From: Streptosporangiaceae bacterium
Lineage (GTDB): Bacteria; Actinomycetota; Actinomycetes; Streptosporangiales; Streptosporangiaceae
DNA: 8,893 bases
Assembly (NCBI GenBank): GCA_030040815.1
Contig: JASHSZ010000607.1
Coordinates: forward strand, 1 to 8,893
Direction: 5' to 3'
Every line of letters begins with the position of its first letter. The first letter of the stretch is position 1. Made by a program: the position numbers and the translations under genes. The notes under the pieces are model-generated. The model did no database searches and was not told the origin of the DNA. It saw only the letters and a list, made by a program, of their open reading frames with translations. Shown in pieces: positions 1 to 8,893 of the stretch.

Positions 1-1523
1 TGCACCCCGACGTCTTGGTAGCGGGCCTGGATCCGGTCGCTGGGATCGGGCAGGTAGTCGGGCGAGACCAGGCCGTCGGACGTGGAGTCGCCGATGTGCG
101 CGACCGCCGTACAGGACGTGCGCAACTGGCTCTGCTGCGGCATCGTGGGGGACGGGCTGGGGCGCCCGGCGGGCGTGCAGCCAGACGCGTGGCTGGCTGA
201 CGAGGCACAGTGATGACGGCTGGACGCGGACGCGCCCGCCACAGGGTTCGTGACCGCCGACACACCGCCGCCGGAGAGAGCGGCGGCGGTCGAGGCGGTC
301 GCCGGAATGCCGCCGACCCCGGCTAGCCCCGCGCAGGCGACAGCGAGCGCACCCACGGCCGCGGCCGCAGCAGTAAGCCTGGCGGGGCCGAGCTCGGCCA
401 GGCGGCGAGTCCTGACCCGCTGCCACGCGCGGCCGATGGCACCGCGGCGAACCGGTTCTTCCACGTACCGCCAGGACAGCGCGGCCAGCGCGATGGTCGC
501 CGCCACCTGACCGGCCACCCTAGGCAGGCTCTCGGTGGCGCCGGCCGGCGTCGTCAGCACGATGACCGGATAGTGCCACAGGTAGATGCCGTAGGACCGG
601 ACGCCGATCCAGCGCAGCGGGCGCCAGCCGAGAGCGGCTCCGACCAGGCTGCCCGGGCAGGCTACGGCCGCAACTACCGCGGCAGTGGCGACGCTCAGCA
701 CGACAAGTCCGCCCTGATAGAGGAACGGCGAGTACTGACCAACCCGCCAGATCATGAGCGCGATGACGACGAGGCCCGCCACGGCCGGGACGTCAAGCAG
801 TCGGCTCGTCATCCTGCCTGCCTGGGCGGCCCGCCTGCTCGGCCAGACCATCGCGAGCGCAGCGCCGATCAGCAGTCCGGAGGCCCGGGTGTCGGTGCCC
901 TCGTAGACCCTCGTCGGATCGATAGCGGGGTGGTACAGCAGGTACATGGCGATGGCCGAGGCGGCGGCCAGCGCGAGCGTCGGCAGCGCGAGCCAGCGGG
1001 CGCCGCTGGCCCCCCGGCGGCGGACGCAGAGCAGTCCGACCAGCAGAAGCCACGGCCAGAGCAGGTAGAACTGCTCCTCGACCGCGAGCGACCAGAGGTG
1101 GTCGAGCGGCTGAGGCGGTGCGAACCTGGCGAAGTACGACTGGTTCACCACGATCAGGTACCAGTTGCTCGAGTAGGTCGCCGCGGCAGCCACGGCACCG
1201 CGCAGGCTGGCGAGGTGGGAGCGGCCGAGCAGGGTGACCCAGCCAGTGACCACCACCAGCATGACGAATAGTGCGGGCAGCAGCCTGCGTGCTCGGCGCG
1301 CCCAGAAGTTGCCCAGGTGCAGGCGGCCGGTGCTGACCCACTTGCCGAGCAGGAGGTCGGTGATGAGATACCCGCTCAGGGTGAAGAACAGGCCGACGCC
1401 GAGCAGACCGCCCGGAGCCCAGCTGAACTGCTCGTGAAAGGCAATGACCGCCAGTACCGCGATGGCACGTAGCCCGTCCAGCCCTGGCATGTAGCGCTGG
1501 TCTGAGCCGACTGGCTTGGGCAT
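1..1523 (-). CDS. Acyltransferase family 3 (OafA/YrhL-like) with C-terminal SGNH domain, partial
   Basis: Integral membrane O-acyltransferase, likely acetylating a cell-envelope glycan or secreted sugar; the substrate cannot be told from sequence. The ATG at 1521-1523 is preceded by a strong GGGGGG-type ribosome binding site, and the frame stays open for 507 codons to the window edge, so the C-terminus is missing. Visible family marks: the N-terminal LDGLRAIAVL motif (residues 15-24), the catalytic-type His30, the FF-LSGYLIT segment (46-54), the Arg-rich FWARRARRLLP loop (73-83) and the SLAVEEQFY motif (145-153). About ten hydrophobic segments lie between residues 15 and 405. An Ala/Ser/Pro-rich linker (about 405-470) leads to the GDS block of an SGNH domain (G478-D479-S480), the arrangement of OafA-type enzymes that pass acyl groups to an extracytoplasmic acceptor. 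It is divergent from the regulator gene at 1706. The long frame at 793-1602 on the same strand is a shadow. Confidence 0.9.
   Translation of the reverse strand, partial: MPKPVGSDQRYMPGLDGLRAIAVLAVIAFHEQFSWAPGGLLGVGLFFTLSGYLITDLLLGKWVSTGRLHLGNFWARRARRLLPALFVMLVVVTGWVTLLGRSHLASLRGAVAAAATYSSNWYLIVVNQSYFARFAPPQPLDHLWSLAVEEQFYLLWPWLLLVGLLCVRRRGASGARWLALPTLALAAASAIAMYLLYHPAIDPTRVYEGTDTRASGLLIGAALAMVWPSRRAAQAGRMTSRLLDVPAVAGLVVIALMIWRVGQYSPFLYQGGLVVLSVATAAVVAAVACPGSLVGAALGWRPLRWIGVRSYGIYLWHYPVIVLTTPAGATESLPRVAGQVAATIALAALSWRYVEEPVRRGAIGRAWQRVRTRRLAELGPARLTAAAAAVGALAVACAGLAGVGGIPATASTAAALSGGGVSAVTNPVAGASASSRHHCASSASHASGCTPAGRPSPSPTMPQQSQLRTSCTAVAHIGDSTSDGLVSPDYLPDPSDRIQARYQDVGV
264..290. repeat. 10-bp perfect GC inverted repeat inside the acyltransferase linker
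   Basis: The arms ACCGCCGCCG (264-273) and CGGCGGCGGT (281-290) are perfectly complementary around a 7-nt loop (GAGAGAG on the plus strand). It falls in the low-complexity linker between the membrane and SGNH domains. The amino acids encoded are Ala/Ser/Gly-rich, so it may simply be a by-product of GC-rich codons. Confidence 0.6.
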
Positions 1524-1586
1524 TGTCCCCCCTGGCACGGCAATGGAACGTGCCGGTGGAAATACCCTCGGTAATCTCACGAGTAC

Positions 1587-1600
1587 GTATGGACACATAC
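1587..1600. repeat. Small inverted repeat in the divergent control region
   Basis: GTATG (1587-1591) and CATAC (1596-1600) form a perfect 5-bp dyad with a 4-nt spacer. It lies 64 bp upstream of the acyltransferase start and just upstream of the putative promoter of the XRE gene. It could be an operator half-site pair for either gene, but at this length chance is possible. Confidence 0.3.
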
Positions 1601-1614
1601 AAGAAGGCGGCTAC

Positions 1615-1642
1615 TTGACCGACTGGTCGCCCCAGCTACCGT
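1615..1642 (+). promoter_or_regulatory. Putative promoter of the XRE regulator operon
   Basis: TTGACC (1615-1620) matches the -35 consensus at 5 of 6 positions. TACCGT (1637-1642) fits the actinobacterial TANNNT -10 pattern, with a 16-nt spacer. Transcription would start near 1649, giving a leader of about 57 nt that contains the palindrome at 1666-1685. Confidence 0.5.
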
Positions 1643-1665
1643 TCATGCTGGACGGTGCTAGCTGC

Positions 1666-1685
1666 GTGTTTGCAGCTGCAAGCAC
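1666..1685. promoter_or_regulatory. 20-bp palindrome, putative operator of the XRE regulator
   Basis: The core TTGCAGCTGCAA (1670-1681) is a perfect 12-bp palindrome, and GTG (1666-1668) pairs with CAC (1683-1685) across one T/G mismatch, so 9 of 10 base pairs match. A second dyad, GCACC/GGTGC (1682-1686 and 1689-1693), abuts it, and TGCAAG occurs twice (1677-1682 and 1691-1696). The palindrome ends 20 bp before the regulator's start codon. This suggests autoregulation, but no binding is shown by the sequence. Confidence 0.5.
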
Positions 1686-1705
1686 CACGGTGCAAGACTG
1701 TTACC

Positions 1706-2272
1706 ATGAGCCCGGTGAACGTGAGCGCCATCGGCGCCTACATCAGGGAGCAGCGCGAGCAGGCCAGGATCTCACTACGGCAGCTTGCCCAGTCAGCTGG
1801 CATCTCCAATCCGTATCTGAGCCAGATCGAGCGGGGCCTGCGCCGGCCGAGCGCCGACATCCTGCAGCAGATCGCGAAGGGCCTGCGGATATCGGCGGAG
1901 GCGCTCTATGTCCAGGCAGGTTTCCTGGAGGATCGGCCGAGTGGCTCGCTGGTCCGTGAGGCTGTGCTCACCGATCGGGAGCTGACCGAGCGCCAGAAGC
2001 AGATGCTGATCGAGATCTACGACTCATTCCGCAGGCAGACGGCGATGTCTCGGGCCGAGGCGGCGGAGCTCGCCGACGACGAGGCCGACCTGCCGCCCGA
2101 CGCTGCCGAGCTGACCTGGCCGGAGAACATCAGCCCGGCTGCGCTCGGAGCCGGGCCGCGCACGCTGGCGATCGGACGGTACGCAGCCGACGAGCACGAG
2201 CCCGACGCGCCCGACGAGGACAACGGTGGCGCCACGGTCCATAGGTTCCCGCCGCCCGGCCAGAGCAGGTAG
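1706..2272 (+). CDS. XRE-family helix-turn-helix transcriptional regulator
   Basis: DNA-binding regulator of 188 residues. The HTH_3 (Cro/C1-type) domain covers roughly residues 9-65: RQLAQSAGISNPYLSQIERG (25-44) holds the two DNA-contacting helices, followed by the typical RRPSADILQQIAKGLRISAEALYVQAG segment. The C-terminal part is acidic and low in complexity (about 130-188) and probably disordered. The ATG at 1706 is preferred over an in-frame GTG at 1655, because the extra residues would come from the palindrome and are not HTH-like. No strong ribosome binding site precedes it. The DUF2516 gene follows after 9 bp, so they are probably co-transcribed. I recall the same pairing of XRE regulator and DUF2516 protein in other actinomycetes. 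Regulated genes are unknown; the palindrome upstream suggests self-control. Confidence 0.85.
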   Translation: MSPVNVSAIGAYIREQREQARISLRQLAQSAGISNPYLSQIERGLRRPSADILQQIAKGLRISAEALYVQAGFLEDRPSGSLVREAVLTDRELTERQKQMLIEIYDSFRRQTAMSRAEAAELADDEADLPPDAAELTWPENISPAALGAGPRTLAIGRYAADEHEPDAPDEDNGGATVHRFPPPGQSR

Positions 2273-2281
2273 CGTGGCGTC

Positions 2282-2626
2282 GTGACCATCGTGAACCCGA
2301 CGGCGTTGTCGATTATCAATCTGTTCTTCTGGGTGCTGCTGCTGGGCGCTTTCGTCGTGGAGACGTGGGCGTTCATCGATGTGATCATCCGTCCGTCGGC
2401 CGCGTTCCCGGCCGCGGGCAAGCAGACCAAGCCGCTGTGGCTGGTGATCCTCGGCGTCGCGTTCGTCATCGGCATCGGCGGTGCGGTCGGGTATCTGGCG
2501 CTGCTCAGCATCTTCCCTATCGCGGCCTTCGTCGTGGCGGCGATCTACCTGGTCGACGTGCGGCCCAAGGTGCGCTCCGTCAGGGCCCGGCCCAGTACGC
2601 ACCAGGGCCCGTACGGCCCCTGGTAG
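2282..2626 (+). CDS. DUF2516 family small membrane protein
   Basis: Membrane protein of 114 residues with no known function. The N-terminal segment (about 9-35) and two further hydrophobic stretches (about 50-70 and 75-92) are consistent with three membrane helices. The tail after the VDVRPKVR sequence is basic and ends in QGPYGPW, a Gly-Pro-Trp ending I recall as typical of the DUF2516 family. The GTG at 2282 was chosen since it lies 9 bp after the regulator's stop and gives a normal family length; only a weak purine run (GAGCAGG, near 2262) is upstream. Its placement directly behind an XRE gene suggests they belong together, but the physiological role is not known. Confidence 0.85.
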   Translation: MTIVNPTALSIINLFFWVLLLGAFVVETWAFIDVIIRPSAAFPAAGKQTKPLWLVILGVAFVIGIGGAVGYLALLSIFPIAAFVVAAIYLVDVRPKVRSVRARPSTHQGPYGPW

Positions 2627-2667
2627 CTCGCGCACAGCCCGGCGATTGCCGACTGATCGGAGCACCG

Positions 2668-3399
2668 TTGACCGAGGCGCAGTGGCGCACGCACCGGCTT
2701 GAGCTCGACGACCAGACGCTGCGCGAGTGGGATGCCGTGGTCCTGCACTCTGGGCCAGATGCCATCGTGCTCGACCGCTCGGCGTTCTATCCAGGCGGCG
2801 GCGGTCAGCCGCCCGACGAGGGCGTGCTGCTGTGGGGCGGCGTGCAGACCCGGATCGCCGGGGTGCGCAAGGGCGACGACCTCTACCTGATTCCGGCCGA
2901 GGGTGAGCCGGTCCCGCCCGCGGGCACACCCGTTCGCGGTGCCATCGCGGACGAACGGCGGACCGCGCTCATGCGGACGCACTCCGCCCTGCACGTGCTC
3001 TGCGGCGTGGTGTACAGGGACTACGGCTCGCTTGTCACCGGCGGCAACATGGAGCCGCTGACGGCGCGCATGGACTTCGACCTGCCTGAGCTGCCACCCG
3101 GCTTCCGCGATGCGGTCGAAGCGGCCTGCAACGCCGAGGTCAGTGCCGACCGGCGCATCGAGGTGCGGATGCTCCCGCGGGCGCAGGCGTTCGAGCTGCC
3201 GGACATCATCAGGACCGCCACCAACCTGGTGCCGCCCGAGGTCGAGGCGGTGCGGATCGTCGACATTGTCGGCCTCGACCAGCAGGCTGACGGCGGGACG
3301 CACGTGGCGAGCACGAAGCACATCGGCCGGATCGCCGTCGTCAAGATCGAAAACAAGGGCCGCGGCTTTCGTCGGCTGCGGATCAGCGTCGCCGACTAG
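2668..3399 (+). CDS. alaX: Alanyl-tRNA editing protein (AlaX type)
   Basis: Stand-alone trans-editing enzyme of 243 residues that hydrolyses mischarged tRNA(Ala), chiefly Ser-tRNA(Ala), in the cytoplasm. It matches the editing part of alanyl-tRNA synthetase: an N-terminal beta-barrel with the Gly-rich FYPGGGGQP motif (40-48), then the metal-site HxxxH (His105, His109) in RTHSALHVL and a GGTH motif ending in His212. The residue four before His212, usually Cys in the synthetase (CGGTH), is Asp208 here. The conserved end KIENKGRGFRRLRI is present. The start is TTG 2668, with GGAG (2659-2662) 5 nt upstream; an upstream-extended reading would overlap the DUF2516 gene. It lies 41 bp behind DUF2516 and may share its transcript. 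It converges on the M56 gene with a 17-bp gap. Confidence 0.88.
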   Translation: MTEAQWRTHRLELDDQTLREWDAVVLHSGPDAIVLDRSAFYPGGGGQPPDEGVLLWGGVQTRIAGVRKGDDLYLIPAEGEPVPPAGTPVRGAIADERRTALMRTHSALHVLCGVVYRDYGSLVTGGNMEPLTARMDFDLPELPPGFRDAVEAACNAEVSADRRIEVRMLPRAQAFELPDIIRTATNLVPPEVEAVRIVDIVGLDQQADGGTHVASTKHIGRIAVVKIENKGRGFRRLRISVAD

Positions 3400-3416
3400 C
3401 TTTCGGCGCCCAGCTG

Positions 3417-4361
3417 CTAGCGCAGCGGCAGCACCAGCAGCACGGTCGGCACGACGACGAGGAGGGCGCAGAGGGCGAGCACGAGCGAGGTCGCCGCGCC
3501 GCTGAGGCCGGGCGGCCGGCGCAGCAGCCGGATCACGCGGGCCGCGACCTCGGACTCAACCTGCGGGCCCGATACTGCGAACGCTCCGGCTGGCACTGCA
3601 CCGCCCCCGGCCGCGCCCACGCGCAACAGCGCCGTGGCCAGTTCCCTGGCCGGCAGCTGACGCAGCACCTGGTCATCGGCGTGCATCTCCAGCAGCAGCC
3701 CGACGGCCCGGTAGGCGCGGGTCGTGATGCCTGCCCAGCTGAACGCGCGCAGCAGCGCAAGGAATGGCAGCAGCACGAGGTCGTGCCGTTCCCGGAGATG
3801 GGCTCGCTCGTGGGCGAGCACTGCCGCTAGCTCGTCCGCATCGAGCAGGTCCAGCGCGCCGGCGCTGATGACAATCTCCGGGCGAAGACCAGGCAGACAG
3901 TAGGCCGCAGCGGCCGGGTGATCGACGACGAGAGCGCCCGGAACCTTGGGATCGCCGCGCGCCAGCAGGCTGAGCAGCGCGCGCTGACGCTGCCGGGCAC
4001 GCAATACCGAGGCGGATGCTGCGATGAGGATCCAGCACAGCACTCCGAGCAGCATCAGGCCAGCTGCCAGGCACGCCAGCCTGGCCGGCCCGATGGTCAT
4101 GGCCACTCCGGCGGGGTTGTCTGCCCTCGCCAGGCTGAACAGGCGGCCGAGCGCACCGGTCCCGGCGGCGGCAGCAGAGCCAGTCGCTGCGAACCCTGCG
4201 AGGGCACCGACAGCGGCGAGGCTCCAGCTCAGGCCCAGCGCCTGCCACAGCAGGATCGCTGTCACGGGCGACCGCCGTGGCCATGATGCGGTGGCGAGCG
4301 CGCTAGCCGCGGGAACACAGCCGACAGCGACCACGGTGAGAATGAGGTCCGCGGCGGACAC
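3417..4361 (-). CDS. M56 family (BlaR1-like) membrane zinc metalloprotease
   Basis: Polytopic membrane protease of 314 residues. Hydrophobic segments lie near residues 5-25, 33-60, 90-118 and 288-312. The zinc site is intact: HERAH (184-188) and a third ligand, Glu225 in LLEMHADDQ, 37 residues after the second His, as I recall for BlaR1. Family role: on a signal, the protease inactivates its partner BlaI-type repressor. Full-length BlaR1 carries an extracellular penicillin-binding sensor domain that makes it nearly 600 residues; this protein has none, so the trigger is unknown. The GTG start (4359-4361) is 6 nt after the repressor's stop, and its ribosome binding site (AGGGGG) lies in the end of that gene, suggesting coupled translation. 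No beta-lactamase is seen nearby. Confidence 0.88.
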   Translation of the reverse strand: MSAADLILTVVAVGCVPAASALATASWPRRSPVTAILLWQALGLSWSLAAVGALAGFAATGSAAAAGTGALGRLFSLARADNPAGVAMTIGPARLACLAAGLMLLGVLCWILIAASASVLRARQRQRALLSLLARGDPKVPGALVVDHPAAAAYCLPGLRPEIVISAGALDLLDADELAAVLAHERAHLRERHDLVLLPFLALLRAFSWAGITTRAYRAVGLLLEMHADDQVLRQLPARELATALLRVGAAGGGAVPAGAFAVSGPQVESEVAARVIRLLRRPPGLSGAATSLVLALCALLVVVPTVLLVLPLR

Positions 4362-4367
4362 GAGCAG

Positions 4368-4733
4368 CTACCCCCTGGACGGCTCTCCGAGCGTTTCGAG
4401 GGCCACCAGCAGTGCCCGGGCCTCGGTACCGGAGACGCTGCGGGCGAATCGTGCCAGCGCGGCCTGCCGGTCCCCGGTCTGGTCCAGTGCACTCAACATG
4501 AGCTCGGTCACGTACGCTTCCCGACTTTCCGCCGCACGATAGTGCCATGCCCTCCCATGACGCTCCCGCCGGGCGAAGCCCTTCTTGGCGAGCCGGTCGA
4601 GCACGGTCATCACGGTCGTGTGAGCCAGGTCCCGATCGGTGAGCTGGCTGCTCACCTCGCGCACGCTGAGCGGGTCTGCAGCCTCCCAGAGCACGTCCAT
4701 TATGGCGCGCTCCAGCTCACCTAGTCGGTTCAC
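4368..4733 (-). CDS. BlaI/MecI/CopY family winged-helix repressor
   Basis: Small DNA-binding repressor of 121 residues. The N-terminal LGELERAIMDVLWEA (4-18) and the SVREVSSQL ... TTVMTVLDRLAKKGFARRERHGRAWHYRA segment (about 23-68) are the typical winged helix of the BlaI family. The C-terminal half would form the dimer and carry the site cleaved by the partner protease. It is followed by the M56 gene, the standard repressor-protease pair. The GTG start (4731-4733) has no ribosome binding site, but a TAGAAT box lies 7 nt upstream, so the message may be leaderless. Target genes are unknown; the hydrolase gene immediately upstream is a candidate. Confidence 0.88.
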   Translation of the reverse strand: MNRLGELERAIMDVLWEAADPLSVREVSSQLTDRDLAHTTVMTVLDRLAKKGFARRERHGRAWHYRAAESREAYVTELMLSALDQTGDRQAALARFARSVSGTEARALLVALETLGEPSRG

Positions 4734-4740
4734 AGCACAA

Positions 4741-4746
4741 ATTCTA
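4741..4746 (-). promoter_or_regulatory. -10 box of the blaI-like gene, leaderless transcript predicted
   Basis: On the minus strand, TAGAAT sits 7 nt before the GTG start, which places the expected start of transcription at or next to the first base of the start codon. No Shine-Dalgarno sequence is present. The best -35 candidate, TAGTGA (4764-4769, 17-nt spacer), is weak. Such leaderless starts are common in actinomycetes. It allows the repressor gene to be transcribed apart from the hydrolase gene 65 bp upstream. Confidence 0.5.
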
Positions 4747-4798
4747 ACCCGGACGAATCAGGCTCACTAGCGCAGGCCGTCCCCGCGCCGTCTGGTGC

Positions 4799-6436
4799 TC
4801 AGCCGGGCTGCGCTGGCGCCTCAATCCGACTCTTGACCGGCAGGATGACCGCCGAGGGATGTCCGGGATCGTGATAGACCTGCTGCTCGGCGGCCTGCAA
4901 CGTGGTCGCGGTCGGGTGCGGCTGGGCGGTGCCGGTGTTACGGGCGTACCGCGGAAAGGCGCCGCTCGAGACCTGAATCCTGATCCGGTGGCCGCGCCTG
5001 AACCGGTATGCCGTGGGCCACATGCGCACGCTCACGGGCCCGAGCTGATCGGCGCCGGACAGGCTGACGAGTCCGTCGCACACGTTGTGGGAGCGGCCGC
5101 GGGAGTCGACGTCGCAGAGCCGGACGAAGACGTCGGCATAACGCAGGCTGGAGCGGAACCAGATCTGCGCGCTGACCTCGCCGACGACCTCGGTGTCGTC
5201 ACCCAGCGGCGGTGTGGTGTAGGTGAGGACATCGGCGCGCGCCTCCAGCCGCCCGTTGTCGACACGGCCTGCCCGCCCGGACATCCGCACGCCGCCAGCC
5301 GCGGGCGTGGGGTCCGCCGGGTCGTAGCAGTACCGGTCGGGTGCCGATTCCACCGGCGGTTCCGTGGCCAGACCGCCCGCCGACTGGAGGTGGAAGCGGT
5401 GCGGCGCATATCCGGCCGGTGGCCAGCGGTCGAAGTCATGCCACGCTGCCTCGCCCATCACGTACAGGCGCACGGGGGAACGAGCCGGCGGTGCCTCGCC
5501 GCGCGCGTATGCCAGGCCAAATGACAGGGTCTCGGCCATGGCTGCCCGGATAGCACCCGGCGAGGTGTGAGCCCACGGCCCCACGGTGAGCCGGGCCGGA
5601 CGGCCCGCGTCCTGCAGGATCTGGTAGTCGCGGAGCTGGCCGGGCAGGAAGATGTCGTACCAGCCGGCAATGGAGCTGACCGGCACTCTGACATCCGCGA
5701 CCCGGTCACGATGATCGATCCCGGCCCAGCGCGGGGCGTCACCGTCGCAGGACAGGATGTCCTGGATGTAGTCCGAGCGCCGCCCGATGGCAGCGACATC
5801 AGCCTGACCGAGCGGAAGGACCCGCAGGGCGCGGCGCACCGTGCTGGCCGCCCTGATCTGCCGCAGGAACGCGCCGCGTCGTTCCTGCCCGGCGATCTGA
5901 ACGCCCCAGGCGAACGGCGTCTCCAGGGACAGGCCGTCCGGGCGCAGGAACTCCAGCGTCAGCGCGGACTCGGTCACTTCCGGGACCATGGCCTTTACCT
6001 CGGGTGGCACCTGATCGGCGATCGCCCACTGCACGTAGCCGAGGTAGCTGAGGCCGGTGAGCACGATCGTGCCGCCGAACCAGGGCTGCTTCACCAGCCA
6101 ATCCAGCGTTGCGAGACCGTCTTCGCGCTCGCGCCGCATCGGGTCGAACTCGCCGCCGGACCCGAAGGTGCCGCGCACGCTCTGCACAAGAACCTGGAAG
6201 CCACGTTCGGCCAGTGGCCTGGCCAGCGCCGTGCCCATCGGCCCGCGTCGGCCGTAGGGCGAGCGATACACCGCGGTCGGCAGCGCGATGCCGCCAGAAC
6301 GCGGCGCCCACCGGTCTGCCAGCAGGACAGCGCCGTCTGGCATCGGGACGCGCAGGTCTCGTTCGATCACGATGTCCCGGGTCTGCGGCGGCGGCAGCCG
6401 CAGACCGCGCTGGATCAGGTAGCTGGTCAACTTCAC
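4799..6436 (-). CDS. CocE/NonD family serine hydrolase (X-Pro dipeptidyl-peptidase S15-like)
   Basis: Hydrolase of 545 residues, probably cytoplasmic since no signal peptide is seen. The order of parts is that of cocaine esterase and alpha-amino acid ester hydrolases: an alpha/beta-hydrolase core beginning near VPMPDGAVLLADRW (30-43), the nucleophile Ser130 in GLSYLG, Asp261 in AGWYDIFLPGQ, and His290 in GPWAHTS, with a helical cap between them. A C-terminal beta-sandwich (about 320-540) contains the PLGDDTEVVGEVSAQIW and FRRGHRIRIQVSSGAFPRYARN segments typical of the family. Serine, Asp and His spacing agrees with CocE. Family members cleave esters or amides, and some act on beta-lactams; this substrate is unknown. 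GTG 6436 is chosen for AAGGAGAC 7 nt before it; a longer in-frame reading to 6724 overlaps the divergent gene and lacks family features. Confidence 0.88.
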   Translation of the reverse strand: MKLTSYLIQRGLRLPPPQTRDIVIERDLRVPMPDGAVLLADRWAPRSGGIALPTAVYRSPYGRRGPMGTALARPLAERGFQVLVQSVRGTFGSGGEFDPMRREREDGLATLDWLVKQPWFGGTIVLTGLSYLGYVQWAIADQVPPEVKAMVPEVTESALTLEFLRPDGLSLETPFAWGVQIAGQERRGAFLRQIRAASTVRRALRVLPLGQADVAAIGRRSDYIQDILSCDGDAPRWAGIDHRDRVADVRVPVSSIAGWYDIFLPGQLRDYQILQDAGRPARLTVGPWAHTSPGAIRAAMAETLSFGLAYARGEAPPARSPVRLYVMGEAAWHDFDRWPPAGYAPHRFHLQSAGGLATEPPVESAPDRYCYDPADPTPAAGGVRMSGRAGRVDNGRLEARADVLTYTTPPLGDDTEVVGEVSAQIWFRSSLRYADVFVRLCDVDSRGRSHNVCDGLVSLSGADQLGPVSVRMWPTAYRFRRGHRIRIQVSSGAFPRYARNTGTAQPHPTATTLQAAEQQVYHDPGHPSAVILPVKSRIEAPAQPG

Positions 6437-6441
6437 CGGCG

Positions 6442-6461
6442 GTCTCCTTGTCCTCGGAGAC
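6442..6461 (-). promoter_or_regulatory. Inverted repeat overlapping the hydrolase ribosome binding site
   Basis: GTCTCC (6442-6447) and GGAGAC (6456-6461) pair perfectly over an 8-nt spacer. In the hydrolase mRNA (minus strand) the downstream arm is itself the Shine-Dalgarno GGAGAC, so folding would hide it. It could instead be a DNA operator in the 60-bp divergent spacer, near a possible plus-strand -10 (TAGGCT, 6467-6472). Confidence 0.4.
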
Positions 6462-6496
6462 GAGCGTAGGCTCGGTGCTGCGGTCTGGGAGGCACC

Positions 6497-7420
6497 ATGG
6501 ACGATCATCGGGGCCCGGAACCGACTCGGGTGAATCCGCTGGCCGAGCGGCTCAGCCGCTGGGTGAGTGGCACACCGCGCGGGCAGGCATTCGGCTGCTG
6601 GACAAGCAAGACGCTGGCGCTCCCGCAGCTGCGGCGCCTGGTCGGCGGGGCGATCCCGTGGACTCCGCTGCAGCGTCCGGTCCGGGAGGCCACGGTGGCG
6701 CTGGTCACAACCAGCGGCGTCCACCTCCGGCGGGATCGGCCGTTCGACCCCGACAGCGATTCCTCATTCCGGGTCATCCCGCGGGATGCCGAGCCGGGTG
6801 ATCTCGCCATCACCCACCAGGCATACGACCGCCGCGACGCGCTGCGCGACATCAACCTGGTGTTCCCGTTGCAGCGGCTGCGTGAGCTGGCGGCGGCCGG
6901 AGTGATCGGACGGCTGGCCGCCGAACATTACGGCTTTGGCCTGGTCGATAGGGGCGCCAAGCTGATCGGTCCCGGCCGCGAGGTGGCTGCCCGGCTTCAG
7001 GACGCGGCGGTGGATATTGCCCTCTTGGTGCCTGCTTGACCGATCTGCACGCGGTCCGTGGGACTGCTAGCGAGGGAGATAGAGAGGGCTGGCGTGACCA
7101 CGGTCGGCCTCGCGCTGGTAAAGGAGGTGGCGGAGGTGGCCAGAGCGCCGCGCATGCTGTACCTGCACTGGCCCTTCGGCCACGCGCTGGGCGAGCCGGG
7201 AAAGCCTGAGCAGCAGCGGGCCGTCCTCCACGACATGCTCTCGATGGCGCGGCGGGCGCCCCGGCCAGGCCTGGTCGTGGACCTGCCATACCGGTGGCGG
7301 CGCGAGACCTATCCGCCCGTAGCCGACTGGGAAGCGGACAGCGAGGCGTTCACGGCGGCTCTGGTCGAGGCAGAGCGTGCTCGCGGACCTGCCGCCCGCG
7401 TACTCGCCGGGAACGAATGA
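6497..7420 (+). CDS. Selenoprotein B-family protein (GrdB/PrdB-like) with in-frame UGA, predicted Sec181
   Basis: Read through the TGA at 7037-7039, this is one protein of 307 residues. The part before it (1-180) has the VALVTTSGVHL motif (67-77), RVIP, ITHQAYDRRDALRDINLVFP (105-124) and an HYGFG segment, recognisable from the glycine/sarcosine/betaine/D-proline reductase selenoprotein B family. The part after it continues in the same frame: U-P-I-C-T-R-S-VGLLAREIERAG, then WPFGHALGEPG, RAVLHDML and a Pro/Arg-rich end. Sec181 and Cys184 would form a U-x-x-C redox pair. Family members reduce substrates through selenol chemistry; here no GrdA, GrdE or PrdA partner is nearby, so the substrate is unknown. 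The ATG is preceded by GGGAGG with a 4-nt gap. A GTG at 7058 could be called as a separate start but has no ribosome binding site and would lose the redox motif. The alternative is a nonsense pseudogene. Confidence 0.8.
7037..7039 (+). other. In-frame UGA, predicted selenocysteine codon 181
   Basis: This TGA divides two open stretches that share a frame and belong to one protein family. The next codons give P-I-C, so the codon lies at the first position of a redox CxxC-like motif, where the family carries Sec or Cys. The frame closes normally with another TGA at 7418-7420. Confidence 0.75.
7046..7072 (+). promoter_or_regulatory. Candidate bacterial SECIS hairpin
   Basis: GCGGTCC (7051-7057) pairs with GGACTGC (7061-7067) over 7 bp, with one G-U wobble, closing a GUG loop (7058-7060). 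After a 2x2 internal loop, 7046-7048 can pair with 7070-7072. The loop starts 19 nt after the UGA and has G first, which fits the published description of bacterial SECIS elements (small loop, a G in its first two positions, about 16-37 nt after the UGA). An alternative fold, CACG/CGTG (7048-7051 and 7057-7060), shows a GGUC loop like that of E. coli fdhF but closer to the UGA. Confidence 0.55.
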
Positions 7421-7427
7421 AGTCAGG

Positions 7428-7449
7428 CTCGGTTCGGGACCAAGCCGAG
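7428..7449 (+). terminator. Hairpin after the selenoprotein gene, possible terminator or operator
   Basis: CTCGG (7428-7432) pairs with CCGAG (7445-7449), and TT (7433-7434) with AA (7442-7443) across one bulged G, giving 7 bp and a 7-nt loop. It begins 8 nt after the stop codon. There is no U tract, so it is not a classical intrinsic terminator. It also lies just before a TACCGT box (7452-7457) that could be a -10 for the next gene, so it may be a control site. Confidence 0.3.
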
Positions 7450-7489
7450 GATACCGTCAGAAACCGGGAAGGCAGGGGGTGTGGACTTA

Positions 7490-8020
7490 ATGACATCCGC
7501 AGCGACACGCACGCCTGCTGAGGTGGCACGAGCATCCTTCGACGCCGTCCGGCGAAAAGACCCCGACGGCATCGTCGCGACTGGAGCGCCCGGATACGTC
7601 GATGACATCGTCGCGATCGGTGAGATGCGCGGTCGGCCGGCGGTGCTGGCCTTCTTCAGGGAATTGTTCGCCGCGTTCCCCGACTTCGAGATGTCCGTCG
7701 ACCGGATCGTCGCGGACGCCACCACCGCGATCGTCCAGTGGCACGTAGCCGGCACGTTCAGCGGCACGGCGTTTCAGGGCATCCTGCCAACCGGGCGTCG
7801 GGTACAGATCCGCGGCGTCGACGTGATGGAGATCGCCGACGGGCTCATCCAGTACAACACGATCTACTACGACGGTGCCGCCTTCGCGCGCCAGATCGGC
7901 ATGCTGCCAGCCCAGGGCTCGCGCCAGGACCGGGCGATGATGGCAGCCTTCAACGCAAAGACCAGGCTAAGCCAGCGATACCAGGCCTACCGGCAACGCA
8001 CGCGCGCAGCATCGCGCTGA
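7490..8020 (+). CDS. NTF2/SnoaL-like (ester cyclase type) protein
   Basis: A 176-residue protein of the NTF2-like cone fold. The pattern is that of SnoaL-like polyketide cyclase and ester cyclase proteins: an N-terminal helix with AEVARASFDAVRRKDPDGI, then GRPAVLAFFRELFAAFPDFEMSVDRIVADATTAIVQWHVAGTFSG, then PTGRRVQIRGVDVMEIADGLIQYNTIYYDG. Members include cyclases, dehydratases, isomerases and many binding proteins without known activity, so no reaction is assigned. A basic C-terminal extension (about 140-176) lies outside the fold. ATG 7490 has AGGGGG 10 nt upstream; an in-frame GTG at 7481 (GAAGG 8 nt upstream) is an equally possible start and adds three residues. It lies 69 bp after the selenoprotein gene on the same strand, so they could be co-transcribed. 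Confidence 0.82.
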   Translation: MTSAATRTPAEVARASFDAVRRKDPDGIVATGAPGYVDDIVAIGEMRGRPAVLAFFRELFAAFPDFEMSVDRIVADATTAIVQWHVAGTFSGTAFQGILPTGRRVQIRGVDVMEIADGLIQYNTIYYDGAAFARQIGMLPAQGSRQDRAMMAAFNAKTRLSQRYQAYRQRTRAASR

Positions 8021-8078
8021 CCAGACCCGACGAGCTGCGAAACCACGACGGTGCGGGTTTTTGCACCGGATGGTCAGC
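8016..8078 (+). promoter_or_regulatory. Structured spacer with two competing folds before the macro-domain gene
   Basis: GCTGACCA (8016-8023) pairs perfectly with TGGTCAGC (8071-8078), enclosing a second hairpin, CGGTGC/GCACCG (8049-8054 and 8063-8068). A competing pairing joins AGACCCG (8023-8029) with CGGGTTT (8054-8060), whose 3' arm runs into five T residues (8058-8062), resembling a terminator with a 24-nt loop. The outer arm overlaps the NTF2-like gene's stop codon. It may be a terminator, or an attenuator; no known riboswitch family was recognised. Confidence 0.4.
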
Positions 8079-8144
8079 TCTCGCCCACCAGCGGCCGCAA
8101 GCCGGCCGCGCCGCCCGCAGAATCGAGCGTCGTGCGCATTCACC

Positions 8145-8672
8145 ATGGAAATGTATCTGACCGCACTTTCAGGTGATATCACCGAACAGCACGTCGACGC
8201 GATCGTGAACGCCGCCAATTCGTCGCTGCTCGGCGGTGGTGGCGTGGATGGCGCGATCCACCGGCGCGGCGGGCCGGAAATCCTAGCCGCCTGCCGGGAC
8301 TTGCGAGCCGGTCACCTGGGTTCGGGTCTGAAGGCCGGCCAGGCGGTCGCGACCACGGCCGGCCGGCTGCCTGCCCGGTGGGTGATCCACACCGTCGGCC
8401 CGGTCTATAGCCGAACCGAGGACAGATCGGCGACCCTCGCCTCCTGCTACGCCGAGTCCCTTCGCGTCGCAGCCGACCTTGGCGCCCAGACCATCGCGTT
8501 CCCGGCCATCTCGACCGGCGTGTACCGGTGGCCGATGTCCGACGCCGCCCGAATCGCGGTCGCGGCGGTCTGCGGCTCCCGGCTCGCCGACCAGTTCACG
8601 GAGGTGCGCTTCGTGCTGCGCGGCGAGGACGCGCTCGCCGCGTTCACCGCTGCGCTCGCCGCGTCGCCGTGA
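8145..8672 (+). CDS. Macro-domain protein, O-acetyl-ADP-ribose deacetylase (MacroD/YmdB-like)
   Basis: A single-domain protein of 175 residues that binds ADP-ribose. Family members release acetate from O-acetyl-ADP-ribose or remove mono-ADP-ribose from proteins. The key blocks are all present: GDITEQHVDAIVNAANSSL (10-28) with the adenine and catalytic-side Asn22 and Asn25, the phosphate loop LGGGGVDGAIHRRGG (29-43) with Asp35, VIHTVGPVY (80-88), and the second phosphate loop FPAISTGVYRWP (119-130). This makes it an almost minimal MacroD-type enzyme, about the size of E. coli YmdB (177 residues). ATG 8145 is preferred since the family begins right there; a TTG at 8061 would add 28 unrelated residues, and ATG 8151 is an alternative. 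The upstream ribosome binding site is weak. A NUDIX gene follows, which may act on the same ADP-ribose metabolites. Confidence 0.9.
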   Translation: MEMYLTALSGDITEQHVDAIVNAANSSLLGGGGVDGAIHRRGGPEILAACRDLRAGHLGSGLKAGQAVATTAGRLPARWVIHTVGPVYSRTEDRSATLASCYAESLRVAADLGAQTIAFPAISTGVYRWPMSDAARIAVAAVCGSRLADQFTEVRFVLRGEDALAAFTAALAASP

Positions 8673-8683
8673 CGAGGCGGGCG

Positions 8684-8705
8684 CGAGTCCGGCCGGCGCG
8701 ACTCG
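8684..8705 (+). terminator. GC-rich hairpin after the macro-domain gene, possible terminator
   Basis: CGAGTC (8684-8689) and GACTCG (8700-8705) form a perfect 6-bp stem with a 10-nt GC-only loop. It begins 12 nt after the stop codon. There is no U tract, which is frequent for actinomycete terminators, so its role is uncertain. Confidence 0.35.
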
Positions 8706-8735
8706 GCCTGGCCAGCGTCCGCTGCGTGCTCACGC

Positions 8736-8741
8736 TAACCT
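8736..8741 (+). promoter_or_regulatory. -10 box of the NUDIX gene, leaderless transcript predicted
   Basis: TAACCT fits TANNNT and ends 8 nt before the GTG start at 8750, so transcription would begin at or within a base or two of the start codon. No Shine-Dalgarno sequence or clear -35 box is seen. Confidence 0.4.
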
Positions 8742-8749
8742 GAGCGAGT

Positions 8750-8893
8750 GTGACCGTTCCCCGCATCGGCGTCAGCGTTGACCTGGTCATCCTGACTGTC
8801 CGTGACGGCAAGCTGACCGTGCTGGTCTGGCGCCGGGACACCGACCCGTACGCCGGTCTGCCGGGCCTGCCGGGCGGTTTCATCCGGCTGGAT
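8750..8893 (+). CDS. NUDIX domain protein, N-terminal part only
   Basis: The first 48 codons of a gene that runs off the right edge. The product begins with PRIGVSVDLVILTVRDGKL, continues with VLVWRRDTDPYAG and reaches LPGGFI, the start of the NUDIX fold just before the Nudix box. This N-terminal pattern resembles ADP-ribose pyrophosphatases and the NrtR-type regulators that join a NUDIX domain to a winged helix; the part needed to tell them apart lies outside the window. The GTG at 8750 gives a normal family start; the overlapping GTG at 8748 stops at once. The position behind a macro-domain gene fits ADP-ribose or NAD metabolism. Confidence 0.8.
   Translation, partial: MTVPRIGVSVDLVILTVRDGKLTVLVWRRDTDPYAGLPGLPGGFIRLD

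Follow-up and report, generated by a model that had tools for sequence, protein, structure and literature searches.

Selenocysteine-containing proteins annotated as 'PrdB' have been known from sea-water DNA since 2005 (PMC1088965, PMC2398784). These surveys report 42 selenocysteine (Sec) PrdB sequences and a single Cys homologue from the Sargasso Sea (PMC1088965), and 235 Sec sequences with 110 Cys homologues, assigned to pfam07355 and carrying a UxxC motif, from 38 marine samples (PMC2398784). Other papers put proline reductase at 6.4% of marine selenoprotein genes (PMC9402790), find 131 selenoproteins of the proline reductase type among 110 organisms (PMC5029168) and give D-proline reductase as a UxxC protein under TIGR04483 (PMC13188914, PMC9312934). 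In view of these surveys of marine and other 'PrdB' selenoproteins, the kind of gene described here was already known. What is added to it is a soil actinomycete member for which no partner was seen, together with evidence that 'proline reductase' is probably the wrong name for it. The family is a widespread one. Most of its database entries are fragments some 180 residues long that lack the active site, many carry the name 'PrdB', and the family probably does not have the function that this name implies.

The stretch of DNA analysed, henceforth the window, comprises 8,893 nucleotides of a Streptosporangiaceae bacterium (contig JASHSZ010000607.1 of assembly GCA_030040815.1). On its forward strand lies a PrdB-like selenoprotein gene (6497..7417), which starts with an ATG at 6497, preceded at a distance of 4 nt by GGGAGG (6487..6492, forward strand), a plausible though putative ribosome-binding site read from the sequence. 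The frame is open to 7036, is interrupted by a TGA (7037..7039, forward strand) that is kept in relatives, and is open again in the identical frame to 7417, the terminator being a second TGA at 7418-7420. With the inner TGA read as Sec the product has 307 residues and the motif U181-P-I-C184, in which the second residue, Cys184, is encoded by TGC (7046..7048, forward strand). The original prediction had taken the two same-frame open stretches for a single gene, and in this it was right: the coordinates agree, and the nearest relative, L001 from a Streptosporangiaceae metagenome-assembled genome (MAG), has the same TGA. Overall, the locus very likely represents a single selenoprotein gene read through a UGA, with Sec insertion guided by a hairpin, encoding a free-standing PrdB-like enzyme that is probably not a D-proline reductase and was probably transferred between soil phyla.

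The assignment to the GrdB/PrdB superfamily, proposed from the outset, is borne out by PF07355 (GRDB superfamily), which scores 28.9 bits against a gathering cut-off of 22, and by an alignment to TIGR04483 (PrdB) that stays below its cut-off. The likeness to GrdB is limited to its C-terminal part (profile positions 218-345 of 347), the match ending just before the Sec, and four GrdB-type NCBIfam models remain below their cut-offs (TIGR01917, 43.6 versus 602.2 bits; TIGR01918, 50.9 versus 65.45; NF040794, 59.3 versus 800; NF040795, 53.5 versus 775). Hits to PF07355 break off at profile positions 345-346 (of 347), immediately ahead of the Sec, a pattern one would expect of a model made from UGA-truncated proteins. 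Proteins encoded on plasmids of Roseomonas haemaphysalidis and Haematobacter massiliensis are of similar length and share 31% identity over 283 aligned columns; they carry the motif P-N-C-P-x-C, with Cys (TGC) in place of Sec at position 181, and are annotated as 'glycine/sarcosine/betaine reductase selenoprotein B family protein'. The marine 'proline reductase PrdB' sequences resemble the window protein in several respects, namely a UxxC motif, a Sec form more common than the Cys form (PMC1088965, PMC2398784) and membership of pfam07355 (PMC2398784). They come from the sea and not from soil, and they may belong to the same branch.

The product would be a free-standing selenol reductase from a PrdB-like branch of the superfamily, and a catalytic scheme for it can be borrowed by analogy from GrdB and PrdB. 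Sec181 would attack a small substrate as the nucleophile, the selenenyl intermediate would be resolved by Cys184, and the external reductant would be thioredoxin or a cellular thiol. Since residue 184 is Cys in 20 of 25 aligned rows (the window and 24 related loci) and Asp in the other five, the resolving step by Cys184 does not appear to be universal. The five rows with Asp (L010, L015, L016, L020 and L021, an Actinomycetota branch with records labelled Acidimicrobiales, Actinomycetes and Actinomycetota) read U-P-L-D, so that Sec is kept and the second Cys replaced. The second motif residue also differs in one locus of the Acidobacteriota phylum (L136, G739:C91:14944-15639), where two in-frame TGAs three codons apart give U-P-I-U at 181/184; SelA scores over its cut-off in that genome, and the locus may be a double-Sec member or an assembly error. 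Two Pseudomonadales rows (L017 and L023) have an additional C-P-x-C tail at the C-terminus.

The alternative that survives best keeps the selenoprotein and changes its chemistry, making it a thiol-peroxidase or disulfide oxidoreductase with a thioredoxin-like U-x-x-C rather than a reductase of C-N or C-X bonds. A structural model predicted with Cys in place of Sec (pLDDT 94.6, pTM 0.92) puts residue 181 between a strand (174-178) and a helix (182-197), an arrangement that would suit such an enzyme, as would the U-P-I-U motif of one relative and the lifestyle of many carriers of the gene, which we take to be aerobic. Against it stand the homology to C-N cleaving reductases and the loss of the second Cys in five of the 25 rows. 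Searches of solved structures returned no clear match to the model and decide nothing here. On balance an oxidoreductase of this type is rather unlikely.

Considerably less probable is that the gene encodes a true PrdB, the D-proline reductase subunit that acts with PrdA. The resemblance is substantial: the alignment to TIGR04483 covers positions 20-236 of its 238 (E 7.4e-48), Sec falls in the same column and is followed by x-x-Cys, and the SHxxYD stretch has a similar counterpart in the window (THQAYDR). Over nearly the whole length the window protein is 37% identical to PrdB of Peptoclostridium acidaminophilum, 34% to PrdB of Ligilactobacillus salivarius and 36% to an unannotated Acetoanaerobium relative, and TGA occupies the column of residue 181 in the two annotated prdB genes and in the unannotated relative alike. 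However, the score of 163.1 bits lies far from the equivalog cut-off of 300, which the two annotated PrdBs pass with 310.2 and 406.7; three other Sec members score 120-156 and a Cys relative 87. At its N-terminus the window protein extends about 30 residues further, its tail is longer as well, and its motif is A-U-P-x-C as opposed to G-U-G-T-C in annotated PrdB. A partner of the PrdA/GrdE type (PF09338) was matched in none of the 23 relatives' genomes that carry the gene, most of them MAGs, while in a control the same profile found matches in 8 of 301 Chloroflexota genomes and PrdA of the L. salivarius prd cluster scores 92.6 bits. Unlike in L. salivarius, no prd genes occur in the window or are conserved near the gene, and no conserved neighbour gene of any kind was seen in the window and the 24 loci, though the annotated P. 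acidaminophilum prdB is likewise without prdA in the 10.7 kb around it.

Ring opening of the proline type depends on a pyruvoyl group, which forms a Schiff base. With no pyruvoyl partner detected in the relatives' genomes, the window enzyme is probably not a D-proline reductase; without a pyruvoyl group this ring opening would be unavailable, and the substrate and reaction should differ. A hint that the chemistry of the superfamily is wider than C-N cleavage, albeit one that concerns the partner subunit, comes from the weak match to PrdA of FarE, a fluoroacetate reductase subunit by its NCBIfam name only. Once the correct frame, the hairpin and the failure to find a partner are taken into account, the 'proline reductase' of soil and sea bacteria becomes a question that can be tested, concerning another selenium-dependent reaction.

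The reading of the inner TGA itself rests on a broad comparison. A translated scan of genome contigs using a homologue alignment matched 106 stretches, of which 24 are relatives of the gene (L001-L024; L022 and L024, the latter a damaged copy, come from the same genome). Candidates were chosen by the pre-Sec peptides YDRxDAxRD and VDLxLxVPA, by which distant Cys forms are less likely to be found, a bias corrected by a later profile search of genomes of the Acidobacteriota phylum. The codon aligned to residue 181 is TGA in 24 of 24 loci, from records labelled Actinobacteria/Actinomycetota, Acidobacteria, Ktedonosporobacter, Myxococcales/Anaeromyxobacter and Pseudomonadales, and so spans Actinomycetota, Acidobacteriota, Chloroflexota, Myxococcota and Pseudomonadota. 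This agrees with the proposal that Sec is the first residue of U-x-x-C; the sense codon in close relatives that would have marked the TGA as a recent mutation or sequencing error was seen in none of the 24. The profile search found matches in 82 of 297 genomes of the Acidobacteriota phylum. Position 181 was read in 90 of the 101 matches listed and is TGA in 54: in all 30 of the loci L110-L139, three of which repeat genomes of the first scan, and in 24 of 60 further rows, where the remainder have Ser (18), Cys (13) or Asp/Glu (5).

These counts, with a tree of 113 rows (117 less three duplicates and one fragment; root arbitrary), indicate that Sec and Cys exchange at position 181, as in known selenoproteins, and that other residues are confined to distant branches. 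Cys at 181 requires at least four changes in the tree, and the branch of the window is all Sec. The 18 Ser homologues (L143, L146-L158, L160, L162, L163 and L165, all of the Acidobacteriota phylum) use a TCN codon, mostly within P-A-S-R-L-C-H-Q, and form a single branch (support 100/100) that appears to attach among Sec rows, its exact place being weakly supported (93/53). The expectation that homologues would align Cys or Sec with residue 181 therefore holds in that both are common, and fails in that Ser, Asp and Glu also occur in distant branches; the in-frame UGA, kept as UGA or Cys outside those branches, behaves as in bacterial selenoproteins.

A further possibility is that the TGA is a real stop, whether in a pseudogene, through a sequencing error or between two short proteins with a restart at the in-frame GTG at 7058. 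Existing gene calls would seem to favour it, since those listed end at 180 aa: among 226 homologues listed from a 5.8-billion-protein database (two lists, the best 120 of 456 and the best 120 of 690, one entry being the window's own protein), 217 terminate in '...VPA', with the UGA as the next codon. Of the nine that differ, four stop at this point too but with a different final triplet, two (P0122 and P0123) are Cys forms of full length, P0025 has Leu, and the last two have other ends. P0025, from a metagenome, reads V-P-A-L-P-L-C in an otherwise unbroken chain, which may reflect mutation, error or a real variant. That routine gene calls would lose the active site had been foreseen, and these truncated entries show as much. 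A stop is nevertheless highly improbable. The TGA recurs at the same codon in records from five phyla, and the Cys homologues form one unbroken chain. Codons 182-187, which would be untranslated with a restart at the GTG, overlap the stretch of highest codon identity and retain Cys184 in 20 of the 25 rows. G+C per codon position is near-equal on both sides of the TGA (76.7/52.8/81.7% before, 77.8/53.2/83.3% after). Judging from dN/dS against L001 (0.131/0.400 for residues 1-180, 0.052/0.397 for residues 182-290), the part 3' of the TGA is under stronger purifying selection than the part 5' of it.

Decoding as Sec, the preferred reading, would involve tRNA-Sec and SelB guided by a putative SECIS hairpin just behind the UGA (7051..7067, forward strand; stem 7051-7056 with 7062-7067, loop 7057-7061), the position and size of which we take to match a bacterial SECIS element. 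An ungapped alignment of 25 rows covers the 60 nt from the UGA, and with columns counted from the U of the UGA a stem of seven pairs (columns 14-20 with 26-32) is paired in 95.4% of cells, a value reached by none of 500 shuffles, while slid stems are 18-43% paired. The number of double-change cells (24) and the covariation score (0.432) were likewise not reached in 500 shuffles, which related rows can, however, exceed without structure. Two further measures did not rise above the shuffles: double-change pairs (2, as high in 498 of 500) and further pair types (6, 446 of 500). With three of five measures exceeding all shuffles, the comparison points to a covarying hairpin of the SECIS type. Column pair 15-31 is G-C in 11 rows, C-G in nine, U-A in four and unpaired in one, and pair 19-27 occurs in four standard types (U-A 10, A-U 8, U-G 4, G-C 3); this latter pair couples the first base of residue 187 (column 19) to a silent position, the third base of Gly189 (column 27). 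The outermost pair, 14-32, is broken in seven of the 25 rows, including that of the window.

In 46 further rows 95.7% of cells are paired, against 18-43% for slid stems; this set leaves out five of 51 rows set aside by a one-codon-insertion filter, which wrongly caught L128 and L174, and those five pair in 82.9%. Codon identity at residues shared among seven close relatives peaks at codons 184-190 (0.85 versus 0.49 elsewhere, the first of 204 such intervals). Folded alone, the hairpin of the window is of unremarkable stability (z -0.93), and a search of the window against Rfam gave nothing above a gathering score. Comparison across rows nonetheless supports a hairpin that is under selection.

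The decoding machinery was sought in the 23 relatives' genomes, mostly fragmented MAGs apart from the complete chromosome of Ktedonosporobacter rubrisoli. RF01852 (selC) and TIGR00475 match weakly in nearly any genome (at E <= 0.001 in 23 of 23 and in all 14 controls), and counts are therefore based on ARAGORN calls and cut-off scores. On this basis the best RF01852 match is a tRNA-SeC (TCA) in 18 of 23 genomes, SelB is over its cut-off in 19 and SelA in 18, and each genome has at least one of the three. The genome of the nearest relative, G001, encodes an unbroken SelB ORF of 710 residues (245.4 bits versus a cut-off of 242.25), directly upstream of which the end of selA (the last ~77 profile positions) is cut by the contig edge. 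No selC was found in G001, where the best RF01852 match is a tRNA-Ser, and four other genomes of the 23 also lack a tRNA-SeC call. In 16 of 16 SelA-positive genomes of the same family, picked for high SelA scores and not at random, RF01852 reaches 72-79 bits, in several just before selA, so that the selC of G001 may sit in a contig gap. That the UGA is read as some other amino acid, by suppression or a code change, is barely conceivable: the window DNA alone shows read-through and nothing more, but the gene's own terminator here and in L001 is TGA, the hairpin covaries, tRNA-SeC with a TCA anticodon accompanies the gene in most relatives, and the residues replacing position 181 include Cys, with neither Trp nor Gly seen among the 60 rows of the Acidobacteriota phylum. 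As TGA ends both genes, it must be an ordinary stop there, and the inner TGA is read as Sec by context.

The view that selenoproteins are uncommon in this setting is not supported. SelA passes its cut-off in 115 of 200 sampled genomes of the family of G001, among them G047 and G101, the two others closest to the window by AlaX; RF01852 (selC) scores high in all 16 of the picked genomes; and matches to the PrdB-like profile occur in 78 of 396 Actinomycetota genomes (64 at E < 1e-40 and 14 weakly, E 1e-24 to 1e-15). Given the latter count, the gene is less unexpected in this setting than had been supposed, although within the family it is indeed rare, G001 being the sole carrier among 200 genomes. 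In the tree the window groups with L001 (100/98), then with five rows of Acidobacteriota origin (100/93) and then with Ktedonosporobacter (100/100), while other actinobacterial rows are placed elsewhere. AlaX, which the window also encodes, shares 83-85% identity with its counterparts in three genomes of the family, G001 included, and 75-77% with those in three more; six of the twelve family genomes searched have only ~30% matches, and nine genomes outside the family reach at most 48%. By sequence this AlaX appears to be of Streptosporangiaceae type. Because the selenoprotein gene groups with Acidobacteriota rows, transfer between phyla would be the simplest account: the gene probably reached a Streptosporangiaceae-like actinomycete from another soil phylum, in a recipient family that commonly decodes Sec. 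More broadly, the evidence leans modestly towards the PrdB-like branch as a separate, partner-free selenoenzyme family of five phyla (Actinomycetota, Acidobacteriota, Myxococcota, Chloroflexota and Pseudomonadota), which would move between Sec-decoding phyla, catalyse a reaction unlike that of proline or glycine reductase and include branches with Cys, Ser, Asp/Glu and perhaps a second Sec (U-P-I-U).

The surroundings of the gene in the window are varied. Divergent from it on the reverse strand lies a CocE/NonD-type hydrolase (4799-6438; TIGR00976 over cut-off), for which the ORF start as listed, 6724, would overlap the selenoprotein gene and a GTG near 6438 fits better. An M56/M48-type peptidase region occupies 3417-4733 on the reverse strand, with an ORF at 4368-4733 that presumably encodes a BlaI-type repressor. 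Downstream, a macro-domain protein (8061-8672) scores over the cut-off of NF001664, O-acetyl-ADP-ribose deacetylase.
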